The notes under the pieces are model-generated. The model saw nothing but the letters and a program-made list of their open reading frames with translations. It had not been told where the DNA came from and searched no databases. A DNA stretch of 64,000 nucleotides, from the NCBI GenBank assembly GCA_002720865.1, contig PBIO01000014.1, positions 248,001 to 312,000 of the forward strand. The letters run 5' to 3'. This document shows, in pieces, positions 1-64,000 of the stretch; the first letter of the stretch is position 1, and each line of letters begins with the position of its first letter. This DNA is from Halobacteriovorax sp. (GTDB taxonomy: Bacteria > Bdellovibrionota > Bacteriovoracia > Bacteriovoracales > Bacteriovoracaceae). The position numbers and the translations under genes are program-made.

Positions 1-663
1 CAAAAGATAGGAATAGACGATTTAAGCTCTAAAAGACTCGAAGAAATGATTTCTAAGGGAATCGTCTCTAAGATAGAGGATTTATATAAAATAAAAAAGA
101 ATGATCTTCTTGTCCTTGATAAGTTTAAAGAAAAGCTAGAAGGAAAATTACTAACGAATATTTCAAATTCGAAAAATACGGACTTAGCAACTTTTTTAAG
201 TGCTTTGGGAATAAGTGGTGGGGCAATAAATAAATGTGAGAAAGTTGTTCATTCTGGAATCAATACTATAGAAAAAATATTGGATCTAAAATTGAATGAG
301 CTTGTTGCTGTAGAAGGATTTGCTGAAAAATCAGCTACAGACTTCTTAGAATCACTACAAACAAAACATGAAACAATTAAAAATCTAGTTAAATTGGGAT
401 TTTCTTTCAAAAGTGAAAATAAAAAAACAGACGGTGCATTGACTGGTTTAAAAATTGCTATCACGGGAACCTTATCTGAAAAGAGGACCGTTATAGAAAG
501 TAAAATTAAAGAATCCGGTGGAGTCCTTGTAAGCAGCGTTTCGAAAAAAACAGACATATTGCTTACGAATCAACAGACATCATCATCTAGCAAGTATAAG
601 AAAGCTACTGAACTCGGAATAAAAATATTATCCGAGGAAGAGTTATTAAAATTACTTAGCTAG
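1..663 (+). CDS. ligA: NAD-dependent DNA ligase LigA, C-terminal part (5' end outside window)
   Basis: The reading frame is open from base 1, so the gene begins upstream of the window; the ATG at 46 is internal. The visible part matches the end of bacterial LigA. It starts with the stretch IGIDDLSSKRLEEMISKGIV, which corresponds to the helix-hairpin-helix region after the zinc finger. More helix-hairpin-helix repeats follow, and then a C-terminal BRCT domain (about the last 78 residues, GLKIAITGTL...). The adenylation and OB-fold domains lie off the left edge. LigA seals nicks in replication and repair using NAD. The stop codon overlaps the ribosome binding site of radA, so the two genes are probably co-transcribed. 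Confidence 0.93.
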   Translation, partial: QKIGIDDLSSKRLEEMISKGIVSKIEDLYKIKKNDLLVLDKFKEKLEGKLLTNISNSKNTDLATFLSALGISGGAINKCEKVVHSGINTIEKILDLKLNELVAVEGFAEKSATDFLESLQTKHETIKNLVKLGFSFKSENKKTDGALTGLKIAITGTLSEKRTVIESKIKESGGVLVSSVSKKTDILLTNQQTSSSSKYKKATELGIKILSEEELLKLLS

Positions 664-676
664 GAGTGGCCTTATA
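662..676 (+). promoter_or_regulatory. radA ribosome binding site with apparent ATA start codon
   Basis: AGGAG lies at 662-666, overlapping the ligA stop codon. Seven bases later, at 674, is an ATA in the radA frame. Between the in-frame stop at 647-649 and the zinc-finger codons there is no ATG, GTG or TTG in this frame. Starting at ATA gives (M)KSKSNFVCNNCG, which matches the usual N-terminus of RadA. The Shine-Dalgarno spacing is ideal for this codon. Confidence 0.6.
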
Positions 677-2041
677 AAATCTAAATCTAACTTTGTCTGC
701 AATAATTGCGGGCACGCGACTATCAAATGGAGCGGAAAGTGTAATGAATGTAATTCATGGAACGCATACGTAGAAAAAAACCTTAACAAAAATAGTTCAA
801 GAAGTTCGGGAGCAATTACTGTATCAGCAAAAGAGCTAATCGATATAAACTTCGATAAAAATGAATATCACACTACTGGATTCAAAGAATTTGATAGAGT
901 ATTGGGAGGAGGGATGATCGAAGGAGGCCTATACCTTATTGGGGGTGAGCCAGGTGTAGGAAAATCTACCCTTATAACGTTGGTTTTAAATAACCTTAAC
1001 GTCTTACATAAAAAGAGAGGTCTTTACATTAGTGGTGAAGAAAGCTTATCGCAAATTGGAAGAAGAGCATTGCGTTTGGGAGTTGAGAAAAAAAACTTCT
1101 TGATGCTCAATGAGACATCATTACAGACCATAATTGAACAAATTAATTTGATCAAACCGAGCTTTATAGTTCTCGACTCAATTCAAACAACCATTTCAGA
1201 CGAAATAGCTTCTCCTGCTGGATCTATCTCGCAGGTAAGAGAAGTTACCCATGAGCTAATGAATAAAGTAAAAGAGAAAAATATTTCATGTTTTATAGTA
1301 GGACATATTACAAAGGAAGGAAGTATAGCAGGCCCTAAGATTTTAGAGCATATGGTTGACACAGTTATTTATTTTGAAGGAGATCAAAGTAACCAATATC
1401 GTTTACTAAGATCTGTAAAAAACAGATTTGGGTCAACTAATGAAATAGGTATTTTTAAGATGAGCGAAAAGGGACTAAGAGAAGTAGTTAATCCATTAAG
1501 TATTTTTATAAATAAGACCAAGAAAAATAGCTATGGAAATTCTCTCTCATGTGTTTTGCAGGGACTTAGGCCTTTGGTCATTGAGGTTCAGGCTTTGATT
1601 GTTGATAATCAATATGGAAACGGAAAAAGAGTGAGTCAGGGGATTGATAATAATAGAGTCGTAATGATTCTCGCAATTATAAAAAAATATCTAAATATAG
1701 ATCTTATCACTTCAGATATCTATATAAACACTGGGGGGGGATTAAAAATTGTAAGTAGCGAAATGGATTTATCTTTACTCATTTCAATATTGTCTTCTTA
1801 TAAATGCAAATCCCTATACAGGGATTATATTATTTTAGGAGAGATTAGTTTAACAGGTGAGGTTAAACCAATACCTAATCTTGAGACAAGGCTTAGAGAA
1901 CTAAAACATTTAGGATTTAAAAATATTTTAACCAGCAAAGTTTCTCTTGAAGAGATTACTAACTTGTCACTAGATCTAAATATTAAAACAATTGACCATA
2001 TAACAGAAATAAATCCAATTATAGATAAAGTCTTTCAATAG
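674..2041 (+). CDS. radA: DNA repair protein RadA (Sms), ATA start proposed
   Basis: RadA is a RecA-like ATPase that drives branch migration in recombinational repair. The N-terminal zinc finger has Cys at about residues 9, 12, 23 and 26. A RecA-type Walker A (GGEPGVGKST) follows near residue 91, the RadA-specific KNRFG motif near 248, and then the Lon-protease-like C-terminal domain ending with GEISLTGEVK and a conserved Arg-rich helix. With the ATA start the protein is about 455 residues, the normal RadA length. The first ordinary start codon in frame (TTG at 902) would remove the zinc finger and half of the nucleotide-binding core, so it is rejected. The 3' end overlaps the convergent glpK by 23 bases. 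Confidence 0.9.
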   Translation: MKSKSNFVCNNCGHATIKWSGKCNECNSWNAYVEKNLNKNSSRSSGAITVSAKELIDINFDKNEYHTTGFKEFDRVLGGGMIEGGLYLIGGEPGVGKSTLITLVLNNLNVLHKKRGLYISGEESLSQIGRRALRLGVEKKNFLMLNETSLQTIIEQINLIKPSFIVLDSIQTTISDEIASPAGSISQVREVTHELMNKVKEKNISCFIVGHITKEGSIAGPKILEHMVDTVIYFEGDQSNQYRLLRSVKNRFGSTNEIGIFKMSEKGLREVVNPLSIFINKTKKNSYGNSLSCVLQGLRPLVIEVQALIVDNQYGNGKRVSQGIDNNRVVMILAIIKKYLNIDLITSDIYINTGGGLKIVSSEMDLSLLISILSSYKCKSLYRDYIILGEISLTGEVKPIPNLETRLRELKHLGFKNILTSKVSLEEITNLSLDLNIKTIDHITEINPIIDKVFQ

Positions 2042-3509
2042 CTCGATTCCATTGGGTTTTCTTCTTTTTATAGTGTTCAGCAGAGGTTTTGTCAGGGTCT
2101 ATGGATTTATCCTTTTTCCATAGACTTGCGATTTGATCGAAGCCAATAGTCTTGTTACCAATCGCAGACGCCAAGCAGGCCCCATATGCAGTTGTTTCAA
2201 TAATTTGGGGCTTTATAATCTCTAGATCAGAAACAGTCGCTTGAATTTTCATTAGGAGGTCATTCGCGACTGCACCCCCATCTACCTTTAAAGATTTAAT
2301 GCTAAGGCCTGAGTCGCTTTTTAAAGATCTTATTAAATCTTCAATTGAGAGTGCTATTCCATCGAGACAAGCTAATGAAATATGATTTTTATTTGTGTCT
2401 CGAGTTAGTCCAATAATAGAAGCTTTAGCTTCGGTTACCCAATGGGGTGATCCTAGGCCGGTGAAAAAAGGTAGAAAAAGAACATGTTCCATTTCTTCTA
2501 AATTAGTTATTTTAGTAGCTAGGTTTTCAACCTCAGGACTATCAGGAAAAAAGTCTAATTGATCACGTAACCATTGTACCGCCGCACCAGCAATATAAGA
2601 CGATCCTTCTAGAGCATAGAAAGTCTTGCCTTCATTTCTATATGCAATTGTCGTTATTAATCCATTTTTAGAGTATGAAGGGGATTCACCTGTATTAAGT
2701 AGAATAAATGCACCTGTTCCATAGGTACATTTCAAATCTCCCTCTTTGAATCCAGCCTGTCCAAAAAGTGCAGCCTGTTGGTCACCTAGAATGCCAGTAA
2801 TGGGAATACCGTCAGGTAGAAAGCCTAGACCTCTTGTTAAGCCAAAATTTGAAAAACTGTCCTTTACTTTAGGAAGACTATCTTCCTTAACACCCATTAT
2901 CTCACAGAGCTCATTGTCCCATGTATTTGAGGACAAATTAAAAAGCATGGTTCTTGAAGCGTTTGAGGGTTCTGTAAAATAACTATCTCCAGAAGTTAGT
3001 TTATAAAGTAAATATGTATCAATATTTCCAAATTTTAAGTCCTTAGAAGCTTGAGCCTCTTTTACTTTTTCGGAGTTGTTTAACAACCAATTAATTTTTG
3101 TACCAGAAAAATAGGGGTCTATAGGAAGACCTGTTTTTTCTTTAATAGAATCTTGGTGACCCATTTTGATTAAGTTCGCACAAAACTCACCAGTTCTTCT
3201 ATCTTGCCAAACTATCGCATTGTGAAGCTGCTCACCGTTCTTATTGAAAGCGCAGATGGTTTCCCTTTGATTAGTTATTCCTATGGAACTTATGGATTTC
3301 CCATCAAGTTTATTTCTATTAAGAACTTCGGTAATAGTTTTCTCAACCGTTCCCCAAATATCATTTAAGTTGTGCTCGACTAGTCCTGGACTAGGAAAAA
3401 TTTGAGGGAACTCTTGGTTTACTTTATCCACAAAATTAAAATTTGAATCATCTACTAGAACAGCAGTTGTCCCAGTGGTTCCTTGATCAATAGAAAGGAT
3501 ATACCCCAT
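2019..3509 (-). CDS. glpK: glycerol kinase
   Basis: FGGY-family carbohydrate kinase of 496 residues, the usual GlpK length. It phosphorylates glycerol to glycerol 3-phosphate with ATP in the cytoplasm. The N-terminal phosphate-binding loop SIDQGTTGTTAVL, the glycerol-binding VWQDRRT motif, the ADP-binding GDQQAALFGQ and YGTGAF motifs, and the C-terminal KVDGGAVANDLLMKIQA segment are all visible. GGAG precedes the ATG by about nine bases. The gene follows the pilin-like gene by 15 bases, so the two may share a transcript. No glycerol facilitator or glycerol-3-phosphate dehydrogenase is nearby. Confidence 0.95.
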   Translation of the reverse strand: MGYILSIDQGTTGTTAVLVDDSNFNFVDKVNQEFPQIFPSPGLVEHNLNDIWGTVEKTITEVLNRNKLDGKSISSIGITNQRETICAFNKNGEQLHNAIVWQDRRTGEFCANLIKMGHQDSIKEKTGLPIDPYFSGTKINWLLNNSEKVKEAQASKDLKFGNIDTYLLYKLTSGDSYFTEPSNASRTMLFNLSSNTWDNELCEIMGVKEDSLPKVKDSFSNFGLTRGLGFLPDGIPITGILGDQQAALFGQAGFKEGDLKCTYGTGAFILLNTGESPSYSKNGLITTIAYRNEGKTFYALEGSSYIAGAAVQWLRDQLDFFPDSPEVENLATKITNLEEMEHVLFLPFFTGLGSPHWVTEAKASIIGLTRDTNKNHISLACLDGIALSIEDLIRSLKSDSGLSIKSLKVDGGAVANDLLMKIQATVSDLEIIKPQIIETTAYGACLASAIGNKTIGFDQIASLWKKDKSIDPDKTSAEHYKKKKTQWNRAIERLYL

Positions 3510-3524
3510 AAATAGTCTCCATGA

Positions 3525-3731
3525 TTATTCTCCGACTAATGATAAATCAGTATTAGTTGGATTAACAATTACGGTTACTAAGGTTTTCCACCTCTTAGCT
3601 ACATTGCCATTTATGCCGCTGAGAAGTCCATAGCTGATACCAATGAGCATAACTAAAAGCAGTACAAACTCTATAAAAGTTTGACCACGCTGATTTTTTA
3701 GCTCTAAGCTCTTGTTTTTATGCTTTTTCAT
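3525..3731 (-). CDS. small pilin-like protein (TadE/Flp or type IV pilin-like N-terminus)
   Basis: A 68-residue protein with a short basic leader and the segment RGQTFIEFVLLLVMLIGI. The pattern is a Gly before the cleavage point, Glu at mature position 5, and a following hydrophobic helix, as expected for a prepilin peptidase substrate of the Flp/TadE or type IV pilin-like class. The tail after the membrane helix is only about 30 residues. The frame is open to 3767, but AGGAAGAAAG eight bases before the ATG at 3731 favours this start. No other pilus assembly genes lie in the window. Whether it is an assembled pilin is unknown. Confidence 0.7.
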   Translation of the reverse strand: MKKHKNKSLELKNQRGQTFIEFVLLLVMLIGISYGLLSGINGNVAKRWKTLVTVIVNPTNTDLSLVGE

Positions 3732-3771
3732 AGGTAAAGCTTTCTTCCTAAAACTTTTATTAGACACTCTA

Positions 3772-3777
3772 TATAAT
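3772..3777 (+). promoter_or_regulatory. candidate -10 element for the TlpA-like gene
   Basis: A perfect TATAAT lies nine bases before the ATG at 3787, so transcription would begin only about two to three bases before the codon. No clear -35 hexamer is visible at the usual distance. It is therefore a weak call. Confidence 0.3.
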
Positions 3778-3786
3778 AAGAATACT

Positions 3787-4356
3787 ATGTGGTCTCGTAT
3801 GACATCAATGAAGAAGTATATTCCTGTTTTAGCAACATTATCACTTGGGATAGTGGTGCTTGGTAGTCAGGTATTTTTTAAAGGTCGGAATATTAATGCC
3901 TCGCCTTCTAAGGAAGTTAACAGAGTAAAGCTTCATTATGAGAATAACCTAAAAGGTATTGAGTTTTTTGAAAATGATAAAAAATTTTCGTTAAATAATA
4001 CAAAGACCCCCGTGATTATTATCAATTTTTGGGCCAGCTGGTGCGTGCCCTGCCTTGAAGAGTTTCCTTCATTGGTAAATTTAAGAAAAAAATATAGCAG
4101 GGATGAAGTAATAATTTTGGGCATCAATACAGATGATAAAAGCTCAGTTAAAGACGCTAATAAAGTTATTCAAAAGTATGGAATTAACTTTCCTACGATT
4201 TTCGATACAGAAAGTAAGCTGATTGAAAAATTTAACGTTTCTAGTATACCTATTTCGATAATTTATAAGAATGGTAAAGTCCACGAGATTAGCAAGGGCG
4301 CTAAAGATTTTTACTCTGGTGAATTTCTAGAAGAAATAGAGTCCTTTATTAGATAG
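3787..4356 (+). CDS. TlpA/ResA-type thiol-disulfide oxidoreductase, membrane-anchored
   Basis: A thioredoxin-fold protein of about 189 residues with an N-terminal hydrophobic anchor (IPVLATLSLGIVVLGSQVFF). The redox site is WASWCVPC (CxxC), followed by the TlpA-type segment LGINTDD and a cis-proline loop (SSIPISII). It probably reduces or shuffles disulfides in the periplasm, for example in cytochrome c or envelope protein maturation. The frame is open from 3712, but the ATG at 3787 was chosen because earlier codons overlap the divergent pilin gene. ATGs at 3799 and 3808 are also possible. It overlaps hutI by eight bases at the 3' ends. Confidence 0.82.
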   Translation: MWSRMTSMKKYIPVLATLSLGIVVLGSQVFFKGRNINASPSKEVNRVKLHYENNLKGIEFFENDKKFSLNNTKTPVIIINFWASWCVPCLEEFPSLVNLRKKYSRDEVIILGINTDDKSSVKDANKVIQKYGINFPTIFDTESKLIEKFNVSSIPISIIYKNGKVHEISKGAKDFYSGEFLEEIESFIR

Positions 4357-5572
4357 AGTCAAATTCAACCGCTAAATTTCTTCCCCAATTATAAGTTATT
4401 TCATCAATCGTATTAGTTTTAAAAAATGAAAAACGCGCATCCATACCTTTTATTAGCGCTCCTTGATTTTTTAAACCAAGCGCATGGGCGGCGTTTAGTG
4501 TAATACTGCTCCAAAGTTCACAAATATTCATCTTATAATTTGGAGCAGCTATTGAGGCGAGGAGAAGAACATTGTCACAGTGGCAACTTCCAGGATTATA
4601 GTCTGATCCTATTGCCACCTTTACGTTTGAATCAAGAAACTTTCTAGCATTGGCCTGTTCTTTTCCTAGAAAATAACCGGTTCCTGGTAAAAGGGTCGCA
4701 ACCGTATTTGAACTTGCTAAAGCCTTAATTCCATCATCACTTGTGCAAAGAAGATGATCGGTTGAAAGTGCATTAAAGCTTACGGCTAATGATGCGCCAG
4801 AGTTATCTTTAAACTCGTCGGCATGTGATTTTACGGGAATTTTTAAAGATTTTGCTTTCTCAAAAAGAAGCTTAACGTCTTCTTTGTTGAAATAACCGTC
4901 CTCGTGGAAAATATCAATGATATCAATTATTCCTTCATTACTAAGTTTATCTAATAATGGAAGACAAACCCTCTCAATATAATCGCTGGAACTAGAAAAA
5001 CTTTTTGGGACAGCATGTGCTGCCATAAAAGTATTAATAATTTTAACTTTAGGATTAAAGTGGTTTTTTAAACGGTCTATAATTTTCGTTAAGCGGTATT
5101 CCTCTTTAATGCCAAGACCATAACCGCTTTTAATTTCGATGGTTCCAACACCATAAGATGAGATACGTTCAATTTTTTCGCAGGATTCTTTGAAAAGCTG
5201 CTCATCACTTAAGCTGTTTGTTCCACGTGAGGATTCAATAATTCCTCCACCTGCTTTAGCTATAGTCTGATAGTCGGCACCATTTAATCGCATAGAATAT
5301 TCTTTTGATCGATTTCCTCCAAAAATAAGATGTGTGTGTGAATCAATAATTTCAGGAGTAACGACGTATCCATTAAGATCTTTTGTAATATTGACTTTAT
5401 TCACCAGATCTTGAGGAGCATCTTCAAATTTTCCAATAAACCGAACTTCTTGATCATAAATGATGCAGCCCTTTTCAATAACACTTAAGTCATCAGGGTT
5501 AAGACTTCGACCATTTTTTTTATGAGCAGAGCTTAAAGATAATATTTGGTTTATGTTTTTTAAAAGTATCAT
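4349..5572 (-). CDS. hutI: imidazolonepropionase
   Basis: Third enzyme of histidine breakdown: hydrolyses imidazolonepropionate to N-formimino-glutamate. It is a metal-dependent amidohydrolase with the metal-binding DSHTHLIFGGNRS motif near residue 78, a conserved HADEF, a DHLLCTSDD segment and the SDYNPGSCHCDN motif. The 407-residue length is normal. It starts two bases after hutU and is the last gene of the def-fmt-rpe-hutH-hutU-hutI run. The enzyme that would take formimino-glutamate further (HutG or HutF/HutE) is not in the window. Confidence 0.95.
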   Translation of the reverse strand: MILLKNINQILSLSSAHKKNGRSLNPDDLSVIEKGCIIYDQEVRFIGKFEDAPQDLVNKVNITKDLNGYVVTPEIIDSHTHLIFGGNRSKEYSMRLNGADYQTIAKAGGGIIESSRGTNSLSDEQLFKESCEKIERISSYGVGTIEIKSGYGLGIKEEYRLTKIIDRLKNHFNPKVKIINTFMAAHAVPKSFSSSSDYIERVCLPLLDKLSNEGIIDIIDIFHEDGYFNKEDVKLLFEKAKSLKIPVKSHADEFKDNSGASLAVSFNALSTDHLLCTSDDGIKALASSNTVATLLPGTGYFLGKEQANARKFLDSNVKVAIGSDYNPGSCHCDNVLLLASIAAPNYKMNICELWSSITLNAAHALGLKNQGALIKGMDARFSFFKTNTIDEITYNWGRNLAVEFDSI

Positions 5573-5574
5573 TT

Positions 5575-7230
5575 TTATAGAGAAGGAAATTTAATATTTG
5601 TATTTTTAGATTCTTCTATAGCACTTTCATACCCGGCATCAGCATGTCTAATAATACCCATACCTGGATCTGAATTTAATACCAAACTTAATCTTTTATC
5701 CATTTCTTCAGTTCCGTCAGCCACTATTACCATACCTGCATGTTGAGAATAGCCGATACCAACGCCGCCTCCATGGTGAAAGCTAGTCCAGGAAGCCCCG
5801 TTCATAGTGTTAATGGCCATGTTTAATATTGGCCAATCACTTATAGCATCAGATCCATCTAGCATTCCCTCTGTTTCCCTGTTAGGTGAGGCCACTGATC
5901 CACAATCTAAATGGTCACGGCCAATAACGATTGGAGCTGAAACTTTTCCTTCTCTAACGAGATTATTAAAAATTAGTCCGGCTTTTTCTCTTTCACCATA
6001 TTTTAACCAGCAAATTCTACTAGGAAGACCTTGAAAACTTATCATTTCTTGAGCTTTGTCTAACCAATTGAGGAGTTTTTTATTTTCAGGAAAAGCTTCC
6101 CTTAGTGCTTCATCAGTTACCTTGATGTCGTTCGGGTCACCACTAAGGGCCACCCATCTAAACGGACCTGATCCTTTACAAAAAAGAGGTCTAATGTATG
6201 CAGGAACAAACCCTGGGAAATCGAATGCATTTTCGACACCTGCTTGGCGGGCACCCTCTCTAAGATTATTTCCATAATCAAAAACATGGGATCCTTTGCT
6301 CTGGAACGCTAGCATTGCTTTTACATGGTCTCCCATCGTTTTAATGCTTTCCTGTTTGAATTTTTCAGGATCACTTCCTTTTAAGCTCATAGCTTCATCA
6401 AAATTATAACCTCTGGGCACGTAGCCATTTAGTGGGTCATGGGCAGAGGTTTGATCAGTTACTAAGTCAGGTAAAACATTAGAGTTAAGAATAAATTCGA
6501 AAAAGTCTGCAGCATTGCCAACGACTCCTATGCTAAATGGAGTTTCGGAATTAACTTTTTCTTGGGCTAAATTAAGAGCTTCTTGAAAACTATTTACTTT
6601 TTTATCTAGGTAATTTGTTTTTAATCTTTTATCAATCCTAGACTCGTCGATATCACAGCCAATAAAAACACCACCAGCCATTTTTACGGCAAGGGGTTGA
6701 GCTCCACCCATACCGCCAATTCCAGCTGTTAAAACAAGCTTACCTTTAAGGTCTTTTCCGTCACCATAATGTTTTTCAGCAGCGGCCATAAAAGTTTCAT
6801 AGGTTCCTTGTAGGATTCCTTGACTACCTATGTAAATCCAAGAGCCAGCAGTCATTTGACCGTACATTAGTAGGCCCTCGTCTTTTAGATTGTTGAAGTA
6901 GTCCCAATTTGCCCAATGTGGAACGAGATTTGAGTTAGCTATTAGAACTCTTGGACCATGTTCACTTGCTGGAAGAACAGCTACAGGTTTGCCAGACTGG
7001 ACTAATAAAGTTTGATTGTTTTCAAGCTCTTTTAAGGATTTAATTATGTCATTAAGTGCTTTATGGTTTCGTGCTGCTTGCCCGTTACCACCGTATACAA
7101 TTAACTCTTCTCTGTCTTCGGCCACATCGGGATGTAGATTATTTAGCAAACATCTTAATGCAGCTTCTTGATGCCAACCTTTGCAGGTTAACTTTGACCC
7201 TGTTGGGGGTAGTGGTATATTTGATTCCAT
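5575..7230 (-). CDS. hutU: urocanate hydratase
   Basis: Second enzyme of histidine breakdown: converts urocanate to imidazolonepropionate using tightly bound NAD as an electrophile. At 551 residues it has the family length. Hallmarks are [10 protein letters not shown] near the N-terminus, the NAD-binding [17 protein letters not shown], the [14 protein letters not shown] segment, and the C-terminal [17 protein letters not shown] with the conserved Cys, followed by [17 protein letters not shown]. Its ATG overlaps the hutH stop codon by one base (TAATG), which indicates translational coupling. Confidence 0.97.
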
Positions 7231-8774
7231 TATAATAATTCTCCTGTCGCGCTTTGAGCAGCGTCTACTAGCTCACCACTTCGTAAAAGTGCGTCGATAT
7301 TATTTATATCAGGTTGAAATACTCTATCGTTTATTATTATTGGTACATGCTTGCGAATGAGCTCTTGAACATTTTCTAGTGCCGGAGAAGTTTTGAGTGG
7401 TCTATGAAAATCTATTGCCTGGGAAGCACAAAGTAGTTCTATAGAAAAAATGCTATAAACATTATCAATTAACTCTAGAAGCATCCTTCCACTTGTCACA
7501 CCCATTGAGACATGGTCCTCTTTATCCGTTGAGGTTGGAATGCTATCTACTGAAGCTGGATTGCAAAGGCTTTTGTTCTCTGAAGCAAGTGCGGCTGCGG
7601 TTACGTGGGCTATCATTAATCCACTATTTAGACCGCTGTTCTTCACTAGAAAAGGAGGAAGATCACTAAATGTTGGGTTCATCATCTTTTCAATTCTTCT
7701 TTCTGAAATATTTCCAAACTCTGATAATCCCATTGTCATATAATCCATACCAAGGGCCATAGCCTCACCATGAAAATTTCCACCCGAAATAATCACGTCT
7801 TCGTCAGGGAAAACTAAGGGGTTGTCAGTTACAGAGTTTACTTCGACTTCTAGTAATTCTTGAAAATGACTAATAGTCATTCTAGCGGCCCCATGGACTT
7901 GTGGGATGCAACGAAGGCTATAGGGGTCTTGAACTTTCCCGCAGTTTTCATGGGAATTTAAAATTTGCGAACCTTTGAGAAGCTGTTCAAGATTATCGCA
8001 AACATCTAATTGTCCCCTATGGGGTTTTAAATTTGAAATCAGTTTTGAAAAAGCTACTGAAGTTCCCTGAACGCCCTCAAGTGTAAGTGCACCGCAGATG
8101 TCAGCTATTTTCGAAATGCTTTTAGCTCTATGAAGTCCAATACAACCTAATGCGGCCATAACGGCAGTTCCATTGATAAGTGCAAGACCATCTTTAGGAC
8201 CTAGAGTTACTGCTTTTTCACCAATATCATGAATAGCAAACTCAGAACTTATGCTTTTACCATTATGGATGACCTGTCCTTCCCCTATAAGACAAAGGGC
8301 AATATGAGCAAGCGGAGCCAAGTCTCCTGAGGCACCGACACTACCTTTCCTGGGTACGATAGGGTTGATATCTTCCATTAAGAATTTTAAAAGAAGTTCA
8401 ATCGCCGAAATGGAGACTCCTGAGTAACCTCCTGCGAGACAGTTGGCTCTTAAAAGCATAATCGCTCTAGTTGTTTCCCGGTCAAAAGGAGTTCCCACAC
8501 CAGTACAATGACTCCTAATTAAGTTGAGTTGTAATTGTCCAAGATTATCTTCCTCAATTTTCATGGAACTGAGTGCACCAAAACCAGTGTTAATTCCGTA
8601 AATAGCCTCTTTAGATTTAGACTTTTTAATAACATACTGATTACTGTGTAGAATTTTCTTTATAGAATCATCAGATAGAATGATTTCATATTCATCTTTA
8701 TTTGCATGTGCAACATCAAAAACTTCTTTTGAAGTAAGAGATTGTCCATCAAGAACTAATTTTTTTTTGCTCAT
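7230..8774 (-). CDS. hutH: histidine ammonia-lyase
   Basis: First enzyme of histidine breakdown: removes ammonia from histidine to give urocanate. The autocatalytic MIO cofactor motif Ala-Ser-Gly is present in [17 protein letters not shown] near residue 147, together with [10 protein letters not shown] and the [14 protein letters not shown] motif typical of HutH. Length is 514 residues, as in the family. It lies four bases downstream of rpe on the same strand, so it is probably expressed with the housekeeping genes def, fmt and rpe. No hut regulator or histidine permease gene is in the window. Confidence 0.97.
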
Positions 8775-8778
8775 TTAT

Positions 8779-9435
8779 TTACCTTAGGGAATTAATTTTT
8801 TCTAAATACTTATTCGGGCCTTCTTTAAAGATATAGGAACCGGCTACGAGATTATCGGCACCAGCGTCAATTAGCTTTTTGGCGTTGTGCTCATTTACTC
8901 CACCGTCAACCTGAATGGAAAAACTTAAACCGAGATTTTTCCTTCTCTTTACTAAGGCACTAATTCTTTCGTAAGTCTCTTCAATAAACTTCTGCCCACC
9001 AAACCCTGGCTCAACACTCATAACTAAAACCAAATCAATGGCGCACAATATTTCATCGCTTAAAAGATTTAAGTTGGATTTAGGCTTGATAGATAATCCA
9101 ACTGATGAATAATGTTTTTTTGCTTTGCTTATCAAGCTAAGAACATCCTCACTTTGAGCCTCAATATGCCATGTGAAGTTATGTAAATTCATATCCTTTA
9201 GGGATTCAATATAAAATTCAGGATTCGAAACCATTAAATGGGCATCCAGTGGTTGCTTAGTTTTTTGAGATATTTTTTTTATAATTGGCTGGCCGAAAGT
9301 TAAGTTTGGTACAAAATGTCCGTCCATTATATCGAGATGAAACCAAAGGTGTTTAACATCCTCAAAGTGTTTTAATTCATTTTCAATATTCAAAAAGTCG
9401 CATGCTAATAAACTAGGAGAAATTACTGTGTTCAC
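8779..9435 (-). CDS. rpe: ribulose-phosphate 3-epimerase
   Basis: Interconverts ribulose 5-phosphate and xylulose 5-phosphate in the pentose phosphate pathway. A TIM barrel of 218 residues with the signatures SPSLLACDF, the metal-binding HLDIMDGHFVPNLTFG, MSVEPGFGGQKF and QVDGGVNEHNA. The phosphate-binding GADNLVAGSYIF lies near the end. Its start overlaps the fmt stop by four bases, and hutH follows four bases later. Confidence 0.95.
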   Translation of the reverse strand: MNTVISPSLLACDFLNIENELKHFEDVKHLWFHLDIMDGHFVPNLTFGQPIIKKISQKTKQPLDAHLMVSNPEFYIESLKDMNLHNFTWHIEAQSEDVLSLISKAKKHYSSVGLSIKPKSNLNLLSDEILCAIDLVLVMSVEPGFGGQKFIEETYERISALVKRRKNLGLSFSIQVDGGVNEHNAKKLIDAGADNLVAGSYIFKEGPNKYLEKINSLR

Positions 9436-10394
9436 GGTTGAATCCTTGTGCTGTGAATTTCGATTTTAGTATTATTGCTTTTGAACCCATTGATGAGTTC
9501 GTAATCTGTTCTTTTTGGCTTTCCTTCTTGCTGAACAAGTTTAAAACGAAGAGAACCAGTCTTGGCACCTACTACCAAGGTGTTAAACTTGAGAGAGACT
9601 TCAAAAGGTTTTAATTGTTCATTTGATAATTCAGACTCATAAACCTTTAGTCTCTTATTATTTAAAAAACAGTAGGCACCAGGAATGGGTGAAAGTCCAC
9701 GGATTTTGTTTTGAATTTCAACACTGGTTTGTTTTTCAAAATCAATTAAAGTTTCTTCTTTGGAAATAGAGGGTGCAAAGCTAACTTTAGATTCATCTTG
9801 TACTCTTTCTGAAACAGTTTCGGAAAAAATATCTTCCAAAAAAGACCTCATCACGACAGGAGAAAGATCCTTTAGTTTGTCATGGATTGTTCCTAGGTTG
9901 TCATCATCTTCAATTGTGATTTTTTTTTCTTTAACAATATTTCCTGCATCCATTTTCTTAACCATTTTTTGAATACAAAGGCCTGTCTCTTTGTCGCCAT
10001 TAAATAAGGCATGTTGCATAGGAGCAGCTCCTCTATATTTTGGAAGAAGCGAAGTGTGAATATTAAAACAACCAAGTTTTGGGAGATGTAAAATATCTTC
10101 TTTTAAAAACTGAGCAAAAGCAAAAACGATCATTAAATGTATATCGTTTTTACTTGAGAACTCTAAAAATTCTTTAGATTTGTTTATGTTTTCAGTCTGT
10201 AGGATGTCGAGACCAAGCTCTTTAGCTTTGATGATTACATCTGGACTTTTTAATTTCTTACCTCTTCCAGCTGGTCGGTCAGGCATTGAAACTACTAAAG
10301 AAACATTAATTCTTTTGTCGGCAACAAGAGCTTCGAGGGTATCGTTTGCAATCTCAGGTGTCCCAAGAAAGACACAGTTCAGCTTATCCAACAC
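9432..10394 (-). CDS. fmt: methionyl-tRNA formyltransferase
   Basis: Formylates initiator Met-tRNA using 10-formyl-tetrahydrofolate. The 320-residue protein has the N-terminal FLGTPEIANDTLEAL, the catalytic-region signature FNIHTSLLPKYRGAAP with conserved Asn and His, and an OB-like C-terminal domain (IRGLSPIPGAYCFLNNK). It overlaps def by 11 bases. The def-fmt pairing is common in bacteria because deformylase removes what Fmt adds. Confidence 0.95.
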   Translation of the reverse strand: MLDKLNCVFLGTPEIANDTLEALVADKRINVSLVVSMPDRPAGRGKKLKSPDVIIKAKELGLDILQTENINKSKEFLEFSSKNDIHLMIVFAFAQFLKEDILHLPKLGCFNIHTSLLPKYRGAAPMQHALFNGDKETGLCIQKMVKKMDAGNIVKEKKITIEDDDNLGTIHDKLKDLSPVVMRSFLEDIFSETVSERVQDESKVSFAPSISKEETLIDFEKQTSVEIQNKIRGLSPIPGAYCFLNNKRLKVYESELSNEQLKPFEVSLKFNTLVVGAKTGSLRFKLVQQEGKPKRTDYELINGFKSNNTKIEIHSTRIQP

Positions 10395-10983
10395 TGCCTC
10401 TCTTCTTTTTTTTCTTCTGAAACTTTTTTAAAATCAATGCTCGCTTAAGTGGACTAAGTTTTTCTAAGAAAACGATTCCATCTAGATGATCTAACTCATG
10501 TTGAATACATATAGCCCTCATCCCTTCAGCCACTGTTGATCTTTTTTCACCATCGAGGTTTTGATATTCGACAGTAATTTTTTCAGATCTTTTTATGTCT
10601 TCAAAAACACCCGGAAAAGATAAGCAGCCCTCTTGGCATACGACTTCACCTTCTCTTTGAGTTATGACAGGGTTTATGAAAACTTCAGCATCGAAATTAG
10701 AATACTTAAATGTTTCAATGCCTTCGGCATTAGTGACTCTTTCTCTTTCAAATTCAGTGTCTAGACAAAAGAGTCTAATTGAAAGACCAACTTGAGGAGC
10801 GGCCAAACCAATTCCGGGAGCTCTATACATTGTATAAAGCATATCTTTCACAGTTTTATGTAGCTCTTGATCAAAGCTATTAATTTCTACGGCCACTTTT
10901 TTTAAGATGGGTGCTGGAAAAGTGAAAACTTTTAAGCCTTCACCCTCAAGGATATAGTCGGGGCCCAATTCTAGTTCGTGCAT
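10384..10983 (-). CDS. def: peptide deformylase
   Basis: Removes the N-formyl group from new proteins. The three family motifs are present: GIGLAAPQVG, QEGCLSFPG with the metal-binding Cys, and QHELDHLDG with the HExxH pair. It is 199 residues, with an N-terminal extension of about 16 residues before the part that aligns with typical deformylases and a Lys-rich tail (KKFQKKKKKRG). The ATG at 10983 is the only reasonable start, yet no Shine-Dalgarno sequence precedes it. A TATAAA lies only six bases upstream, which would suit a leaderless transcript. Confidence 0.95.
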   Translation of the reverse strand: MHELELGPDYILEGEGLKVFTFPAPILKKVAVEINSFDQELHKTVKDMLYTMYRAPGIGLAAPQVGLSIRLFCLDTEFERERVTNAEGIETFKYSNFDAEVFINPVITQREGEVVCQEGCLSFPGVFEDIKRSEKITVEYQNLDGEKRSTVAEGMRAICIQHELDHLDGIVFLEKLSPLKRALILKKFQKKKKKRGSVG

Positions 10984-10989
10984 GGGCGG

Positions 10990-10995
10990 TTTATA
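10990..10995 (-). promoter_or_regulatory. candidate -10 element just before def
   Basis: On the minus strand TATAAA ends six bases before the def ATG. A loose -35 (TAGACT) lies 18 bases further upstream, around 11014-11019. This arrangement would place the transcript start at or next to the start codon. The hexamers are imperfect, so this is tentative. Confidence 0.3.
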
Positions 10996-11040
10996 ACATG
11001 ACGGCAGTGCGTAAGTCTATTGAATACAGTGGTTTAAAGC

Positions 11041-12639
11041 TTATTCTAGGCTAATGAGGAACATTTTAGCCCTCAAATTATCTACAGTTTTTCCTTTTAA
11101 GTTTAAAAGGATTTCATTGCCCTTTATTCCTCTACGCCAGACCTTCCACTCACGTAATATCTTATATTTATCAGTATCTTTTAAGAGTAAAAATAAAGGA
11201 CCGTCTATTATCACAGCTGAATTATCTTTTTTTAGATAATTTTTTACGTCGTCTATACCTAGAATATCGACATTCTTTCCAATGGATTGACCGATAAAGT
11301 ATGGTTTACGGTGCACTGCGCCTACATTCTTAGTCTTTATGGCAATTTCTCTAATCTCATTAGGGACTAATGGGAGAATATAGTTTGGGATAAATAAGCA
11401 CCAGTAAACCACTATTACCGCGAGACTAGCTATGGAAAAATGACTGGGCCTTGGGCTTTTTCTGAAGACCAGATACATACTAGATACTAAAAGAATAATC
11501 CCTGCACCTAGGCTTATGTAACTTGCTTCTGGAAACTGATCAATAAGGGAAAGAGTAATAAAAACTAAAACTAATCCTAAGGAAGAGAAAAAGCCGATAT
11601 AAGTCCTAAAGATTTTTTGCAGGTTAAAGCTAAGATTAACTGCAGAAAAATACTCCAAATAAATTCCAACCAAAATAAAAGGCATTGCCGGAATAGCATA
11701 GTGGTGGCTTCTTTGTTGGGGGATTAGCCAAACAGTAAAAAAGCAGGAAAAAGAAATTAGCAAAAAAACTATAAACTTTGAATTGCTACTGGATAGTTTT
11801 TCTATTCCACTTCTGTAAATTCTCCAAAAGAGCCCGGGTATTAAAAGAGACCATGGTAAGGCGTATAAAAACAATCCCTGAAAAACATGAGTGATAGGAT
11901 AAGATTTGGATGAGAACTTTCCTAGATTTTCTCTTAGGAAAAAGTAATTAAAAAAGTCTTTTCCAAAAATATGATATTCATACAGGAACCAAAAAGATGA
12001 AATTACTAAAGAGCAAAGAAACCAAATGATAATTTTAATTAGGTATAGTTCTTTAAAGACGAGATAATGAAATAACCCATAAGCGCAAAAAGTTGGAAGA
12101 AGCATTGCAAAAGCAACAGGGCCCTTAACTAGACAGCATAAACTCGTAAAAACTATTGAAAAGACTAAATCTTTTTTTTGATTTTTTTCAAGATAACTAA
12201 AAAAGTAAATTGCAGAGAGAAACCCAAATAAAGCTAAAGGCATCTCCATCATAAATATTCTGGAATATTTAAAAAAACCTAAAGTTGAAAAACAAAATAT
12301 TAAAAAGCCGCTATTTGATATACCACTTATCTCTTTAATCTTTCTCGCTGCGATGACAGTTAGTGCTAGAGAAAGAAGAAGGACAGAGACTCTACTAAAA
12401 AATAAACTTGATACCCCTTCTATGTAATAGAAAACCTGAGGAAGTAAAAAAAGAAAAGGTGGTTTCGACCAGTGAGGATGACCGAGATAGTATGGAGTTA
12501 AAAAACTTTTTCTTTCAAACATCTCACTTGCGACCTGCAAGTAGAACCCTTCGGTTCCTTGTCTGAGAGCATCGGGGTTTCCAATATCAAAAAGCAGGGC
12601 GATTAAAATAAATATAGAGAAAAGAATAATATTTTTCAT
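11041..12639 (-). CDS. ArnT/PMT-like membrane glycosyltransferase
   Basis: A 532-residue polytopic membrane protein. The N-terminal region reads DALRQGTEGFYLQVASEMF then HPHWSKPPFLFLLPQ, which matches the first periplasmic loop of ArnT-type GT83 and related GT39 enzymes (acidic residue, REM-like helix, then KPPL). About ten or more hydrophobic segments follow, and a small periplasmic C-terminal domain. Such enzymes move a sugar from a lipid-phosphate carrier to lipid A or to protein. The acceptor here is unknown. Its ATG overlaps the stop of the LptF/G-like gene (ATGA), and def follows 57 bases after its stop. Confidence 0.8.
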   Translation of the reverse strand: MKNIILFSIFILIALLFDIGNPDALRQGTEGFYLQVASEMFERKSFLTPYYLGHPHWSKPPFLFLLPQVFYYIEGVSSLFFSRVSVLLLSLALTVIAARKIKEISGISNSGFLIFCFSTLGFFKYSRIFMMEMPLALFGFLSAIYFFSYLEKNQKKDLVFSIVFTSLCCLVKGPVAFAMLLPTFCAYGLFHYLVFKELYLIKIIIWFLCSLVISSFWFLYEYHIFGKDFFNYFFLRENLGKFSSKSYPITHVFQGLFLYALPWSLLIPGLFWRIYRSGIEKLSSSNSKFIVFLLISFSCFFTVWLIPQQRSHHYAIPAMPFILVGIYLEYFSAVNLSFNLQKIFRTYIGFFSSLGLVLVFITLSLIDQFPEASYISLGAGIILLVSSMYLVFRKSPRPSHFSIASLAVIVVYWCLFIPNYILPLVPNEIREIAIKTKNVGAVHRKPYFIGQSIGKNVDILGIDDVKNYLKKDNSAVIIDGPLFLLLKDTDKYKILREWKVWRRGIKGNEILLNLKGKTVDNLRAKMFLISLE

Positions 12640-13739
12640 TTTAATTTTTGATTGATTTTATATTGATAAGCAAGATATAGCGTAAAAATAAAAGGTAGAG
12701 AAAAAGCTGCAACATAAGGATTGATTTTAGAACTTCTTCCTAGCTCAAGTGAGTAATCATAGGTAAGCCAATATATTAACGTTAATAAAAAAACTAACCC
12801 AAGATTCTTGCCAAAACTGCTCGTTCTTCTGTTAGGACTAAATATAGCGGTCGCAGCGACTAGAGATAAAATAATACAAATTAAACTGGAGCTGATTTTA
12901 TCTAGAAACATGACGAGATATTCATTTGTATTGATCCCGCTTTCACTTAAACGACTAATGTATAGGTATAAGTTGAATAGACCTAAGGTAGTAATATCGG
13001 ACTCAATTTTTTTGAAATCATTTAAATCCTCCTTAAGTTCAACACTTAATTGTGGGATGGTTTTCTTCGTCGGGAAGACTTTAGCAGAATCAGCATTATT
13101 GAAAACACTCGCCTCCTCGGCAGTCCAGGTAGTTTCAGAATCGTGGACAAGTCGAGAGGCTTTAATCTTCTTCTCCAGCTTGAATGAATCATTAAAGAAA
13201 TAGAGTGTAACATTATTCAAGATACCTTTTTTCTTATCAAAACTTGAAAAAGAGAAGAAGTAATTCCCACTTTTAAACCAAATCTTACCAGTTCCAATTG
13301 TAGAAGTTCTAAGCCCTTTTGCTTTTAAATTTCTAAACTTATTGTCACTGTTTTCAATTAAGGTATCTCGGTAAGACCTAGTCATTGGCTGAACAAACCC
13401 ACCTATGAAAAGCTGTATGATTGCTATAACGGCTGATGCTTGGACAAGTGTTATAAAATACTTTTTGGCACTGAATCCACTTGCAAAAATAGCTGTGAGT
13501 TCATTTCTATTTTTAAGTTTATTTATACTGAATAAGCTCGCGGTCAAGCAGCTAACTGGAAATATTTTTAATAAAAATCCAGGAATCTCAATTAGATAGT
13601 TCAGAAGCACTTCCACAGGAGTTACATTGCCCCTTAGAAAGCCGCTTATAAGATTTGCTACTGTTAAAAGTAAAAACAATACAATTACTGAAGATAAAAA
13701 AAATCGATACCACTCTTTGAGTATCAGCTTTTTAAGCAA
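12636..13739 (-). CDS. LptF/LptG family lipopolysaccharide export permease
   Basis: A YjgP/YjgQ-type permease of about 367 residues. It has three hydrophobic helices in the N-terminal half, a periplasmic beta-rich middle (around WFKSGNYFFSFSSFDKKKG), and three more helices at the end (SLICIILSLVAATAIF onward). LptF and LptG work with the LptB ATPase to lift lipopolysaccharide out of the inner membrane. Which of the two this is cannot be told by eye. The frame is open to a TTG at 13751, but GGAG six to seven bases before the TTG at 13739 favours the shorter form. It overlaps the CFI-box gene by 16 bases. Confidence 0.82.
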   Translation of the reverse strand: MLKKLILKEWYRFFLSSVIVLFLLLTVANLISGFLRGNVTPVEVLLNYLIEIPGFLLKIFPVSCLTASLFSINKLKNRNELTAIFASGFSAKKYFITLVQASAVIAIIQLFIGGFVQPMTRSYRDTLIENSDNKFRNLKAKGLRTSTIGTGKIWFKSGNYFFSFSSFDKKKGILNNVTLYFFNDSFKLEKKIKASRLVHDSETTWTAEEASVFNNADSAKVFPTKKTIPQLSVELKEDLNDFKKIESDITTLGLFNLYLYISRLSESGINTNEYLVMFLDKISSSLICIILSLVAATAIFSPNRRTSSFGKNLGLVFLLTLIYWLTYDYSLELGRSSKINPYVAAFSLPFIFTLYLAYQYKINQKLK

Positions 13740-14425
13740 ATCTTTCTCCAAGTATTAACGAATAAGTTAACTGCAAAAATAACCGGACGAAAAACAAGCA
13801 ATAATGCTTTACCGATCAAAGGGTTTGACTCACTAAAGCTCACTAACCTTGGAGAAAAATGATAATACGCAGAGATAAACTTTATACCGAGAGCATAATG
13901 ATTTAAATAGTCGGCCTTAAAGCTTCTTAAAGAACACGTTATATGATGATTTTCTCCAAAGGCATAAGTGGCGATATAACATTTTTTAGAATCAACCTGT
14001 ATTTTGGTAAACGCCCCTTTGAAGGCTTGCTGGTTAACAGCGGAATTATGTCTTAAGTACTTTTTAAGCAATTGCGCATTTATATGCTGATGTTTAAAAC
14101 CTATTGTGAATTTTACAAATTGAGCTAAGCACCTAATACATTCACTTTGAAGGCCCGGACTTCTATCATAAGCTTTACTGAGATCCCAATAAACCTGTGA
14201 GACTAACAGAAGCTCAGCCTTATCTTTTTGGAGATCGAAAAACTTGGGATCTAGATGATTTTCAGGAACTCCAAAATAGTCTGCCAATGCTTTAAGGTAA
14301 GTAGCGTAAAACTGAACAGCCTTACTTACTTCTTTCCCCTGAAATGCCTCTTGTCCTCTCCTGAGATACTTAAGCCTTTCTCTATATGCTCGTTTTGCCG
14401 AGTCAGGGATTTCTTTTCCAGTCAC
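13724..14425 (-). CDS. CFI-box protein of unknown function
   Basis: A 233-residue protein starting at GTG. The first 140 residues are charged and helical, with TPR-like character (RRGQEAFQGKEVSKAVQFYA). Near residue 149 a segment begins with CYIATYAFGENHHITCSLRS and ends with YYHFSPRLVSF. This matches the CFI-box C-terminal region known from other bacteria (Cys-Phe-Ile-Ala-Thr-x-x-Tyr/Phe-Gly, Leu-Arg-x-Phe, Tyr-Tyr-x-x-Ser-Pro), with Tyr in place of the usual Phe. A final hydrophobic stretch (KALLLVFRPVIFAVNLFV) may be a membrane anchor. It sits between an outer-membrane protein gene and the LptF/G-like gene. The function of this box is not established. Confidence 0.7.
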   Translation of the reverse strand: MTGKEIPDSAKRAYRERLKYLRRGQEAFQGKEVSKAVQFYATYLKALADYFGVPENHLDPKFFDLQKDKAELLLVSQVYWDLSKAYDRSPGLQSECIRCLAQFVKFTIGFKHQHINAQLLKKYLRHNSAVNQQAFKGAFTKIQVDSKKCYIATYAFGENHHITCSLRSFKADYLNHYALGIKFISAYYHFSPRLVSFSESNPLIGKALLLVFRPVIFAVNLFVNTWRKICLKS

Positions 14426-14428
14426 GAT

Positions 14429-15298
14429 TTAAAACCTGTAAGACAAGCTAAAAGAAGTTTCACTTACCTTGGCAATATTCTTATTTGAGACATTTTCAGT
14501 ATTTTTAATAGCAGCTTCTATAACTAGTCTCGGTTGTACCCAGCCAAGACCTGCGCCTGTGCCTTTTTCTTCTTTTCCCATGTCACGAAAGTAACCAGCC
14601 CGCGCATAGAAATCATCCATTAATTTAAACTGTAAAGCTCCTCGATAAAGAAAAGATTCACCTAATTCTTTATAATAATTGGCACCTGCATCCGCCATAA
14701 TGCTTATGAAATCCTGATAGACATATTGCCCTCCGAAGATTCCCAACGAATCATCAGCTCTTTTTTTAAGAGGGTCGAAAGCAACAAAACCGATTGTGAA
14801 CTCTTGTGAAACTGCATGTGTAATCCCGACAACAGTTTGGAGATATTCATTTTTATCACCACCAATGACTTCGTCAGTCGTTCTTCTGAGAGAAACACCC
14901 ATTGCTGACTTTTTTCTAATGGGAGAAGAAAGAGCAGCAGCTAATCTCTTTCGTTTTTGGTTACCAAAGCTTTGGCTTTGATAACTAAATGATCCAGCTG
15001 TATTACCTTTTGCATCAGAAACAATAATTCCAAGGTGATCTGAATCTTGAACGACCGTGTTAGACTCCCTATTTTCGGCACTACCTTTACTTAGATATAC
15101 CGATCCAACATTGAAAAATGCTATTGGAGCAGGGTTCAATATTGTTGCTTCATCCATTAGAATGGAGCCGACACCGGTACCGGCAGTGGATTTCATCCTT
15201 GTTGTCTCAAACTCTTGAATTTTAGCCAGACCTGGCAAAGAGTAAATGACAAAAAGGATCGGGAATATTTTTAAGTGTCGAAAGGTAAATTTAGTCAT
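14429..15298 (-). CDS. outer-membrane beta-barrel protein, FadL/PorV-like start
   Basis: A 289-residue exported protein with an N-terminal hydrophobic signal (FPILFVIYSLPGLA). The early mature part reads TAGTGVGSILMDEATILNPA, resembling the start of FadL- or PorV-type barrels, where a Gly-rich stretch is followed by an Asn-Pro-Ala. Alternating hydrophobic strands follow and the chain ends in FSLSYRF, with the C-terminal aromatic residue recognised by the Bam complex. The transported substrate, if any, is unknown. It is the first gene of the minus-strand run and is divergent from galU. Confidence 0.65.
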   Translation of the reverse strand: MTKFTFRHLKIFPILFVIYSLPGLAKIQEFETTRMKSTAGTGVGSILMDEATILNPAPIAFFNVGSVYLSKGSAENRESNTVVQDSDHLGIIVSDAKGNTAGSFSYQSQSFGNQKRKRLAAALSSPIRKKSAMGVSLRRTTDEVIGGDKNEYLQTVVGITHAVSQEFTIGFVAFDPLKKRADDSLGIFGGQYVYQDFISIMADAGANYYKELGESFLYRGALQFKLMDDFYARAGYFRDMGKEEKGTGAGLGWVQPRLVIEAAIKNTENVSNKNIAKVSETSFSLSYRF

Positions 15299-15340
15299 AA
15301 TATTGGTACCTGAAAATAATATTATATTAAGGTAAGTATA

Positions 15341-16204
15341 ATGAAGATTAAAAAGGCCGTCATCCCCGTAGCAGGTAAAGGAACAAGATTTCTTCCCGCA
15401 ACCAAAGAAATCCCCAAAGAGATGATTCCAATTTTAAATAAGCCAATGATCTCTATAGTAGTAGAGGAAGCCGTCAATGCTGGAATTACTGAAATAATCT
15501 TTGTTAATTCAAGGGGAAAGGAATGCATTGAAAACTATTTTGATAGAAATTTACATTTAGAAAACTTTTTGAAAGAAGCTGATAAAAATGATCAAGAACT
15601 TTTAATTAAAGATATAGGATCTAAAGTAGAGATTTTAAGTGTTCGTCAAAAGGAGCAATTAGGATTAGGGCATGCAATAAATTGTGCCAGACCTCTTATT
15701 GGGGATGAACCTTTTGCGGTGTTATTGGGAGATGACATCATGGAGGGTGAAGTTCCAGGAATTAAGCAATTAATAGATAAGTATGAGGAGCTTTCATGTT
15801 CAGGAGTAATAGGTCTTTTTGAAGTACCAAAAAGTGAAACCTCTAAGTACGGAATTATAGATGGTGAGAAAAAGACAGAGGGTTTATTCAAGTTAAATGC
15901 CATGGTGGAGAAACCTATGCCTAAAGATGCGCCATCTAACTTAGCGGTTCCAGGTCGTTATGTTTTTGATTCTGAAATTTTTGATTTTCTAGACAAGATA
16001 CCAAGAGGAGTCGGTGGAGAATATCAACTAACTGACGCAATAGAATTGATGGCGAAAGAAAGAGAAATTTATGGTGCAATATTAGAAGGCACTAGGTTTG
16101 ATACAGGTAGTATGGAAGGTTATCTAGAGGCCACAATTGCTTACGCCTCAAGAGACGAAAAATTAAAGCAGGTAATTGTCGACAGCATTAAGAAGTACAT
16201 CTAG
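15341..16204 (+). CDS. galU: UTP-glucose-1-phosphate uridylyltransferase
   Basis: Makes UDP-glucose from UTP and glucose 1-phosphate for surface polysaccharides. The 287-residue protein has the nucleotidyltransferase signature PVAGKGTRFLPATKEIPKEM, the KPMISIVVEEAVNAGI helix, the metal-binding VLLGDDIM, and the C-terminal FDTGSMEGYLEA motif. AAGG lies about eight bases before the ATG. The next gene starts eight bases after the stop codon. Confidence 0.96.
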   Translation: MKIKKAVIPVAGKGTRFLPATKEIPKEMIPILNKPMISIVVEEAVNAGITEIIFVNSRGKECIENYFDRNLHLENFLKEADKNDQELLIKDIGSKVEILSVRQKEQLGLGHAINCARPLIGDEPFAVLLGDDIMEGEVPGIKQLIDKYEELSCSGVIGLFEVPKSETSKYGIIDGEKKTEGLFKLNAMVEKPMPKDAPSNLAVPGRYVFDSEIFDFLDKIPRGVGGEYQLTDAIELMAKEREIYGAILEGTRFDTGSMEGYLEATIAYASRDEKLKQVIVDSIKKYI

Positions 16205-16212
16205 GAAAAATT

Positions 16213-17238
16213 ATGAAGTTATTTATAAGTTTATTAATGGTATTTTCTTTAAATCAATCGATTGCGGCGATTCCCACCGTTGAAGGACTTTTTAGAAATT
16301 CATCCAATCGAGAAGTTACTGGTGAAGGAATAAGAATAAGCTACTCGATTGAAGAGCAACAAAATGAAATATTACTCCAGAAAACAGAATTAGAATCAGC
16401 AGACAAAGAATTAGAAGCTGAAATGCTTAAGCAAAAAATAGAGCCTGTTTTTATTAAGCAATCGATATTAATTGGTGAAGATGGAAATTCTTTACAGTCA
16501 ATTAAGTACGTATATAACTCAGCGGAAATGAAAAATACTAACTTAATTAACTTTAAATTTGCCCCGAGTTATAATGCAAAGATTATCAGTGAGTTTGATA
16601 TCAACAAGAGGGTTTTTGAGTCACTGAAGACAATGTATCTTTTAAACACCTCTTCAATTATTGGAACCCTCTTAAGAGAAAAAGGTAATGGGTATAAAAG
16701 TAATAAAGATATTTTAGATGTAGAAAAAATAAGACTGTTAGAAAGATATAAAGAATATCTCATCGCAACAAAAGAAGACCCAGACTTAAGGGAGGAGTTA
16801 TCATCCCCATTAAATCCAACAGATCTTGAGGAAAGAGGGAAAGTTTTAGATTTGATGAAAAAAAGTATGTATGAAAAAACAAATCAAGTTTCTCTTGTGA
16901 AAAAGAAAAACTTATTTAGATGGAAAGTAGATTTAGGTACTATACAGGCTGAGTTTTCAAACGAAGACCATCGTTTGAAAAAGTTTAATTTGCAAAACAA
17001 TGGACAGGTAGAGGTGACAACCGGAGATTATATACTCTTTGATGGGTTGCATGAATTACCTAAAGTTATAATTTTCAAAGGAAATAATGATAGGGTTTAC
17101 AAGATAAGAGTGATTTCTCTTAAGCATTACCAAACTTATAAAAAAACATTTTCTAGAGAATTAAAATCGTTATCTAAAATAGAAAAAGAAGTAAAAGAAA
17201 ACGGTGTAAGCTTTAAAGAGCATCCTCTAATTTTATAA
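16213..17238 (+). CDS. exported protein of unknown function
   Basis: A 341-residue protein with a clear signal peptide (KLFISLLMVFSLNQSIAA). The mature part is rich in Lys, Glu and Leu and has no motif that I recognise. It contains one helical stretch near residues 50-80 (LQKTELESADKELEAEMLKQ) and a beta-rich C-terminal half. Its last base overlaps the priA start codon, and it follows galU closely. That placement suggests co-transcription but does not reveal a role. Confidence 0.8.
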   Translation: MKLFISLLMVFSLNQSIAAIPTVEGLFRNSSNREVTGEGIRISYSIEEQQNEILLQKTELESADKELEAEMLKQKIEPVFIKQSILIGEDGNSLQSIKYVYNSAEMKNTNLINFKFAPSYNAKIISEFDINKRVFESLKTMYLLNTSSIIGTLLREKGNGYKSNKDILDVEKIRLLERYKEYLIATKEDPDLREELSSPLNPTDLEERGKVLDLMKKSMYEKTNQVSLVKKKNLFRWKVDLGTIQAEFSNEDHRLKKFNLQNNGQVEVTTGDYILFDGLHELPKVIIFKGNNDRVYKIRVISLKHYQTYKKTFSRELKSLSKIEKEVKENGVSFKEHPLIL

Positions 17239-19220
17239 TGGCAAAACATTTTCTGGTTGCAGTCAATACACCCTTTAATAATTCACTATTAACATATAAG
17301 AGTGAGGTCGAGTTCCTTAAAGGGGATCTTGTGGAGATTCCCTTAGGTAAAAGGATAACTTTCGGATGTGTAATTAACGAGATATCTGGTGACCTTGATA
17401 CAGATATTGAATATAAAAAAATTCGTGGCTTAGTTGATGACTCTATTAACATAAGCGGCGAAATAGATTTTTTAAGTTGGATTTCAAAATATTACCATTA
17501 CCCCTTGGGTCAACTAATATTTGATACATTACCTAAAGTTCTAAAGAGACCGAGAGAATTGAAGTTTTTCGAGGGGGAGAACAGCATTCCAGAGGTTGTT
17601 CTAGAGAATGAACAAGAATTAGCTTGGGAAGAACTAGATAAACTAAACATTAGAAGTTTTTCAAAAAAGTTAATTCATGGAATAACTGGAAGTGGAAAGT
17701 CATATATTTATTTAAAATTTATTAAAAAAGTTCTTAATGAAAATAGAAGAGTTTTATTTTTAGTCCCTGAAATCAACTTAACTCCGCAATTTATTTCATT
17801 TTTTGTTCAGCATTTAAAGGTGCCAATTTATCTATACCATAGTGATATTTCAAACTCAGATAAATATAACTTGTGGAAACTTATGCAAGAGGATGCCGGG
17901 CCATGTTTAATAATTGGCGTCCGGAGTAGTATTTTTATTCCCATTAAAAACCTCGGCTGCATCGTGGTAGATGAAGAACACGATAATTCATTTAAGCAAG
18001 ATGATCGTTGCCCATACAGTGCAAGAGATGCTGCTTTGAAAAAAGCACAACTTAATAATATTCCTATTCTCTTAGGTAGTGCTACTCCAGGGATGGATTC
18101 TTTTTATAATTTTAAAAAAACAGATGACTATATACCAATCACAAAAAGATTTTCAAAAGGGTCGCTGCCAGAAATTGATTTAGTAGACTTAAGAGAAACG
18201 GATTATGGAATTGATTTTGAAACATGGCCTATACCAGTTTCTACTTTGGAAAAAGTGAAACAAAGATTAGAGGCTGGGGAGCAGGTACTCTTCTTTATAA
18301 ATAAATTGGGATTTGCAAGTTACGTGCAATGTCGTTCCTGTGGACATACATTTGATTGTCCAAATTGTTCTGTTAGTTTGACGATGTTTAAAGGGAGAAG
18401 GGAGTTATCATGTCACTCTTGCACATATAAGGAAGAAATGCCTTCGATGTGTCCCATGTGCCAAAATATGAATTTATTAAATAAGGGATTTGGAACAGAA
18501 AAGGTTAGTGAGGTCCTGGAGGAATACTTTGGTGATAAGAGTATTGCTAGGTTTGATCGTGACGAAATTAAGACAACTAAAAAACTTGAGGAAGTATTGA
18601 ATAGCTTTCACTCTAGGAGAATTGATATACTAGTTGGTACTCAGATGGTTTCTAAAGGACACAACTTTAAAAATGTTAACCTCGTCGTTGTCCTTGGAAT
18701 TGATTCTCAAATGAATTACCCAGATTATAGAGCGAATGAAAGAGCCTACCAGCTCTTAACTCAAATTTCTGGGAGATCCGGTCGTTTTGGTAAAAGCAGT
18801 AGTGTTATGGTTCATACCCATAATCCAGAGAATGACATTTTTTCTTTCGTAAAGGCGCATAGTTTTGATGGCTTCTATCAAAAAGAAATTGAGATACGAG
18901 AAGTTTGTTCTTGTCCGCCCTTCTTTAAGCTAGTTGCAATATATATTAATGGAAAAGATAGAGATGTGTTGGTTGGGTTGGCCAATAAGCTTACTAGCGA
19001 GTTGTCTTTTTTATCAGAAAAATATTTTAATGAGGTGGGTGTCCTGGGACCAAGGCCAACAGTTATTGAAAAAAGGGCGAACAAATATACTTGGGTAACC
19101 CTTTTGAAGTCATCAGATATCAATCAGCTTCATAATCTACTAAGCACCTGGGAAGAAAAAATTAAGCTAAAAAGTGGGTATTCCATAAAAATTGATGTCG
19201 ATCCCACTTTTATCACATAG
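17238..19220 (+). CDS. priA: primosomal replication protein N' (PriA helicase)
   Basis: Restarts stalled replication forks by loading the replicative helicase. At 660 residues it is shorter than the enterobacterial protein (about 730) but has the complete core. This includes an N-terminal fork-binding domain, Walker A HGITGSGKS near residue 150, the DEEH box (VVDEEHDNSFKQDDR), and an eight-Cys zinc-binding insert (CRSC, CPNC, CHSC, CPMC) near residues 365-415. The helicase motifs DILVGTQMVSKGHNF and QISGRSGR follow. Start and stop fit tightly with the upstream exported-protein gene. Confidence 0.95.
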   Translation: MAKHFLVAVNTPFNNSLLTYKSEVEFLKGDLVEIPLGKRITFGCVINEISGDLDTDIEYKKIRGLVDDSINISGEIDFLSWISKYYHYPLGQLIFDTLPKVLKRPRELKFFEGENSIPEVVLENEQELAWEELDKLNIRSFSKKLIHGITGSGKSYIYLKFIKKVLNENRRVLFLVPEINLTPQFISFFVQHLKVPIYLYHSDISNSDKYNLWKLMQEDAGPCLIIGVRSSIFIPIKNLGCIVVDEEHDNSFKQDDRCPYSARDAALKKAQLNNIPILLGSATPGMDSFYNFKKTDDYIPITKRFSKGSLPEIDLVDLRETDYGIDFETWPIPVSTLEKVKQRLEAGEQVLFFINKLGFASYVQCRSCGHTFDCPNCSVSLTMFKGRRELSCHSCTYKEEMPSMCPMCQNMNLLNKGFGTEKVSEVLEEYFGDKSIARFDRDEIKTTKKLEEVLNSFHSRRIDILVGTQMVSKGHNFKNVNLVVVLGIDSQMNYPDYRANERAYQLLTQISGRSGRFGKSSSVMVHTHNPENDIFSFVKAHSFDGFYQKEIEIREVCSCPPFFKLVAIYINGKDRDVLVGLANKLTSELSFLSEKYFNEVGVLGPRPTVIEKRANKYTWVTLLKSSDINQLHNLLSTWEEKIKLKSGYSIKIDVDPTFIT

Positions 19221-19262
19221 TAAGTGCCTGAAATTACTTATTAATAAAATCAACTAAGAGAC

Positions 19263-19289
19263 TTAAGTTTGTCCGTAATACTCCGATAA
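19263..19289 (+). promoter_or_regulatory. FliA (sigma-28)-type promoter before the 19340 gene
   Basis: TTAAGTTT, 11 bases, then TCCGATAA. This differs from the flagellar sigma consensus TAAAGTTT-N11-GCCGATAA at only one base in each half, and the spacing is exact. Transcription would begin near 19297 and leave a leader of about 43 bases before the ATG at 19340. Confidence 0.7.
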
Positions 19290-19339
19290 GAGAGGAGTAA
19301 AGGGCCTATTTGAGCCTATAAAATAATAAGGATTTTATT

Positions 19340-21358
19340 ATGAAGAAGGTACAAGCTTTTAAGTGTTTCTGCCTAATTTTCTCTCTCTCAATGTCATCTG
19401 CTTATGCAGAATTTGATGTGATTAACTCTAGTGGGACAAGTCATTCGTCTTCTGATGGAGGAACTACAGTTGTTTCTACGTCACCTGAAGGTGAAAGAGA
19501 GGTTGAATATACTGGAACCGAAAAGAATTGTAGTAAAACTAAAAACTATGCTCCTTATAAGTTAGTTAGAAAGCTGATGACTAATCCTAATGACTTTAAA
19601 GTTGATCTGGTCACGAAGGATGAGTCAGAAGCTAGAGATAATGCCAAGTTGCAAGTAAAGGTAACTATGCCTCCTTATTTTAATGCTTGTGTAAAATTTA
19701 AACTTGTTCCAATAAAGGCAAAAGGGCAATCACTTCACATCCGAATGAAAATGATTGATCCCACTGGTAAAGAGCCTCTTTATAAGTACGAAGATTATTT
19801 ATCTTGTTTAAAGCAAAAAGAAAGCTCAGTAACAGGTGATAAGCCAGTTCTGGATAATGGTAGGTTCCATTCTGAACGAAGTGGAATAAGTGATGTTCAA
19901 CATATGCTATTTGATCTAGATATTGATCCGGGAAAAAACGTAAATGTTTATTTTGACAGTCCATATAAAACAGCTGCGAATGGAAATCATACACCAGTGT
20001 TTGGACAACCAGAAGATATTGTTAGCTGTTATAAAAGCGAAGAATTCGTAAAAGACGGTTACGTCTTATATAAATCACCTGAAACAGAAGCGGCTGAAAG
20101 AGCCTATACTGCATGTACTAGTAAAGATCATCGTGCAATTTTAAGTGAACTTGAAAGACTTCGTTCAGCTGGTAATGCTAATCAGTTATTAAAAAATGCT
20201 GGAATGTTACAGAAGGTACTTAATAGTGCTTTAGAAACAGCAAGAGAGAGTAGAGAAAAAGAAATCTTTGAAGAAATGGAAGCAATAGCTAATGAGTTTA
20301 AAGAATTCAAAAAAGAAGGCTTTAAAGAAGAAGATGAAGACCTAGTTAAGGAAAGTGGAAAGAAGTATGTGAAGCTTTTAGAAGAGCTAGATGAGATTTC
20401 AATTCACCCTTCTATAAAGATGGTCGAAGCTTTATTAGAGCAGCGTAAGAAGGGAAGTACGACCACTGCTGAAAGAGAAATTATTGACGAAGAAATTAAG
20501 CGTCTTAATGAAGTGATTGGTCGATTTGACAAGAAAAATAGAAAAGAAATGAAGGTTATATTCGAAGGTTTAAAGGAATATGCCTTAGTTGATCAAGCTT
20601 ATGATATTGAAGGTTTTCGCTTAAAATCGGATATGTATAACAAGGTACATAAAGACAGAAGAACTGGTGATCCAGAAAGAAGACCAATGCTGAGCCTTTC
20701 AAGTGCAGCTGATAGAGTTAAGGGAAATCTTAAAAAGTTTGAAAGAAGGACTGGTGATTGGGAAGATGCATATCTTGCAAAAAGAGGGTATAGCGAGCCT
20801 TTAAAGAGGACACAGCAACAGTATTCTTATGCACTTAAACGATATCAGAATGATGAAAAGAAGTTTAAGCAAAACGAAGCAAAAATGTATAAGAAATATT
20901 GTCAGCCAAATTTTGTAATGTTTAATCAGGCTTATCATCAAAGAAGATGTCAGAAGTATCAGCAAGGTAGATCTGCAAGAATGAGCAAGTATTTAAAGAT
21001 TAGAGAAAATCAACTTGGTTATATTCAAAGTAGAAAAGGTCAATACGATCAATTAAATGCTTGGTATTCTACAGCGATTCAAAGACAGGCTGCTGAAAAT
21101 TTTGATGATCAGGACCCTTTTGGATTTTACTCTTATAATCCAGGTGGTGACCTTGGAATGGCAGATGATTTTTCTTTAAGTATGCCTACAATGCCAAATT
21201 ATGGTCAGCAAGGGAGAGCTCCCGCTGGATATGGTGGAACTAGTTTAGGTCGACCTACAATGGGCCCAATGGGTGGGGCTAATCCATATGGTCAGCCTTA
21301 CGGTATGCCTCAGGGGTTTATGCCACAGCCAAATTACTTTGGCGGTGGCTATAGATAG
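19340..21358 (+). CDS. exported coiled-coil protein with Gly/Pro/Tyr-rich tail, unknown function
   Basis: A 672-residue protein with a signal peptide ending AYA-EF near residue 24. The first 230 mature residues are beta-rich with several Cys residues. The middle (about 260-430) is strongly charged and helical, probably coiled coil. The part from about 480 to 590 is rich in Tyr, Gln and Lys. The last 70 residues are low complexity, with repeated Gly, Pro, Met and Tyr (NPYGQPYGMPQGF). I do not recognise a family. It stands alone behind a FliA-type promoter, so it may be made with the motility programme, possibly as a surface or appendage component. Confidence 0.75.
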   Translation: MKKVQAFKCFCLIFSLSMSSAYAEFDVINSSGTSHSSSDGGTTVVSTSPEGEREVEYTGTEKNCSKTKNYAPYKLVRKLMTNPNDFKVDLVTKDESEARDNAKLQVKVTMPPYFNACVKFKLVPIKAKGQSLHIRMKMIDPTGKEPLYKYEDYLSCLKQKESSVTGDKPVLDNGRFHSERSGISDVQHMLFDLDIDPGKNVNVYFDSPYKTAANGNHTPVFGQPEDIVSCYKSEEFVKDGYVLYKSPETEAAERAYTACTSKDHRAILSELERLRSAGNANQLLKNAGMLQKVLNSALETARESREKEIFEEMEAIANEFKEFKKEGFKEEDEDLVKESGKKYVKLLEELDEISIHPSIKMVEALLEQRKKGSTTTAEREIIDEEIKRLNEVIGRFDKKNRKEMKVIFEGLKEYALVDQAYDIEGFRLKSDMYNKVHKDRRTGDPERRPMLSLSSAADRVKGNLKKFERRTGDWEDAYLAKRGYSEPLKRTQQQYSYALKRYQNDEKKFKQNEAKMYKKYCQPNFVMFNQAYHQRRCQKYQQGRSARMSKYLKIRENQLGYIQSRKGQYDQLNAWYSTAIQRQAAENFDDQDPFGFYSYNPGGDLGMADDFSLSMPTMPNYGQQGRAPAGYGGTSLGRPTMGPMGGANPYGQPYGMPQGFMPQPNYFGGGYR

Positions 21359-21360
21359 GC

Positions 21361-22803
21361 TTAGAAGTCGATAGAAGTTCTAAGTTGAAGTAGAAAAGAG
21401 TTTTCAGCTTTATTAATTTGGGTCGTGCTATTTGTATAGGCCCAATATTCTCCCGTAAATAGATATGCTGCCGAAGATCCAACTGTGATCTCATTATTCC
21501 ATTTATAGTCGATGCTAAGGTCAATTTCATAACCAAGTTGGTCATCTTGGTTTGTAACTGCAGAAAAGGCTGTATTCGAAGTGTGGTTGAAGGCATTACT
21601 ACCTGCTGTTGCTGTTTCTTTAGCAACTGCCCAAATAAAAGCTGATTTGAACAGCCAGCTTTCGCTGCTGTAGTCTAACCCAAGCTTCGCAAACATAGCG
21701 TTGGTAATATAACTATCGTAAACATTTCTATTCGCAGCTCCAATAGCTCTTCTGTTGTAGCGAAATAGTAATTTAGCTACTTGGTAATTTGGGTTCAAAT
21801 ACATTGCATCGTAACTAGAAGTATCACCACTTTCTCCACTCACTGTACCGGCGTCAACTCCGAAGGCCCAGCTCTCGTTTGCCTGAAATGATCCCTTGAA
21901 GATAATAGCTTTCGCTTTGTATTTTGCTTCTTGAGTAGAATTAAAGGCGTTACCTAGTTCACCACTTAAGATTGGAACTTCTAAGGCTAGTGAAAGATTA
22001 CCAAATCCTTTTCTGAAATAAAGATCCGTTACTTTAACATCTGTTTCGCCAATGGCATTTGTTCCGTCTCTTGTGATTGTTGTATTAAACTTTGAGTTTG
22101 CTTTTTTACCAAAGAGAAGACCAAGGGCTAAGTCACTGTCGTTATTATCGTAAAGAAGTGAGAATCCGTATTCTTTTATTTTCGAAGCTCTCGTTAAACT
22201 TCCAGTGCTCGATACCTTTGACCAATAGGGTTCAATTTTAAAGTTACCGATTTTGAATTTAAGTGTGATTCCATCTCGAATAAAAGTATGTCTGTCCCAA
22301 GTATCATCACCTGAATTTACTAGAACACCTAGTCCCCAGTGAGCAGTGTGGCGTCCAATAACATAAGTTGCTGTATCGGAATAAAGTTCGACATACATTT
22401 TATTTAAAACTAAATCATCACCGGCTGGAGCATTGTGCATATATAGTGCTGTACCCATTCCGTCAGTTGAGTTTGCTGTTTGGGTAGAGTTATCACCTAG
22501 TCTCCCCCCTCTGCCGTAACCAGATGTAATTTCACCTTTAAAGGTAGCGGCATCATTAATGATCATTGTGGGGTTAAGTCTGAAAAGGTAACTTTGAAAA
22601 GAGGCATTAGCATGAGCCCCACTGCCAAGAGCAACTTCCTGTGAGCCAACATTTGCTGTGGCTGAATTATCAACCTTGCTTTGAACTCTTCTGTAGTTGT
22701 CGATTAACGTCGTATCAACACCAAAAACACCATGCCAATCAATAGGGACAGCGAAAGAGGTAATAGGTAATAATAGTAATAGTAGTACGATTTTTTGCGT
22801 CAC
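21361..22803 (-). CDS. outer-membrane beta-barrel protein (porin-like)
   Basis: A 480-residue protein starting at GTG with CTGGAG about seven bases upstream. It has a signal peptide (KIVLLLLLLPITSFA) and a mature chain of alternating strands with many Tyr, Asn and Gly residues. Features include VIGRHTAHWGLGVLVNSGDD, of a kind seen in porin-like barrels, and the C-terminal LLQLRTSIDF with a final Phe for Bam recognition. The promoter is near consensus, so expression is probably high. It converges with the coiled-coil protein gene with only two bases between stop codons and no visible terminator. Confidence 0.72.
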   Translation of the reverse strand: MTQKIVLLLLLLPITSFAVPIDWHGVFGVDTTLIDNYRRVQSKVDNSATANVGSQEVALGSGAHANASFQSYLFRLNPTMIINDAATFKGEITSGYGRGGRLGDNSTQTANSTDGMGTALYMHNAPAGDDLVLNKMYVELYSDTATYVIGRHTAHWGLGVLVNSGDDTWDRHTFIRDGITLKFKIGNFKIEPYWSKVSSTGSLTRASKIKEYGFSLLYDNNDSDLALGLLFGKKANSKFNTTITRDGTNAIGETDVKVTDLYFRKGFGNLSLALEVPILSGELGNAFNSTQEAKYKAKAIIFKGSFQANESWAFGVDAGTVSGESGDTSSYDAMYLNPNYQVAKLLFRYNRRAIGAANRNVYDSYITNAMFAKLGLDYSSESWLFKSAFIWAVAKETATAGSNAFNHTSNTAFSAVTNQDDQLGYEIDLSIDYKWNNEITVGSSAAYLFTGEYWAYTNSTTQINKAENSFLLQLRTSIDF

Positions 22804-22841
22804 ACAAAACTCCAGGATTTTACTCGTCCTTTAATCCTGTT

Positions 22842-22870
22842 AATATAGAATTTGGTGACTCCTAAGTCAA
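22842..22870 (-). promoter_or_regulatory. sigma-70 promoter for the porin-like gene
   Basis: On the minus strand TTGACT (22865-22870) is followed after exactly 17 bases by TATATT (22842-22847), a near-consensus vegetative promoter. It gives a leader of about 30 bases. The leader contains GGATT...AATCC as an inverted repeat at 22816-22838. Confidence 0.65.
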
Positions 22871-22902
22871 AGTAACCCCCGATTGTTATTGAGTTTAAAC
22901 TG

Positions 22903-24804
22903 ATGGCCACAAGCATTAAAAAATTCATAAAAGTTATTATGCTATTCCTTTTAGTAGGTGTGCTGGCGAGTACGGTTTTTATCGTTCAGACAATTTATGA
23001 TGCACCACTTGATATATTTGATAAAGTTGTCTCTACGAGTGTTGGAGAATCTGAAAACGATTCTCGAATATATTTAGAAAATGGATCTGGAACTGATTTG
23101 AGAATGTTAAAGAGTTATCATCTCTTTTCTAGAGCAGCGATCAGTTTTGACCAGTGGGTTACTAAAGAATCAAAAAACTATACAGAAACTAGAAATAATA
23201 AAATTATCATAAATAATAAGATTGAACTCGATCTACCCTTAAGAAACGAATGTAAATTAGTTTATTGTTTTCAAAAGAAAATTAAGTTTGAAAATATTCC
23301 GGCAATATTCTGGAAAGGCTTGATTGGAATAGAGGATGAAAGATTCTTGCTACATAAAGGAATCGATTTTAAATCGCTTCTAAGAGCACTTATTCATGAC
23401 ATTCGAGTTATGAGATTAGAGCAAGGTGGATCAACTTTAACTCAGCAAATAGTAAAAAATTTATTTTATACAAATGAAAAAAAGTTTTCTCGAAAGCTTA
23501 AAGAAATGATCGTGGCTGTATATCTGGAGTCTATTTATGAAAAAGAAAAGATTCTGGAGGCCTACTTTAATGAGGTTATTTGGGGTGGAAAACAAGGAAT
23601 AAAAATAAAAGGGTTGTACGCAGCATCTTTGTTTTATTTCTCTAAAAAGCCAGAGTTTGTTACCCCATACGAAGCAGCGATATTAATAGCACTTTTAAAG
23701 GGACCAAATTATTACAATCCTTTAACTCGCGAAGAAAGGCTTAGATCGAGAGCAGACCTTGTTTTTAAAAAACTGGTTACTATGAACCTTTTTCCTTCTG
23801 AAAATGGTGAGAGATGGACTGATGATAAATGGAAAGGTTGGATTGAGAATCTTAAAAAACTACAGAGGGAAAAGCCCTACAGAAATAATTGGTGGCTAAG
23901 TAATAACTTAGAAAAAGCAGAGTTAAGTGTTTATGAAAGATATATTCTTCACTCAAAAATAAAGGCGATATTATTTTCGGCAAAAGAAAGACTGGGTGGG
24001 ATAGATATCGCTGCTAAAGCTTACTTTGGAGATATAAAAAACCAAGAAAGTAGATATTTTTACTACTCTAAGTATGAAAGAAATTGGGAGCAAGCAAGGT
24101 CACAGGAGAAACATACTCTAGGTAGTACGATTAAGCCTTTAATATATTCGCTATTAGTTGACCTTGGCACAACAATGGATAAAGAAGTTGAGACTGGTGA
24201 ATTGGAAGTAAAGTTAAAGTCGGGAACTTGGAAACCAAGAGAAGCTCATAAAATCCCGGAAGAAACTGTTTCTTTAAATAAAGCTCTAAAGCTGTCATAT
24301 AATAGGCCAATTATTAGAGAGGTTATTTCTCAAGGCTATGAAAAAGTTGAATTAGAGCTAGAAAAGATATTTCCTGAATTAAAAAAGCCTCTCTCTGAAT
24401 ACCCTGCTCAGTTGTTAGGGACTGTTGAGATCAGCTTAGAAAAACTTTTTTCCGTCTATAAAAGTTTTGTAATGAAAGAATGTGAACGAGTGGATGGAGG
24501 AATTGTTGAAATTTTATCAGACCCTAGAGAAACGACTATAAGAAAATTAGTAGGGAAAGATTTTGGAGGACTTAAGTTTTTTGGTAAAACTGGAACATCA
24601 AATAATGGCTTCGACAATTGGTTCGTATTTTATGAGGGTAGTCGGTTAGGAGTCATCTGGGTTGGATTAGAGGGAAGAAGGACTGGTGGAGATCTAAAAC
24701 TCTATGGGGGCACAACATCATTTCAGATTTTTAAAGATTTATATTTAAACTCTGGCCAAAGATTTGGAGAATTTAGCTGCGGACAATCAGCTCTAACCAA
24801 TTGA
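22903..24804 (+). CDS. class A penicillin-binding protein (transglycosylase/transpeptidase)
   Basis: A bifunctional peptidoglycan synthase of 633 residues. A membrane anchor lies at residues 6-30. The GT51 transglycosylase domain shows IEDERFLLHKGID near residue 143 (catalytic Glu) and QGGSTLTQQIVKNLF. The transpeptidase domain has the nucleophile motif GSTIK (SxxK, Ser near 408), SYN near 465 and KTGTSN near 563, so all three active-site motifs are present. It polymerises glycan strands and cross-links peptides outside the inner membrane. The layout is closest to PBP1-type enzymes; which subtype is not clear. It is divergent from the porin-like gene. Confidence 0.88.
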   Translation: MATSIKKFIKVIMLFLLVGVLASTVFIVQTIYDAPLDIFDKVVSTSVGESENDSRIYLENGSGTDLRMLKSYHLFSRAAISFDQWVTKESKNYTETRNNKIIINNKIELDLPLRNECKLVYCFQKKIKFENIPAIFWKGLIGIEDERFLLHKGIDFKSLLRALIHDIRVMRLEQGGSTLTQQIVKNLFYTNEKKFSRKLKEMIVAVYLESIYEKEKILEAYFNEVIWGGKQGIKIKGLYAASLFYFSKKPEFVTPYEAAILIALLKGPNYYNPLTREERLRSRADLVFKKLVTMNLFPSENGERWTDDKWKGWIENLKKLQREKPYRNNWWLSNNLEKAELSVYERYILHSKIKAILFSAKERLGGIDIAAKAYFGDIKNQESRYFYYSKYERNWEQARSQEKHTLGSTIKPLIYSLLVDLGTTMDKEVETGELEVKLKSGTWKPREAHKIPEETVSLNKALKLSYNRPIIREVISQGYEKVELELEKIFPELKKPLSEYPAQLLGTVEISLEKLFSVYKSFVMKECERVDGGIVEILSDPRETTIRKLVGKDFGGLKFFGKTGTSNNGFDNWFVFYEGSRLGVIWVGLEGRRTGGDLKLYGGTTSFQIFKDLYLNSGQRFGEFSCGQSALTN

Positions 24805-24844
24805 AATTATGACACTTAAATAATGAATCCTTAGAATGATCCTA

Positions 24845-24873
24845 TTGCAAAAGAAAATGAGCTTGTGTATATT
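24845..24873 (+). promoter_or_regulatory. sigma-70 promoter for tRNA-Gln (and probably prs-pth-ychF)
   Basis: TTGCAA (24845-24850), 17 bases, then TATATT (24868-24873). The expected start near 24880 is about 11 bases before the tRNA. No other promoter-like sequence is obvious between the tRNA and prs. Confidence 0.6.
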
Positions 24874-24890
24874 CAACCCACTGAAATTGT

Positions 24891-24965
24891 TGGGGTGTCG
24901 ACAAGTGGTAAGTCAACAGATTTTGATTCTGTCATGCATAGGTTCGAGTCCTATCACCCCAACCA
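24891..24965 (+). tRNA. tRNA-Gln (anticodon TTG), CCA encoded
   Basis: A complete 75-base cloverleaf. The acceptor stem TGGGGTG/CACCCCA lies at 24891-24897 and 24955-24961. The D stem is GAC/GTC. The anticodon stem ACAGA/TCTGT has loop TTTTGAT with anticodon TTG at 24923-24925, reading the Gln codon CAA. The T arm is ATAGG-TTCGAGT-CCTAT, followed by discriminator A and an encoded CCA. The first pair is U1-A72, as in other bacterial tRNA-Gln. prs starts 28 bases after the CCA, so the tRNA and prs probably share a primary transcript. Confidence 0.96.
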
Positions 24966-24993
24966 TTTCTTTTCTAATTCCCTGGAGGGAACC

Positions 24994-25938
24994 GTGAAGC
25001 GAATTGTCTTAGTATCAGGCTCATCAAACACAGATCTTTCCAGACGTATCTCAGATTTTCTAGATGTTTCATTAGTTGACCCACAGTTAGTTAAGTTTGC
25101 TAATGGGGAAATTTTTTGTGAGATTGAAAAGAATGTTCGTGGAGCAGATGTTTTTGTTATCCAATCCACTTGTACACCAGTTAACGATAACCTAATGGAA
25201 CTCTTGATAACTGTTGATGCATTAAAAAGAGCATCGGCAGCAAGTATTACGGCCGTAATTCCTCACTATGGATATTCAAGACAGGATAGAAAGGTAAGTC
25301 CAAGAACTCCAATCTCAGCTAAGTTAGTTGCAGATTTGTTAACAGTAGCTGGAACCTCTCGTGTTATTACGATGGATTTGCACGCTGGACAAATCCAAGG
25401 CTTTTTCAATATTCCTTTCGACAATATTTATGCTTCTCCTGTTCTAGTAAACTATATTAAAAATGAATTGATGACTGAGAACACTATCTTTGTTTCTCCA
25501 GATGCTGGAGGGGTTGAGAGGGTTAGGGCATACGCAAAGAAATTAAAAGCAGATATTGCAATGATCGATAAGAGACGAACTGGTAAAAATGTAGCAAAGG
25601 CTATGAATATTATCGGTGATGTTCAAGGCAAGGAATGTATTATTATTGATGATATGGTTGATACAGCGGGAACTCTTATCGAGGCTTGTAGAGCATTAAA
25701 AGAAAATGGTGCGACAAAAGTTTATTGTTGTACGACTCACCCTGTTTTTTCTGACCCTGCCATTGAAAGAATATCAACCTCTGATGAGCTTGATAGAATT
25801 ATTGTCACAGACACGATACCACTTAGTGATGAAGCAAAAAAGGTAGAGAAAATAGTTGTGCTCTCAACGGCTGAACTATTATCAAAAGCAATTCATAGAA
25901 CATTTAATAATGATTCTGTAAGCTCACTCTTTATTTAA
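24994..25938 (+). CDS. prs: ribose-phosphate pyrophosphokinase
   Basis: Makes PRPP from ribose 5-phosphate and ATP for nucleotide, His and Trp synthesis. The GTG at 24994 was chosen: GGAGG lies five bases upstream and the product (M)KRIVLVSGSSN... of 314 residues matches Prs length. A longer frame from 24865 runs through the tRNA gene and is rejected. Visible motifs are KFANGEIFCEI, SRQDRK, the MDLHAGQIQGFF region and the PRPP-binding IIIDDMVDTAGTL. The next gene is pth, nine bases later. Confidence 0.96.
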   Translation: MKRIVLVSGSSNTDLSRRISDFLDVSLVDPQLVKFANGEIFCEIEKNVRGADVFVIQSTCTPVNDNLMELLITVDALKRASAASITAVIPHYGYSRQDRKVSPRTPISAKLVADLLTVAGTSRVITMDLHAGQIQGFFNIPFDNIYASPVLVNYIKNELMTENTIFVSPDAGGVERVRAYAKKLKADIAMIDKRRTGKNVAKAMNIIGDVQGKECIIIDDMVDTAGTLIEACRALKENGATKVYCCTTHPVFSDPAIERISTSDELDRIIVTDTIPLSDEAKKVEKIVVLSTAELLSKAIHRTFNNDSVSSLFI

Positions 25939-25947
25939 TCTACTAAA

Positions 25948-26520
25948 ATGAGTTACTTAATCGTTGGCCTAGGAAATCCCGGAAACAAGTATAGAGATAC
26001 CAGACATAATATTGGCTTTATGTCAGTTGATAGTTTTTTGGATTCTAATGGGTTGCCCTGGAAAGAAAAATTTAATGGCGAATATTCAACTTTTACTTTT
26101 AATGGGGAAAAGGGATATTTGTTAAAGCCAATGACTTTTATGAATTTGAGTGGTGACAGTGTTCAAAAAGCAGCTCAGTTTTTTAAAGTTGAAGCTGAAA
26201 ATATTCTTGTGGTCCACGATGAGCTAGACTTACCTTTTGGATGTGTTGAATTAAAAAAAGGTGGAGGATTAGCAGGACATAACGGATTGAAATCAATAGC
26301 CGAACGAATGGCAACTAGAGACTTCTTGAGGCTTCGCTTAGGAATAGGAAGACCTGTACATGGAGATGTTTCCAATTTTGTATTGTCTAATTTTTCAAAT
26401 GAAGAACAAATAAATTTGAATGATTATATAGTGGGAACCAAATCAGTACTTGAACAAGTCGTGGAGAACGGCTTCGGTAAAGTAGCATCTAAATTTAAAA
26501 AGAAATTATTAATAGAGTAG
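25948..26520 (+). CDS. pth: peptidyl-tRNA hydrolase
   Basis: Recycles tRNA from prematurely released peptidyl-tRNA. The 190-residue protein has the family start LIVGLGNPGNKYRDTRHNIG with catalytic His20, KPMTFMNLSGD, VVHDELDLPFG with the conserved Asp near 94, and GGGLAGHNGLKSI. It lies between prs and ychF, a widely conserved gene order. The ribosomal protein L25 gene often found between prs and pth is absent here. Confidence 0.96.
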   Translation: MSYLIVGLGNPGNKYRDTRHNIGFMSVDSFLDSNGLPWKEKFNGEYSTFTFNGEKGYLLKPMTFMNLSGDSVQKAAQFFKVEAENILVVHDELDLPFGCVELKKGGGLAGHNGLKSIAERMATRDFLRLRLGIGRPVHGDVSNFVLSNFSNEEQINLNDYIVGTKSVLEQVVENGFGKVASKFKKKLLIE

Positions 26521-26528
26521 GATAAATT

Positions 26529-27638
26529 ATGGCATTAAATTGTGGAATAGTTGGGCTGCCCAACGTAGGAAAATCAACTATATTTCAAGCAATCACTTCT
26601 GCTCCGGCCGAAGCAGCAAATTACCCATTTTGTACGATAGAGCCGAATGTCGGAATTGTTAATTTGGTTGATAGTCGTCTAGGTAAGATTGCTGAATTAA
26701 TTAGCCCTGAGAAAGTAATACCCGCTATCGTTGAATTTGTAGATATTGCTGGACTTGTTAAGGGTGCTAGTAAAGGTGAAGGGCTAGGAAATCAATTCTT
26801 AGGACATATTCGCCAGGTGAATGCGATTGTTCACGTCGTAAGATGTTTTGAAGACCCAGATGTTGTTCATGTTTCTGGAGTTGTTGATCCTATAGAAGAT
26901 ATCGAAGTCATTAATCTTGAATTGGCTTTAGCCGATTTAGACTCTGTAGAAAAAAGACTTCTTAATATTCCAAAACTTGTTAAGAACCAAAATAAAGAAA
27001 TTAGTAGTAATGCAAAAATGCAATTACCACTTTTAGAGAAGTTAAAAGAAAGTTTATCTGAAGGTGTTCAGGCTAGGTCTCTCGGCTTAAGCGAAGAGGA
27101 CCTTGAATTAATAAGTGATCTAAATTTAATAACATTAAAGAAAGTGCTTTATGCCTGCAATATAGATGAAGACAGTCTGCACGAAGATAATGATTTAGTT
27201 AAAAAAGTAAGAGATTACGCCGCCAAAGAAAACGGGGAAGTAATTAAAATTTGCGGAAAACTAGAATCAGAAATTTCAGCTCTTGAAACACAAGAAGAGA
27301 AAGACGAATTTTTAGAAGCAGCAGGAATAGAGATCTCTGGGCTAGAGGTTTTAACGCAAGCAGCTTATAAAATGTTAGGACTTCGAACTTATTTTACTGC
27401 AGGTGTTAAAGAGGTCAGGGCCTGGACTTTTAAAGATGGTGATAAGGCCCCACAAGCAGCAGCAGTTATTCATACTGACTTTGAAAAAGGTTTTATCAAA
27501 GCAGAAGTCTATTCTTGTGATGATCTTTTTGAGTTTAAGTCAGAATCTAAAGTTAAAGAGAATGGTAAGTTTAGAATGGAAGGTAAGGAGTATCTCGTTA
27601 AGGATGGAGATATTATGCATTTTAGGTTTAATGTTTAG
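26529..27638 (+). CDS. ychF: redox-regulated ATPase YchF (Obg family)
   Basis: A ribosome-associated P-loop ATPase of 369 residues. Walker A (GLPNVGKSTIFQAIT) lies at residues 8-22, followed by DIAGLVKGASKGEGLGNQFL, a helical coiled-coil insertion near residues 130-210, and a C-terminal TGS domain (LRTYFTAGVKEVRAWTF). The usual NKxD GTP-specificity motif is replaced by a NIDED-type sequence, as is normal for ATP-preferring YchF. It ends the tRNA-Gln-prs-pth-ychF unit and overlaps the convergent transglycosylase gene by four bases. Confidence 0.95.
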   Translation: MALNCGIVGLPNVGKSTIFQAITSAPAEAANYPFCTIEPNVGIVNLVDSRLGKIAELISPEKVIPAIVEFVDIAGLVKGASKGEGLGNQFLGHIRQVNAIVHVVRCFEDPDVVHVSGVVDPIEDIEVINLELALADLDSVEKRLLNIPKLVKNQNKEISSNAKMQLPLLEKLKESLSEGVQARSLGLSEEDLELISDLNLITLKKVLYACNIDEDSLHEDNDLVKKVRDYAAKENGEVIKICGKLESEISALETQEEKDEFLEAAGIEISGLEVLTQAAYKMLGLRTYFTAGVKEVRAWTFKDGDKAPQAAAVIHTDFEKGFIKAEVYSCDDLFEFKSESKVKENGKFRMEGKEYLVKDGDIMHFRFNV

Positions 27639-29608
27639 ATAGAGTTTTTAACCCAGTTTAGGCCATCTAAAAGTGGCTCGCCAAAAATAATTTTATAGAA
27701 AAATATATTCCTCGTAATATATTTTACATATTTCTCTGTTTCTTCAAACGGAATTGATTCAACTTTTAATAAATCATCTTCGATATTTAAATATTTATTC
27801 TTCCACCTCCTGAGATTGGTTTCTCCGGCATTATAAGAAGCTAGTGTGTGAATCAGAGATTTATCGTATTTTTTGTATAAATATTTAAAGTATCTACTTC
27901 CAATTGATAGATTTAACTTTGGTTTGTATAGATCAGATTTTCTTAACCTTTTTTTATAGATTCGAGCAGTATTAGGCATAAGTTGCATTAGGCCTCTGGC
28001 ACCAGCGGAAGACTTTGCTCTAGGATTGAAAGCACTTTCTTGTCTGATTAATGCCAAAAGAAGTACAGGATCCATACCCTTTGAGTAATGCTTTATCTTG
28101 TTAAGGTAGGGGGTCGGAAATAAAATCTTCGTAGTTGTTGGTAGAAAGTCTAGATTCGCCACAAATCTGTTTCTACTAAAAAACTTAAAAGAGCTCAGGT
28201 AATCGTCTTCATCTTGAAACAACTTTAGTATTTGAAATGATGTCTTAAGTTTTTCATTTTTAGAAGCTATTCCGCGACCAGCAGCGTGGTCTGACGGCTT
28301 AGATAATAGCTCTCTAATTTCTAGTGCGGCTAGTTTTTGACTATCTGTTTTAAGCCAGATTTTTAGTCTCTCTAGTTGGTCTAAATTATTTTTAGAGAGA
28401 CTTTTGTCTAGGGAAGTAATTCCATTGTCTTTATTATAGAGATAGTTTTTTTCTAAGAAGCTATTTAAGCCTAATTTCTTTAGATGTGCAGAACTTAGTA
28501 TTGAATAATAATTTAAAGGACTTTTTGTAATCTGCGTCTTAAATAAAAACTCAGCGAGTGAGCGTTCGTTATTTTTAAGAAATATCCTTCCTATCCAGTA
28601 CCTGAGTTTTGAATCGTAGTTCTGCTCCATTCCCAGCAGTCCAGAGCGATTTATATATTTCATGGCTGATTTGTAATCATCACGCACTAAATCTAAATAT
28701 AGTCTCTCAAAGTAAAGTGGTGCTCTGTGGTCTAGGGACTGGGTTTGAATAGACCTTGTAACAAACCTCTTAGCCTCTTTGACTTGTCCATTTCTTGAAA
28801 GGCGTCTAGAAATCTGCCTAAACTTTTTGTTACTATACTTGTATCCAATCAAGGTCTTGTTTTCAGAATAAAAAGAAAGAATTTCCTCAAGAAAGGTTAA
28901 GCGTTTTATATCATCTTTAGATCTAAGAAACTTTGAACAAAGGGATTTAAATTCTCTGCGGAAAAGTCGACTTTCTTTTGAAGGAAATAAGCCAGTTGAT
29001 TGAAGATGCTTAGTAAGCTCCTTTCCATAGTTGAGATGCCTGGATGCATAGGTTCTTTGAAATAGTGATGTAATTTCATCGATATCAAACTTTTTTAAAC
29101 TTATTACTTCAGCAAGGGCATTTGGAAAAACAGTTCTCTTAGTTTTAAGTCTAATTAATCCAACATTCTCTGTTTCAACTAATGCTGCGTAGAATGACTT
29201 AATAAAACCTTTTTCATGTTTATTTAATTCCTCTTCCTTTTTTAAACGGACAAGATTTTTATGACAAAACCTTAGCACCTGAAGATAGTGAAATTTTGAA
29301 ACTCTGCTTGATAAATTGGACATGTCAAAACTACAGTTTGATGAATTAAAAGGCTTTTTGTTAATTTTTATTTGTTCCTTTACGACAAAAGCTTCTTCTT
29401 TAAATCCCTCTCCTAGTTTAGAAAATAGAACTCTTACTTTTCTGGCTAGTTTTTCCTTGTGAATGCTTTTATTAAGATACTCAAAATATAGTGAGATTTT
29501 ATCGAAATCCTTTTGATTGGTGATTTTGGTTTTTTGAACAGAGGCATATGACAAGTTTATGACTTGCAAGAAGACGAAAAAAAATAAACAAGCTTTGCTT
29601 TTAAGCAT
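27635..29608 (-). CDS. soluble lytic murein transglycosylase (Slt70-like)
   Basis: A 657-residue periplasmic enzyme with a signal peptide (CLFFFVFLQVINLSYA). About 500 residues of helical repeats form the superhelical U-domain seen in Slt70. The catalytic goose-lysozyme-like domain near residues 515-640 has ALIRQESAFNPRAKSSAGAR (catalytic Glu near 523), GLMQLMPNTA and LASYNAGETNLRRW. It cleaves glycan strands to leave 1,6-anhydro-MurNAc ends, the kind of product that the amgK/murU-like genes further along could help recycle. It starts directly after the HAMP-like gene. Confidence 0.9.
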   Translation of the reverse strand: MLKSKACLFFFVFLQVINLSYASVQKTKITNQKDFDKISLYFEYLNKSIHKEKLARKVRVLFSKLGEGFKEEAFVVKEQIKINKKPFNSSNCSFDMSNLSSRVSKFHYLQVLRFCHKNLVRLKKEEELNKHEKGFIKSFYAALVETENVGLIRLKTKRTVFPNALAEVISLKKFDIDEITSLFQRTYASRHLNYGKELTKHLQSTGLFPSKESRLFRREFKSLCSKFLRSKDDIKRLTFLEEILSFYSENKTLIGYKYSNKKFRQISRRLSRNGQVKEAKRFVTRSIQTQSLDHRAPLYFERLYLDLVRDDYKSAMKYINRSGLLGMEQNYDSKLRYWIGRIFLKNNERSLAEFLFKTQITKSPLNYYSILSSAHLKKLGLNSFLEKNYLYNKDNGITSLDKSLSKNNLDQLERLKIWLKTDSQKLAALEIRELLSKPSDHAAGRGIASKNEKLKTSFQILKLFQDEDDYLSSFKFFSRNRFVANLDFLPTTTKILFPTPYLNKIKHYSKGMDPVLLLALIRQESAFNPRAKSSAGARGLMQLMPNTARIYKKRLRKSDLYKPKLNLSIGSRYFKYLYKKYDKSLIHTLASYNAGETNLRRWKNKYLNIEDDLLKVESIPFEETEKYVKYITRNIFFYKIIFGEPLLDGLNWVKNSI

Positions 29609-30166
29609 CTAGTCGAATCTCTTTTGGATATCATTCAGTTTATTTGTAATTTCTTGCAGGACAACTTTTTTATCTTCAGGAAGAACAACTTCAAGATTTT
29701 TTAAATAGGAATTGACTTCAGATAAATACATAAAATCTTGCTTCCTTTGCTCTTCAAGAGTTTCGAAAGCATCATTAATTGAATCTGCAACTTCTTGAAA
29801 AGAATCACCGTTTCTAAAATATAATTTTGTTATCGGGTTTCCATTTTTGATATTTTCTAAATATAGCTGAAGCTTATGCATTGGCCCTGCTATTTTGTGT
29901 GTGACATAAATAAAATATAAAAATATGAAACCATTTGACCCTATCTGCCAAAGCAGAAGCACGGACATTAGATTTTCTTCTTTTTTTAAAATTGTTTTGG
30001 CAGCTTCAGGATGATTTGCTTGAATAAAGGAAGAAAAGCTTGATAGAAGGTCAGAAATCGTCCATGGGTAGATAAGGCTTGAGGCGATTGCTAAAAAGCA
30101 TACTAAAGCACTTATCTTTAATTGAAACTTTGGGTTGATTAATAATATTGATCTTTTATATGCCAC
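29609..30166 (-). CDS. two-helix membrane protein with HAMP-like segment
   Basis: A 185-residue protein starting at GTG. There is a first membrane helix (LKISALVCFLAIASSLIYPW), a short periplasmic loop, a second helix near 75-90 (IGSNGFIFLYFIYVTHKI), then AGPMHKLQLYLENIKNGNP and a charged coiled-coil region. The order helix-loop-helix-HAMP-coiled coil resembles the membrane part of a chemoreceptor or sensor kinase, but there is no signalling output domain after it. It is probably co-transcribed with the transglycosylase. Function unknown. Confidence 0.72.
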   Translation of the reverse strand: MAYKRSILLINPKFQLKISALVCFLAIASSLIYPWTISDLLSSFSSFIQANHPEAAKTILKKEENLMSVLLLWQIGSNGFIFLYFIYVTHKIAGPMHKLQLYLENIKNGNPITKLYFRNGDSFQEVADSINDAFETLEEQRKQDFMYLSEVNSYLKNLEVVLPEDKKVVLQEITNKLNDIQKRFD

Positions 30167-30246
30167 TTGATTTCCGAATTTTAAATAAACTCTATTAATG
30201 ATAATATTGTTTTACGTTTGTATCTAGTTAAATAAAAAAGGCAACT

Positions 30247-30792
30247 TTGGTTAAGTTTATGGCACTAATAAAAACCCTACGAGAACAGTCCGCTATCGGT
30301 TTTGATGGTAAAATAATTGTGCAAGATAAGGCCATGTCTCAGCACTTGGGAAGTATTCTTTTATGTGCCGGTACCTTGGTTGGGTGTTCTTTTAATGGGG
30401 AGAGAGGAAAAAAGTCCCTTTTAAACATACTCATGCAGGAGTTTTCAAGCAACCCTTCACTGGATTATGTCGTTGAACCTGAGGTAATTGGTCTAGAATT
30501 GATCCAGTTTGAGATTGAGTTAAATGATCTTGAAGAGGAGTTTAGAAACATCCTAGAGCAGACTGAAAAAAACAAAAAACTTAAGCCCCCAGGTAACAAA
30601 CGTGTGATCGTAAATTCTGATTTTATTTGCCGAGGCGCTAATATTGAACCAAAAGAATTTGATGTCCTCTGCTTAATAAGTGACTTTGGCAAAATTCAAG
30701 ACATCTATGAAAACTCGTTTTTGTATGAATTTGAGGTCACAAACGCCCTTGTTTCACTTAGAAAAAAAGGCGCCTTAAAAGTTCTTTCTTAA
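30247..30792 (+). CDS. hypothetical protein, possibly DUF4388/PATAN-like
   Basis: About 181 residues if the TTG at 30247 is used, or 177 from the ATG at 30259; AAGG upstream suits the TTG slightly better. The N-terminal half has the pattern FDGKIIVQD, then SILLCAGTLVGCSFNGERGK and SLLNIL. This resembles DUF4388/PATAN domains, in which a Gly-rich strand reading 'expresses as an added function' precedes an Ala/Leu helix. The C-terminal half looks like a small winged-helix (DVLCLISDFGKIQDIYENS, LRKKGALKVL). The resemblance is weak and no function is proposed. Confidence 0.6.
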   Translation: MVKFMALIKTLREQSAIGFDGKIIVQDKAMSQHLGSILLCAGTLVGCSFNGERGKKSLLNILMQEFSSNPSLDYVVEPEVIGLELIQFEIELNDLEEEFRNILEQTEKNKKLKPPGNKRVIVNSDFICRGANIEPKEFDVLCLISDFGKIQDIYENSFLYEFEVTNALVSLRKKGALKVLS

Positions 30793-30806
30793 GTAGAAAA
30801 TTCACT

Positions 30807-30827
30807 ACTGTCGAAATTTTAGACAGT
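30807..30827. promoter_or_regulatory. inverted repeat upstream of the sigma-54 promoter
   Basis: ACTGTC, nine bases, GACAGT: a perfect six-base inverted repeat about 104 bases upstream of the -24 box of the sigma-54 promoter. Enhancer-binding proteins typically bind dyads at this distance. It is short and occurs once, so this is a suggestion only. Confidence 0.35.
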
Positions 30828-30930
30828 CCTTCTGATTAAAATTTAATACCCTCTTTCAAGAATCCTCGTAATTTCAGTGCCTTATGTGATCCGCACGCAC
30901 ACACGTCCCCGTTTTTTTTGTGATGCAGTG

Positions 30931-30946
30931 TGGCACGGTCGTTGCA
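30931..30946 (+). promoter_or_regulatory. sigma-54 (RpoN) promoter before the 30969 gene
   Basis: TGGCACG, four bases, TTGCA: a complete match to the -24/-12 consensus, with GG at 30932-30933 and GC at 30944-30945 at the required spacing. Transcription would begin near 30957, just before the AGGAGAAGGA ribosome binding site and the ATG at 30969. This promoter class needs an enhancer-binding ATPase such as the one encoded at 45655. Confidence 0.82.
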
Positions 30947-30968
30947 TTAAGTACTGTAGGAGAAGGAA

Positions 30969-32126
30969 ATGAAAAAGACACTATCTACAATGAAGACTTA
31001 CTTTTTTTCAGCGGCAATCACAACTGCAGTGCTAGCGGGTACTTATGCAGATTTAAAGCTTAAGTCTAATTCATTTATGTATGAAGACAAAATAGATGTA
31101 GTTTCTTTTCGACCAGAAGAAACAAACCGTAATGTTGCCTCTAGAGTCCACGATTTTAATTCGCCTGCTGTAACCTATTTAGGAGTTACTGAAGAAAATA
31201 AAAAGAAAATAAATGGAAGATGGGAAGTAACTAGAGTTATTGATAATAAAGGAACACCAATTTATGACTCTTTTAAAAATGAAGAGGATAAAAAATCTAT
31301 CATTATAGTTAATATGGAGTTGGTTGCAACAAGTACAGTAGTATTAGATAAAGATAGAAATCAAACCTTCAAAGTTTCACTTCTTACAAAGAATAATACA
31401 ATTGCTCTCTTTAAAATAATTAATGGTGGTTATGAAATTCTAGAAGCAAAGAAGATTTTGCCGAAGCCAAGATTTAAAAAACTTGCAAAAGCTAAGCCTG
31501 TATTAACAGAGCCAACTCAAAAAGAAACAATTAAACCTGCTAAGAAAGGCATTCGCATTAATGATATGGATCTTTTTTTAGAGAGTGCTTTGAACCCATT
31601 ACAGTCTAGAAATGTATTAAATATTAAGCAAGTAAATGGAAACCTGAGTGTGTTTGATGGAAGTATTCAAGATTTTAATGCTTCTTTAAATACCGGTTCT
31701 GCAAAAGAAGTTAACTTAAACTTTTCATTCGCAGAAATTAAGGATGGTGGTCAGTTCGAAGCTGAGATTGGTGGAGACAAGGCAACGGGAATTATTACGA
31801 ATAATGGGGAACATAGCTATAAAGTTAGATTTGCCACAGGACCACTCCAGGGCGCGATCTTAACATTTGTTTCTGAGGAAAAGTATGAGCAGGCACAAGA
31901 GAAGTTTGCGAATTATGAAGAAAAATTGGAAGAAGCAAGAAGCACTGAAGGTACGTTGAGAATAAAAGCACAAGGAAAAGAAGAAGTTGAAAGAGTTCCT
32001 GCGGAACAGGCAGAAGAAGAGGAAGTAGTTTTATTCAATAGTAACGAGAAAAAATTAGAATATGTTGCTCAGTACGGATTTTCTTTCGGGAAGAGTACAG
32101 AGAGAAAGCCAGCAAGTGTAAAATAG
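30969..32126 (+). CDS. exported protein of unknown function under sigma-54 control
   Basis: A 385-residue protein with a signal-like N-terminus (YFFSAAITTAVLAGTYA). Residues about 30-170 form a beta-rich domain (INGRWEVTRVIDNKG, then VVLDKDRNQTFKVSLLTK). A Lys/Pro-rich linker follows near 175-195, then a second beta-rich domain near 200-300, and a charged helical tail. I recognise no family. A strong ribosome binding site (AGGAGAAGGA) precedes the ATG, and a strong terminator starts at its stop codon, so it is a single-gene unit. Confidence 0.78.
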   Translation: MKKTLSTMKTYFFSAAITTAVLAGTYADLKLKSNSFMYEDKIDVVSFRPEETNRNVASRVHDFNSPAVTYLGVTEENKKKINGRWEVTRVIDNKGTPIYDSFKNEEDKKSIIIVNMELVATSTVVLDKDRNQTFKVSLLTKNNTIALFKIINGGYEILEAKKILPKPRFKKLAKAKPVLTEPTQKETIKPAKKGIRINDMDLFLESALNPLQSRNVLNIKQVNGNLSVFDGSIQDFNASLNTGSAKEVNLNFSFAEIKDGGQFEAEIGGDKATGIITNNGEHSYKVRFATGPLQGAILTFVSEEKYEQAQEKFANYEEKLEEARSTEGTLRIKAQGKEEVERVPAEQAEEEEVVLFNSNEKKLEYVAQYGFSFGKSTERKPASVK

Positions 32127-32159
32127 TTCCCAGCCCGAGGGCCGGGAACTCGATTTTTT
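32126..32159 (+). terminator. intrinsic terminator of the 30969 gene
   Basis: GTTCCC and GGGAAC form an outer stem, with a second GC-rich stem inside it after one A-C mismatch. The hairpin spans 32126-32149 and is followed by TTTTTT at 32154-32159. On the other strand TATTTT follows the hairpin, so it may also help end the etf transcript, whose last codon is at 32158. Confidence 0.85.
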
Positions 32160-33117
32160 AATTAAGTAATTGTTTTAGCTCTTCTTTCAAAATTGGAACA
32201 ATCTGAAATAAATCACCAACTATTCCATAATCAGCTTTAGTAAAAATAGGGGCATCTGGGTCTGTATTGATAGCTACGATTACTTTTGAGGTTCTCATTC
32301 CAGCGAGATGTTGAATAGCACCTGAAATACCACAAGCAATATATAAAGACGGAGCTACAGTTTTTCCCGTTTGACCGACCTGCATTGCGTGTGGTGCATA
32401 GCCTGAGTCTACAGCAGCTCTAGAAGCACCAACAGTAGCCCCAATCACTTCTGCTAACTCATCAAGTATTTTAAAATTTTCTGCATTCTTCATTGCTCTA
32501 CCACCAGAAACAATAATATTTGCTTCAGATAGATCAACCTTTTCAGAGGCACCCTTTATAATTTCCTTAATTGTAGCTCTAATTTCACCAGCAGAAGAAC
32601 TTACATCGGCCTTGCTTCCAGAGCCAGCAGTAGGGGAATCACTAAGACCTAGGGCATTTGGTCTAACGCTCACAAAATGAGGTTTTGGTCCCTGAATTCT
32701 TACTTTGCATAGGCACTTACCAGCGAACATAGGGCGAGTACCTTGAAACTCGTCACCTTCAAATTGAAAATTTGTAACCTCACTTGCCATCCCAGCGTCG
32801 AACATTCCAGCAAGTCTTGGTAGAAGATCCTTCCCTGTAGGGGTAGATCCTGCAAATACATAATCATAAGAATTTGATGATATAAAATCTTTTAGTGCAT
32901 TCGCATATCCTTCCGGAGAATACTCATCAAGCTTGTCACCTTTTAAGCAATGAATATTTGCAGCGCCATATTTTGCAAGCTCTGCAACACCCTCAGCTCC
33001 AATATCCCCGACGGAAGCTACATCAACTTCATGCCCAGTAAGCTTTCCAACAATTTCTAAGCTTACCGATTTAACGTTCTCTTTATTTGTTTCTGTAAAT
33101 ACTAATATTTTTGCCAT
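32158..33117 (-). CDS. etfA: electron transfer flavoprotein alpha subunit
   Basis: FAD-binding subunit of the flavoprotein that takes electrons from acyl-CoA dehydrogenases to the respiratory chain. The 319-residue protein has an N-terminal Rossmann-like domain. Its C-terminal FAD-binding domain shows SGGRAMKNAENF, AVDSGYAPHAMQVGQTGKTV and YIACGISGAIQHLAGM. It follows etfB by ten bases on the same strand and is downstream of an acyl-CoA dehydrogenase gene, its expected electron donor. Confidence 0.95.
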   Translation of the reverse strand: MAKILVFTETNKENVKSVSLEIVGKLTGHEVDVASVGDIGAEGVAELAKYGAANIHCLKGDKLDEYSPEGYANALKDFISSNSYDYVFAGSTPTGKDLLPRLAGMFDAGMASEVTNFQFEGDEFQGTRPMFAGKCLCKVRIQGPKPHFVSVRPNALGLSDSPTAGSGSKADVSSSAGEIRATIKEIIKGASEKVDLSEANIIVSGGRAMKNAENFKILDELAEVIGATVGASRAAVDSGYAPHAMQVGQTGKTVAPSLYIACGISGAIQHLAGMRTSKVIVAINTDPDAPIFTKADYGIVGDLFQIVPILKEELKQLLN

Positions 33118-33127
33118 TTCTTATCCT

Positions 33128-33916
33128 TTAAATAACTTTTGCTTCAGTTCTAAGTAGACCAACAACTTCTTTAACAATTCCAGCTTGGTTAGCTTCATCC
33201 ATTGCATCAAACTTTTTACCTGCCGGTTTTTCTGGTGGTAAGTGAAACTCTGAATAGACCACTCTGCGGTCTTCAGGAGAAACACCAACATCAGTTAGGC
33301 TATGCTGAGCGAGAGGCTTTTTCTTAGCTTTCATAATTCCAGGAAGAGAAGCATATCTAGGGGTATTAATACCTTTGTTACACGCAACTACGGCCGGCGT
33401 TGAGCAATCGTAAACTTCAAGAGCGCCACCCTCGATTTCTCTTTTTAAAGTTATTTTTGAAGAATCACCTTCATATCCAACTACAACTGATACAGATGGT
33501 AGGTTTAACATTTGGGCCAAAAGCTGAGGTACCTGCAAGCAGTCACTATCAATAGCTTGTTTTCCTGCAAAAATTAGATCTGGAGATTTTCCTGATTTTT
33601 CGATTGCACCTTTAAGCGCCTTAGCTGTCATATATGAATCTAAGTTATCATCACCTTCCACTAAAATAGCGTCGTCAGCTCCCATTGCTAAAGCTGTTCT
33701 TAGGGCTTCAGTATCATGTGCAGCACCTACTCTAACTACAGTTACAGTAGAGCCGGCATTGCTAGCTTTTACTAATAGTGCTTGCTCAACAGCAAATTCA
33801 TCATAAGGATTCATAATCCACTTGATTGCATTGGTTTCAATAAAAGTACCATCACCATTCGGCACAACTTTGGTTTCAGTGTCTGGGACTTGCTTTACGC
33901 AGACGAAAATATTCAT
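33128..33916 (-). CDS. etfB: electron transfer flavoprotein beta subunit
   Basis: Partner of EtfA; binds AMP rather than FAD in this class. The 262-residue protein has the start IFVCVKQVPDTETKV, the conserved AVEQALLVK and FAGKQAIDSD segments, and the recognition-loop signature NTPRYASLPGIMKAKKKPL near residue 190, which docks onto the dehydrogenase. It lies 17 bases after the acyl-CoA dehydrogenase stop, in the order dehydrogenase-etfB-etfA. Confidence 0.95.
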   Translation of the reverse strand: MNIFVCVKQVPDTETKVVPNGDGTFIETNAIKWIMNPYDEFAVEQALLVKASNAGSTVTVVRVGAAHDTEALRTALAMGADDAILVEGDDNLDSYMTAKALKGAIEKSGKSPDLIFAGKQAIDSDCLQVPQLLAQMLNLPSVSVVVGYEGDSSKITLKREIEGGALEVYDCSTPAVVACNKGINTPRYASLPGIMKAKKKPLAQHSLTDVGVSPEDRRVVYSEFHLPPEKPAGKKFDAMDEANQAGIVKEVVGLLRTEAKVI

Positions 33917-33933
33917 AATGGAATTCTCCTTAT

Positions 33934-35076
33934 TTAATGCCTAGAAAAAATTTCTTTAGCTATAACCATTCTTTGTATTTGAGATGTGCCTTCATAAATT
34001 TGAATAAGCTTTGCATCTCTCATTAGTTTTTCAACAGGGTATTCAGTAGAGTAACCATATCCTCCAAAAATTTGGACGGCGTCTGTGGTTATCTCCATGC
34101 AGGAGTCAGCGGCAAAAGCCTTTGCATAGCTGGCAACTTTTGTATTAGGTAAATCATTATCTAGCATCCATGCAGCTTTAGATATCAATAACCGAGATGC
34201 TTCTATTTTCATGGCCATATTAGCAATCATAAACTGAATGGCTTGGAAGTTAGAGATAGGTTTTCCAAATTGTGATCTTTCTTTTGAGTATTTTACAGCA
34301 TGATCATAAGCACACTGAGCTCCACCTAGAGCACTTGCAGCAACCATTGGGCGACTATGATCCAAAGTTTTCATTGCTATAGTCCAGCCGTCACCAGGCT
34401 TACCAAGCATATTTTCCTTAGGGACCCTAACATTATTAAATCTCATCCCTCTTGTGTCAGAACATCTGTGTCCCATTTTTTTCTCAGGTGCACCTATCTC
34501 GATGCCTTCTCGATTACTCTCGACGATAATTGCCGAAATTCCTTTATGTTTTAAATTCGAATCGTATGTTCCGTAGACGACAAATAGATCGGCATGACCA
34601 GCATTGGTAATCCACATTTTGTCGCCATTAACGATATAAGAATCACCATCTTCTTTAATTGTTGTTTTAATACCCGCGGCATCTGAACCATTCCCAGGTT
34701 CAGTAAGACAAAAGGAAGCAATTTTATAATCTTCTGTGAATGGAGTTAAGAATTTTTTCTTTTGCTCATCAGTTCCCCCAATTACTATTGGAAGTAATGC
34801 TAAATCATTGGCCATTAAGATGGTGTTCATTCCCATGCAACCGTAAGCAAGGTTTTCAGTTATAGATACGGTATCGGCAGCAGTAAAACCAACACCACCA
34901 TACTCTGCTGGAATACAGGTATTAACAAATCCAAGCTCCCAAGCTTTTCTCAAAATCTCTAGAGGCATTTCTCCAGATTCATCAAACTTTGAAGCATTTG
35001 GTTGCATTTCATTTTTCGCAAACTTTAAAGTTTGTTCTCGAATTTCTTGCTGTTCTGTGTTGTAGCTAAAGTCCAT
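33934..35076 (-). CDS. acyl-CoA dehydrogenase (short/medium-chain type)
   Basis: A 380-residue FAD enzyme that desaturates an acyl-CoA in fatty-acid or branched-chain amino-acid breakdown. It shows the FAD and substrate signatures CLTEPGNGSDAAGI and WITNAGHADLFVV, the helix region SRPMVAASALGGAQCA, and near the end IYEGTSQIQR with the catalytic Glu near residue 362, the position used by short- and medium-chain enzymes. Chain-length preference cannot be read reliably; butyryl- or isobutyryl-CoA would fit the icmF gene in the same window. It leads the operon with etfB and etfA behind a near-consensus promoter. Confidence 0.93.
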   Translation of the reverse strand: MDFSYNTEQQEIREQTLKFAKNEMQPNASKFDESGEMPLEILRKAWELGFVNTCIPAEYGGVGFTAADTVSITENLAYGCMGMNTILMANDLALLPIVIGGTDEQKKKFLTPFTEDYKIASFCLTEPGNGSDAAGIKTTIKEDGDSYIVNGDKMWITNAGHADLFVVYGTYDSNLKHKGISAIIVESNREGIEIGAPEKKMGHRCSDTRGMRFNNVRVPKENMLGKPGDGWTIAMKTLDHSRPMVAASALGGAQCAYDHAVKYSKERSQFGKPISNFQAIQFMIANMAMKIEASRLLISKAAWMLDNDLPNTKVASYAKAFAADSCMEITTDAVQIFGGYGYSTEYPVEKLMRDAKLIQIYEGTSQIQRMVIAKEIFSRH

Positions 35077-35097
35077 ATTTTTTCCAATGAGTATAGA

Positions 35098-35126
35098 ATT
35101 ATATGGACGGAGTCTTTTGGGGTCAA
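35098..35126 (-). promoter_or_regulatory. sigma-70 promoter for the acyl-CoA dehydrogenase-etfBA operon
   Basis: On the minus strand TTGACC (35121-35126), exactly 17 bases, then a perfect TATAAT (35098-35103). The leader before the ATG at 35076 would be about 15 bases. Confidence 0.75.
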
Positions 35127-35137
35127 TCTAGCAAATA

Positions 35138-35605
35138 TCAGACATTATCCAATGGAAAGGCTTCATTACAAAACTGACTTGGAAAATCAAATTTACTGCT
35201 TAGCGTTTCGAATATAGGTAGTTCTTTTAATGGAAGAACAATAAAACTTCTTTGAAAAAGCCTAGGATGAGGAACCTCTAAGTTGGGAGAATCAATAGTA
35301 TCAATACTCCAAAATAACAGATCTATATCAATAACCCTTGGGCCTTTAGAGATCTTTCTTATTCTTCCCATCTTCACTTCAATGCTTAGCAATATTTGTA
35401 AACATTCCTGCGGAGAAATATTTGGGATTTTAAATTGTAAAACCTGATTCAAAAACTCAGGTTGATCTAGGTAGTCAACGGCAGGGGAACGATAAACTCT
35501 ACTTTGAGATTTTAGCTCTAGCTTCTCGGATAAAAACTTTTTAGCCTGCTTAAGATTCTCAAGTCTATTTCCAATATTTGAACCAAGAGAAATTATAAGT
35601 GCCAT
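35138..35605 (-). CDS. folK: 2-amino-4-hydroxy-6-hydroxymethyldihydropteridine pyrophosphokinase
   Basis: Transfers pyrophosphate from ATP to hydroxymethyl-dihydropterin in folate synthesis. The 155-residue protein has the family start ISLGSNIGNRLENLKQA, SRVYRSPAVDYLDQPEFLNQV, the metal-binding KGPRVIDIDLLFW, and VPHPRLFQRSFIVLPL. It follows the small lipoprotein gene with adjacent stop and start. No other folate genes are in the window. Confidence 0.95.
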   Translation of the reverse strand: MALIISLGSNIGNRLENLKQAKKFLSEKLELKSQSRVYRSPAVDYLDQPEFLNQVLQFKIPNISPQECLQILLSIEVKMGRIRKISKGPRVIDIDLLFWSIDTIDSPNLEVPHPRLFQRSFIVLPLKELPIFETLSSKFDFPSQFCNEAFPLDNV

Positions 35606-35757
35606 TAATTTTTTTTCTTTTTCTTGGTTTCTTCTTCAGGCTTAACAAACTCATCTGGATAAGAGGGAAGAACTGCATTGTTGGGGGGAATTGGATCTGA
35701 TTTTACACCACATCCTACTAGGATAAATAAAGTAAAAATCACGATCCTAAAATTCAA
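35605..35757 (-). CDS. small lipoprotein of unknown function
   Basis: A 50-residue product if the TTG at 35757 is used: (M)NFRIVIFTLFILVGCGVKSD, a short signal peptide with the lipobox LVGC, followed by a Pro-rich and then Lys-rich tail (KKKKKN). The frame is open to a TTG at 35790, but the shorter start gives a normal lipoprotein signal and has GGTGG about eight bases upstream. It overlaps the end of the barrel-like gene by 11 bases and touches folK. Confidence 0.6.
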   Translation of the reverse strand: MNFRIVIFTLFILVGCGVKSDPIPPNNAVLPSYPDEFVKPEEETKKKKKN

Positions 35758-36724
35758 GGCTAAAACCACCAGAGATAAGATCAGAACCAAGATCTAATCT
35801 GAAGAACCATCCTGGCACTAATCTTTTTAAAACGGTTACACCAAAGACGATCGATTTCTTTTTGAGATCCTCAACTTTTTGAAGTTCTAATTCTAATTCC
35901 GCTGCTGATCTAGTATCGACCGGGTCTTGTTGGCCAGCACCTGGGCTTTCAGCTCCGAGGACTTGAAAACCAACATAGGGTTGGATGAAACTGAACATAG
36001 GTCCTGAAATAGTGTATTTTCCTCTGATGACCATATTGGTTAATTTCGCATCTAGCCCCAGAGTTGGATAGTCATTGATAAGATTTTGTCCGTAACCAGC
36101 TTCAACATATATATTGTCGTCAACCTGATAGGCCCAGTAGGCGTTTAGTTGATTGTATCTTTGAGGGCTCCCGTCAGTGTTGAGGCCTTCAATTCTACCT
36201 AAAACAAGGCTAATTAAGTTATCAGTCTTAATAACCCTTTTTTTGTTATCTTCAACATTAAGGCTATCTTCTAGAATAGTTGTTTCGTTAAATAAGTCTT
36301 CTTCATCTTGAATTTTAGAGTCTGCTACCTCTTCTTTTTTGTTTTTTCTGTAGAAACTATCATCACCACGAAGAACTTTGACATCGGATCCTGCTCTAAG
36401 TGAGTTCCAAAGATCGAGATTATAGATCTTGATAATTTTAACACCTGACTGATTATCTTTAGTTTTTGCTGCAAGGGCCCTGCAAACTAACTCATCATTA
36501 AAGATTAGGCTTATGAAATCACCTTTATCATAAGATCTCTCATTATTAGATAAGATGAATATTCGTTTAGATATTGATATTTTCTCAATCTTTTCGTTTG
36601 CCAGAGGAGCATTGTTAAACGTGTCATCCCCACCGGAGAGGTCATCCAAGACAGATTGCGCATTAATTCCGAGGGAAAAGCTCAAGAGAAGAAATGAAAC
36701 TAAAAAATTGGCAACCTTATTCAT
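35747..36724 (-). CDS. exported protein with C-terminal beta-barrel-like region
   Basis: A 325-residue protein with a signal peptide (ANFLVSFLLLSFSLGINA). The N-terminal domain is soluble and beta-rich (ISISKRIFILSNNERSYDKG), followed by an acidic linker near 120-155. The second half has alternating strands typical of outer-membrane proteins (NAYWAYQVDDNIYVEAGYGQ) and ends GGFSLEF with a terminal Phe. A periplasmic domain fused to a small barrel is one reading. No family is recognised. It is divergent from the LysM lipoprotein gene. Confidence 0.62.
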   Translation of the reverse strand: MNKVANFLVSFLLLSFSLGINAQSVLDDLSGGDDTFNNAPLANEKIEKISISKRIFILSNNERSYDKGDFISLIFNDELVCRALAAKTKDNQSGVKIIKIYNLDLWNSLRAGSDVKVLRGDDSFYRKNKKEEVADSKIQDEEDLFNETTILEDSLNVEDNKKRVIKTDNLISLVLGRIEGLNTDGSPQRYNQLNAYWAYQVDDNIYVEAGYGQNLINDYPTLGLDAKLTNMVIRGKYTISGPMFSFIQPYVGFQVLGAESPGAGQQDPVDTRSAAELELELQKVEDLKKKSIVFGVTVLKRLVPGWFFRLDLGSDLISGGFSLEF

Positions 36725-36811
36725 TCATCCATATTACCCAAGGGCGTTATGCTGTGTCTAGCGAGGGGCGGCAAAAAATCCCCTTCGAATATAACAAGTA
36801 ACCAAATTTAT

Positions 36812-36839
36812 TAAAGGTTAAAATATAATGAGCCGATAA
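36812..36839 (+). promoter_or_regulatory. FliA (sigma-28)-type promoter before the LysM lipoprotein gene
   Basis: TAAAGGTT at 36812-36819, 12 bases, and a perfect GCCGATAA at 36832-36839. The spacing is one base longer than the usual 11. The start would be near 36847, ahead of AAGGAGAG and the ATG at 36873. Confidence 0.62.
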
Positions 36840-36872
36840 TATGTTATAGCAAACAAACTCAAGGAGAGAGCT

Positions 36873-37511
36873 ATGAAGCTTTTAAAGGTGTTCCTTTTAA
36901 TATCAATTTTCGCATTAGTGTCTTGTTCAAATAACAAGAAAAAATCAGCAGATAAGCCAACAGACAATACTGTCTCAGAAATGGAAGATGAGTCAGACTT
37001 CATTGTAGATTCAGATGAAGAGGATCTAGAACTTTCTGATAGTGGCGATTCCCTTGAATCGGATGAGTTAATCTCTGAGTCTTCGGATGATGTACAAGTA
37101 ATGGATGGATCAGATAATTCAGCAACTATTTCTATGACTGACGGAGTAAGCGATTATCAAATTGAAAAAGGTGATACCTTAATGCTAATAGCCTTTAAGC
37201 TCTACGGAGATTATAGAAAATGGAAATCTCTTCAAGAACTAAACCCTGGTCTAAGCACTGGAACATTATCCGAAGGTGGAACATTAAAATATAATGAGCC
37301 TTCTGAGAAATTTGTTTGGAGCCCAGAGGGTCTTCCGTATCTAATAAAAACGGGTGATACTCTCGGAACAATTTCTAATGATAAGTATGGAACAACGAAA
37401 AAATGGAAATTGTTATATGATAACAACAGACCAATGATTCACGATCCAAATTTAATCTTTGCAGGTTTTACACTTTACTATGTGCCTGAAAGAGACGTAG
37501 CATCTGAATAG
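36873..37511 (+). CDS. lipoprotein with two LysM domains
   Basis: A 212-residue protein with a lipoprotein signal (FLLISIFALVSCS). A strongly acidic linker rich in Asp, Glu and Ser (about residues 30-90) leads to two LysM-type modules. The first runs from about 94 (QIEKGDTLMLIAFKLYGD) and the second from about 155 (LIKTGDTLGTISNDKYG) to the end (FAGFTLYYVP). LysM modules bind peptidoglycan, so this probably ties the membrane to the cell wall or guides an enzyme to it. There is no catalytic domain. A perfect ribosome binding site and a FliA-type promoter precede it. Confidence 0.85.
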   Translation: MKLLKVFLLISIFALVSCSNNKKKSADKPTDNTVSEMEDESDFIVDSDEEDLELSDSGDSLESDELISESSDDVQVMDGSDNSATISMTDGVSDYQIEKGDTLMLIAFKLYGDYRKWKSLQELNPGLSTGTLSEGGTLKYNEPSEKFVWSPEGLPYLIKTGDTLGTISNDKYGTTKKWKLLYDNNRPMIHDPNLIFAGFTLYYVPERDVASE

Positions 37512-37513
37512 TT

Positions 37514-38305
37514 ATGAACACCTTATATAAAAAATTGGCCCTCTCAAAGAGGGCTTTTTTTATTCTCCTGATTTGTCTTATTACGGCTTGTGGTAGCCGG
37601 CAAAAAAATTTATTCGAAAAAAACGCAATAACAGTTACTGGTCAAGACTATATCGACCATTTAGAGTTTTTAGCTATAGATTATTTAAAAACTCCAACCG
37701 TTAAAGAGTTGAGAATATCAAAAACCAATAAAAGCTATATGGAGGGTATTTACAAAAGAATCGTTTTAAATAATGAACTTGTCCTTAAAAAAATAATCAC
37801 TCCTAAATTTCATATAATTCGTTCAGAGTTACCATTTTATTTTAGTCTTCCGAGTGGAAGATTCTTTTTTAGTGATACTCTAATAAGAAAATACATAAAG
37901 AGTGAAAATTTATTTGTTTCACTTTTGGCGAATGAAATATATAGGATGCATAAAGACCTATATGAAAAAAAGATCCTAGTTCCACTAGGTTTTGCAAGTA
38001 CAAAGAAGATGCTATCTTTATATAGACTTCCTTTAAACGTAAGGGTTGAATCTTTAAAGTGGTCATACTTTCTTTTAAAAAGAGCCGGGTATGATCCATA
38101 TTCGGTTTTAAGTTGGATTCAAATGCAAAATAAAAATAGTCTTGAGTTTTCCATGCAACTTGGAACAACTCATGCCCAAACCAGAGAAGAGTTTTTGTTT
38201 AAAAGTTTCTTGGCCCAAGAGGTAGGTAAAAAACAATCGGAAACCGAAAACCCTGAAAAAAACTCTTCAAGAGGTTTTTACCAACTACAAAGGTCTCTAT
38301 TATGA
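37514..38305 (+). CDS. inactive M48-like lipoprotein (zinc motif lost)
   Basis: A 263-residue lipoprotein (FFILLICLITACGS). Its middle follows the layout of periplasmic M48 metallopeptidases: PFYFSLPSGRFFFSDTLI corresponds to the Ala-Phe-x-x-Pro-Gly-Gly-x-(I/V)-x-(F/V) strand. The helix that should carry HExxH reads LLANEIYRMH (about residues 137-146), so both zinc His are replaced (Asn and Arg). RAGYDPYSVLSWIQM and THAQTREEF match the family's later segments. It is probably a non-enzymatic chaperone-like or scaffold protein. There is no clear ribosome binding site; the ATG is two bases after the LysM gene stop, and a terminator hairpin lies within codons 9-16. Confidence 0.65.
   Translation: MNTLYKKLALSKRAFFILLICLITACGSRQKNLFEKNAITVTGQDYIDHLEFLAIDYLKTPTVKELRISKTNKSYMEGIYKRIVLNNELVLKKIITPKFHIIRSELPFYFSLPSGRFFFSDTLIRKYIKSENLFVSLLANEIYRMHKDLYEKKILVPLGFASTKKMLSLYRLPLNVRVESLKWSYFLLKRAGYDPYSVLSWIQMQNKNSLEFSMQLGTTHAQTREEFLFKSFLAQEVGKKQSETENPEKNSSRGFYQLQRSLL
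37538..37561 (+). terminator. intrinsic terminator or attenuator inside the start of the M48-like gene
   Basis: GCCCTCT, loop CAA, AGAGGGC, then seven T: a perfect seven-pair hairpin with a T tract. It begins 24 bases after the start codon at 37514, and 27 bases after the stop of the LysM gene. It can end the LysM transcript, and ribosomes translating the M48-like frame would melt it. Confidence 0.8.
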
Positions 38306-39300
38306 AGCCCGAAGAAACAGAACGACTGTTTATTGAAAGTTTATTTAAAAACTCAGGTCTTCAAGAAGGCGAAATAAAAGTTGATAAGTTAACAGGGGAT
38401 GCGTCTACAAGAAGATACTTTAGGTTAGTGACAAAGAAAAATAGTTATGTAGCTTGTCTTGATAATCCTATTGGGAATGAGGAGCGTTACGACTTTGAGG
38501 AAATGCAATCAGTTTTAAAAAAGAGCAATGTAAGAGTACCTGAGATTTTTTATTTAAATCGCGAAAAAGGTTTTATTCTTGAAGAAGATTTGGGGAATAC
38601 AACCCTGTTAGAAGCTCTAGGTCAAACCAGAAGTAAAAAAGAAAAACTCGAACTATACTACCCTGTACTAGACGAGCTTATAAAAATTCATGCAATAAAC
38701 CCAGAGGAACATAAGGGGGCTTGTTTTACAAAGCTAAGGTTTGACACTGCAAAGCTTCTAGATGAAACCAGGGTAACAAATGCAAATTTTATAATTAAAC
38801 TTTTAAAAACGGATCCTAATGATCCAAGTATTAATATTATCGACCAGGCTTTTAGTGGAATCTGTAAGTTTCTTGATACTGAGCCAGTTGTTGTAACACA
38901 TAGAGACTTTCACTCGAGAAACTTAATGCTGGTTGAGGGTAAGCCAGTCGTTATTGACTTTCAAGATGCTAGAATGGGGCTACCGCAGTATGACTTAGTT
39001 AGCCTTCTTGAGGATTGTTACTTCTTCGTGAATAAAGAGGTAAAGCAAGAATTATTAGAATACTATTTAGATAAAAGTAGTTTAAAAATGGAAAACTTTG
39101 AAAAATATTATGACTTTATGGCAATACAGCGACTATATAAGGCCATTGGGAGTTTTTCACTGATATACAATACGAGGGACGATAGCAGGTATTTAAAGTT
39201 TATCGGTAGAGCCTTCGAGACAGTTTTGGCAAAGTTGTCTAGGTACGAACAGCTTACAGATCTTAAAGTCACACTCGCAAAGATTTATTATGCAAGTTGA
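38302..39300 (+). CDS. AmgK-like sugar kinase (aminoglycoside phosphotransferase fold)
   Basis: A 332-residue kinase of the APH fold. Conserved parts are GDASTRRYFRL near residue 27 (nucleotide loop), FILEEDLGNTTLLEAL, the catalytic loop VVTHRDFHSRNLML with HxDxxxxN, and the metal-binding VIDFQDARMGLPQYDL. It overlaps both neighbours: four bases with the M48-like gene and 11 with the MurU-like gene. In Pseudomonas the pair AmgK-MurU phosphorylates MurNAc at carbon 1 and makes UDP-MurNAc, bypassing de novo synthesis. The same role here is inferred from pairing and motifs; the sugar specificity is not proven. Confidence 0.75.
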   Translation: MKPEETERLFIESLFKNSGLQEGEIKVDKLTGDASTRRYFRLVTKKNSYVACLDNPIGNEERYDFEEMQSVLKKSNVRVPEIFYLNREKGFILEEDLGNTTLLEALGQTRSKKEKLELYYPVLDELIKIHAINPEEHKGACFTKLRFDTAKLLDETRVTNANFIIKLLKTDPNDPSINIIDQAFSGICKFLDTEPVVVTHRDFHSRNLMLVEGKPVVIDFQDARMGLPQYDLVSLLEDCYFFVNKEVKQELLEYYLDKSSLKMENFEKYYDFMAIQRLYKAIGSFSLIYNTRDDSRYLKFIGRAFETVLAKLSRYEQLTDLKVTLAKIYYAS

Positions 39301-40171
39301 ACATGCAATTATTTTAGCAGCTGGAAAGGGAACGAGAATGGGAGAGATAGGAAAGCTCCTCGCCAAACCTTTATGGCCATTTTTTGGATTTACTTTATTA
39401 GAGCTTCAAGTAAAGTTTTTGAGCGAAAGGTTCGGCATAAAAAATTTTTATGTGAACACTCATCACCTCTCAGATCAATTTTCCAGAATAAAACTTGAAA
39501 ATGTTTCCATAATTTATGAGCCGACCTTATTAGATCAAGGTGGTGGGATTTTAAATATAACCAAGAGGCATGACTTATGGGATTTGCCCATATTAATAAA
39601 TAATGCAGATCAGTTTTACTTTTTTAATGAAGAAATTTTTGTAGAAGGGATTAAGAAATTAAATAGATCCTCCGCCGTGCTTTTTGGACTAGAAGTACTA
39701 AAGCAGGATGGTTATAACGAATTGATTGTAGATAGTTCCGAGTCGCTTAAGGGAATAAAGAAAAATCAAGCAACAGATTCAAAAACTTTCTCTACTTACT
39801 CTGGGATGGCATTACTAAAAATTAAAAATCAGAAATATGATGGAGAAGTGATTCCTTTTTTCGAATCTGTTGGAGATTTTAGGGAGAAGTTAGTGCTAGT
39901 ACAAAAAGTAAAAGAATCTGAATATTATGACTTTGGTAAGTTAGATTCTTACTTTGACTTATGCGCTGATACCATGAACTTGATTGTTAATGAAGAAACA
40001 AGCAGCGTAACGAGCTTGATAGGCGAGGCAGGAGTTAAATATTGCTTAGATTTTGGACTAGATTTTCGATCAAAAAATAGAGCCAAAAGCATTGAAACTC
40101 TTAGGCTCGATCAGGGTACAGTTTGGCGAGAGGGTTTAACAATTAAGGAACAAGTCGAATCTAGGAAATAA
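39290..40171 (+). CDS. MurU-like nucleotidyltransferase
   Basis: A 293-residue sugar-1-phosphate nucleotidyltransferase. The N-terminal signature IILAAGKGTRMGEIGKLLAK is followed by PLWPFFGFTLLELQVKFL, a metal-site region INNADQFYF and a C-terminal extension. MurU attaches UMP to MurNAc-1-phosphate. This protein forms a pair with the AmgK-like kinase and probably provides UDP-MurNAc from recycled or prey-derived cell wall sugars. Other sugar phosphates cannot be excluded. Its end overlaps the convergent ferredoxin gene by 11 bases. Confidence 0.7.
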   Translation: MQVEHAIILAAGKGTRMGEIGKLLAKPLWPFFGFTLLELQVKFLSERFGIKNFYVNTHHLSDQFSRIKLENVSIIYEPTLLDQGGGILNITKRHDLWDLPILINNADQFYFFNEEIFVEGIKKLNRSSAVLFGLEVLKQDGYNELIVDSSESLKGIKKNQATDSKTFSTYSGMALLKIKNQKYDGEVIPFFESVGDFREKLVLVQKVKESEYYDFGKLDSYFDLCADTMNLIVNEETSSVTSLIGEAGVKYCLDFGLDFRSKNRAKSIETLRLDQGTVWREGLTIKEQVESRK

Positions 40172-40367
40172 ACTCGCTATCCTTTTCTTCAGTGATGAGC
40201 TTAATACAGTCAATAGGGCATACTTCAATGCAAAGTTGGCATAAAGTACAGCTCCATGGCTCAATTCGGTATGAATCCTTGCCTTTTATAACAGAATGTT
40301 CCGGACAGATAAGCCGGCAGTTGTCGCAATGAATACATGTATTATTTATTTCCAATTTTGGCTTCAT
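40161..40367 (-). CDS. small 2[4Fe-4S] ferredoxin-type protein
   Basis: A 68-residue protein with two Cys clusters: CIHCDNCRLICPE and CTLCQLCIEVCPIDC, each C-x2-C-x2-C-x3-C-P as in bacterial-type 2[4Fe-4S] ferredoxins. It carries electrons in the cytoplasm; its redox partner is not evident from its neighbours. Its promoter region lies between it and the divergent gene at 40398. Confidence 0.88.
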   Translation of the reverse strand: MKPKLEINNTCIHCDNCRLICPEHSVIKGKDSYRIEPWSCTLCQLCIEVCPIDCIKLITEEKDSEFIS

Positions 40368-40397
40368 AAGGAATATTATAATTGAGGTGGAAAAATA

Positions 40398-41129
40398 ATG
40401 CAGAATTTAAAGATATATAAAAAAAGTCCAGTAATGAGAAATACAGCAGTCTTCGCTGTTTTTTCTATGTTTTATCTCCACGTTTTAGAGTCATTCGTAA
40501 AAGGGGTGTCGACCTTTAATCAAGATTCTTATTTCTTATTTTTTAATTCTCATAGATTCTTATTTTTTACATTAGTTTTATTTTGTTTGAGCATCTTAAG
40601 CGGAAGAAAGTTCTCGAAATATATATATACCGCCTTTATTTTTCAGTGCATTTATTTTGCGTTTGAACAATATATGATCGCCTTAGATAAATTTATTTTA
40701 ATTTTAAACTTTTTATTTGTGATTTTGAGTTACTATTTTTATTTGTTTATGAACTCTGATTTAGGTGAAGCCTCAAATACTCCCTTGGCAAGCAAAGATG
40801 ACATGTACACTGGATTAACTATTGATAGTGAAATCTGTATTAACTGCAGTGGTGAAAAATATAATGCAACCTTTATTAATTGGGACCAATATACTTGTTT
40901 TTTAAAAATTGAAGGTTCAATTAAGAACCTTAGAAATGAAGTTCAGGTAGATTGGGTTTTTGAAGGCATTAAGTATTCCAGCCGGGCCTTTGTTGTATCG
41001 GGTTCCCCTGGTTTTGGAGTAGGATTAAGATTATTTGAACAAGAAAATGAATCAAGTGGAATATTCGGGTGGACTGAATTCTATGATATAATTCAGTCTA
41101 GAGGATATTCACCCAACTTAACGGCGTAA
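40398..41129 (+). CDS. four-helix membrane protein with possible PilZ-like C-terminus
   Basis: A 243-residue protein with GAGG upstream of the ATG. Four hydrophobic helices lie within the first 125 residues (for example FLFFTLVLFCLSIL and FILILNFLFVILSYYFYLF). A soluble domain from about 145 runs EICINCSGEKYNATFINWDQ to VVSGSPGFGVGLRLFE. The beta-rich pattern and the final Gly-x-Gly-x-x-(L/F)-x stretch recall PilZ domains, but the RxxxR and DxSxxG c-di-GMP motifs are not evident. No function is proposed. Confidence 0.55.
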   Translation: MQNLKIYKKSPVMRNTAVFAVFSMFYLHVLESFVKGVSTFNQDSYFLFFNSHRFLFFTLVLFCLSILSGRKFSKYIYTAFIFQCIYFAFEQYMIALDKFILILNFLFVILSYYFYLFMNSDLGEASNTPLASKDDMYTGLTIDSEICINCSGEKYNATFINWDQYTCFLKIEGSIKNLRNEVQVDWVFEGIKYSSRAFVVSGSPGFGVGLRLFEQENESSGIFGWTEFYDIIQSRGYSPNLTA

Positions 41130-41131
41130 TT

Positions 41132-41572
41132 ATGAAAATTTTTATTTATCTTTTGCTACCAATTTTAATTATGTCCTGTAATCAGGACCAGGGTCCTGAG
41201 CAAGTACTAAGAAGCTATGTAAATTTGAGGTTCCAAAAAGGTGATAATCTTAAGGCCTTAATTGATAAAACGACTGGCGAATTAAAGGCAGATCTCGAGT
41301 CTTTGAAAACATTGGGCGAAGAGGCTCGTAAAAAGTTTGACCAATCTAGTCAGTTTAAAAAGAAAACATTGAAGGTTATTTCTAGGGATTGTAATAAGAA
41401 AACCTGCAAGATTACTTATATTATCTCCTATGAGAAAGAATCTAGTGGTAATCCGTATAACGCAGAAATTAGAAATGTGGCCAACCTTAGCTTTGTAGAT
41501 GGGGTCTGGAAAATAGGAAGTATCGGGGGACTTAAAAGTTACTTTGAGTCTAAGAAGGATATTGAGCCATAG
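41132..41572 (+). CDS. lipoprotein with NTF2/DUF4878-like domain
   Basis: A 146-residue lipoprotein (FIYLLLPILIMSCNQ). The mature part has a helix with PEQVLRSYVNLRFQKGDNLK and strands around KTLKVISRDCNKKTCKITYI. This order of helix followed by curved sheet is as in NTF2-like or DUF4878 lipoproteins. The Cys pair in DCNKKTC could form a disulfide. The ATG follows the previous stop after two bases, so they are co-transcribed. Confidence 0.65.
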   Translation: MKIFIYLLLPILIMSCNQDQGPEQVLRSYVNLRFQKGDNLKALIDKTTGELKADLESLKTLGEEARKKFDQSSQFKKKTLKVISRDCNKKTCKITYIISYEKESSGNPYNAEIRNVANLSFVDGVWKIGSIGGLKSYFESKKDIEP

Positions 41573-41593
41573 CCAACTGTTGCACTCGGGTAA

Positions 41594-41620
41594 TAAAGAT
41601 TCTTATTGAATAGTCGATAA
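41594..41620 (+). promoter_or_regulatory. FliA (sigma-28)-type promoter before the 41627 gene
   Basis: TAAAGATT (41594-41601), exactly 11 bases, then GTCGATAA (41613-41620): one mismatch in each half to TAAAGTTT-N11-GCCGATAA. The expected start falls on or next to the ATG at 41627, six bases after the -10 element. There is no Shine-Dalgarno sequence in between. Confidence 0.66.
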
Positions 41621-41626
41621 GTCTGT

Positions 41627-42025
41627 ATGAGTTTTCTTGATGATGAAATTCTTTTAAATCAACTTGTTGAAGAGACGCTGGGGGAGAAAACAGGGCCCTT
41701 AGAAATGACCACCTATGAGCTTACTTATCATAGAAATCTTCAATGTTATCAAGTAGAGCTAGCAAATAAACTCTATACGTTCCCATCAAACTGGGGTCCT
41801 TTTGTAAAAGTCCATGAGCGAATTGGTGAAGGGTTTATTATTGAGGGAGATATGGAGTGCTTTAACTCTGTTTTCGGTTCTTTAGTAGGGGATGAGGTAA
41901 AAACAGCTTTTCTATTTTCTGGCAGTCAAACTTTCTTAGTGTTTATTCCAAAAAAAATGGAGACCAATTTAAAAGATCTCCATTCACTTATTTTTGATAA
42001 AACTGATTTTAAATTAGCAGCCTAA
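41627..42025 (+). CDS. small cytoplasmic protein of unknown function, probably leaderless mRNA
   Basis: A 132-residue acidic protein without signal peptide or membrane segment. Two beta-rich halves are visible (TTYELTYHRNLQCYQVELAN and TAFLFSGSQTFLVFIPKK). I recognise no family. No ribosome binding site precedes the ATG, and a FliA-type -10 element ends six bases before it, so it is a candidate leaderless gene of the motility programme. Its last bases overlap the convergent TIM-barrel gene by four. Confidence 0.7.
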   Translation: MSFLDDEILLNQLVEETLGEKTGPLEMTTYELTYHRNLQCYQVELANKLYTFPSNWGPFVKVHERIGEGFIIEGDMECFNSVFGSLVGDEVKTAFLFSGSQTFLVFIPKKMETNLKDLHSLIFDKTDFKLAA

Positions 42026-42858
42026 GCTTCTTTGTAGAAATTTTTCATCTTTAAAGCATCATCTTCAAGATTTGGACTGTTACAGATGACATATCCTCTA
42101 CAATCATTCTTCTTAAGAACTTTTAAAAGATCTTTCCAGTTAAAAGATGAATCGTCTAAATTCAAATGCTTTAAGTCGCCCTTGGAGTTACTACTAATTC
42201 CCGATAGATGAATATGCATATTCTTAACACTTTCTTCACCCAGCTCAACTTTTAAAGTTTGAATTACTTCATCGAACTCTTTTTCAGAGTTATACTTACC
42301 TGTTCTTGCAAACAGATGACTAAAGTCCATACATGGTCTGCAGCTATTTACATTTTTTGTTAGGCTGATTAGCTCTTCAAGAGAACCGAACTGACTCGTT
42401 TTTCCTGTTAGCTCTGGCCTTAACTCAATTTCAATATCTAATCGTCCAAGTCTCTCTTCAATTACATTCATTGATTTTTCAACTAGGTCAAACACATCGT
42501 AAGGCGAGTCTTTCATATAGAAAGCTGCGTGAAAGGTCATACTTTCTGCGCCACAAAGGTCTGATATTTTAGCCGTTTGAATAATTCTCTCGACAGAGCT
42601 ATCAATCTTGTCCTGTTCTCTTGCATTTAAATTAATATAGTAAGGACCGTGAGATGTAAGTGGAACACCTAGCTCGTAAGAGATCTTTCTTAAACCAGAA
42701 GAGACCTCTTCTTTCATTCTTACACCATGTGCAAACTCTAGCTGCATACAGTCCAAACCTAAGGCGTGTATTTGCTTAACACCTTCAATAGGATTGTTTT
42801 TCTTTTGTGTGCTGTTCGGAACCCCGGCAGTACCAAATAGTAAAGTTTCTAGACTCAT
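42022..42858 (-). CDS. endonuclease IV/xylose isomerase-like TIM-barrel protein
   Basis: About 278 residues from the ATG at 42858 (the frame is open to 42894). AP2Ec-type TIM barrel with LFGTAGVP at the first strand, LTSHGPYYINL, ESMTFHAAFYM, IELRPELTGKTSQFGS, ACRPCMDFSHLFAR (as SCRPCMDFSHLFAR) and MHIHLSG. His, Glu and Asp residues at these strand ends are those that bind metal in endonuclease IV. It may cut at abasic sites, but sugar isomerases share the fold. Upstream, GGGA lies about eight bases from this ATG. Assignment to the DNA-repair branch is a guess, favoured by the GTAG and HGPY motifs. Confidence 0.68.
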   Translation of the reverse strand: MSLETLLFGTAGVPNSTQKKNNPIEGVKQIHALGLDCMQLEFAHGVRMKEEVSSGLRKISYELGVPLTSHGPYYINLNAREQDKIDSSVERIIQTAKISDLCGAESMTFHAAFYMKDSPYDVFDLVEKSMNVIEERLGRLDIEIELRPELTGKTSQFGSLEELISLTKNVNSCRPCMDFSHLFARTGKYNSEKEFDEVIQTLKVELGEESVKNMHIHLSGISSNSKGDLKHLNLDDSSFNWKDLLKVLKKNDCRGYVICNSPNLEDDALKMKNFYKEA

Positions 42859-43037
42859 ATTGTCATCCCGCTCAATTTTTGCCCCTGATTTCAAATAGTT
42901 ACATACAAAAAGGTAAAACGATCTATCTAAAAATTGGGTTCATATACGTAACTGCGTTATAGCCCTTGGGGGTTATATTGTCTATAATTAACACCGCTTC
43001 GAGTAATTACTAAAAACGCACCACGTTAAAGGATATT

Positions 43038-43739
43038 GTGCAAAGCGTAAAGCTCCTGATATTATTTGGCCTTTGGCTATACGCCGTGGCTTCAATTTCA
43101 TTTCTAGTTTTCCCAATAAGGGGAGAATTGGTTGGTATTACAATAGCGGTTGTTTATCTTGTGCTAATTTATACCTTTATAGATAAATGGATTCTTTTAT
43201 TTCTCTTAGCTGTTCCTGCCAAAAGAGGAGACAAGCTTTTAGAGAAGCTATCAAACTTGTCATATGGCCATAATCAAAACGGGCTAGCTCTTTTTTATTC
43301 TAGAGTTGGAATTAAAAATGTTATCTGTTTTGAGTGGCGAGGAAAAAAAATTGTCATTATTGATAAAGATTTAAATAACACCAGCAATGTGGAAAATTCT
43401 TTTAGGCAAGTCATTACAATGTTTAAGGATAAAACTGCCAAAAAGAACTCTAGGTTAATGTATCTGTATTCAGTTTATAATTTACCAGTTCTCGTTCTTG
43501 AGAGGTACTTTGGGCAATTTTGGGTGTTTAGCTTAATAGTAGGAATTTGGACAACACCCTTTAGGTTAATAATTGACTCTATATTGAACAAGAAATTAGA
43601 TCAACCAGAGTATTCTCACAATGGTCAAGAGCTCCCGGTTGTTGATATTTTCACGAGTGAAATCATTAGGGTCTTAGGTATTTATAAGTGCCAAGAAACT
43701 GACTTAGTTAGTGTGATTTTTAATAAAGAAAAAGTTTAG
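43038..43739 (+). CDS. membrane protein of unknown function
   Basis: A 233-residue protein starting at GTG with AAAGGA five bases upstream. Two hydrophobic helices lie at residues 5-60. A soluble part follows (SRVGIKNVICFEWRGKKIVI), then another hydrophobic stretch near 165-185 (VFSLIVGIWTTPFRLIID). The arrangement of helices, Gly-rich beta strand and later helix faintly recalls HtpX-type M48 proteins, but no HExxH is present. It is the first gene ahead of the kinase-regulator-lgt run, 12 bases from the kinase start. Nothing ties it to a known family. Confidence 0.6.
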   Translation: MQSVKLLILFGLWLYAVASISFLVFPIRGELVGITIAVVYLVLIYTFIDKWILLFLLAVPAKRGDKLLEKLSNLSYGHNQNGLALFYSRVGIKNVICFEWRGKKIVIIDKDLNNTSNVENSFRQVITMFKDKTAKKNSRLMYLYSVYNLPVLVLERYFGQFWVFSLIVGIWTTPFRLIIDSILNKKLDQPEYSHNGQELPVVDIFTSEIIRVLGIYKCQETDLVSVIFNKEKV

Positions 43740-43751
43740 GGTGCAAAAATT

Positions 43752-45635
43752 TTGAAAACAGAACCAAAGAAAAAACGGTCAATTGATATATCTAAGTACT
43801 ATCCGCTTTTTTTCACTGTGATTTTTGTTGTAATTCTTTTTCAATATTCTTTCTCTGCTCAAGAAGCTATTTTTTACGATTTAAGAGTTAAGTGGGATTT
43901 CGGAACAAGCTATGAAGACAATATTGTTCTAATAACTCTTGATGATGATAGTGATAGATTTTTAGGTGAGTCTTATCCTTATACCTATGCTTCACATAGT
44001 AAAATGCTAGAAAGACTGATTAAGGATAAGCCTTTTATCGTAAACTACTTCGTCAATTTTCTTGAGCCGGTTACAACTCAAGATCGAAAACATTTAGGAC
44101 AATTTACCAACTCAATAGAAAAGTTTAAGAACCTGGGCGGCGAATTTCGTTTTGGAACAGAATGGGACGCATGGGGGGAGCTTTTACCACCAGTCGACTT
44201 GCGTGATTTCGGACACTCCTCTTCCTTGATTAACCTAGATGGCCTAACGTTCGCCAAAGACGATGTTTGCAGAAGAGCAATCCTTAACGTTGGGGGGGAA
44301 GACTCTATTCATTTATGGTCTGCAAATAAATTTAGACAGGCAAAAAAGTTAGAACCTTTAAATATTAACTCTATTCTAGGTGCATATTACGTAAGAAAGG
44401 CTGATGCAACCTTTACGCTTTTTCGATACTACACATCTCCATTAGAATCAAATGGACGAATAAAGAAGATACCTTTTCACCGAGTAAGAGTGGGCAATTT
44501 TCCGAAAGGTTTTTTTACAAATAAGATCGTGCTGATTGGTCCATCCTATATGACGAATGCTCCCGACTTTGTGTTAACCCCTTTTAATAAAGAAGAGTAT
44601 AAAGCACCTAAGCTAATGGTACATGCTTCTATTATTCAAGCCTTGGTTAATAACAAAACCGTTTATCAAATTCCACGATATGTTACTTATACCTTGGCAA
44701 TTGTAATCGCTATTTTTCTTTCCATCACAATTTCTAAGGTTAAACCTACAAGTGGTTTGTTCATCACAATTATAGTAATGCTGGGAATATTTTTAATTTC
44801 CTATCTTATGTTTTCATTAATGGGTCTTTGGCTTTATGTAACACACCTCGTTTTAACAGTTTTCGTGGTTTATTATATATGGGTGCCTTTTAGGGCGATT
44901 GGGGAATATCAAAGAAGGTACGCCATACAGGAAGAAACAAAGCTTTTGAAAAAAGTTGAAAACTTAAAGCAAAACTTTATTTCACTAATGAGTCACGACC
45001 TTAAAACGCCGGTAGCGAAGATAGCAGGTTTGGCAGACATAATGTTAAACCAAAGCTCTGATGAAGAGCAAAATCGAAGAAACCTACAATCAATTATGGA
45101 CTCAACTAAAGAGTTGAATAGATTTATTACATCAATTCTGGACTTAACCAAAATAGAGTCGAGAAACTTAGATCTTACTTTGGTTTCTAGGGACATAAAT
45201 ACCGTCATCGAAAGTACAGTCGAAGGCCTTAAGTATGAAGCGACGAATAAGAATGTTTTGGTAGAAATGGAGTTATCTCCACTATACCCAATAGAGTTTG
45301 ATCAAAATTTGATGAAGCGAGTTTTGAGTAATCTTATTGAGAACGCCATAAAGTATTCAGGAGAAAACACTTCGGTAAAAATAAAAAGCTGGGATGACGA
45401 AAAATGGGTCCATGTGGAAATTCAAGATAATGGAGTAGGAATTCCTAAAGATGACCTAGAGCATATCTTTGACAAGTTCTATCGGGTAAAAAATGATGCG
45501 AGCCATAGTATTAAAGGGACTGGGCTTGGGCTATATCTTGTTAAATATTTTGTGGAGCTTCATGGTGGCATCATTGACGCAGAATCTACATTGGGACAAG
45601 GGACTAAATTTACTGTAAAATTGAGAAATCAATGA
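43752..45635 (+). CDS. CHASE2-domain sensor histidine kinase
   Basis: A 627-residue membrane sensor starting at TTG. After one helix (residues 17-32) comes a periplasmic CHASE2 domain (VLITLDDDSDRFLGES, NYFVNFLEPV) of about 270 residues. Three further helices follow near 310-375, then a coiled linker. The HisKA domain has SLMSHDLKTPVAKI (His near 415), and the ATPase domain has NLIENAIKYSG, DNGVGIP, FDKFYR and GTGLGLYL. It probably senses an envelope signal and phosphorylates the regulator encoded next. Confidence 0.9.
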   Translation: MKTEPKKKRSIDISKYYPLFFTVIFVVILFQYSFSAQEAIFYDLRVKWDFGTSYEDNIVLITLDDDSDRFLGESYPYTYASHSKMLERLIKDKPFIVNYFVNFLEPVTTQDRKHLGQFTNSIEKFKNLGGEFRFGTEWDAWGELLPPVDLRDFGHSSSLINLDGLTFAKDDVCRRAILNVGGEDSIHLWSANKFRQAKKLEPLNINSILGAYYVRKADATFTLFRYYTSPLESNGRIKKIPFHRVRVGNFPKGFFTNKIVLIGPSYMTNAPDFVLTPFNKEEYKAPKLMVHASIIQALVNNKTVYQIPRYVTYTLAIVIAIFLSITISKVKPTSGLFITIIVMLGIFLISYLMFSLMGLWLYVTHLVLTVFVVYYIWVPFRAIGEYQRRYAIQEETKLLKKVENLKQNFISLMSHDLKTPVAKIAGLADIMLNQSSDEEQNRRNLQSIMDSTKELNRFITSILDLTKIESRNLDLTLVSRDINTVIESTVEGLKYEATNKNVLVEMELSPLYPIEFDQNLMKRVLSNLIENAIKYSGENTSVKIKSWDDEKWVHVEIQDNGVGIPKDDLEHIFDKFYRVKNDASHSIKGTGLGLYLVKYFVELHGGIIDAESTLGQGTKFTVKLRNQ

Positions 45636-45654
45636 ACTGGGATGGAGAAGTTCT

Positions 45655-47148
45655 ATGCATAAAGTTTTAGTAGTAGATGATGATAAAGTTTTACAAGATT
45701 CCGTAAGACAAGCTTTAGAATACCATCACTTCTTTGTAGATGTAGCAGACAACGGAAAAGAAGCTTTAAACAAAGTAACAGCAGAGAAATATGATCTCGT
45801 TGTTATGGATGTAAACATGCCAGAAATGGATGGAATTGAAGCTCTTGGACATATCAAAAAATATGACCCTTCTATAATCGTTTTAATTCTTACGGCTTAC
45901 TCAAATGTTGGAGATGCGGTTAAGGTTGTTAAGGAAGGCGCATATAATTACCTTGAAAAACCAATATCATCCGATAATTTAGTCGCACTTATAAAGAGAG
46001 CATTAAAAGCTAGATCACTAGTTGAAACTTCAATTTTTTCTGCACCACAATTATCTTTAGGTGGAAATTCTGATGATAAATTTGTTGGTGAATCAGATGT
46101 AATGATTAAAGTTTTTAATGTGATTAGTAAGCTGGCCCAAGTTAATACACCGGTATTGATTAGAGGGGAAAGTGGTACTGGTAAGGAATTAGTTGCTAAA
46201 GCGATTCATTATAATGGTCCAAGAAAAGATGAGAAATTTGTCACTATAAACCTGGCGGCAGTTCCGGAAAACTTAATTGAGTCTGAACTCTTTGGTCATG
46301 AAAAAGGAGCTTTCACTGGTGCTTCCGAAAGAAAACTAGGCAAGTTCCAATATGCTGATGGCGGAACAATCTTTTTGGATGAAATTGGGGACATCTCTCC
46401 AGGGATGCAGGTTAAACTTTTAAGAGTTTTACAGGAAAGGTCATTTACACCGGTTGGTTCAAATAGAGATGTTAAAGTAGATGTGAGAATTATTGCAGCT
46501 TCTCATAAGCCCTTTGAGGAGATGATTAAAGAAGGCTCTTTTAGAGAAGATTTATTCTATAGATTAAATGTTTTACCAGTTTATCTTCCACCACTACGCG
46601 AAAGACTTTCCGATATCCCTCATTTAATTGACTATTATATTAAATACTTTAACGGAGTTCATAATTTAGAGATTAAAGGTTTGAGTCCGGAGTCCACGGC
46701 ACTTGTTAAGGAATATACCTGGCCAGGAAATATTAGAGAGCTTCGAAATGTTGTAGAGCATGCCTTTATTATTGAGTCTACAGATACGATTCAACCAGCC
46801 TCACTGCCAGACGTAATTAGAAAAACTGCCGGTGGAAAAGCGGATAAAGATGAATCCCTTCAGGGAATAATCGACTTTAAGGAAATTCAAGATTCGGTAG
46901 TGACGGAAAGACCAACCAACGAGCAGTCGGAAGGCTATCAATTCACATTTGCAACAAAAACTGAAGACAATGAAATTAAAATGGATTTTCAAGTTGCAAA
47001 AGAGCTTTTTGAAAAAGAGTTTATTATTCATGCCCTGCAATTAAATAAGGGGAAGATTAACCAAACAGCCTTAAAGGCAAATATTCCTAAGAAAACTCTC
47101 TTGAGAAAAATTGAGAAATACGAAATTAATCCGAAAGAGTACTACTAG
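45655..47148 (+). CDS. sigma-54-dependent response regulator (NtrC/AtoC type)
   Basis: A 497-residue regulator. The N-terminal receiver has VVDDD and the phosphorylated Asp52 (VVMDVNMPEMDG). The AAA+ domain has GESGTGKELVAKAIH, the sigma-54-contacting GAFTGA loop near residue 218, GGTIFLDEIGD and the arginine-finger region PLRERLSDIP. A linker of about 50 residues with no clear structure separates it from the C-terminal Fis-type helix-turn-helix (INQTALKANIPKKTLLRKI). It pairs with the CHASE2 kinase 19 bases upstream. It could drive sigma-54 promoters such as the one at 30931, though no direct link is shown. Confidence 0.93.
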   Translation: MHKVLVVDDDKVLQDSVRQALEYHHFFVDVADNGKEALNKVTAEKYDLVVMDVNMPEMDGIEALGHIKKYDPSIIVLILTAYSNVGDAVKVVKEGAYNYLEKPISSDNLVALIKRALKARSLVETSIFSAPQLSLGGNSDDKFVGESDVMIKVFNVISKLAQVNTPVLIRGESGTGKELVAKAIHYNGPRKDEKFVTINLAAVPENLIESELFGHEKGAFTGASERKLGKFQYADGGTIFLDEIGDISPGMQVKLLRVLQERSFTPVGSNRDVKVDVRIIAASHKPFEEMIKEGSFREDLFYRLNVLPVYLPPLRERLSDIPHLIDYYIKYFNGVHNLEIKGLSPESTALVKEYTWPGNIRELRNVVEHAFIIESTDTIQPASLPDVIRKTAGGKADKDESLQGIIDFKEIQDSVVTERPTNEQSEGYQFTFATKTEDNEIKMDFQVAKELFEKEFIIHALQLNKGKINQTALKANIPKKTLLRKIEKYEINPKEYY

Positions 47149-47153
47149 CATCT

Positions 47154-47891
47154 ATGAGACCGATACTTTTTGAGTTATTCGGGTCTCAAGTTTTTTCATA
47201 TCCCTTTTTTATGGGTTTATCATGGGGGCTGGGATACCAGCTCTCTCTTTATCTTTTAAATAAAAGAGATATATCAAAAGATGGATTCTTATCCTTATAT
47301 GTCGGAATTTTTATTTCTAGCTGGGTTGGCTCCAAAGTTTTATTTTTAATTTCTTCAGCACAAGATAGGGTAACTGAATATGCTGGTGCCACTGAGTTTT
47401 GGTTAGGTGGGGGCTTCGTTTTTTACGGAGGATTCTTATTAGCTACAGCGTTTGTTCTTTTTTACACTCTAGTGCTTAAAAAATGGAAACTTGAAAACTT
47501 TAAGTTTTTGTTGCCTTCAATTGCTTTTTCCCACGGAGTAGGAAGGGTGGGTTGTCTCTTAGCGGGTTGTTGCTTTGGTTCCCAGTGCGACCTTCCATTT
47601 TCAATTCACTTACATGGTATGGACAGACACCCAGTTCAGCTTTATGAGGCTCTTGGCTTATTCACAATAGGCTCTTATTTTTTGTGGAAAATTCTTAAAA
47701 ATAAAGAAAAGGCAGAAGATTATTTACTCTATATTTTTCTCTACTCTGGTTTAAGGTATTTGACTGAACTTTTTAGAGGGGATCTTGTGCGTGGAGTTTC
47801 TGGACAGGGAGTATCGACAAGCCAGTGGATCGCAATAGGATTGCTCTTAGTTTCAAGTTTTTTTATTATTAAGAAGCGTCTTGCTCGTTAG
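47154..47891 (+). CDS. lgt: prolipoprotein diacylglyceryl transferase
   Basis: Adds diacylglycerol to the lipobox Cys of prolipoproteins in the inner membrane. The 245-residue protein has several membrane helices, YGGFLLATAFV, the family signature HGVGRVGCLLAGCCFG near residue 124-139, and PVQLYEALGLF and LRYLTELFRGD later. Its substrates would include the lipoproteins in this window (LysM, M48-like, BamD). The ATG lies five bases after the regulator stop, so lgt is transcribed with the kinase and regulator. Confidence 0.94.
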   Translation: MRPILFELFGSQVFSYPFFMGLSWGLGYQLSLYLLNKRDISKDGFLSLYVGIFISSWVGSKVLFLISSAQDRVTEYAGATEFWLGGGFVFYGGFLLATAFVLFYTLVLKKWKLENFKFLLPSIAFSHGVGRVGCLLAGCCFGSQCDLPFSIHLHGMDRHPVQLYEALGLFTIGSYFLWKILKNKEKAEDYLLYIFLYSGLRYLTELFRGDLVRGVSGQGVSTSQWIAIGLLLVSSFFIIKKRLAR

Positions 47892-48318
47892 GTGTATCAT
47901 CTGGAGAAGGTTCTTCTGGCTTATCTACGGCCCCGAATTTTTCCTTAATCTCTTCGATTTTACTTTCTTCAACGTATAGCTCGCTAAAAAGTGTCTCATT
48001 ACCCCAAGCCGTAAAAGCGTCGTTGCTTTCGTACATCATGATGGTTTCCCAAGGGCAATCTTGGCTACAGTTTTGGCATCCAATACATCTGGCTAAATCA
48101 ATTTCGACAGTTTGTTGAAACTGGGGATTGGCAGGGTTTGGACCTGGAACTAATTCAATACTATCAACAGGACAACCAGCAATACAGACTTCACAGCCAG
48201 TACAGCCAGATTGGTGTACAACTGCTAGTAATTTCGGGGGTCTCTTACCTTTTCTCTTAGGCTTAAGACGCGCCGTGTGGAATGGGTTCTCAACAATGAT
48301 GTTTCTTTTATCGTCCAT
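47869..48318 (-). CDS. ferredoxin-like protein with two 4Fe-4S clusters
   Basis: A 149-residue protein with CTGCEVCIAGCPVDSIE near residue 38 and CIGCQNCSQDCPWETI near 80, each C-x2-C-x2-C-x3-C-P. An extended C-terminal acidic tail ends in SPDDTPNEQD. The spacing between clusters (about 30 residues) and the PW after the second cluster resemble the iron-sulfur subunits or ferredoxins attached to oxidoreductases. Its partner is not in view. It is divergent from icmF and overlaps the lgt end by 23 bases. Confidence 0.85.
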   Translation of the reverse strand: MDDKRNIIVENPFHTARLKPKRKGKRPPKLLAVVHQSGCTGCEVCIAGCPVDSIELVPGPNPANPQFQQTVEIDLARCIGCQNCSQDCPWETIMMYESNDAFTAWGNETLFSELYVEESKIEEIKEKFGAVDKPEEPSPDDTPNEQDAS

Positions 48319-48363
48319 ATCTACGTACAGTTTATATCAATCTGCCATTAATCCAAAGCTATT

Positions 48364-48391
48364 TTGCTTAGATGGTTTTATAAGTTATATT
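48364..48391 (+). promoter_or_regulatory. possible sigma-70 promoter for icmF
   Basis: TTGCTT, 16 bases, TATATT. It would give a leader of about 60 bases. The -35 matches the consensus TTGACA at three of six positions, so the call is weak. Confidence 0.35.
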
Positions 48392-48456
48392 CCCCAAGGT
48401 GTAAATTTAGTAGCTTAGTTAATTTTTGGCACTATGCGTATAGTTAGGAAATCTTT

Positions 48457-51400
48457 ATGAAACCAATCAGATTTGTCACTGCAGCCAGTTTATTCGATGG
48501 GCATGATGTTTCAATAAATATTATGAGAAGGCTTCTTCAGGCCAATGGTGTGGAAGTTATCCATTTGGGCCATAATCGCTCAGCCCAAGAGGTCGTAGAT
48601 GCAGTAATTCAAGAAGATGCAAATGCAGTAGCTTTGAGCTCTTATCAAGGCGGACATAATGAATACTTTGCTTATATTAGAGACCTTCTTGATCAGGCTG
48701 GCGCTAAGAATGTAAGGATGTTTGGTGGTGGAGGCGGAGTTATTACACCTTCAGAAATTAAAGCCTTACATGAAAAAGGAATCACAAGAATTTATAGTCC
48801 TGAAGATGGTATGACTTTAGGCCTTAAGGGCATCATTGAAGATATGGTTGAAAAAAGTAAATTTTCAACTCTTGAAGGTCATAGCTTTACTAAAGAGAAG
48901 CTAGACTTTAGAGAAATTTCAAAATGTATTACTCATATTGAAAATGAGGGTGAGACACCAATTGATTTTGCACCTAAAGATACTCCTGTATTAGGAATCA
49001 CAGGCACTGGCGGTGCTGGTAAATCTAGTTTAATTGATGAGATACTTCTTCGTTTCAATAGAATATATAAAGATAAAAAGGTAGCTCTTGTTTCTGTTGA
49101 CCCTACAAAGAAAAAGTCTCAAGGAGCGCTGCTTGGCGATAGAATTCGTCTTGGGTCAGCTCAGTATAAAAACTTCTTTATAAGATCATTAGCGACTAGG
49201 GATTCAGGAACTGAACTTAGTCCGCATATACAAAAAGTAATCAACTTTTTAAAGACACAAGATTTTGATTTCATCATCGTAGAAACAAGTGGAATTGGCC
49301 AAGCTTCTGACGCAATCACGAAAGTTTCAGATAAGTGTGTTTACGTTATGACTCCGGAGTACGGTGCTCAATCTCAATTAGAGAAGATTGAAATGCTGGA
49401 GTCAGCAAATTTTGTCGTTCTAAATAAATTTGAAAAACCAAGATCTGAAGACTCGATGAGAGATATTAGAAAACAATATCGAAGAGATCATGAGCTTTTT
49501 GCAGGTCATCCGGGAAGCCCTGAGGATAAGGACTTACCCATCTATGGAACAATTGCATCTCAATTCAATGATCCAGGAGTTAATGCTCTTTTTAAGGATA
49601 TTTGTAGCGAATTTGATTTTGATACAAAAGCCTTTGAAGATCTAGATTGTCAAAAAGTACCAACTCTTAAGTCACGTATAATTGCCCCTGAGAGAGCATT
49701 GTATTTGAGAGAAATCTCAAAAGCTGTAAAAGATTATAATCAAAACTCTATCGAAATTATCGAGAAGGTCTCAGAGTTAGAGTCTTTAAGGGGAGCCTTA
49801 AAAGTCCTTCCTAATAATGAGGAATTAAAAGAAGAATTAAAAAGAACAGAAGCGAGTTTACCAGGTGAAGTTTTAAGGGATATTGAAAATTTCGATAGTA
49901 TCGTTAAGGAATATAAAACCGGTGAGTATAGATTTGAAGTTAGAGGAAAAACTCTAAAAGTTGCATCCCAATTCACAAGCCTTTCAGGATTGAAAATTTC
50001 CAAAGTTTCATTCCCTTCTACAAACTCACTTTCAGAAAAAATAAAATTTATAAGAAATCAAAACTTACCTGGTCATTTTCCTTATGTATCAGGAATTTTT
50101 CCGTTTAAAAGAGCTGATGAAGACCCTAAGCGAATGTTTGCAGGAGAGGGTGGCCCAAGTAGAACCAATAAAAGATTTCACTATTTATCAGAGAATGATC
50201 CTGCAAAAAGGCTGTCTACTGCATTTGACTCTGTAACTTTGTACGGGGAAGATCCTGATAAAAGACCAGATATTTTTGGAAAAATCGGTGAAGCAGGGGT
50301 TAGTATCGCTACCCTTGAAGACATGAAAACGCTATTTAGTGGTTTTGAGCTTACAGACCCTAAAACCTCAGTCTCTATGACTATCAATGGTCCAGCACCA
50401 ATTATTCTAGCGATGTTTATGAACGCCGCAATTTCACAACAATTAAGTGGAGATGATTTTTTTAATGAAGAAAAACGTCTTGAGGTTATGAGAATGGTTC
50501 GTGGAACTGTTCAGGCTGATATACTTAAAGAGGACCAGGCTCAGAATACATGCATATTCAGTCTAGAGTTTGCTCTTAAGATGATGGGTGATGTTCAAGA
50601 ATATTTTTGTAAGAATGCGATTAAAAATTATTACACTGTTTCAATCTCTGGTTATCATATCGCAGAAGCTGGAGCAAACCCGATCAGTCAACTTGCATTC
50701 ACTCTTTCAAATGGATTCACTTATGTTGAATATTATCTGAGCAGAGGAATGAAGGTAGATGATTTTGCTTCAAATCTCTCTTTCTTTTTCAGTAACGGTC
50801 TCGATCCTGAGTATACAGTTATCGGAAGGGTTGCTAGAAAAATCTGGTCAGTCGCCATGAGAGATAGATATGGAGCTAGTGAGAAGTCGCAAAAGTTTAA
50901 ATATCATGTTCAAACTTCAGGTAGATCCTTACACGCTCAGGAGATAGACTTTAATGACATTAGGACAACTCTTCAGGCCTTTTTAGCATTATCAGATAAT
51001 TGTAATTCACTTCATACAAATGCCTATGATGAAGCTATAACAACCCCGACAGAAGAGTCTGTACGTAGGGCTATGGCAATTCAAATGATTATCAACCGAG
51101 AGTTTGGTTTAAATAAAACTGATAATCCACTGCAAGGCTCCTACATTTTTGAAGAGCTCGCAGATCTAGTAGAGGATGCCGTACTTGCTGAATTCGAAAG
51201 AATTTCTGACAAGGGAGGTGTCTTGGGTGCAATGGAGAGCATGTATCAAAGAAGCAAAATTCAAGAAGAGTCATTATACTATGAAGGCTTAAAGGATAGT
51301 GGGGAACTACCTATAATTGGTGTTAACACTTATATTGCGGACAATATTCAAGATCAGCTTCAACAAGAAATAGAAATTTCGAGATGTTCTGATGAAGAAA

Positions 51401-51603
51401 AACAAGACCAAATTAACAGACTTAATAACTTCAAAAACTCTCATAAAAATGATTCAAAAAGATCACTAGATAGACTTAGAGAAGTAGCCTTAAGTGGTGA
51501 AAATATTTTTGAAGAGCTTTTAAATTCTGTTAATTACTGTAGTTTAGGGGAAATCAGTTCTGTCCTTTATGAAGTTGGTGGTCGCTACAGAAGGAATATG
51601 TAA
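48457..51603 (+). CDS. icmF: fused isobutyryl-CoA mutase IcmF
   Basis: A 1048-residue fusion. An N-terminal B12-binding domain shows DGHDVSINIMRRLL at residues 14-27 and the ALSSYQGGHNEYF and FGGGGGVI segments. A MeaI-type G-protein chaperone domain has Walker A GITGTGGAGKSSL near 179 and NKFEKP. The C-terminal mutase barrel has AGEGGPSRTNKRFHY, RLSTAFDSVTLYGEDPDKRP and MTINGPAPIILAMF. This order is unique to IcmF, which interconverts isobutyryl-CoA and n-butyryl-CoA with adenosylcobalamin; other acyl-CoA substrates exist in related enzymes. The G domain loads and repairs the cofactor. The adenosyltransferase gene overlaps its stop by one base. Confidence 0.95.
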   Translation: MKPIRFVTAASLFDGHDVSINIMRRLLQANGVEVIHLGHNRSAQEVVDAVIQEDANAVALSSYQGGHNEYFAYIRDLLDQAGAKNVRMFGGGGGVITPSEIKALHEKGITRIYSPEDGMTLGLKGIIEDMVEKSKFSTLEGHSFTKEKLDFREISKCITHIENEGETPIDFAPKDTPVLGITGTGGAGKSSLIDEILLRFNRIYKDKKVALVSVDPTKKKSQGALLGDRIRLGSAQYKNFFIRSLATRDSGTELSPHIQKVINFLKTQDFDFIIVETSGIGQASDAITKVSDKCVYVMTPEYGAQSQLEKIEMLESANFVVLNKFEKPRSEDSMRDIRKQYRRDHELFAGHPGSPEDKDLPIYGTIASQFNDPGVNALFKDICSEFDFDTKAFEDLDCQKVPTLKSRIIAPERALYLREISKAVKDYNQNSIEIIEKVSELESLRGALKVLPNNEELKEELKRTEASLPGEVLRDIENFDSIVKEYKTGEYRFEVRGKTLKVASQFTSLSGLKISKVSFPSTNSLSEKIKFIRNQNLPGHFPYVSGIFPFKRADEDPKRMFAGEGGPSRTNKRFHYLSENDPAKRLSTAFDSVTLYGEDPDKRPDIFGKIGEAGVSIATLEDMKTLFSGFELTDPKTSVSMTINGPAPIILAMFMNAAISQQLSGDDFFNEEKRLEVMRMVRGTVQADILKEDQAQNTCIFSLEFALKMMGDVQEYFCKNAIKNYYTVSISGYHIAEAGANPISQLAFTLSNGFTYVEYYLSRGMKVDDFASNLSFFFSNGLDPEYTVIGRVARKIWSVAMRDRYGASEKSQKFKYHVQTSGRSLHAQEIDFNDIRTTLQAFLALSDNCNSLHTNAYDEAITTPTEESVRRAMAIQMIINREFGLNKTDNPLQGSYIFEELADLVEDAVLAEFERISDKGGVLGAMESMYQRSKIQEESLYYEGLKDSGELPIIGVNTYIADNIQDQLQQEIEISRCSDEEKQDQINRLNNFKNSHKNDSKRSLDRLREVALSGENIFEELLNSVNYCSLGEISSVLYEVGGRYRRNM

Positions 51604-52154
51604 TGGTTAAGATCTATACTAAAACAGGAGATGACGGAACAACCTCACTTTTGTCAGGAGTCAGGGTTAGTAAATCAGACTCTAGACTTCAGACTTATGG
51701 AGAAGTAGACCACTTTAATTCCATGGTAGGTATTTTAATTCAATATCTTGAAGATGGAGATGACAAAAACTTGTTGCTAGATGTTCAAAACAAATTGTTC
51801 GACCTTGGTGCCTTGTTAGCTTGTCCTGAAGAAAAGATCGAAACATTTAAATTAAAGCCAATTAGTAAAGAATTTGTAGATTCAATAGAAAAGCAAATCG
51901 ATGCGGTTGGGGAACAATTGCCACCGCTTAAGTTTTTTATTTTACCAGGGGGAAGCTTAGCGGCCGCTAATGCTCATCTTTGTAGAACTCAGGCCAGAAA
52001 TGTAGAAAGAATGATGGTTGCACTTAAAAATGAGGGGGGCTTCGTACCTGATAATGCTTTAAAGTTTTTAAATCGAATGTCAGACTATCTCTTTTATTTG
52101 GCTAGACTCATCAACCTAAAACTAAAAGTTGATGAGGTGATCTGGAAAAGCTGA
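51603..52154 (+). CDS. ATP:cob(I)alamin adenosyltransferase, PduO type
   Basis: A 183-residue protein with the family start KIYTKTGDDGTTSLLSGVRV, the helix YGEVDHFNSMVGIL, and CRTQARNVERMMVAL and ALKFLNRMSDYLFYLARLIN, which form the ATP and cobalamin sites. It makes adenosylcobalamin, the cofactor IcmF needs. Its ATG overlaps the icmF stop (TAATG), so the mutase and its cofactor enzyme are translated together. Confidence 0.95.
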   Translation: MVKIYTKTGDDGTTSLLSGVRVSKSDSRLQTYGEVDHFNSMVGILIQYLEDGDDKNLLLDVQNKLFDLGALLACPEEKIETFKLKPISKEFVDSIEKQIDAVGEQLPPLKFFILPGGSLAAANAHLCRTQARNVERMMVALKNEGGFVPDNALKFLNRMSDYLFYLARLINLKLKVDEVIWKS

Positions 52155-52156
52155 GC

Positions 52157-52855
52157 TTACTTTTTTCCTTTTTTGGGGCGATCAATTTTTAACATTTTTG
52201 TTTCCCCAGAGGATTCCTCTAAATCAAAATTTTGACCGTCCCTAACTTCACCAACTTCTTGTGCAGCAGCTTCCTTACTTACCTTTTCTTTTGCTTTGTT
52301 TATAATTCTTGTTCGCATCCCTGGTTTCGAGGAAGCAATTTCTTCCTCGCCTTTAAGCAGTGCCGCAATCTTCTTTTGCCTTTCCTCTGGTGTGTTAATT
52401 TTCACCTCAGGTGAGGGAGGAGGAGTACTCTTAGCTTCTTTGGCTGCCTTTGCTTTGGCCATTGCCTTTTTAACTGCTAAACCTTCGTCCAAAGGAAGAT
52501 TTATGAAGGTGTGTTGGGTTTTTTCACCCTCTCTTGTATGCTTACTTTTTTCTGACGCACCCATCTCAGAGTCATCTAGAAATATTCTAATCTCACCAAT
52601 ACTTATTTCATCCTCGAGGTACAGGTAGGCTTCCATAATCTTAGAGCCGTTTAAGTAGGTTCCGTTGGTCGTCTCTAAGTCTTTGACTAGAGTTCTCCCT
52701 TCTTTATTAACTACCACGCTTAAGTGTCTTCCTGATATCTGGCTGTCTGTGAGCTTAACATGGCACTTGCTTGAACGCCCGAGGACGATAGAATTCGCCC
52801 CTATCCTCGTTTTGATAGATTCTTCTCCATTTTGGATAACTAGGATAATAGGCAT
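52157..52855 (-). CDS. FHA-domain protein
   Basis: A 232-residue protein. Residues about 15-95 form an FHA domain with VLGRSSKCHVKLTDSQISGR, HLSVV and TTNGTYLNGSKI, the residues that bind phosphothreonine. A long hydrophilic tail rich in Lys, Glu, Ala and Pro follows (KAMAKAKAAKEAK, PPPSPE) and probably is disordered. It may report on a Ser/Thr kinase signal, but no such kinase gene is in the window. It converges on the adenosyltransferase gene with two bases between stop codons. Confidence 0.85.
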   Translation of the reverse strand: MPIILVIQNGEESIKTRIGANSIVLGRSSKCHVKLTDSQISGRHLSVVVNKEGRTLVKDLETTNGTYLNGSKIMEAYLYLEDEISIGEIRIFLDDSEMGASEKSKHTREGEKTQHTFINLPLDEGLAVKKAMAKAKAAKEAKSTPPPSPEVKINTPEERQKKIAALLKGEEEIASSKPGMRTRIINKAKEKVSKEAAAQEVGEVRDGQNFDLEESSGETKMLKIDRPKKGKK

Positions 52856-52876
52856 GGGCTAACTCCCTAAAATCTA

Positions 52877-52904
52877 ATTATAATTCAACTTTTAAAGTTT
52901 ACAA
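52877..52904 (-). promoter_or_regulatory. sigma-70 promoter for the FHA gene
   Basis: On the minus strand TTGTAA (52899-52904), 16 bases, then TATAAT (52877-52882). The leader before the ATG at 52855 would be about 15 bases. Confidence 0.55.
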
Positions 52905-52989
52905 AAGAGGGGTAGAAAACTATTGGCTATCGTAAACTTATGCTAAACTACGGTTTTAAAGCATTATATCACGTAAATGGTAAATATTT

Positions 52990-53325
52990 ATGGAAGAAAA
53001 ATTAGTTGAAATTACAGATAAGGCACTTGAGCAAATTACTAAGATTTACGAGGCAGAGAATCGTGATGAAGGTGTAGGCCTTAGACTCGGAGTAGTCGGA
53101 GGTGGCTGTAGCGGACTAAGTTATAAAATTGACTTTGATTCACTTAAAGAAAAAGATCATATTTTAGAGTTTGAGAAAGTAAAAGTATTTATAGATTTAA
53201 AATCGGCGATATATCTAAAAGGAATAACTTTAGACTTTAAAGATGGATTAAATGGAAAAGGCTTTGTTTTTGTTAATCCAAACGCTGCAAACACTTGTGG
53301 TTGCGGTGAATCTTTTTCTGTATAA
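52990..53325 (+). CDS. A-type iron-sulfur carrier protein (IscA/ErpA family)
   Basis: A 111-residue protein with the family Cys residues in VVGGGCSGLSYKIDF (Cys near 38) and CGCGESF at the C-terminus. It carries Fe-S clusters to target enzymes. ErpA, IscA and SufA cannot be told apart by eye, so no symbol is given. Its stop codon is followed directly by the ATG of the YgfZ-like gene, a partner in the same Fe-S process. Confidence 0.93.
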   Translation: MEEKLVEITDKALEQITKIYEAENRDEGVGLRLGVVGGGCSGLSYKIDFDSLKEKDHILEFEKVKVFIDLKSAIYLKGITLDFKDGLNGKGFVFVNPNAANTCGCGESFSV

Positions 53326-54822
53326 ATGGATTCAAATAAATATTTTAACTTAAGCTCATGGGCCTCATTCGATATTAACGGTGAAGACTCGAAGCGCTTT
53401 TTAAGCGGGCAGCTAACAAGTGATCTAAATAAACTTTTTCCCAAGTCTTCTCAATTGACCGCGAGAGTTTCAAGAACTGGCAATTTATTATTTTATGGTT
53501 ATTTGATTTATATCAATGAAAATTATTATAAAATTATAACTCCCCAAGTGTTTGTTGATGATTTCATCGAGGATCTAAAAAAATTTGCCATAATGGACGA
53601 GGTTGAATTTTCAAAAGAAAATGAAACATTGATCGTGGGTAATGAAGATAACCAACTTTTAGAAGCAGACTATATTATAAACTTTTTAGGAAAACCGACC
53701 TCCTTTAAATTTTCAAAAGATCATTTGTCTTTTGAGGAATACGAAATTACTCGATTAGAGTTTATGTATGGAATTCCAAGCATTCCTCGAATTCAAGAAG
53801 AAGGTATTTTAGTTAACCAAACGGTCTTTGTGGACGAAGCAGTCTCCAATGAAAAAGGTTGTTATGTAGGTCAGGAAACAGTCAAGAAAATTGAAGCAAA
53901 TCGTGGAGCTGGTAAAAAATCAGTCGCACTTATTTTAAAAAATAAAGCTAATAAAGTCGGCGAATTTATCAAGGTGAATGAAGAGGAATATAAAATACTT
54001 GGTTTTAGCACAGAAGGAGATACTCAGTTAGTATCAGTTGAAGCTAAAAGAAGCATTAGGGTTCAAGACAAGCAAGTTACAATTGAGATAGAAGGTAATG
54101 TTGATACAGCAAAAGTAAGATTATTTCCTATCTTAAATAAGTCAATTGAATCTATTTCGACTGGCTATTATGAAAAGGCAGTATCTTTTTTTACAAGTGG
54201 AAATAATGAAGAAGCTATAAAGTGGATGGAGCTGGCCTTTAGGATTAACCCTAATGATAAAGAAATAGCGGAGTCTTTTGGGGCACTAGTAGGTAGGCTT
54301 GGGGACTTAAAGAAAGCGATTGAGATTATGGATCATCTTGAGTTAATAGATCCCGACTCAATTATGGCTCACACTAATAAATCTCTTTTTTATATGAAGC
54401 TAGGAGAAATTGAAAAAGCTGAGGATGAAAAGTCCAAGGCTACAGTAAAAGGTTTTAAAAATACGGCGAAGCAAAACTCTGATAAGAAAGAGGAACTAAA
54501 TAAGCGTCTTGGTATGTTTAAACAGGTCCTGGAGATTGATGAAGAAGATGAATTGGCTAACCAGGGGGCGGCAGAAATATATTTTGAGTTTGGTGAGATT
54601 GAAAAAAGTAAATTGCACTTAGAGAAATTAATTTCAATAAATAATAAAAACTTTAAGGCAATGGCCCTAATGGCAAAAATATTAATCAAAGAAAGTCGTA
54701 ATGATGAAGCATTAGAGCTACTTAAAAAGGTATCCTTGATTTCTGGAGAGAAGGGAGATTTTGTTCTAGCAAATGAAACACAATCACTTATAAATTCTTT
54801 AGAGATTCCCTCATCTTCGTGA
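53326..54822 (+). CDS. YgfZ-like folate-binding protein fused to TPR domain
   Basis: A 498-residue fusion. The first half is a GcvT-like fold with the YgfZ signature KGCYVGQETVKKIEA near residue 185 (conserved Cys) and RLEFMYGIPSIP earlier. YgfZ uses folate to help repair or maintain Fe-S enzymes. From about residue 285 to the end there are repeated TPR helices (YYEKAVSFFTSGNNEEAIKW, AIEIMDHLELIDPDS). A TPR tail is not part of the usual YgfZ of about 330 residues. It directly follows the A-type carrier gene and overlaps the convergent HExxH gene by 35 bases. Confidence 0.85.
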   Translation: MDSNKYFNLSSWASFDINGEDSKRFLSGQLTSDLNKLFPKSSQLTARVSRTGNLLFYGYLIYINENYYKIITPQVFVDDFIEDLKKFAIMDEVEFSKENETLIVGNEDNQLLEADYIINFLGKPTSFKFSKDHLSFEEYEITRLEFMYGIPSIPRIQEEGILVNQTVFVDEAVSNEKGCYVGQETVKKIEANRGAGKKSVALILKNKANKVGEFIKVNEEEYKILGFSTEGDTQLVSVEAKRSIRVQDKQVTIEIEGNVDTAKVRLFPILNKSIESISTGYYEKAVSFFTSGNNEEAIKWMELAFRINPNDKEIAESFGALVGRLGDLKKAIEIMDHLELIDPDSIMAHTNKSLFYMKLGEIEKAEDEKSKATVKGFKNTAKQNSDKKEELNKRLGMFKQVLEIDEEDELANQGAAEIYFEFGEIEKSKLHLEKLISINNKNFKAMALMAKILIKESRNDEALELLKKVSLISGEKGDFVLANETQSLINSLEIPSSS

Positions 54823-56083
54823 TTTCATCTCTTTGAGCTTTTTCCAATTGAGATTCAACCCTTGTAACATCTTTTTTAAAAACTCTAACTTCATCCATTA
54901 CGTTTTGAATTAAGGTCCAGCCAAAGTCTGTGATGAGCTCATTTTTACGGGCCAGCTCTAATGAACCTTGGCAAAAACTTAACATGTAGAATTCTTCAAT
55001 AAAGCGAAATTTTATTTTTTTAACTTCATTATCATCATAAAATTCATTAATTTTGTCGTTTAGGCAAAGAGATCCAAAAAGCTTGAGGGCCCAGTAAAAG
55101 GTGAATACCCCGTGATAAATACCTCTTAGAGGTCGAGGTGATTTTCGCCATGGGGAGTAATAAGCTTTTTCAGAGTCTTCAACTATTAGTTCATTAGAAT
55201 TAAGTATGTAGTTTAAATAATGATGACCGTTTTCATGTATGAGGTCATCAATACAATCGACTCTGTCTCGACTAAAGAGGTTGATCGAAGAATACCCAGG
55301 AAGGTTCTGCAAAGAATAGCTGACCATGCTCGGTTCATCGAGAGCAATAATTGTATGAGTAAATTTTTCTAAAAGAGAATAGAGTTCTGGGGCTAAGGAA
55401 TCTAACACTGAAAGCGAGTGTTCTATTTTGCTTTTGAACTCAAGCTTTTTCTCTTCCCCTTTTTTAGACCCGGGCCTTAGAAATAAAGTACTCTTTTTAA
55501 GAGGTATAGGCACTTGAACTATATCGTGTGTACGATTTAATTTTTTGATATTTACGAACTCATTATCAAGACTTTCTGAATTCTCGTCATCAAGCTCCAG
55601 TCCTTGATTAAAATCCAAATATAAAAACGTTTTAAAATCACCAATTTCAGGCATTCTCTTGATTGTAGAGTGGAGACTGAAATCGTTGGTATAGTTTAAA
55701 AGCAAATAATTTATAAAATGATCTTCAAGCTTTTCTAAAACTTTTCTAGAAGACTCAAGGATATTGTCTTCGTACACTGAGAAAAAAATTGAAGCGAAGT
55801 CAGAGGTCTCCCAGTAATCAAAAATCTCATCTTCAACTTCTTCAAAAATCAGCTCATTTATGTAAATTATATCTATTAGTAGTTGGGTAAAATATACTTT
55901 TAGAGAAGAGAAGGGCCCATGGATAAATATATCTCCAAGCTTATCTGGGAATAAATTTTTTTCTTCAAATTTTCCTAAAAGAGTTTCTGGAATTTCCAGG
56001 TCTAACCAATAGGAGTTTAATTGAGCTTTAGTGTTCTCAATTGAGATATCTTGAAAGTCGATAGAGAGAATATTTACTGACAT
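54788..56083 (-). CDS. HExxH-motif protein (aKG-HExxH-like family)
   Basis: A 431-residue protein with no signal peptide. Near residue 283 is LIHENGHHYLNYIL, an HExxH motif. About 35 residues later comes YYSPWRKSPRPLRGIYHGVF. The combination of HExxH with Pro-Trp-Arg-x-x-Pro-Arg-Pro-Leu-x-Gly resembles the family described as HEXXH-motif or alpha-ketoglutarate HExxH-type peptide beta-hydroxylases, linked in some genomes to ribosomal peptides; that link is not evident here, as no precursor peptide gene was seen. The ATG lies only seven bases after the encoded CCA of tRNA-Asn, with no Shine-Dalgarno sequence. It converges with the YgfZ-TPR gene. Confidence 0.7.
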   Translation of the reverse strand: MSVNILSIDFQDISIENTKAQLNSYWLDLEIPETLLGKFEEKNLFPDKLGDIFIHGPFSSLKVYFTQLLIDIIYINELIFEEVEDEIFDYWETSDFASIFFSVYEDNILESSRKVLEKLEDHFINYLLLNYTNDFSLHSTIKRMPEIGDFKTFLYLDFNQGLELDDENSESLDNEFVNIKKLNRTHDIVQVPIPLKKSTLFLRPGSKKGEEKKLEFKSKIEHSLSVLDSLAPELYSLLEKFTHTIIALDEPSMVSYSLQNLPGYSSINLFSRDRVDCIDDLIHENGHHYLNYILNSNELIVEDSEKAYYSPWRKSPRPLRGIYHGVFTFYWALKLFGSLCLNDKINEFYDDNEVKKIKFRFIEEFYMLSFCQGSLELARKNELITDFGWTLIQNVMDEVRVFKKDVTRVESQLEKAQRDEITKMRESLKNL

Positions 56084-56090
56084 GTAAAAG

Positions 56091-56165
56091 TGGCTGGGGT
56101 GGAGGGACTCGAACCCACGACCAAAAGATTAACAGTCTTCTGCGCTACCACTGCGCCACACCCCA
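56091..56165 (-). tRNA. tRNA-Asn (anticodon GTT), CCA encoded
   Basis: A complete 75-base cloverleaf on the minus strand. The acceptor stem is TGGGGTG/CACCCCA. The D arm is GCGC/GCGC. The anticodon stem GAAGA/TCTTT has loop CTGTTAA with anticodon GTT. The T arm is GTGGG-TTCGAGT-CCCTC with one T-T mismatch, and discriminator G and an encoded CCA follow. The first pair is U1-A72, as in the tRNA-Gln of this window. The HExxH gene starts seven bases after the CCA. Confidence 0.95.
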
Positions 56166-56168
56166 ACA

Positions 56169-56200
56169 GATTGAAATTAGATAATGTTATAATTTCAATC
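56169..56200. repeat. 11-base perfect inverted repeat upstream of tRNA-Asn
   Basis: GATTGAAATTA, a ten-base loop, TAATTTCAATC: a perfect 11-pair dyad. It covers the -10 element of the tRNA-Asn promoter. On the plus strand it is followed after four bases by TTTTT, but no plus-strand gene lies close upstream. It may be an operator or a hairpin in the 5' end of the tRNA precursor. Confidence 0.6.
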
Positions 56201-56214
56201 GACCTTTTTGTCCA
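56186..56214 (-). promoter_or_regulatory. sigma-70 promoter for tRNA-Asn
   Basis: On the minus strand TGGACA (56209-56214), 17 bases, TATAAC (56186-56191): one mismatch each to TTGACA and TATAAT. It lies 20 bases before the tRNA 5' end. It is probably also the promoter of the HExxH gene. Confidence 0.55.
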
Positions 56215-56276
56215 CAGTCCAAATTCAAGATAATTAGGCCTAAGTCATTGATTTTTCTATAGTTTGATTAAAATAC

Positions 56277-56303
56277 TCAAGTAATAATTTAATGTGACGA
56301 TAA
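56277..56303 (+). promoter_or_regulatory. weak FliA-like promoter before the 56320 gene
   Basis: GACGATAA (56296-56303) differs from GCCGATAA at one base. Eleven bases upstream TCAAGTAA (56277-56284) matches TAAAGTTT at five of eight positions. The expected start near 56310 gives a leader of about ten bases. Weaker than the other three FliA-type sites. Confidence 0.4.
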
Positions 56304-56319
56304 GTCATTGAGGTATCAA

Positions 56320-56835
56320 ATGGTTGGAAAGAACCTACTTTTAGGTCAATTGCTCAGAATATTAACTCCAGATGAGTTGAATGAGCTTACGACGACTTCC
56401 AAAGGGAGAAACTTAGTATCTTTAACTAAGATGCTTTCAAGTGATCTTGACGAAGAAACTGGTGGCGCAAAAATACTTCCTTTTAAAAAGAAAGAAGTTG
56501 AGGAGGATGGGTCCAAAGAAGAGGAAAGAGAATCCTTGGCCATTGATATAGAGTGTGGGCCAAATTGTAAATCTATCTTAGATGACCACGTAAAAAGAAT
56601 TACTGTATTAAATAGAGACTATTCTAAAAACTGTCCAGTTAGCCAGGAAACTTCAAGTTTTATAATTAGCGAAAAATCAAGATTCAAAGAAAATTACAAT
56701 AAAATCAAATCTAAAGAAGTATTATCTCTGTATGAAAAAAATGCATCTATAGATATTCAACGAGAGAAGAATCAAAAAGAAGACTTATCTAATTCTTCAA
56801 ATATTGGAATTCTCGTAAATAAGAAACAAGCCTAG
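56320..56835 (+). CDS. small hydrophilic protein of unknown function
   Basis: A 171-residue protein from the ATG at 56320, which has GAGG six bases upstream; the TTG at 56308 overlaps that site and is rejected. It is very rich in Lys, Glu and Ser and has no signal or membrane segment. The start (NLLLGQLLRILTPDELNELT) is helical and hydrophobic. A few Cys residues occur near the middle (DIECGPNCKSI). I recognise no family. The 3' end overlaps the convergent aldehyde dehydrogenase gene by four bases. Confidence 0.65.
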   Translation: MVGKNLLLGQLLRILTPDELNELTTTSKGRNLVSLTKMLSSDLDEETGGAKILPFKKKEVEEDGSKEEERESLAIDIECGPNCKSILDDHVKRITVLNRDYSKNCPVSQETSSFIISEKSRFKENYNKIKSKEVLSLYEKNASIDIQREKNQKEDLSNSSNIGILVNKKQA

Positions 56836-58337
56836 TAGGCTATCCCTTTTATGCTGTCCAGTTCATCGCTTTCATCTGAAACTTCCAAGCTCGCCATCTG
56901 GTAAACACAGGCATCTATTGTCGCAATTGATGCTGGTCTGTAGTTTCCAGAATTTTTTACACCGCCAAAAGGAAGTTTGGGACTTGCTCCTGCCGTTGAT
57001 CTGTTCCAATTAACTAGGCCAGAATCAATTTCAGTAGCGCATTTTTTAAAGAGCTCTTTATCTTTTGTAAATGCACATGATGCAAGACCGTATTCATTAC
57101 TGTTGGCTAAGCTAATAGCTTCTTCTATATCGTCATAGGGAATAATCGTCGCGTTAGGGCCAAAGATTTCACTAGTTAGGAAAATGCTTTTTGGGTCAAA
57201 TTTATCTGCAAGATGAATTGATGGAGTTACGTAATAACCTCGATACTTCTTTTCTAGAAGTTTACCACGCATAATCTCTTCAATTCCTTCTCGTTTTGCC
57301 ATTCCCATATAAAGGAGATAACTATCAAGAGAGTTTTTATCCACTAAGGGCCCCATAAAAGGATCTACTTCGTGTTCAATTGGATGGTCTATAATAATTT
57401 TTTTTGCATATTCATGAAACTTTTCTGTGAATTCACTAACTAGAGATCTATGAAGAATAATCAAGCTTGTTGAAGTGCACCTTTGTCCCGTAGTCATAAA
57501 GGAGCCTTTAATCATCTCAGCTAGAGCGTGTTTGAGATTAGTGTCAGAATGAATTATGGCTGGGTTTTTCCCCCCCAATTCTAAACTCACAAGTTTACTA
57601 AAGTCCTTATAAGTATTTTCAACAATCTTTAAACCGACTTCTTTTGAACCTGTGAAAAAGATCCCTTTTAAAGACTTTTCTTTTAAGAGTCTACGAGCAA
57701 CTTCCCCATCCCCTTGATAAAGATTTACAACACCTTTAGGAAAGCCAGCTTTATGGAAACACTCAATCATCAGCTGAGCACTATATGCAGTTTTTTCAGA
57801 TGGTTTAAATATAATACTGTTTCCCGAAATTAGAGAGTTTAAAATTTGAGTATTAGCTAAGTGGCAAGGGAAATTAAAGGGGCCGATAATTAAAGAAGGT
57901 CCAACCGGCTTATAGTAGAGCTCTCCTTGTGTGTTTGGCATGATTTCAGGGTAGCTTTTTTGTAGGATTCTTGGGAGACCGTCGTTAATGGTCACATCAA
58001 CTTTTCCAATTACCGAACCTGCCTCGCCTAGAGCTTCCCATAATGGTTTCCCTGACTCGAGGCTTATGGCCTCTGCCATTTCATTTTTAATTTTTTTTAC
58101 TTCATCCTGATACTTTTTTAGAAAAGATATTCTTTCTTCTACTGAAATATTTCTCCAAGTTTTAAATCCCTCATTAACACTTTGAACAACTTGGCCAATG
58201 TTTTTATAGCTAATATTAGCTTCGTATAATATCTCGTCTGTGTTTGCAGGACACTCTCTTTTAATAACGTTATCTTGTCGATCGTCGTTAGAGTGGAATT
58301 CACCATTATAATAATCGCCTAACATTTTAAACTTCAT
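56832..58337 (-). CDS. astD: succinylglutamate-semialdehyde dehydrogenase-like aldehyde dehydrogenase
   Basis: A 501-residue NAD-dependent aldehyde dehydrogenase. It shows SLESGKPLWEALGEAG, GPFNFPCHLANTQIL, LELGGKNPAII with the general-base Glu, and TTGQRCTSTSLI with the catalytic Cys. The second motif and the AstD-type ESGKPLWEA segment support AstD, which oxidises succinylglutamate semialdehyde in arginine breakdown. It is the last gene of the three-gene minus-strand set with astA eight bases upstream. Confidence 0.85.
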   Translation of the reverse strand: MKFKMLGDYYNGEFHSNDDRQDNVIKRECPANTDEILYEANISYKNIGQVVQSVNEGFKTWRNISVEERISFLKKYQDEVKKIKNEMAEAISLESGKPLWEALGEAGSVIGKVDVTINDGLPRILQKSYPEIMPNTQGELYYKPVGPSLIIGPFNFPCHLANTQILNSLISGNSIIFKPSEKTAYSAQLMIECFHKAGFPKGVVNLYQGDGEVARRLLKEKSLKGIFFTGSKEVGLKIVENTYKDFSKLVSLELGGKNPAIIHSDTNLKHALAEMIKGSFMTTGQRCTSTSLIILHRSLVSEFTEKFHEYAKKIIIDHPIEHEVDPFMGPLVDKNSLDSYLLYMGMAKREGIEEIMRGKLLEKKYRGYYVTPSIHLADKFDPKSIFLTSEIFGPNATIIPYDDIEEAISLANSNEYGLASCAFTKDKELFKKCATEIDSGLVNWNRSTAGASPKLPFGGVKNSGNYRPASIATIDACVYQMASLEVSDESDELDSIKGIAY

Positions 58338-58345
58338 AAACTATC

Positions 58346-59371
58346 CTAGAAGAAGATCCCGTAACTATCGTTGTTTTCTAATTTTAATGAGTCGATATAG
58401 TTGAATGACTCGTTATCTAAACTTATCTTACCCTTATCAACTTTTCCATTCGCCAAAATTGAAAAAAATGGAAAATCTTTATGATTTAAGTTTATAAGAA
58501 TTTTTTTGAAATGACTCTCGCTGTTGTCAGCCTTTTCTAATTTGCCTACGAAGGCGTCTTTTACCAGTTTGATGTCTTTTAAAGCGGCTCGATAATGAGG
58601 GCCACCATCAAAAGGATCTACCTCATTGGTGTAGTTAAAACCAATTGACTCAAGCATTTTTTTAACCGGCTCTGTTTCTCTACCAACTCGGCCTATTGAA
58701 TCTCTGGCTTCAGGAGTTAATAAGGTCTCATATATTGTCCCTTGTGGAAAAAGACTTAATATAAACTCTTTATTTTCTCTACTTAGTTTATCTGCTTCTT
58801 GATAGTTCATATTCATGAACCTTCTGCCAAGGGCTTCCCATAGAGGGCTGTTTCCTTTTTCGTCGAGGGGTGGCATGAGCTCACTGTGAATGACGGGGGT
58901 GAATTTTTTTGAATGTTGAGACATGTACAAGAATCGACAAAAACTTAATTGTTTTCCAAGTTTATTCGGATTACCTCTGTACTCTGGTGACAAGATCAGT
59001 CCACCGATTTCAGTCCAGCCGTCAGTTTCTATCCCGAGTTTAAGAGTGCCATGAATGAAGCCAGTATTGATTGATTCACTGTATTTTTTTTCATGACCTA
59101 CAGTGAGATAGAAGTGAGGTTCTTTTTCGGTGCCATGCTTGCCGTGAATCATGGAAACGCCAATTAGTTTTTCTTTTTCAGCGTCTATCAAAACGAAAAT
59201 AAAATAATCGTCTTCGTGATTCTCTTCAGCGTCATTGAACGCCCTTGTACTACTTCGAATTTTATTCAGAAGCATTCTTTTATCCGGTGGCAAGTTTATG
59301 AACGCAAGATGTTGGCTTAGAGTGAATAAATCTTCTAAATCACTCTCTTGAACTGAACGTATATAGTACAT
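58346..59371 (-). CDS. astA: arginine N-succinyltransferase-like acyltransferase
   Basis: A 341-residue acyltransferase of the AstA/AstG family. Features shared with AstA include TEIGGLILSPEYRGN (acyl-CoA site), the SPLWEALGRRFMNMNY segment, LTPEARDSIGRVGRET, and DPFDGGPHYRA near 255. It transfers succinyl-CoA to arginine or ornithine. Its start lies one base after the aminotransferase stop. The succinylarginine dihydrolase (AstB) and succinylglutamate desuccinylase (AstE) genes of the standard pathway are not in the window. Confidence 0.88.
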   Translation of the reverse strand: MYYIRSVQESDLEDLFTLSQHLAFINLPPDKRMLLNKIRSSTRAFNDAEENHEDDYFIFVLIDAEKEKLIGVSMIHGKHGTEKEPHFYLTVGHEKKYSESINTGFIHGTLKLGIETDGWTEIGGLILSPEYRGNPNKLGKQLSFCRFLYMSQHSKKFTPVIHSELMPPLDEKGNSPLWEALGRRFMNMNYQEADKLSRENKEFILSLFPQGTIYETLLTPEARDSIGRVGRETEPVKKMLESIGFNYTNEVDPFDGGPHYRAALKDIKLVKDAFVGKLEKADNSESHFKKILINLNHKDFPFFSILANGKVDKGKISLDNESFNYIDSLKLENNDSYGIFF

Positions 59372-59372
59372 T

Positions 59373-60731
59373 TTACTTTCCCGTAAATTCTTTAAAGGTT
59401 TTCTCTAATATTTCAAAAATTTCATTAATATGCTCCTCATTTAAACAGAGTGGGAGTAGGAATCTAATCTTGTAAGGATTCTTTCCGCAGGAAAAACATA
59501 TTATTCCATTGTTAAAAAGCTTCTTTATAAAATTTGCTGTGTCCTCTTTGTTTCCATCTTTTATCTGGAAAGCAAACATCAATCCTATTCCAGAGGTAGA
59601 ATTAAAAAAGCCTTGGCTACTCTTATTAAGGAGATTCATTTTTTGCTCAAAAATAGTCCTGATTTCTTCGACTCTTCCCCCGGTTCCAAAAAAATTACCC
59701 ATGGTAAGATATTTTAAAATCTTTCTTCCTGCCTTGATTGAAGAAAGAGACCCTTGAAATGTACCAGCAATTAATCCAGGATTTGGGTTAAGTTCATTTG
59801 AAAATAATGTTCCACAAGACTGAAGAGCCTTGCCTACAGTCACCACATCTGGGAATTCATGTAGGTCAAGTTTTTGGAAAGCAAAAAGTTCGCCTGTTCT
59901 ACCGAATGATTGAATTTCATCTATCCAAATAAAAAGCTTCTTTTCTTTGGCCCATTTAAAAATGGCTACGTATAGCTCTCTTGGGTAAACATTAAACCCA
60001 CCCTCACCTTGAACTAGCTCCAGGGTAATCGCACAATGTTGGTCAGTGTAAATCGATTCCAAATTTGAGATGGTCTCATTTATCTGTTCTTCAGTATTAC
60101 TATTTTCTGAAATGGGGAAATGATCCACTTCTAAAAGAGTAGGCATTCCTTTTTTATAATCTAAGTTGTGAGTAATATCCTGAGTGGCTATCGAGCGGCC
60201 AGCAAAACACTTTTGAGCAGCAAGAATTCTTGTTTTTCCATCTGACTTTTGCCAAATCATTTTAATTGCATTGTCATTGGCGAAACTGCCTGAACCAGCA
60301 AACCAAAAATGTTTTAGGTTAGATTTTGTCACAGAAGAAACAAGCTCTTTAGATAATTCAATTGGATCTTCATATAAATGAAGATTACCAGTCATTAAAG
60401 TATCCATTGTTGCGGCTTCAAGGCAGGACTTGATAAAAATGGGGTGAGAATGACCTAAAAGGTTGACTCCTATACTAGATATTAAGTCATACTTTACAGA
60501 TCCGTCTTGAAGTTCTGTAAACGGTCCATGTCCTCTTCCAGTAGCTAGGAGTGGATAAAAGAACCCTCGACCTCTGATCTTCTCGTACTCTAATAATTTT
60601 TTTGATACTAGCTCCGCCTTTTCCGGGTCGGGCGCACGGGTTTTCATAAACTCGTGTTGAGCAATTAGAATTTCTGAAAAAAGATGATTAATTTGGTCAT
60701 CTATTTTTGGATTATTAACACCTAAACTCAT
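59373..60731 (-). CDS. class III aminotransferase, AstC-like
   Basis: A 452-residue PLP-dependent aminotransferase of the acetylornithine/succinylornithine branch. It shows WFAGSGSFANDNAIKM, LELVQGEGGFNVYP, IWIDEIQSFGRTGELFAF with the PLP-contacting Asp, and TVGKALQSCG with the likely Lys. Its place before astA and astD suggests succinylornithine transamination (AstC). However, the N-terminal region (RGRGFFYPLLATGRGHGPF) is not typical, so other omega-amino substrates remain possible. The gene leads the three-gene operon. Confidence 0.8.
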   Translation of the reverse strand: MSLGVNNPKIDDQINHLFSEILIAQHEFMKTRAPDPEKAELVSKKLLEYEKIRGRGFFYPLLATGRGHGPFTELQDGSVKYDLISSIGVNLLGHSHPIFIKSCLEAATMDTLMTGNLHLYEDPIELSKELVSSVTKSNLKHFWFAGSGSFANDNAIKMIWQKSDGKTRILAAQKCFAGRSIATQDITHNLDYKKGMPTLLEVDHFPISENSNTEEQINETISNLESIYTDQHCAITLELVQGEGGFNVYPRELYVAIFKWAKEKKLFIWIDEIQSFGRTGELFAFQKLDLHEFPDVVTVGKALQSCGTLFSNELNPNPGLIAGTFQGSLSSIKAGRKILKYLTMGNFFGTGGRVEEIRTIFEQKMNLLNKSSQGFFNSTSGIGLMFAFQIKDGNKEDTANFIKKLFNNGIICFSCGKNPYKIRFLLPLCLNEEHINEIFEILEKTFKEFTGK

Positions 60732-60803
60732 TTTTGAACCAGCCTGAAGCAGTGGGACATTATTGCTTATTGCTAAATAAACCCCAGAAAGGATAATTAA
60801 GTT

Positions 60804-61469
60804 ATGGAGAATATTAGCATGGAATCACTTCTAAAGTCATTACGTGAACAATATCAAAGCAGCGACTTTGAAGCTGTTAAGACGAGCCTTATCGACAATA
60901 AAGATGCCTTTGATAAAGGTGAGTTTCACTACAATTTAGGTACGGTCTATTCAAAAACAGGGAATTATGCTGTTGGTCGGTACCACCTAGAAAAGGCTGT
61001 TTATGAAGGTTATGATACGGCCGCTACAAAGCATAATCTTAAAATTGTGAAAGATAAACTTTCGACTCAAGACCTTAGCACCTCCCAGTCTATTGATGAT
61101 GTACTTTTATCAAAATCAATTTCCTATGGTCCCGATTTTTTTATCTTTGTGACTTTAATTTTTCTGGTGGTTTCTATTGTCCTTTTCAATAAAAAAGTCG
61201 TGAAAAGGTGGGGCGTAGCCATACTTATATTATTGTCACTTACCCCAATTACAGCAAAACACTTCTATTTAGATAATTTAAATATAGCTGTGCTTTTTAA
61301 CGACTCTAATGTCTATGAAGGCCCTAGTGGAATATTTGAAAAAACGGGTGAGATACCAAAAGGTGCAAAAGTACTTGTTGGTAAGACAATAGACGGTTGG
61401 TTTTTTATTGAAAGACCAGTTGAATATGTGGGCTGGATAAAAATGAATGACGTAGGGATTTTAAAATGA
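60804..61469 (+). CDS. TPR, membrane and SH3b protein (BatE-like)
   Basis: A 221-residue protein. Residues 1-80 contain two TPR-like repeats (GEFHYNLGTVYSKTGNYAVG). Two membrane helices lie near 110-150 (FFIFVTLIFLVVSIVLF and WGVAILILLSLTPI). An SH3b-like domain ends the chain (SNVYEGPSGIFEKTGEIPKG, then WFFIERPVEYVGWI). This order recalls BatE-type proteins of aerotolerance operons, but no BatA-D genes are nearby. Its stop overlaps the next ATG (ATGA). Confidence 0.75.
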   Translation: MENISMESLLKSLREQYQSSDFEAVKTSLIDNKDAFDKGEFHYNLGTVYSKTGNYAVGRYHLEKAVYEGYDTAATKHNLKIVKDKLSTQDLSTSQSIDDVLLSKSISYGPDFFIFVTLIFLVVSIVLFNKKVVKRWGVAILILLSLTPITAKHFYLDNLNIAVLFNDSNVYEGPSGIFEKTGEIPKGAKVLVGKTIDGWFFIERPVEYVGWIKMNDVGILK

Positions 61470-62089
61470 GCTATGAAAATGAAATATCTGAGAAATTAGA
61501 AAAAAAAGAAGCTCTTCCTGAAAAGTTAGATATTTCAATGCTAAAATATTTTTGGCAGGCGAATCCTCTTTCATCTGTGAAGGGTGGAAATATTCCTAAA
61601 TTTTTAAGAAAGATTGGAGTCCTTAAAAACTTTTCTGATAATGAGCTAAGATTATTATCACAATCGCTACACCTAAGAAGTTTTGAGAATAAAGAGGTTA
61701 TTTTTAGACAGCATGACTTAGGTGTAGGTTTTTACTTCATCTATTCTGGAAATGTTGATGTTACTGTTGATTCAGGTAAAGGAGCTGAAGAAAGTGAAAA
61801 TTACTTACTCTCTTTAGATAAATATGATTATTTTGGAGAACTCGCTTTGCTTCAAGATAATAGTGCAAGAAATGCTACCGTAGTTGCAAGAGGTAATACT
61901 GAATTGCTTGGAATTTTTAAACCAGATATTGAATCTCTAATTTTGAACCACCCTATTGTAGCCGCGAAGCTTCTTCAGTCTGTGTCGTTGATTATTGCCA
62001 ACAGGTTATTTTCGGTAACGAGGGAAGTTAGGGCCCTAAAATATAAGTTAACTCAAAGAAAAATGGGAAAAGATGGAAGCAAAGGCTAG
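61466..62089 (+). CDS. cyclic nucleotide-binding domain protein
   Basis: A 207-residue protein with a CRP-like cNMP-binding fold: NKEVIFRQHDLGVGFYFIYS, YDYFGELALLQDNSARNATV, and VVARGNTELLGIFKPD. The phosphate-binding cassette has FGELALLQDNSAR, with the Arg that holds the cyclic phosphate in most family members. There is no helix-turn-helix after it, so it is not a transcription factor. It probably modulates a membrane partner such as the permease gene that overlaps its end by 17 bases. Confidence 0.82.
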   Translation: MSYENEISEKLEKKEALPEKLDISMLKYFWQANPLSSVKGGNIPKFLRKIGVLKNFSDNELRLLSQSLHLRSFENKEVIFRQHDLGVGFYFIYSGNVDVTVDSGKGAEESENYLLSLDKYDYFGELALLQDNSARNATVVARGNTELLGIFKPDIESLILNHPIVAAKLLQSVSLIIANRLFSVTREVRALKYKLTQRKMGKDGSKG

Positions 62090-63125
62090 TTCTTCTAAAA
62101 AGGAATGGCTAAGGCTTATCTTCTTTTTTAGTATTATCTTAATTTTTGGGGGAGCTCTTTTGAGTCTACCCAGGGCAGCCATTCCACTAACCATTGCTTA
62201 TGTTATTTACCTCATTGTTAGTCCTGCGTTGCCAACGCTGGCGAAGTTAGGATTAAGCAAAGGGTTTTCGATCGCTTTATTATTCGTTGCCTTGTTGTTT
62301 TTCTTTATTTATCCGATTGTCAAAGTAGTGCCTACAATTACACGGGAGGCAAAAGAGTTTAAAGATAATATTCCACGTATCGAAAGATATGTTGAAACTC
62401 AGTACAGTAAATCGCGTGCAGTAATCAAAGATAAAACAGGATACGAAATTCCTAGTAAGTATGTATCGGAGGTCATTGAAGTCGCGAGAAAAGGTACTGC
62501 TAATTTTTTATTAAACCTTCCGCAAGTTCTAGCCTCATTTCTAGAGTGGATCTTGCTTGTTCCGCTATTTTTATTTTTTCTTCTAAAAGACGCAACCAGT
62601 TTTAAAAGATCGATCCTAAGACTAACGCCAAATTCAATTTTTGAAAGATTTTACTACTTATCTCACAAGTTTAATTCTCAGCTTGGAGACTATATTTTTG
62701 CAAAGTTTGTTGAAGCCAGCATTGTGGGAATAATTATTACAAGTGGCTTATTAATCTTAGATATAAAATTCTCTTTATTGCTCGGTTTAGTGGCAGGTAT
62801 GACAAATGTGATTCCTTATGTTGGGCCTGTGTTAGGAACAATACCAGCGATTGTTCTCGGGTTCGCTGAATATGGAACAACACCCACAACTGGTGCCATA
62901 GTCCTCCTGTATTTGATAGCTAATACAATTGATATCGGAATTGTATTCCCGATACTTGTTTCCAAAATAGTTGATCTTCATCCTGTGGTTGTTGTTATGT
63001 CAGTGATTCTAGGATCTCAGTATCTTGGGATCTTAGGAATGGTAGTCTCAATACCCTTAGCTGCCGCAGTGAAGCTTATAATTATCGAGATTTACAACGA
63101 AGTATACTCTGATAGGAACCGATAA
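62073..63125 (+). CDS. AI-2E-type (PerM/YdiK family) permease
   Basis: A 350-residue protein with about seven to eight membrane helices. It has the family pattern ITIAYVIYLIVSPALPTLAK at the start, and the middle GDYIFAKFVEASIVGIIITS and NVIPYVGPVLGTIPAIVLGF. This family includes AI-2 exporters and Na/H antiporter-like members. The substrate is not known. The gene is translated from inside the cNMP-binding gene and may be controlled by it. Confidence 0.8.
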   Translation: MEAKASSSKKEWLRLIFFFSIILIFGGALLSLPRAAIPLTIAYVIYLIVSPALPTLAKLGLSKGFSIALLFVALLFFFIYPIVKVVPTITREAKEFKDNIPRIERYVETQYSKSRAVIKDKTGYEIPSKYVSEVIEVARKGTANFLLNLPQVLASFLEWILLVPLFLFFLLKDATSFKRSILRLTPNSIFERFYYLSHKFNSQLGDYIFAKFVEASIVGIIITSGLLILDIKFSLLLGLVAGMTNVIPYVGPVLGTIPAIVLGFAEYGTTPTTGAIVLLYLIANTIDIGIVFPILVSKIVDLHPVVVVMSVILGSQYLGILGMVVSIPLAAAVKLIIIEIYNEVYSDRNR

Positions 63126-63213
63126 TCGCTTGTTGCTTTACTAATTTTGGCTCTAAATGATAGACTAGCCCTGTAGATCATATCTCATGATTTCAGACAG
63201 TTAGGGTTTTGTT

Positions 63214-63960
63214 TTGAACAAATTATTATCTATTCTATTCATAAGTCTTATTTTTTTAATGTCTTGTAGTACTCAACGTCCAAGTGGAAAAACTGAGGCG
63301 GAGATTCTCTTTAAAGAAGCACAAATGCTGATCGAAGACGGTCGTTATTTGATGGCAACAGAAAAGCTTAACTCTCTTCGTTCACAGTTTCCCTATAGTT
63401 ACTACGCTACTCATGCGGAACTTCTTCAGGCAGATATTTTATTTGAACAGGAAAGTTATGTTGAGGCAGCTTCGGCTTATATACTTTTTAAGGACTTTCA
63501 TCCGAGGCATAAAAAGATGGCTTATGTTGTCTGGAGAATCGCTGAAGCTTTTAATAACCAAAGACCGCCTTCTTATGACAGAGATTTATCCCCTTTATAC
63601 GAAGCAATTAAGTACTACGATGAACTATTAAGAGTGTATTCTGGCTCCGAATATACAAAAGGTGGTCGAGAAAAAATTGAAGAGTGTAAAAAGTTACTAG
63701 AGAAGAAAGAGAGATATATAGCGGATTTTTATTTTAAAACTGATGTTTATCAAGCAGCCAGATACCGATATTTAGATATTCTAAAGAACTTCTCAAGTAG
63801 AAATTTAAGAGATCATTCGATAGTTAGAGTAATGAAAGCATCGCTAGAATTAAAAGAACCTGAGAAGTGTAAAGTACACTTTAAAAACTTTTCAGGTGAG
63901 CTAAAGGGCTCTGTTAAGAAGACCGTTGATGGAATTTTAGCTAAATGTACTAATATTTAA
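63214..63960 (+). CDS. bamD: outer membrane assembly lipoprotein BamD
   Basis: A 248-residue lipoprotein starting at TTG (AGGG eight bases upstream), with the lipobox FLMSC. It carries TPR-type repeats: ILFKEAQMLIEDGRYLMATE, LRSQFPYSYYATHAELLQAD, and AYILFKDFHPRHKKMAYVVW (the conserved BamD pattern of Phe-Pro-x-Ser/Tyr-x-x-Ala and Phe-x-x-x-His-Pro). BamD is the essential partner of BamA that inserts barrel proteins, for example the porin-like proteins of this window. Confidence 0.9.
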   Translation: MNKLLSILFISLIFLMSCSTQRPSGKTEAEILFKEAQMLIEDGRYLMATEKLNSLRSQFPYSYYATHAELLQADILFEQESYVEAASAYILFKDFHPRHKKMAYVVWRIAEAFNNQRPPSYDRDLSPLYEAIKYYDELLRVYSGSEYTKGGREKIEECKKLLEKKERYIADFYFKTDVYQAARYRYLDILKNFSSRNLRDHSIVRVMKASLELKEPEKCKVHFKNFSGELKGSVKKTVDGILAKCTNI

Positions 63961-63969
63961 GGGGGAATA

Positions 63970-64000
63970 TTGGAAAACTTATCAAAAACAGATTTGGTTA
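63970..64000 (+). CDS. probable start of next gene (partial, runs off window)
   Basis: GGGGGA at 63961-63966 is followed by a TTG at 63970 and an open frame to the edge ((M)ENLSKTDLV). The short spacing and position just after bamD suggest a co-transcribed gene. Only ten codons are visible, so the product cannot be named. Confidence 0.4.
   Translation, partial: MENLSKTDLV

Follow-up and report, generated by a model that had tools for sequence, protein, structure and literature searches.

A predicted alpha-ketoglutarate-dependent HExxH peptide hydroxylase encoded directly behind tRNA-Asn in Bacteriovoracaceae

The tRNA-Asn/HX locus

The window, a 64,000-nucleotide stretch of a Halobacteriovorax sp. 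contig, carries on its reverse strand a tRNA-Asn gene followed by a gene for a protein of the alpha-ketoglutarate (aKG) HExxH type, hereafter HX (Table 1). According to the open reading frames of the window, HX starts with an ATG codon 7 nt past the CCA end of tRNA-Asn; the first-pass annotation of this DNA had put the gene seven bases behind the tRNA, and the spacing proved exact (tRNA at 56165..56091 by ARAGORN, HX ATG at 56083). Upstream of the tRNA, at a distance of 20 nt, there is a predicted promoter, TGGACA-17-TATAAC; neither the tRNA body nor the 7-nt spacer before HX showed a promoter-like site in the window. At its 3' end, HX overlaps the convergent YgfZ/GcvT-like-TPR gene by 35 nt.

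Table 1 Features of the tRNA-Asn/HX locus (positions in the window)
Feature	Position	Strand	Basis
HX, aKG-HExxH-type protein, 431 aa	54788..56083	-	TIGR04267 and AlphaFold2 model
tRNA-Asn (GUU), 3' CCA encoded	56091..56165	-	ARAGORN
T-rich spacer CTTTTAC, 7 nt, from tRNA CCA to HX start codon	56084..56090	-	sequence
Predicted tRNA promoter	56186..56214	-	-35 TGGACA 56214..56209, 17-nt spacer, -10 TATAAC 56191..56186; consensus match only
HENGH, HExxH metal site (residues 283-287)	55223..55237	-	invariant in 44 diverse homologues
SPWRKSPRPLRGIYH, Arg/His motif (residues 310-324), shared with ChlB	55112..55156	-	conservation in 44 homologues
YgfZ/GcvT-like + TPR gene, convergent to HX, block neighbour outside the unit	53326..54822	+	Pfam; conserved neighbour, 65 loci
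Gene c2, divergent, upstream of tRNA-Asn, block neighbour with or without HX	56308..56835	+	locus comparison

The short spacing is above chance, since tRNA-Asn/HX is the only case among the 33 tRNAs checked in the genome in which an ORF of 100 aa or more starts on the same strand within 20 nt of a tRNA, and since the gap is equally short (20 nt or less) in 29 of 63 orthologous loci. Two other features of HX were weighed and set aside. The first-pass annotation had stressed that the gene has no ribosome binding site; indeed, no Shine-Dalgarno-like motif was found at the HX start in the window, but this is not unusual, as 32 of the 53 ORFs of the window share the absence with the start set at the first ATG. 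Nor does an asparagine-rich product account for a link to tRNA-Asn: the Asn content of HX is 6.0% vs 5.0% in the other proteins of the window, which is nothing striking. Elsewhere in the window, a GTG-started ORF of 314 aa preceded by GGAGGG lies 28 nt downstream of a tRNA-Gln (24891-24965), a possible second tRNA-mRNA pair, in this case with a putative ribosome-binding site.

Enzyme family, predicted fold and a degenerate lineage

HX matches the NCBIfam profile TIGR04267 (aKG-HExxH peptide beta-hydroxylase; IPR026337) with 62.7 bits against a cut-off of 40, and the homologues at two other loci, L087 and L132, score 50.0 and 59.2 bits; a Pfam profile search gave no match for HX. None of the PADLOC models matches HX either (0 families), and the idea of an anti-phage defence protein was rejected on this ground. 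The sequence string on which the family had originally been proposed, HExxH followed by Pro-Trp-Arg-x-x-Pro-Arg-Pro-Leu-x-Gly, is present exactly as described: HENGH occupies residues 283-287 and SPWRKSPRPLRG residues 310-321. Among 44 diverse homologues, H283, E284, H287, S310, P311, W312, R313, R317, R320, G321, H324 and R360 are invariant, among others. In a profile alignment, the Arg/His motif of HX, SPWRKSPRPLRGIYH, aligns with SPWREDLRPPSGLLH of ChlB, and a search of the PDB with the 44-homologue profile returned the HExxH domain of ChlB (8s5f) with E=1e-12 and SjiH with 1e-3.

The AlphaFold2 model of HX (pLDDT 92, pTM 0.91) agrees with this assignment. In a Foldseek search of the PDB, only SjiH (22ob) and ChlB (8s5f), the two members of the family with solved structures, reached E<=1e-3, and a second aligner gave Z 23.9 for ChlB (286 residues, 3.1 A) and Z 22.3 for SjiH (343 residues, 4.6 A), with all other structures below Z 9. 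As the structural alignments begin at the first residues and end at about 403-426, almost all of HX is predicted to be the aKG-HExxH fold. That HX is instead an ordinary zincin-type zinc metallopeptidase is very unlikely: the HExxH motif is common to zincins, and M1 peptidases and LTA4H do appear at Z of about 7.5, but this is 15 Z units under the aKG-HExxH structures, and the SPWR..RP..G..H signature is a feature of the family, found in ChlB too. Both the profile search and the model thus bear out the earlier family claim, the model in particular having the hydroxylase fold and not that of an ordinary zinc peptidase. From sequence and model together, HX can be placed in the Fe(II)/alpha-ketoglutarate-dependent HExxH peptide-hydroxylase family as a stand-alone protein with predicted activity. 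By analogy with its relatives, the histidine pair of HExxH would bind iron, and R313, R317 and R320 would bind alpha-ketoglutarate. Characterised members of the family hydroxylate Asp, His, Gln or Pro in precursors of ribosomally synthesised peptides (RiPPs), and two of them also cleave the peptide backbone (PMC12636437, PMC13060819); proteolysis is also shown by some aKG-HExxH enzymes (PMC12636437).

Selection on HX is given here as pN and pS, with no dN/dS, because synonymous sites are saturated: between the window HX and its orthologue at L086, pN is 0.18 and pS is saturated. A peculiar case is presented by one genus, g23 (genomes G024, G089 and G090), in which an HX homologue of 476-478 aa lies 14-17 nt past the same tRNA-Asn in the same block (L022 1198-2628 and L179 1089-2525 are intact, and L180 is broken by an assembly gap). 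In these proteins SNALHF or SSALHF stands in place of HENGHH and nothing is left of the SPWR..RP..H motif, so that all catalytic residues are lost, and TIGR04267 does not recognise them. The predicted fold is retained, with Z 22.0 against ChlB and 19.9 against SjiH for a model whose alignment took in active relatives. With pN of 0.21-0.30 and pS of about 0.75-0.81, the g23 copies are under strong purifying constraint, and retention of such a dead enzyme implies that the protein is probably useful without its chemistry in at least one genus. It may be asked, then, whether the selected role of HX in general is at least partly non-catalytic, in binding or as a scaffold, with catalysis dispensable. 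The full length, purifying selection and predicted fold of copies that have lost both HExxH and the Arg/His motif speak for this, but the catalytic residues are invariant in the 44 homologues outside g23 and a single genus may have gained a new role; we consider an at least partly non-catalytic role of HX in general improbable.

Distribution and conservation of the arrangement

Our survey covered 129 genomes of the class, which in the collection amounts to the family Bacteriovoracaceae, and found HX orthologues in about 93 of them. The named loci closest to the window HX belong to Halobacteriovorax MAGs, with 71% and 42-43% identity. Four loci (L021, L023, L024 and L158) represent other or unsure subfamilies and were left out of the orthologues, L158 being kept as a distant row of alignment A2. 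The latter encodes a distant HX-like protein (557 aa) and comes from a MAG that bears the label Nitrospira; it lacks both the block and the tRNA, and is either on a misbinned contig or a product of transfer. L024 (1124 onward) and L023 (167 onward) carry TIGR04267 paralogues, and RiPP-precursor-like NLDI..D ORFs follow the end of an apparent substrate-binding-protein gene there. The window genome itself encodes a second TIGR04267-type protein (L085, G000:C17:293608), which scores at the cut-off and lies beside an oligopeptide-binding-protein-like ORF. On an astA tree, 2 to 6 changes of HX presence or absence are required, in keeping with an ancient HX that was lost several times; HX therefore seems to be inherited vertically with the chromosome in Bacteriovoracaceae.

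The tRNA-Asn pattern occurs, nearly always in one copy, in 111 of the 129 family genomes, and has one match in the window genome. A second, different tRNA-Asn of that genome belongs to a tRNA cluster on contig C16, where a dense array of Arg, Asn, Pro and Gly tRNAs (L055, G000:C16, ~47.7-48.8 kb) resembles a mobile or phage element. Wherever HX and tRNA-Asn share a contig (78 of 78 rows), the tRNA precedes HX in the same orientation, and it is present in this position in 63 of 74 loci (73 named loci and the window). The association of gene and tRNA, which the first-pass annotation had singled out, is thus widespread, but not universal: there are islands between the two, clean losses of HX, and one genus in which HX has been relocated away from tRNA-Asn (L109, L116, L123 and L131). 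The gap is 20 nt or less in 29 of the 63 loci, 21-200 nt in 25, and above 200 nt, because of inserts, in 9. Short gaps, of 5-20 nt, are spread over distant clades, and the shortest leave no room for a Shine-Dalgarno sequence; a motif of this kind occurs in 0 of 29 short-gap loci vs 14 of 25 loci with gaps of 21-200 nt. Some of the latter (L091, L098 and L102) contain TATAAT inside the gap, and an HX promoter proper is likely in such loci.

The islands offer a view of the earlier state. At L133, L143, L126, L155 and L146, extra genes separate tRNA-Asn from HX, and HX is preceded by a copy of the 3' end of the tRNA. At L133, L143 and L126 the HX-side junction reads CCAGCCA(C/T)TTTTTATG, i.e. ACCAGCCA(C/T)TTTTTATG, which to judge by its sequence is the ancestral short spacer. 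Retention of this junction on the HX side suggests that the short-gap pair is older than the insertions, which look like integration events at the tRNA-Asn 3' end; tRNA-Asn would accordingly be an integration site in the family.

Adjacency as such has to be viewed against its surroundings. The pair lies in a syntenic block of about 10 genes, comprising arginine-succinyltransferase genes (astC/astA/astD-like), the divergent c2, tRNA-Asn, HX, the convergent ygfZ-TPR, and HesB/ErpA-like, FHA, cobalamin adenosyltransferase-like and mutase genes. Judged by gene order, tRNA-HX adjacency by itself is no better conserved than this block, whose synteny would be able to hold the two together without any functional coupling; adjacency was therefore rejected as sufficient proof of coupling. 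What reaches beyond block synteny is the start of HX no more than 20 nt behind the CCA in many distant clades, its singularity among the 33 tRNAs, the conserved upstream promoter and the terminator difference described below. In HX-negative genomes the block is mostly kept and HX is cleanly missing, being the sole gene that differs consistently between the two versions of the block; a comparison of these versions revealed no short precursor-like ORF, transporter or partner enzyme that varies with HX. Consequently, a RiPP cluster in cis was rejected, the neighbours being much alike with and without HX, and the tie to a ribosomal peptide product that the annotation had suggested found no support at the locus. 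Since nothing specific to HX lies beside it, its substrate would be encoded elsewhere.

A different possibility is that HX matures a RiPP precursor encoded elsewhere in the genome and that the tRNA arrangement is incidental. The characterised members of the family modify RiPP precursors (PMC12636437, PMC13060819), and just upstream of the paralogues in G033 and G027 (L024 and L023) there are short ORFs, led by a Shine-Dalgarno motif, that have NLDI..D in common; however, nothing resembling a RiPP gene set varies with HX at its locus, and HX is passed on vertically and widely kept, in contrast to the usual mobile biosynthetic cluster. We regard RiPP maturation in trans as possible, if rather doubtful.

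Proposed expression of HX and comparison with known systems

A sigma-70-like T(A/G)GACA-17-TATAA(A/C) sequence, identified by consensus match only, precedes tRNA-Asn in nearly all 63 loci. Its mean promoter score is 9.5/12, vs 6.0/12 for the best sites inside short-gap pairs, in which no comparable promoter was found; the earlier view of the tRNA promoter as the only one in sight stands up in the window, and the arrangement is kept across many genera. Intrinsic terminators were scanned for in one 100-nt window behind the tRNA with strict stems, HX-positive loci being those with gaps up to 200 nt. They occur behind tRNA-Asn in 6 of 18 HX-negative loci vs 1 of 54 HX-positive ones (p=7e-4, with kinship ignored and three of the six from one genus). 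The pair has the makings of a tRNA-mRNA dicistron: both genes are on the same strand, with no terminator and no intervening promoter.

It could be argued that HX is transcribed from a promoter of its own that overlaps the body of the tRNA gene, for instance with a -10 element in the anticodon region TGTTAATC, and that adjacency reflects block synteny with no tRNA-mRNA coupling. This is consistent with the synteny around the pair, and with several long-gap relatives whose gaps contain TATAAT-like sites as well as Shine-Dalgarno motifs. Nevertheless, in short-gap loci the best hexamer pair within the tRNA (~6/12) is weaker than the conserved upstream promoter (~10/12), and terminators behind the tRNA are largely limited to HX-negative loci, which makes a separate promoter unlikely.

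Most likely, HX is co-transcribed with tRNA-Asn and its message has almost no leader. RNA polymerase would start at the tRNA promoter and read through the terminator-less tRNA-Asn into HX, the second cistron of the transcript; cleavage by an endonuclease slightly downstream of the CCA, as part of tRNA 3' processing, would free a message with 0-7 nt before the AUG, to be translated leaderless or nearly so. In other bacteria, cleavage at tRNA 3' ends has been mapped a few nucleotides past the CCA (PMC3848588, PMC4681348), and leaderless messages of E. coli prefer AUG (PMC3848588), with which the ATG start of all 29 short-gap HX ORFs is in line. The enzyme would then beta-hydroxylate, or oxidatively cleave, a peptide or protein of the cell itself, the gene for which would lie elsewhere. 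To this reading as a whole, i.e. a stand-alone HX expressed by tRNA-Asn read-through, 3' processing and near-leaderless translation and acting on a substrate in trans, we assign a probability of roughly 0.62.

A bolder version has only an outside chance of being right: that the class ties a protein-hydroxylating enzyme to tRNA-Asn through excision, so that its output follows tRNA-Asn synthesis and processing, that its target is a core cellular, non-antibiotic protein, and that the dead copy in one genus keeps a binding role. If true, HX would be the first aKG-HExxH enzyme with a housekeeping function. In any case, a cluster-free, vertically inherited aKG-HExxH lineage in predatory bacteria points to substrates beyond peptide antibiotics, and the tRNA-HX pair is a natural test of whether a gene can be expressed as a rule through leaderless messages made by tRNA 3' processing. 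The short-gap, long-gap, island-split and gene-loss versions provide ready-made comparisons, and g23, with its homologue at the same spot, lets binding be told from catalysis.

The enzyme class is known, while neither its occurrence outside a peptide-antibiotic cluster nor its predicted tRNA-borne expression seems to have been described; a search of the accessible literature found nothing matching tRNA-borne leaderless messages. The aKG-HExxH enzymes characterised in PMC12636437 and PMC13060819 all act in RiPP clusters: PflC/PosC and PesO, from Pseudomonas and Peribacillus RiPPs, belong to the same enzyme family as HX and, unlike HX, have genes for precursor peptides and further modifying enzymes alongside their own. 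ChlB, an aKG-dependent peptide beta-hydroxylase of a cyanobacterial RiPP, resembles HX in whole-length fold of its HExxH domain (8s5f), in HExxH and in SPWR..RP..G..H, but is fused to a radical SAM domain and lies in a RiPP cluster, whereas HX stands alone, outside any cluster, after tRNA-Asn; the two are ~20% identical, and HX carries a stricter HENGHHxLN. SjiH (PDB 22ob/22nu), the deposit of which names the molecule 'Radical SAM core domain-containing protein', shares the fold, HExxH and PWR..RP..G with HX, and differs in having Gln at the position of His324 and only 12% identity over the aligned structure. As regards expression, the E. coli dicistrons tyrT-tpr and thrU-tyrU-glyT-thrT-tufB likewise have a protein gene downstream of tRNA in one transcript, from which it is freed by tRNA processing. 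The tRNA-Asn/HX pair differs from both in a gap too short for a Shine-Dalgarno leader and in its recurrence over many genera of one class.
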